Under the pieces are notes generated by a model. That model was not told where the DNA came from. It saw nothing but the letters and a program-made list of their open reading frames with translations, and searched no databases. This document shows, piece by piece, positions 1-10,710 of a stretch of DNA of 10,710 bases (position 1 is the stretch's first letter; each line of letters begins with the position of its first letter). A program made the position numbers and the translations under genes. The stretch spans positions 1 through 10,710 of the forward strand of contig CAMZLA010000058.1 in the NCBI GenBank assembly GCA_947311665.1, written 5' to 3'. The DNA comes from an uncultured Candidatus Altimarinota bacterium. GTDB taxonomy: Bacteria > Patescibacteriota > Gracilibacteria > CAIRYL01.

Positions 1-1
1 A

Positions 2-298
2 GGTGGAAAATATTTTAAAAGTTCTAAAGAAGAAAAAAGAGGAAAAAGTTTCGATATTTTAAAAAAAGAAACTCCAGAAATTTTTGAAAAAAATATTTTA
101 CCACTCTTTGAAGATATTATAGAAAAAGTAGAAGATGAATATTTTTTGATGGGTCCTACTTTTACTGTTGCAGATTGTGTATTGGCAGCCGATTTGTCGG
201 GGTTGAGGTTGGTGAAAAATATTTCTTTACCAAAAGAAATAACCAATTATATTTCTCGAGTAGAGAAGCGATGTCGAGTCGAATTATTGGAAAAATAA
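2..298 (+). CDS. Glutathione S-transferase-like protein, C-terminal part (5' truncated by window edge)
   Basis: An open frame runs in from the left edge and ends at TAA 296-298, leaving 98 residues of the C-terminal end. The best clue is the stretch GPTFTVADCVLAADLSGLRL (residues 51-70 of the fragment). It matches the alpha-helical C-terminal domain of the GST fold: a T-x-x-D N-capping box (T55-V-A-D58) followed by a hydrophobic helix is the hallmark of that domain. The preceding acidic helix (EIFEKNILPLFEDIIEKVED) and the closing helix with YISRVEKR also fit. The thioredoxin-like N-terminal domain, which would carry any catalytic Ser, Tyr or Cys, lies outside the window, so substrate and activity cannot be judged. 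It could equally be a non-enzymatic GST-fold protein of the SspA type. asd starts 22 bases downstream on the same strand with no terminator between, so the two are probably co-transcribed. Confidence 0.6.
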   Translation, partial: GGKYFKSSKEEKRGKSFDILKKETPEIFEKNILPLFEDIIEKVEDEYFLMGPTFTVADCVLAADLSGLRLVKNISLPKEITNYISRVEKRCRVELLEK

Positions 299-320
299 TG
301 TTTTTTAACTTTTTTATATT

Positions 321-1334
321 ATGGCAAATATTGGAATTGCAGGAGCAACTGGAGCTGTTGGAATAGAAATTTTAAATGTTTTAGCACGAAAAGAAATTCC
401 AGTTGGAGAATTGAAACTTTTTTCTTCTGCTCGAAGTGCAGGGAAAAAACAAGCAACTCCATTTGGTGAACATATTCTTGAAGAATTTTCTTTGGATGCA
501 TGTGAAAATTTAGATATTATTTTTCTCGCTGTCGGTGGTGATTTTTCTCGAGAATATGCTCCACAACTGGCAGAAAAAGGAATTACCGTTATAGATAATT
601 CATCAGCATTTCGGTATGATGAAAATATTCCTCTTGTTGTTCCTTCAATAAACGCAGAGGCAATTGGAAATTCCAAAATCATTGCAAATCCCAATTGTAC
701 AACGGCTATTCTGGCTATGGCATTATATCCTATCTATAAAGAATTTGGATTGAAAAAATTAATTGTTTCTACCTATCAAGCAACGAGTGGAGCAGGAAAT
801 CCTGGAATGCAAGAATTATTAGATGAATCGAAAAACTATTTAGATGGAAAGCCTGTAGGAAATAATATTTTTGCACACCCAATTCCATTCAATCTCATTC
901 CTCATATTGATGTTCCACAGGAAAATGATTATACAAAAGAAGAAATGAAAGTAACCTGGGAAACTCATAAAATTTTTAATGATAATTCTTTTCCTATTTC
1001 TTGTACAGCAGTACGAATACCAACATTACGAGCTCATTCAGAAACTATTGTTATTGAGACAGAAAAAAATATTGATGAAAATGGAGGAATAGAAAAAATA
1101 CGAGAATTATTACAACAGTCATCAGGAGTGCATTTACAAGATGATATTAGAAATAATATTTATCCAATGCCATTAAATGCTTCTGAAGTATATGATGTGC
1201 AAGTGGGAAGAATAAGAAAGAATTTAGTTTTTGGAGATTTTGGATTAGAATTTTTTGTTTGTGGAGACCAATTATTGCGAGGAGCAGCATTGAATAGTGT
1301 TGAAATTGCAGAAGTTGTATTGAGTGAGAGATAA
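321..1334 (+). CDS. asd: Aspartate-semialdehyde dehydrogenase
   Basis: A 337-residue protein, the usual length for this family. It reduces L-4-aspartyl phosphate to L-aspartate 4-semialdehyde with NADPH in the cytoplasm, the branch point towards lysine/diaminopimelate, threonine and methionine. The N-terminal Rossmann domain opens with the nucleotide-binding loop GATGAVG (residues 8-14). Residues 91-96 (IDNSSA) and the catalytic segment NPNCTT place the active-site cysteine at C126. TYQATSGAG puts the substrate-binding glutamine at Q153, and RIPTLRAHS gives R232 and the acid-base histidine H239. The C-terminal GDQLLRGAALN block (315-325) is also typical. No key residue is missing. The start is the ATG at 321: the nucleotide-binding motif begins within eight residues of it, as expected. 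There is no Shine-Dalgarno sequence, but TTAACT lies at 305-310. A bidirectional terminator follows at 1488-1529. Confidence 0.97.
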   Translation: MANIGIAGATGAVGIEILNVLARKEIPVGELKLFSSARSAGKKQATPFGEHILEEFSLDACENLDIIFLAVGGDFSREYAPQLAEKGITVIDNSSAFRYDENIPLVVPSINAEAIGNSKIIANPNCTTAILAMALYPIYKEFGLKKLIVSTYQATSGAGNPGMQELLDESKNYLDGKPVGNNIFAHPIPFNLIPHIDVPQENDYTKEEMKVTWETHKIFNDNSFPISCTAVRIPTLRAHSETIVIETEKNIDENGGIEKIRELLQQSSGVHLQDDIRNNIYPMPLNASEVYDVQVGRIRKNLVFGDFGLEFFVCGDQLLRGAALNSVEIAEVVLSER

Positions 1335-1350
1335 AAGTATATAATAATTT

Positions 1351-1442
1351 TTAATAATTTTTGTGTAGGGGCTTAATAATTTTTGTCTAGGGGCTTAATA
1401 TTTTAAGCCCCTACCTTTATGTAAAACATTTTAAGCCCCTAC
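1351..1442. repeat. Cluster of four 12-base repeats, two direct and two inverted (GTAGGGGCTTAA)
   Basis: Four copies of one 12-mer lie in 78 bases. GTAGGGGCTTAA is at 1365-1376 and, with one change, at 1387-1398. Its exact reverse complement TTAAGCCCCTAC is at 1403-1414 and 1431-1442. The first two sit in a 22-base tandem duplication (1351-1372 and 1373-1394) differing at one base. The inner pair forms an 11-bp hairpin with a TATT loop (1388-1413), and the outer pair can close a larger stem around it. The GC-rich cores stand out from the AT-rich surroundings. There is no open reading frame. The structure resembles a short interspersed palindromic (REP/MITE-like) element that has duplicated in place. 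It lies between asd and the terminator, so it is in the 3' end of the asd transcript. Confidence 0.85.
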
Positions 1443-1487
1443 ATTTTATATAAAAAACATAAGCTATATTTTTTATTATGATAATAC

Positions 1488-1529
1488 AAAAAAGTTCATT
1501 TAGAAATATTTTCTAAATGAACTTTTTTT
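1488..1529. terminator. Bidirectional Rho-independent terminator between asd and the convergent secreted-protein gene
   Basis: A perfect hairpin: left arm GTTCATTTAGAAA (1494-1506), loop TAT, right arm TTTCTAAATGAAC (1510-1522). It is flanked by six A on the left (1488-1493) and seven T on the right (1523-1529). The A and T tracts extend the stem and supply a U-tract on either strand, so it can end both the asd transcript and the minus-strand transcript arriving from 1567. The stem is AT-rich but long. Confidence 0.85.
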
Positions 1530-1566
1530 GTAGAATCTTATTCTATACAATTCTTATAATTATTAT

Positions 1567-3036
1567 TTACTTATTCAACATCAGTTCAGCTTTTCTTACT
1601 TTTGCAAGTGTTATTAATATATCTCCTCGAGTTTTCAATTGATAATTCATAGTATCATAAATATCCCAAGGAATGTAAATATATTCTAGATTACTGTCTT
1701 CTTGAAATCCACTCATCAATGTTTCAAATCCATCTTTATATGAATATACATATTCATCTTCTGGTTTATATGGAGAATATGCTAAATCTCGTGCTAAATA
1801 TTGAATTCGAGAATCTTCAATATCATAATATTCTACTGTTAATCGTAAATCTTGTAATCGGATTCTTCGGTTTAATTTTTTTGCATTTGTTATAAATTCT
1901 CTTACAAATATTATATCATTTTCTGTTCCATTTTTGTTTAAAAATTCTATAGCATCAGATGCATTTCCAGTGAAAGAATTAAGATTTTCAAATTTTTCTC
2001 GTTCTTTTGATTTCTGAATAATATCTTCTTTTGTAAATTCAAGAAACATTTCTATAATATTTGTAATTTCCCAATCATTAGCAGAAATTTCTGGAAAAGT
2101 TATTGGGATTGTTTTATAGCTCATTGCTATATTTGATGAAATGTTTATGCTTGCATTATCATTATCCCAAGAGTTTTTATAATCGAAACTTCCTTCTATT
2201 GCTATGTTCGTAATAGCATTATTTTTTGTTGAAAGAATTATTTGTAATGGATGTGTTTTTGATATAACTATTTCATCTCCAATTTCAGGAAGAAAAGAAA
2301 TGATATATGTTGTTCCTTTTTTTTCTATTGTTGCATATCCATTTTCTAGTGCAGAAGTGAATGCCCATTTCAATTCTGCATATCCATTAATATCTGATTC
2401 TTCATCAAAGTCTTCTTTCATTGTTTGAATATATTCTATTATTTCAGGAAATTCATTCTCAATTTCTACAACATCTAAAACAATCCATTTATTTTCAAAA
2501 AGTTCTACAAATTCCATTATTCCTTCTACAATATGTCGAACAGAATCATTGTCATGAGTATTGAGAGTGTTGATAGAGAATTTTCCAGCAAATTGGAATG
2601 TGTCAAAATCTAAAATTTCTTCATCAGAAAAAGTAGCATCAATTTCTAGAGGGAGATAGCTTTCAATTCCATCAACAGAAATAGAAAACTTCTGATTATT
2701 ATTTATTATATGATATGCATTTTTATTTTTTGTAATACTGGCATCGTCTACATTATATGAAATTGAATATGTTGTTTTATTATCTTTCCAATCAAAATTT
2801 TCTCCATTTATATCGATGAAAAAATCTATATTTGTTGAAAAATTTTGTTCAAAACTCTTTTGAACAAGAGAAATTACTTCGTTAGCAAGTAGATCTGGTT
2901 GCGGTTCTTTTACTTCTTGCAAGCATTCATATCCACAATTACCTAGGGTAAGAGCAGGACTAGCAAAAGAGACTTGATTTGAAGTCGTTGTTATTGCAAT
3001 CAATGCAATGGCAGCACTATATAAAATGTTTTTCAT
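1567..3036 (-). CDS. Secreted protein of unknown function, 489 aa, with pilin-like stretch near the C-terminus
   Basis: I do not recognise a named family. I start at the ATG reading leftward from 3036 because it begins a classic signal peptide: MKN, then a hydrophobic core (ILYSAAIALIAI), ending near SFA/SP around residue 25. An in-frame ATG at 3087 would only add low-complexity residues encoded by the A-tract repeat at 3043-3072. No lipobox is seen. The mature protein is acidic, rich in Asn, Asp, Glu and Ile, and predicted largely extracellular. Its only two cysteines are C34 and C38 (GNCGYEC), just after the signal peptide, and could form one disulfide. The middle (about 60-330) alternates short strand-like segments. 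Near the C-terminus, RRIRLQDLRLTVEYYDIEDS (residues 390-409) resembles the D-x-x-R-x-x-D-L-x-x-L-x-x-x-L-E-x-Y-Y segment of type IV pilin-like proteins, but the pilin N-terminal helix is absent. The leader is U-rich with no Shine-Dalgarno sequence. The gene is divergent from the DsbA-like gene. Confidence 0.75.
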   Translation of the reverse strand: MKNILYSAAIALIAITTTSNQVSFASPALTLGNCGYECLQEVKEPQPDLLANEVISLVQKSFEQNFSTNIDFFIDINGENFDWKDNKTTYSISYNVDDASITKNKNAYHIINNNQKFSISVDGIESYLPLEIDATFSDEEILDFDTFQFAGKFSINTLNTHDNDSVRHIVEGIMEFVELFENKWIVLDVVEIENEFPEIIEYIQTMKEDFDEESDINGYAELKWAFTSALENGYATIEKKGTTYIISFLPEIGDEIVISKTHPLQIILSTKNNAITNIAIEGSFDYKNSWDNDNASINISSNIAMSYKTIPITFPEISANDWEITNIIEMFLEFTKEDIIQKSKEREKFENLNSFTGNASDAIEFLNKNGTENDIIFVREFITNAKKLNRRIRLQDLRLTVEYYDIEDSRIQYLARDLAYSPYKPEDEYVYSYKDGFETLMSGFQEDSNLEYIYIPWDIYDTMNYQLKTRGDILITLAKVRKAELMLNK

Positions 3037-3042
3037 AAATAT

Positions 3043-3072
3043 AAAAAAAGAATAAAAAAAAGAATAAAAAAA
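3043..3072. repeat. A-tract tandem repeat in the leader of the secreted-protein gene
   Basis: A run of seven or eight A followed by GAAT is repeated twice (3043-3053, 3054-3065), and a further run of A follows (3066-3072). On the minus strand, where it would be transcribed, it gives a leader of U-runs separated by AUUC, ending just before the ATG. It has no coding sense of its own. It could be a simple slippage-prone tract or a U-rich translation-enhancing leader. The sequence cannot distinguish these. Confidence 0.6.
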
Positions 3073-3099
3073 TATCTCCCATATCATAGCAAAATACTA

Positions 3100-3105
3100 T
3101 ATACT
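3100..3105 (+). promoter_or_regulatory. Possible -10 box for the dsbA-aroB unit
   Basis: TATACT matches five of six bases of the sigma-70 -10 consensus and lies 24 bases before the ATG at 3130, inside the 93-base divergent region. No convincing -35 is seen at the right distance (around 3077-3082), so this rests on the -10 alone. In such AT-rich sequence, chance matches are common. Confidence 0.3.
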
Positions 3106-3129
3106 TCTCATAGTTTTTTTAAATTTTAT

Positions 3130-3783
3130 ATGAAGAATAATTGGTTTGCTTTGGGTGGAGTTGTTTTTATTATTGGAGGACTTGTTTTATTATTCAGTCT
3201 TTCTGTTACTGTTCAAAATTTTGTGAATAATATTTTTACTTCAGAAAAGAAAATTTATTCTTCTGTTCAAACAAAAGAAATGGGGAATATTCATCAAAAC
3301 AATGAAATTTCTCAAAAAACAAATTTTACTCTCTATTACGATTTTTCTTGTCCTTATTGTAAAAAGTTTTATGCAAATACTTTTACTCCTCTTCAAAAAA
3401 AATATTCAGACAATTTTTCATTTCAGATTATTCCATATTCTCTCAATATTCAGTCAAAAAGTTTTGAACAATCAAAATGGTTTTTGTGTCTTGTTGATGA
3501 AAAAATAGGGGGAATTTCAGAAAATATTCTTATAGAAAAAATAAATGAAAAAATAGAAATTTCATCGGTTGCAGAAGTTTTTTCATTATCTGATGAAAAA
3601 AATAAACAATTTCTTGAATGTGTATCCGATGAAAAAATAGAAAAACAGCTTCTGTCTTTGCAAAAACAAGCGAAAGAAAAAGGGGTGAGAGGAACTCCTA
3701 CTTTTTTTATTGGAGAAGAGAAATTTGAAAAAAATCAATCATTAAAAAAAGTTGAATTGCAAATACTTGAAATTTTACAGTAG
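3130..3783 (+). CDS. Membrane-anchored DsbA-like thiol:disulfide oxidoreductase
   Basis: A 217-residue protein. A single hydrophobic segment (about residues 6-27, FALGGVVFIIGGLVLLFSLS) would anchor it in the membrane with the rest outside. A linker follows, then a thioredoxin-fold domain of the DsbA/BdbD type. FTLYYDFSCPYCKKF holds the redox motif C74-P-Y-C77 at the start of the active-site helix. RGTPTFFIG holds the cis-proline P190, preceded by threonine. Two further cysteines (C120 and C164) lie in the inserted helical region and could form a second disulfide, as seen in some family members. The likely role is forming or isomerising disulfides in exported proteins. DsbC/G-like or reductant-type functions cannot be excluded from the motif. 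No DsbB or VKOR partner is in the window. The start at 3130 gives a short basic N-terminus before the anchor. aroB follows 37 bases after the TAG stop, probably in the same transcript. The divergent neighbour is a secreted protein with exactly two cysteines, a plausible client. Confidence 0.85.
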   Translation: MKNNWFALGGVVFIIGGLVLLFSLSVTVQNFVNNIFTSEKKIYSSVQTKEMGNIHQNNEISQKTNFTLYYDFSCPYCKKFYANTFTPLQKKYSDNFSFQIIPYSLNIQSKSFEQSKWFLCLVDEKIGGISENILIEKINEKIEISSVAEVFSLSDEKNKQFLECVSDEKIEKQLLSLQKQAKEKGVRGTPTFFIGEEKFEKNQSLKKVELQILEILQ

Positions 3784-3820
3784 TAATTTAAAATTTTATT
3801 ATCTTAACTTTATTCTCCCA

Positions 3821-4870
3821 ATGAAAACACTTCATATCTCTATCGATCAAAAAAAAATATCGTATGAAATAGATTTTTTAGAAAATTTTTCAGAACTTCA
3901 TTCTCGGATTCTTTCTGAAATAGCAGGAAGAAATCATGTTTTTGTAACCGATGAAAATGTTTTTGAAAAAACAAATTTTTTTACAAATATTCCAAAAGAA
4001 AAAATAGTGATTTTACCTGCAGGAGAAGAGTATAAAAATTGGGAAAGTATAACAAAAATTTTAGATAAATCTTTTGAAATGTGTTTAGATAGATCTTCTG
4101 TTGTTATAGCTATTGGAGGTGGAGTTATTGGGGATATGTCTGGTTTTGCTTCTCGTATTTTTATGAGAGGTGTACCAGTTATTCAAGTTCCTACAACCTT
4201 GCTTTCAATGGTAGATTCAAGTGTTGGAGGGAAAACTGGGATTGATACAAAACATGGAAAAAATTTAATTGGAGCTTTTCATCAGCCAGAAAAGGTCTTG
4301 TGTTGTAAGCAGTTTTTACAAACATTAGAGTTTGTAGAATTGCAAAATGGATTATCTGAAATGGTAAAACATGGAATTTTAGGAAGTGAAGATCATTTCA
4401 AACATTTAGAAAATTTTTCTGAAAAATTTAAAGAAAATTTTTTAGAAAAAAATAATAGAATCGAGATAGAAAATGCAGTTTTTTCTCTTGTTCCAGAATC
4501 GGTTTCTATAAAAAAAAATATTGTTCAACAAGATGAACAAGAAAAAGGAGTGAGAGGGTTTTTAAATCTTGGGCATACATATGGACATGCTATGGAACTC
4601 CTTTCCAATTTTGAAATTCCACATGGAATAGGGGTTGCAAAAGGAATTTGGCAAAGTGTTATAGAGAGTGAAAAAAGAGGGATATTGCAAAATGATATTG
4701 ATAAAAAAAGAATAGAGAATGTTTTTTCAAATTTTAATATTTCTCTTGAAAATCCTTTTTCTCTTAAAGAAATAGAAGAAGCAATGGTGCATGATAAAAA
4801 GAAAAAAGACGGAAAAATCCGTTTAATTCTTGTGAAAAAAATTGGAGAAGTTGAATATGGGAATTTGTAA
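3821..4870 (+). CDS. aroB: 3-dehydroquinate synthase
   Basis: A 349-residue cytoplasmic enzyme converting 3-deoxy-D-arabino-heptulosonate 7-phosphate to 3-dehydroquinate, the second step of the shikimate pathway, using NAD and a divalent metal. The NAD-binding glycine motif GGGVIGD is at residues 99-105. The family signature PTTLLSMVDSSVGGKTGID spans 124-142. The metal ligands are E180 (in GLSEMVKHG), H252 (in NLGHTYGHAME) and H268 (in PHGIGVAKG). H252 and H268 are 16 residues apart, as in the fungal enzyme, and H256 is the second active-site histidine. An in-frame ATG at 3752 would overlap the dsbA-like gene and add 23 residues unlike the family, so I start at 3821. TTAACT lies at 3804-3809, 11 bases before the start, and there is no Shine-Dalgarno sequence. 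Length and motifs indicate a complete, active enzyme. No other shikimate gene is in the window. Confidence 0.96.
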   Translation: MKTLHISIDQKKISYEIDFLENFSELHSRILSEIAGRNHVFVTDENVFEKTNFFTNIPKEKIVILPAGEEYKNWESITKILDKSFEMCLDRSSVVIAIGGGVIGDMSGFASRIFMRGVPVIQVPTTLLSMVDSSVGGKTGIDTKHGKNLIGAFHQPEKVLCCKQFLQTLEFVELQNGLSEMVKHGILGSEDHFKHLENFSEKFKENFLEKNNRIEIENAVFSLVPESVSIKKNIVQQDEQEKGVRGFLNLGHTYGHAMELLSNFEIPHGIGVAKGIWQSVIESEKRGILQNDIDKKRIENVFSNFNISLENPFSLKEIEEAMVHDKKKKDGKIRLILVKKIGEVEYGNL

Positions 4871-4939
4871 GAGATTTATTTGTTTATATATTTTTCTCTA
4901 TTCTTTCATGGTTTCCATTGTGTTCGCATTTTTATTTTT

Positions 4940-4981
4940 AAAAGAGTTACAGCAGTTCTAATCTGCCATAACTCTTTTTTT
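4940..4981. terminator. Hairpin terminator between convergent aroB and recA
   Basis: Outer arms AAAAGAGTTA (4940-4949) and TAACTCTTTT (4969-4978) pair fully. An inner GCAG/CTGC stem (4952-4955, 4963-4966) sits inside across a two-base internal loop. The T-run 4975-4981 serves aroB, and the A-run 4940-4943 plus T-rich flank may serve recA on the other strand. Position between two convergent genes supports a shared terminator. Confidence 0.8.
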
Positions 4982-5019
4982 ACCACCCTGTAAATGTCTA
5001 TTAATTTTTTTTCTTAAGT

Positions 5020-6099
5020 CTAATATTTAGATTTTTTCTTTTTTGTTGGTTTTTCAATGGTATTAATATTCTCAGAAACATCTTTTCCTCCTCTTATTCC
5101 TGTTTTTTCAATAACTTTATCTCTAATTTCTGTGAAAAGTTCAGGATTTTCTTTGAGAAATATTTTTGCTTTTTCCATTCCTTGCCCCAGTCGAGTTTCG
5201 CCATATGAATAAAATGCTCCAGCTTTTTTCACAATTTCATTTGCTACTCCTACATTTACCAAATCTCCTTCTTTAGAAATTCCTTCATTAAACATAATAT
5301 CAAATTCTGCTTGTTTAAATGGAGGAGCTACTTTATTTTTTACAACTTTTACTCGAACCCCATTTCCAACCGATTCTTTGTCATTTCCTGTTCCTACATC
5401 AATCTTTTTTGTTCGTCGTATTTCCAATCTGACTGATGAATAAAATTTTAATGCATTTCCTCCTGTTGTTGTTTCTGGGTTTCCAAACATTACTCCAATT
5501 TTCATTCGCAATTGATTGATGAAAATAATAGTAGTGTTTGTTTTTGAAACAACTGAAGTAAGTTTTCGTAATGCTTGTGACATTAGTCGAGCTTGAAGTC
5601 CCATATGACTATCTCCCATCATTCCTTCAATTTCTGCTTTTGGTGTTAATGCTGCAACAGAATCAACAATTATTAAATCAACAGCTCCAGATCGTGTTAA
5701 TATTTCGGTGATTTCTAGTGCTTGTTCTCCAGAATCTGGTTGAGAAATAGTACAAGTGGAAAGATCGAGTCCGATTTTTGAAGCATATTCTGGGTCAAGT
5801 GCATGTTCTGCATCTATAAACGCAACTTTTCCTCCTTTTTTTTGACACTCTGCGGCAATATGCAATGTTAGGGTTGTTTTTCCTGAACTTTCTGGTCCAT
5901 AAATTTCAATAATTCGTCCTTGAGGAATTCCTCCTCCCAATGCGATATCAAGACCAATAGAACCTGTTGGGTATGTTTCAATATTCATTGATTTTGCATC
6001 TGATAAGTTCATAATAGATCCTTCTCCATATGCCTGATGAATTTGAGAAAGGGCAGCTTCTAGTGCTGCATCTTTTGGATTCGCTTTTTTTGTTGCCAT
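5020..6099 (-). CDS. recA: RecA recombinase
   Basis: A 359-residue protein, the typical RecA length. It forms ATP-dependent filaments on single-stranded DNA for homologous strand exchange, and the filament triggers LexA self-cleavage. Walker A is GPESSGKT (residues 68-75), the catalytic glutamate is E98 (DAEHA), Walker B is LIIVD (142-146), loop L1 is around [12 protein letters not shown] (156-167) and loop L2 includes [11 protein letters not shown] (206-216). The C-terminal domain is present, but the last residues are basic ([10 protein letters not shown]) where many RecA proteins have an acidic tail. An ATG at 6216 is in frame, but its 39 extra residues would be encoded across the divergent promoter and palindrome and do not resemble RecA. 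The start leading into [17 protein letters not shown] is preferred. TTAACT lies 12 bases before it (6112-6117, minus strand). The stop is TAG. Divergent from lexA with a shared operator candidate at 6174-6194. Confidence 0.99.
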
Positions 6100-6151
6100 A
6101 AAACAGTGTAAAGTTAAAGAGTAGTATAAGGTGTTTTGTTTTTCTGAAAAT

Positions 6152-6180
6152 ATATTACTTTTTATTTTTGACGGTGTCAA
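6152..6180 (-). promoter_or_regulatory. Putative recA promoter
   Basis: On the minus strand, TTGACA (complement of 6175-6180) is a perfect -35 box. Seventeen bases on lies TAATAT (complement of 6152-6157), matching four of six bases of the -10 consensus. Transcription would begin near 6145, giving a leader of about 45 bases before the recA start. The -35 box lies within the left arm of the palindrome at 6174-6194, so a bound repressor would block it. Confidence 0.6.
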
Positions 6181-6194
6181 ATAAAAATTGACAC
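6174..6194. promoter_or_regulatory. Candidate LexA operator (SOS box) shared by recA and lexA
   Basis: A perfect inverted repeat GTGTCAA-N7-TTGACAC, with AT-only spacer ATAAAAA (6181-6187). It lies in the middle of the recA/lexA divergent region. Each arm contains TTGACA reading outward, the -35 box of the gene on that side, so one dimer bound here would cover both promoters. Autoregulated lexA and LexA-controlled recA are the usual SOS arrangement. The motif differs from the known E. coli (CTGT-N8-ACAG), B. subtilis (GAAC-N4-GTTC) and alphaproteobacterial (GTTC-N7-GTTC) boxes. That LexA binds it is inference. The symmetry could partly reflect two back-to-back -35 boxes alone, though the outer G-C pair also extends it. 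Confidence 0.65.
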
Positions 6195-6216
6195 TTGTTT
6201 TTTCATTTGATAGCAT
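6188..6216 (+). promoter_or_regulatory. Putative lexA promoter
   Basis: TTGACA (6188-6193) is a perfect -35 box. After a 17-base spacer comes TAGCAT (6211-6216), four of six matches to the -10 consensus. Transcription would start near 6222, giving a leader of about 35 bases to the lexA ATG at 6257. The -35 is inside the right arm of the palindrome. The arrangement mirrors the recA promoter on the other strand. Confidence 0.6.
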
Positions 6217-6256
6217 AATGATGAAATTTTTATTTTAACTCTCTTTATATATATTT

Positions 6257-6853
6257 ATGAAACTTCATCCTTTACAGATAAAACTTTTATCTCTGGCAGA
6301 AGAAGATATGCTTTCTGGTTTAAGTCTTCGAGAAATTGGAGGATTGGTTGGAGAATCTCATCCTCAAAAAATAAAATATCACATGGAAAAATTGGAAGAA
6401 AAAGGATTGATTTATATAGATCAAGACTCTGGACAAATAGAGTTTTTGCGACAAGAACAACAAGATTCTATTCAAATTCCTGTTTATGGAATGGCTCAAT
6501 GTGGGCAAGGAAATTTATTTGCTGATGATACTATGGACGATATTGTTTCTTTTCCTACAAAACTTTTAGGGAGATATCAAAATAATGTTTTTGCAACACA
6601 AGCAGTTGGAAATTCTATGTATCCTAAGATAAATAATGGTGATTTTGTTATTGTTGAGCATCAAATAACATTTGAAGAAAATAAAGTGTGTCTTGTTCTT
6701 GCTGATGGAGACCCTCGAATAAAGCAAGTTATGACTCTTGATAATAGACATATTGCATTAAAATCGTTTAATGATGAATTTGAAACTCAGATTTTAAAAT
6801 CATCAGATGTACAAATTTTGGGAATTGTGAGAAAAGTAGTGAGTGAAATTTAA
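6257..6853 (+). CDS. lexA: LexA repressor (SOS regulator, S24 self-cleaving family)
   Basis: A 198-residue protein, close to the 202 of E. coli LexA. Residues about 4-65 form a winged helix-turn-helix with the LexA pattern: L-x-x-x-Q-x-x-L-L near the start, LSLREIGGLVGESHPQKIKY as the helix-turn-helix, then LEEKGLI leading into the wing. The C-terminal S24 domain has the expected three sites at nearly the E. coli positions: scissile bond C82-G83 (in GMAQCGQG), nucleophile S120 (in AVGNSMYP) and general-base lysine K156 (in DPRIKQV). The Cys-Gly bond, rather than Ala-Gly, is also found in UmuD and some phage repressors. It should repress DNA-damage genes until RecA filaments trigger its cleavage. 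Divergence from recA makes LexA, rather than a phage repressor, the best call. TTAACT is at 6235-6240, and no Shine-Dalgarno sequence is seen. The transporter gene follows after nine bases. Confidence 0.93.
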   Translation: MKLHPLQIKLLSLAEEDMLSGLSLREIGGLVGESHPQKIKYHMEKLEEKGLIYIDQDSGQIEFLRQEQQDSIQIPVYGMAQCGQGNLFADDTMDDIVSFPTKLLGRYQNNVFATQAVGNSMYPKINNGDFVIVEHQITFEENKVCLVLADGDPRIKQVMTLDNRHIALKSFNDEFETQILKSSDVQILGIVRKVVSEI

Positions 6854-6862
6854 AAAATAATT

Positions 6863-7750
6863 ATGATGAAAAATTTTTCTTCCTTGGTTTTACTTTTTTT
6901 GGCAAGTGGATTTACTGTTGGTGAATATTTCCTTTTAAAACTTGGATTTTCTTTATACCCAGAAATTCATGCCCTTACAGCATATTTTTGGGGTTTTTGG
7001 GGTGCAACATTTATTCTTTTTGCTCTTTTGTGCTTTTCAAAAACACATAGAAATCTCGTTATTTCAAATTTTTCTAATTACTGGAAATGGGCTTTCTTGC
7101 TTTCTTTTTCTTTACTATCAATGGGGGTTCTTTGGTTTTATGCTATAGGAAATGCTCCTGCTGGGATTGTTGCATTCTTAGAAAATCTTACTGTTCCATT
7201 TTCATTTTTTTTGGGTATTATATTTCTAAAAGAAAAGTTTACTCATATTCAGTTTTTTTCATTGTTTGTTTCTGGGGTTGGTTTTTTTCTGATGTTTAAT
7301 CTTAAGGAAAATATATCAATTATTCCTTTGCTTTCAATAGTTGGAATGGCTTTTATTTTTACATTACAAAGTTTTGTTGTAAAAAAATATATGCAAAATT
7401 TTGAATTTATTTCATTTATATATATTCGAAATATTATGACAACATTTCTAGCTGTCTCTGTTTTATATTTTTCGGGGTATATAAAAATTATTCCTCTTGG
7501 AGCTATTTTATTATTTACAATTTCTACATTCTTAGGTTTTTTTATTGCTCGAATTTTTTATTTTGAAGCTCATAAGCATTCTTCATTGGGTACTATTCAT
7601 TTTTTTGGACTAATAGAGCCTGTGGCAGTTCTTTTTTTGAGTGTTCTTTTTTTAAGAGAAGAAATTTCATTTCAAAAAATATATGCTGCTGCTATCGTTT
7701 TAATAGGGTTATTTTTATTTTTCAGAGCAGAAGTAGAAAAAAAGAATTAA
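6863..7750 (+). CDS. EamA/DMT-superfamily transporter (10 predicted membrane helices)
   Basis: A 295-residue, strongly hydrophobic protein with the two tandem EamA repeats of the drug/metabolite transporter superfamily, about residues 5-146 and 152-289. Each repeat ends with the recognisable helix pair: AIGNAPAGIVAFLENLTVPF...FLKEKFT (95-127) and EAHKHSSLGTIHFFGLIEPV...FLREEIS (235-269). In both, a small-residue helix with a conserved acidic residue and proline is followed by a charged L-K/R-E-x-hydrophobic loop. Membership is clear, but substrates in this superfamily vary widely (amino acids, metabolites, nucleotide sugars) and cannot be told from sequence. It begins nine bases after lexA, so it is likely transcribed from the LexA-controlled promoter and may be damage-inducible. 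ATG 6863 and ATG 6866 are both possible starts. The stop is TAA. Confidence 0.88.
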   Translation: MMKNFSSLVLLFLASGFTVGEYFLLKLGFSLYPEIHALTAYFWGFWGATFILFALLCFSKTHRNLVISNFSNYWKWAFLLSFSLLSMGVLWFYAIGNAPAGIVAFLENLTVPFSFFLGIIFLKEKFTHIQFFSLFVSGVGFFLMFNLKENISIIPLLSIVGMAFIFTLQSFVVKKYMQNFEFISFIYIRNIMTTFLAVSVLYFSGYIKIIPLGAILLFTISTFLGFFIARIFYFEAHKHSSLGTIHFFGLIEPVAVLFLSVLFLREEISFQKIYAAAIVLIGLFLFFRAEVEKKN

Positions 7751-7880
7751 TTTTTTAGAGAAATAGGAGACAGTAACAAGGAAGTAGATAAAAACTTAAA
7801 ACAATGGAATGAAAATCTTTAATTTTCTTAATCTCTGGAAAAAATATAAAAAAAAATATAAACTAGTTTCTGGAAAGAAG

Positions 7881-7886
7881 TATAAT
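7881..7886 (+). promoter_or_regulatory. Possible -10 box for alaS
   Basis: TATAAT, a perfect sigma-70 -10 hexamer followed by G, lies 48 bases before the preferred alaS start. No good -35 is visible at 16-18 bases upstream. If used, transcription would start near 7893, downstream of the alternative ATG at 7809, supporting the start at 7935. The 184-base gap between the transporter and alaS otherwise shows no terminator, tRNA or T-box-like structure. Confidence 0.4.
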
Positions 7887-7934
7887 GCTTCATTTTTATT
7901 AAAAAATAATATTGATCTGTTACCCACATTTTTT

Positions 7935-10622
7935 ATGTCTTTCTCATCACAGCAATTGCGAAAAAAATATATAGATTTTTTTATTCAACACAATCATTCT
8001 CAAGTGGTTTCATCATCAACAATTCCAGATTCTGATGATCAAACAGTTTTGTTTACAACAGCTGGAATGCAGCAATTTGTTCCCAATTTAATGGGGAAAA
8101 AACATGGACAAGGAAGTCGGTTGTTATCGGTTCAAAAATGTGTGCGAACAGTTGATATTGATGAAGTAGGAGATAATAGGCATCTTACATTTTTTGAAAT
8201 GTTGGGAAATTGGTCTTTGGGTGATTATTTTAAAAAAGAATCAATTACATGGTCTTATCAGTTTTTAATTGATGAGTTAAAAATTCCAAAAGAAAAATTG
8301 TGGGTAACGGTTTATGGTGGAGATGAAAAATTAGCATATGATCAAGAATCGCATGATATATGGCTTGAAATGGGAATTCCAGAATATAAAATAATTGGAA
8401 TTGGGGCACCAACTGATCCTGAAAAAAGACGACGAAAAGGGCGAGGAGATAATTTTTGGGCAGCAGGAGCAACAGGTCCTTGTGGTCCATCGAGTGAATT
8501 GTTTATTTGGTTGGGAGAAGGAGAACCAGAAGAAGGACAAAATCCTGCAACTGATGAAGATAATTTTATTGAAGTTTGGAATAATGTTTTTATGGCATAT
8601 GAACAAAAAGAAGATTCATCATTGCTTCCATTGGTTCAAAAAAATGTGGATACGGGAATGGGGTTAGAACGATTGACAATGATTATTCAAGGGAAAACAA
8701 CGGTGTTTGAAACAGATATTTATGATGGAATTATTGCTGAAATAGAAAAATTGTCTGGGAAAAAATATCCGCCATATTCTGGAGATTTAAGTGAGGAAAA
8801 TGAAATAACTCGAGCTTTTCGAGTAATAGCTGATCATCTTCGATGTTCTTCTCATCTTATTGCCGATGGAGTAGCCGCAAGTAATGAAGGGAGAGGCTAT
8901 GTTCTGCGGCGATTGTTGCGACGAGCTATTCGATTTGGGAAAAAAATAGGGATTACAGACTTCTTAGAAAAAATTGCAACTGTATATATTGATGAATATT
9001 CAAACTTTTATCCAGAACTAGCAGAGCGAAAAAAAGTTATATGCGATGCTTTGCATATAGAAGAAGAAAATTTTTTACGGACTTTGGAGAAAGGAGAGAA
9101 AAAATTGGAAGAAATAATACAAAAAAAATCATTAAAAAAATTTTCTGGAAAAGATGCATTCGTTCTTTCTGATACCTATGGGTTTCCAAAAGATTTAACA
9201 CGGGAAATTGTTTCGGAAAAAGGATATGAAATTGATGAAGAACAATTTAATACAGAATTTGATGAAGAGCTAAAAGCACAAAGAGAGCGATCTCGATCAT
9301 CTGGAAAATTTGAAATGAAAGGACAAGGAAATGAGGTTTTTGATGATTTACCAGCAACACAATTTATTGGAGATACTGGAGAAAAATTGCAAAATATTGA
9401 ATGTACTGTTCTTGCTTTTATTAAAGATGAATTGTCTAATTCTGATGAGAAAATGCAAAAGTACAGAATTGTTGTAGATAAAACTCCTTTTTATGCAGAA
9501 AGTGGAGGGCAGGTTGGAGACAGAGGAGAGCTTATTGTAAATGGTGTAAAAATTATAATTACTGATACTAAAAAATTGAAAAATGGTGTTTTTGTACATT
9601 ATGGTACTTTGACAGGCTCAGTAACCGATTTGGCCCCTGAGCTTGTCGAAGGGTCCAAAGTACAACTCTCGGTAGATCAAAATTTGCGAGAAAGAACAAC
9701 TCGTCATCATTCAGCAGCTCATCTTTTGCAATCGGCATTGTTATCTGTTCTTGGTGATGGAATTGAACAGGCAGGTTCTTTAGTTGATGAAAACCGTACA
9801 CGGTTTGACTTTAGTTATCCAAAATCACTTTCAAATACAGAGATAAGAAAGGTGGAAGAAAAAATTTCTAATTATGTAATAGCTTCATATGATATAGAAA
9901 TAAAAGAAATGAATATTGAAGATGCAAAAAAAGCAGGGGCAGTAGCACTTTTTAGTGAAAAATATGGAGATATGGTGAGAACTGTAAAAATGGGTTCTCC
10001 CAGTTTTGAGCTTTGTGGAGGGACGCATATTACCAATACTGCACAAATAGGAGCAGTGAAAATTATTTCTGAAACTTCATCAGCTTCAGGAATACGGCGA
10101 ATTGAAATGGTTGTGGGGCAAGCGGCTCAAGAATTATTAGATGAAAAATGTTTTCAAGAAGAATGCATTATAGAAAAATTAAAATGTTCATCAGTGCAAA
10201 TAATGGATCGAATTTCTAAATTGCAAGAAGAGAAAAAACTTATGAGTGATGCTTTGGGGCAAATAGAAAAAAAAATATTAAGTTTTGAAGCAGAAGAATT
10301 TTATGAGAGAAGAAAGGTAGTGAACGCAAATTTGCGTTCATTACAGGTAATATGTGAACCAATCCCAACTCATGATATGAAAAAAGTAGGAGGAATGGCA
10401 CGAGCATTGTCAGAAAAAGGAGTTGATATTGTAGCTCTTTTTACTGAAGATGGAGGGATTGCTATTGCAACACAAAAAGGAGAAGTTGATGCACGAGAAG
10501 TATTTGCAAAAATAAAAGAAATTGCAGGAGGGAATGGAGGAGGAAGTCCATTTTTTGTACAGGGAAAAGGGGTTGAGTTGGAAGAATTTGGGAAGGTGAG
10601 GGAGTGTGTGGAGGGTTTGTAA
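7935..10622 (+). CDS. alaS: Alanyl-tRNA synthetase
   Basis: An 895-residue class II synthetase that charges tRNA-Ala in the cytoplasm. Class II motif 1 lies near TTAGMQQFVPN (41-51), motif 2 is FFEMLGNWSLGDYFK (86-100) and motif 3 is DTGMGLERL (239-247). The editing domain that removes mischarged Ser and Gly has the zinc-type set H592-x-x-x-H596 (HHSAAHLL) with C694 and H698 (CGGTH). A coiled-coil (about 735-795) and a C-Ala domain with GGNGGGSPFFVQG (865-877) complete the standard architecture. An in-frame ATG at 7809 adds 42 low-complexity, lysine-rich residues. I prefer MSFSSQQLRKKYIDFF, which matches family N-termini. There is no Shine-Dalgarno sequence. Two repeat elements are translated within the gene: one at residues 557-577 (APELVEG type) in the editing-domain approach, and a 28-base palindrome at residues 795-804 near the coiled-coil/C-Ala junction. 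Neither breaks the frame or removes a catalytic residue. Confidence 0.97.
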   Translation: MSFSSQQLRKKYIDFFIQHNHSQVVSSSTIPDSDDQTVLFTTAGMQQFVPNLMGKKHGQGSRLLSVQKCVRTVDIDEVGDNRHLTFFEMLGNWSLGDYFKKESITWSYQFLIDELKIPKEKLWVTVYGGDEKLAYDQESHDIWLEMGIPEYKIIGIGAPTDPEKRRRKGRGDNFWAAGATGPCGPSSELFIWLGEGEPEEGQNPATDEDNFIEVWNNVFMAYEQKEDSSLLPLVQKNVDTGMGLERLTMIIQGKTTVFETDIYDGIIAEIEKLSGKKYPPYSGDLSEENEITRAFRVIADHLRCSSHLIADGVAASNEGRGYVLRRLLRRAIRFGKKIGITDFLEKIATVYIDEYSNFYPELAERKKVICDALHIEEENFLRTLEKGEKKLEEIIQKKSLKKFSGKDAFVLSDTYGFPKDLTREIVSEKGYEIDEEQFNTEFDEELKAQRERSRSSGKFEMKGQGNEVFDDLPATQFIGDTGEKLQNIECTVLAFIKDELSNSDEKMQKYRIVVDKTPFYAESGGQVGDRGELIVNGVKIIITDTKKLKNGVFVHYGTLTGSVTDLAPELVEGSKVQLSVDQNLRERTTRHHSAAHLLQSALLSVLGDGIEQAGSLVDENRTRFDFSYPKSLSNTEIRKVEEKISNYVIASYDIEIKEMNIEDAKKAGAVALFSEKYGDMVRTVKMGSPSFELCGGTHITNTAQIGAVKIISETSSASGIRRIEMVVGQAAQELLDEKCFQEECIIEKLKCSSVQIMDRISKLQEEKKLMSDALGQIEKKILSFEAEEFYERRKVVNANLRSLQVICEPIPTHDMKKVGGMARALSEKGVDIVALFTEDGGIAIATQKGEVDAREVFAKIKEIAGGNGGGSPFFVQGKGVELEEFGKVRECVEGL
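9604..9663. repeat. GC-rich hairpin repeat (CCCTGAGCTTGTCGAAGGG type) inside alaS
   Basis: Within alaS, GACAGGCTCAG (9611-9621) pairs with CTGAGCTTGTC (9637-9647) over 11 bp with one G-U pair, leaving a 15-base loop. Outside it, GTACTTTG (9604-9611) can pair with CAAAGTAC (9656-9663). The right half contains CCCTGAGCTTGTCGAAGGG (9635-9653), a short repeat I recall as scattered through many unrelated bacterial genomes, whose translations give signatures such as PELVEG and RQAQGP. Here it reads APELVEG in the sense frame and RQAQGP on the other strand. Its base composition is far richer in GC than the rest of the gene. Confidence 0.8.
10317..10344. repeat. 28-base palindromic repeat inside alaS (copy A)
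   Basis: A perfect 20-base palindrome TGAACGCAAATTTGCGTTCA (10321-10340) flanked by GTA (10317-10319) and TAC (10342-10344). It is the same length as the element at 10668-10695 and matches it at 22 of 28 positions. Translated, it gives the VVNANLRSL stretch of AlaRS. Confidence 0.8.
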
Positions 10623-10667
10623 TATTTCCCCTGTATTTCCAACTGATGAAAATATTTTCGAAGTCAT

Positions 10668-10695
10668 GTAAAGAACGCATATATGCGTTCCCTAC
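10668..10695. repeat. 28-base palindromic repeat downstream of alaS (copy B)
   Basis: An 18-base perfect palindrome GAACGCATATATGCGTTC (10673-10690) with outer GTA (10668-10670) and TAC (10693-10695). It lies 46 bases after the alaS stop. No T-run follows, so it is unlikely to be a simple intrinsic terminator, although it could form a hairpin at the end of the alaS transcript. Confidence 0.8.
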
Positions 10696-10710
10696 AAAAT
10701 TATATATAAA

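Follow-up and report, generated by a model that had tools for sequence, protein, structure and literature searches.

A palindrome overlapping both −35 boxes between divergent recA and lexA as a candidate LexA operator in an uncultured patescibacterium

The window, by which we mean the whole 10,710-nucleotide stretch of DNA that was analysed, belongs to a genome of 841,694 bases in 124 contigs that is 82% complete, and it carries recA and lexA as divergent neighbours. The recA gene (5020–6099, minus strand) encodes 359 amino acids; we placed its start at nucleotide 6099, close to the RecA starts of relatives, within an open frame that extends to 6216. The lexA gene (6257–6853, plus strand) encodes 198 amino acids with an S24 peptidase domain and the recognition region HPQKIKYH. 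Both identities, assigned in the original prediction, are backed by Pfam and NCBIfam, with the reservation that LexA scores 73.3 bits (E 1.9e-20) against the NCBIfam lexA equivalog, below the cut-off of 110.95; against PF00717 (S24) it reaches 78.6 bits at a cut-off of 23.3. Ser120 and Lys156, which we take to be the catalytic residues, lie in a region that aligns to solved LexA structures and are invariant across 14 aligned sequences including the window LexA, and Cys82-Gly83 stands at the expected cleavage place and is invariant in all seven close sequences. Classic LexA is cleaved at an Ala-Gly bond and UmuD at a Cys-Gly bond. A profile of seven LexA sequences aligns to the solved LexA structure 3k2z over positions 7–195; PF01726, the LexA DNA-binding domain of Pfam, was not reported for the window LexA and is present in two of its six close homologues P0002–P0007.

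The nearest full-length LexA proteins are metagenomic (P0002 and P0003, 69–71% identical). An earlier scan of named genomes for lexA gave no match, and the search of named genomes returned ten remote relatives, several of them patescibacterial, of which the one with the best E-value is from Candidatus Gracilibacteria (36% identity). A search of viral contigs yielded one remote match. The 150-aa metagenomic protein P0008 joins a front that appears UmuD-like by eye to a C-terminal part that is 86% identical to the window LexA and covers 47% of it, and is either a real fusion or an assembly chimera. Elsewhere in the window, a 506-aa protein encoded at 1567–3087 (minus strand) has no Pfam match at E 0.001, and lexA is followed after a gap of 9 bases (6854–6862) by a plus-strand gene for an EamA-type transporter, which may be co-transcribed with it.

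Between the two gene starts, the 21-bp palindrome GTGTCAAATAAAAATTGACAC, of the form GTGTCAA-N7-TTGACAC, occupies nucleotides 6174–6194, exactly as had been predicted. We propose that this palindrome, with its core TGTCAA-N7-TTGACA at 6175–6193, is the main operator and binds a LexA dimer. When the 157 bp between the genes were subjected to 20,000 dinucleotide shuffles, neither the 21-mer nor its 19-mer core arose; any perfect inverted repeat of 7 bp that had no fewer than three G/C and a loop no longer than 12 turned up in 6 of 2000 shuffles. A promoter scan recovered on both strands the outward-facing −35 boxes and the −10-like hexamers 17 bp away from them that had been noted before: the putative lexA promoter combines TTGACA (6188–6193, plus strand) with TAGCAT (6211–6216), and the putative recA promoter combines TTGACA (6175–6180, minus strand) with TAATAT (6152–6157), so that the two hits run from 6188 to 6216 and from 6180 to 6152, each with a 17-bp spacer and 10 of 12 matching positions. 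An inverted repeat could also stem from an RNA hairpin, such as a transcription terminator, and a terminator scan does list 6173–6195 with eight pairs and a T-rich tail. We regard this explanation as extremely improbable, because the repeat is located between divergent gene starts with no plus-strand gene ending just upstream, contains just three G-C pairs, and is conserved across genomes in a manner that tracks half-sites and their spacing.

The minus strand from 6193 to 6168 reads TGTCAA-N7-TTGACA-N1-CGTCAA over 26 bp and therefore contains a third half-site, CGTCAA (6168–6173, minus strand), that was absent from the original prediction. It lies one base past the palindrome core, within the spacer of the recA promoter; the chance of a third half-site at this fixed distance, calculated from base composition and counting both sides, is ~0.001. 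The arrangement had been described as a compact symmetrical switch. A TTGACA promoter box is indeed present in each arm, but the symmetry is not complete, as the third half-site is found on the recA side. The third half-site also generates an overlapping palindrome, TTGAC-N3-GTCAA (TTGAC-GGT-GTCAA, 6168–6180), whose right half is common with the main palindrome and whose extended arms (6161–6172 and 6176–6187) are complementary at 10 of 12 positions. The exact N3 pattern occurs once in the window's genome, at recA/lexA; with up to one mismatch it occurs five times there, and the backward pattern 48 times.

Comparison with close relatives bears on whether a regulator reads the palindrome at all. 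A LexA match was absent from all four other genomes of the same genus and from both genomes of other genera of the family, at a completeness of 76–96%, and recA is present in all six (73–84% identical). The recA upstream DNA of the four genus-mates, none of which has a lexA match, contains a lone TTGACA in three cases and the mirrored TGTCAA partner in none. If the palindrome were merely two back-to-back −35 boxes, the perfect TTGACA in the core of each arm, the −10-like hexamer 17 bp off on either side and the retained TTGACA at recA in three of these four genomes would all be accounted for. It would not be expected, however, that the mirrored half is missing from genus-mates without a lexA match, that a third half-site sits at a fixed distance, that the arrangement recurs exactly at recA/lexA in 11 distant genomes, or that polymerase genes carry the mirrored half upstream of TTGACA (the last two points are detailed below), and we consider this reading very unlikely. 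Either loss of lexA in the relatives or its gain here may underlie this distribution. Within the stretches examined, neither recA nor alaS of the genus-mates adjoins the window's other genes; by eye, recA of L018–L021 has another neighbourhood, beside genes resembling those of ribosomal proteins L25 and S6.

We extended the comparison to the class. A LexA profile search matched 253 of 353 class genomes, a count that includes weak and general S24 matches; TGA codons inside lexA in many genomes of the class would fit Gracilibacteria and, together with the patescibacterial relatives of the window LexA, lead us to regard the window's genome as patescibacterial. Upstream DNA was examined for 69 class lexA genes, mostly the best-scoring ones (29 loci and 40 stretches). 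The recognition helix HPQTVLNKL is encoded by 27 of the 69, all in family f4, whose LexA is only ~30% identical to that of the window. The exact 19-bp N7 core is present in 64 of 353 class genomes, compared to 24 of 353 for a backward control. For the exact 26-bp pattern TGTCAA-N7-TTGACA-N1-YGTCAA we obtained 12 places in the 353 genomes, namely the window and 11 sites in f4 (11 of 49 f4 genomes), and every one of these 11 is positioned between divergent recA and lexA. Six more sites have one mismatch, four of them upstream of lexA (G025, G034, G035 and G058), one at a recA (G047) and one elsewhere (G091); sites with two mismatches were given no weight, as the control contains them too. Among 379 genomes sampled across the phylum, the 26-bp pattern is exact only in the window's genome and has one mismatch in one other, with no f4 genome among the matches listed.

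Aligning recA/lexA intergenic regions of relatives had been suggested as a check, and in f4 it returns this palindrome with its spacing unchanged; in 11 of the 49 genomes the match is exact and includes the third half-site. The site had further been suspected to be specific to its lineage, but is also shared with the distantly related f4. Conservation of the proposed 7-bp arm extends to the 6-bp TGTCAA/TTGACA, and its outer G/C varies in f4. Many recA/lexA pairs of f4 are divergent and flank the array TGTCAA-N15-TGTCAA-N7-TTGACA-N1-YGTCAA. By eye, the middle TGTCAA of this array is not in a −35 position for either gene, so promoter function does not explain its retention.

Two differences between f4 and the window were counted against the LexA-operator reading: the third half-site lies towards lexA in f4 but towards recA in the window, and the recognition helix is HPQTVLNKL in f4 versus HPQKIKYHM in the window. 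Given this inversion of the array with respect to recA and lexA, simple inheritance of one piece of DNA does not explain both regions, and the window LexA falls outside the f4 clade in a tree with long branches that was rooted for drawing only. The 26-bp grammar was thus either inherited from an ancestor and then re-oriented, or reached twice.

Several further observations were made in the class genomes. A frame of ~120–160 amino acids lies between operator and lexA in L068, L069, L070, L073 and L072 of f4 and would come under the same control; by eye it resembles a four-helix bundle in L068, L069, L070 and L073 and is a different protein in L072. In L077 (G034), an exact N7 palindrome precedes, by ~100 bases, a gene judged dnaX-like by eye, possibly a further LexA target; other exact N7 sites inspected by eye in f4, away from recA/lexA, showed no clear repair gene. 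Contig C64 of G091 has four places in 7.3 kb that resemble the 26-bp operator with one or two mismatches, perhaps a repeat. The 12 exact N7 sites of G045 were considered as a large regulon and rejected: among six inspected, three lie in long frames, two by short tandem repeats and one between long frames.

The N3 palindrome raises the question of which pair of half-sites is occupied by the dimer. The true LexA site could be the tighter TTGAC-N3-GTCAA (6168–6180, dyad at 6174), in which case the N7 palindrome would be the sum of one half of the N3 site and the lexA −35 box. An unbiased scan for inverted repeats by spacing, with no fixed core, was abandoned as too noisy owing to nested half-site arrays. 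We then used CAA/TTG cores up to 800 bases upstream of the 27 f4-type lexA genes and found a spacing of N7 in 14 of 27 (0.7 expected) and of N3 in 18 of 27 (0.6 expected), with the next most frequent spacings at counts of 4 and 5; since the f4 genomes are related, these counts are not independent. At N7/N8, at least 11 of 12 positions match in 18 of the 27 genes and all 12 in 11; the remaining nine reach just 8–10 of 12, which was counted against the LexA-operator reading. At the other spacings from 0 to 20, 11 of 12 positions are reached in 21 of 27 genes, because the half-sites are crowded, which also counted against that reading, and 12 of 12 in none. In favour of the N3 site are its top rank among the spacings upstream of f4 lexA genes and, in the window, its extended arms with 10 of 12 complementary positions; moreover, L038 retains the N3 pair alone, and in L061, L063 and L097 the pair is retained and the other half is shifted outwards by one base. 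The lexA arrays as such are compatible with either pair.

Promoters of Y-family polymerase genes provide a setting in which the half-sites are isolated. Searching the window's genome together with 30 of the 49 f4 genomes, 31 in total, we found six such genes. TGTCAA-N8-TTGACA is present at 11–12 of 12 positions upstream of five of the six, all in f4, at 96–159 bases before the matched domain, and was equalled by 0–4 of 1000 shuffles. These five genes belong to two genera, g12 and g25. The polymerase gene of L197 has no site (one of six), which was likewise counted against the LexA-operator reading, and G023 carries the polymerase N8 site, yet no LexA match was obtained in this 77% complete genome. 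Copies at repair genes of relatives, as anticipated in the original prediction, are thus found, albeit in another family and with a spacing of N8. The N3 pair is absent upstream of all six polymerase genes. Because the isolated polymerase promoters have N8 in 5/6 and N3 in 0/6, we consider the N7/N8 palindrome more likely to be the dimer site than the N3 pair. Two other LexA types of the class, with five and six loci, also speak against N3: they have spacings of N6–N8 and no N3 in the same orientation, one of them additionally N19 in two of six loci. Taken with the evidence in its favour, an N3 dimer site appears unlikely to us.

Other LexA types of the class use other arms and spacings, as judged from small samples. 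In the HHQKV type, CGCAA-type arms are separated by N8 in three of five loci and by N7 in one of five; GAACAA-TTGTTC pairs occur in four of seven loci checked, mostly of the SPSVV type, with N7 in two and N6 in two (one imperfect). CGCAA/TTGCG-like and GAACAA/TTGTTC arms with spacings of 6–8 were seen in L105, L111, L112, L113, L116, L042, L055, L058 and L122. Upstream of lexA, TGTCAA is separated from TTGAC by N16 in L049 (HPQKIKYH) and by N22 in L120 and L123–L126 (YPQTVKHH). HPQKIKYH is the closest to the window's helix and yet has N16, which counts against a simple rule linking helix and spacing. The N7 site is absent at 11 lexA loci with HPQKV and then Q, A or L in the recognition region. 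This absence, and the wide spacing in L049, L120 and L123–L126 despite recognition regions closer to the window's, were counted against the LexA-operator reading.

The 19-mer core TGTCAA-N7-TTGACA has one perfect copy in the window's genome, at recA/lexA. A sole site with one mismatch is located upstream of a gene resembling a purine-synthesis protein. Allowing up to two mismatches, we counted 44 N7 sites compared to 39 for the backward control, so weak sites are near chance; this small excess and the lack of another perfect N7 copy were counted against the LexA-operator reading. Of the 42 two-mismatch sites, 13 were inspected and lie mostly inside reading frames. None of the 14 inspected among the 43 other sites of N7 spacing is upstream of a recognised repair gene. 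A Y-family polymerase was not found in this 82% complete genome, in a search whose control matched in 11 of 14 known genomes. Given that neither a second perfect N7 site nor a Y-family polymerase was found, the regulon may comprise little more than recA and lexA, as judged from an N7 scan with ~18% of the genome missing.

A single site is common to the upstream DNA of lexA and recA, as is characteristic of an SOS box, and LexA control of the two genes is well supported by the sequence comparisons. Very probably, the palindrome serves as operator for LexA in a control region common to recA and lexA, in which one dimer would silence both promoters until released by RecA-triggered cleavage. By analogy with the LexA family, the following steps are envisaged: (i) in the undamaged cell, a LexA dimer would occupy TGTCAA-N7-TTGACA through its two winged-helix domains; (ii) with each arm doubling as a −35 box, this one dimer would block RNA polymerase at the recA and lexA promoters; (iii) the third half-site CGTCAA would probably accommodate one part of a second dimer, which would lie over the recA promoter and bind cooperatively; and (iv) upon damage, RecA filaments would induce self-cleavage of LexA at Cys82-Gly83 by Ser120/Lys156, which would free recA and lexA together. 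A bolder extension, which we put forward tentatively and rate as somewhat improbable as a whole, would have the LexA half-site coincide with the sigma-70 −35 hexamer, so that LexA reads a mirrored −35 box, with the grammar TGTCAA-N7-TTGACA-N1-YGTCAA retained or acquired anew, in opposite orientation to the genes, by two remote LexA lineages, and with the damage response of the window's genome shrunk to one recA/lexA switch.

LexA operators vary strongly between bacterial groups, for reasons that are debated. The present system resembles classic LexA/RecA SOS control with its autoregulated lexA operator in having an S24 LexA-type repressor beside recA, an inverted-repeat operator over promoter boxes and, in f4, sites at Y-family polymerase genes. 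It differs in that one operator is common to divergent recA and lexA, the half-site is the −35 hexamer, and a Y-family polymerase was not found in the window's genome. The accessible portion of one article quotes TTAC-N3-GTAA, GGTT-N10-AACC and GTTC-N7-GTTC, three of 17 motifs that it reports overall (PMC8565304). TGTCAA with N7/N8 shares with these the spaced half-sites and differs from all three, and TTAC-N3-GTAA (Bdellovibrio) resembles TTGAC-N3-GTCAA at 6168–6180. The LexA motif of Balneolaeota, TTACACATATTTTWTACATA, as given in the available part of its source, is likewise group-specific and was derived from promoter regions of LexA homologues, but is a direct repeat with other half-sites (PMC7739468).

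A study of the LexA and damage network of Patescibacteria by Sanchez-Osuna et al. 2017 appears in the reference list of PMC8565304, and the excerpt of PMC7739468 cites references 51–53 for LexA binding direct repeats, of which 52 opens with the Sanchez-Osuna authors and 'Comparative genomics of the'. This study may already describe TGTCAA-N7/N8-TTGACA or a related motif; our literature search, with subscription journals mostly outside its scope, returned no recognisable account of it. Unless Sanchez-Osuna et al. 2017 already contains it, TGTCAA-N7-TTGACA is a new form of the LexA operator, which is known to vary greatly. The half-site that equals a −35 box, the N7–N8 spacing in f4 and the other arms and spacings of other LexA types in the class constitute a natural test series for how recognition-helix residues, half-sites and spacing change jointly, and the palindrome provides a candidate SOS box for a bacterial group that is hard to grow.
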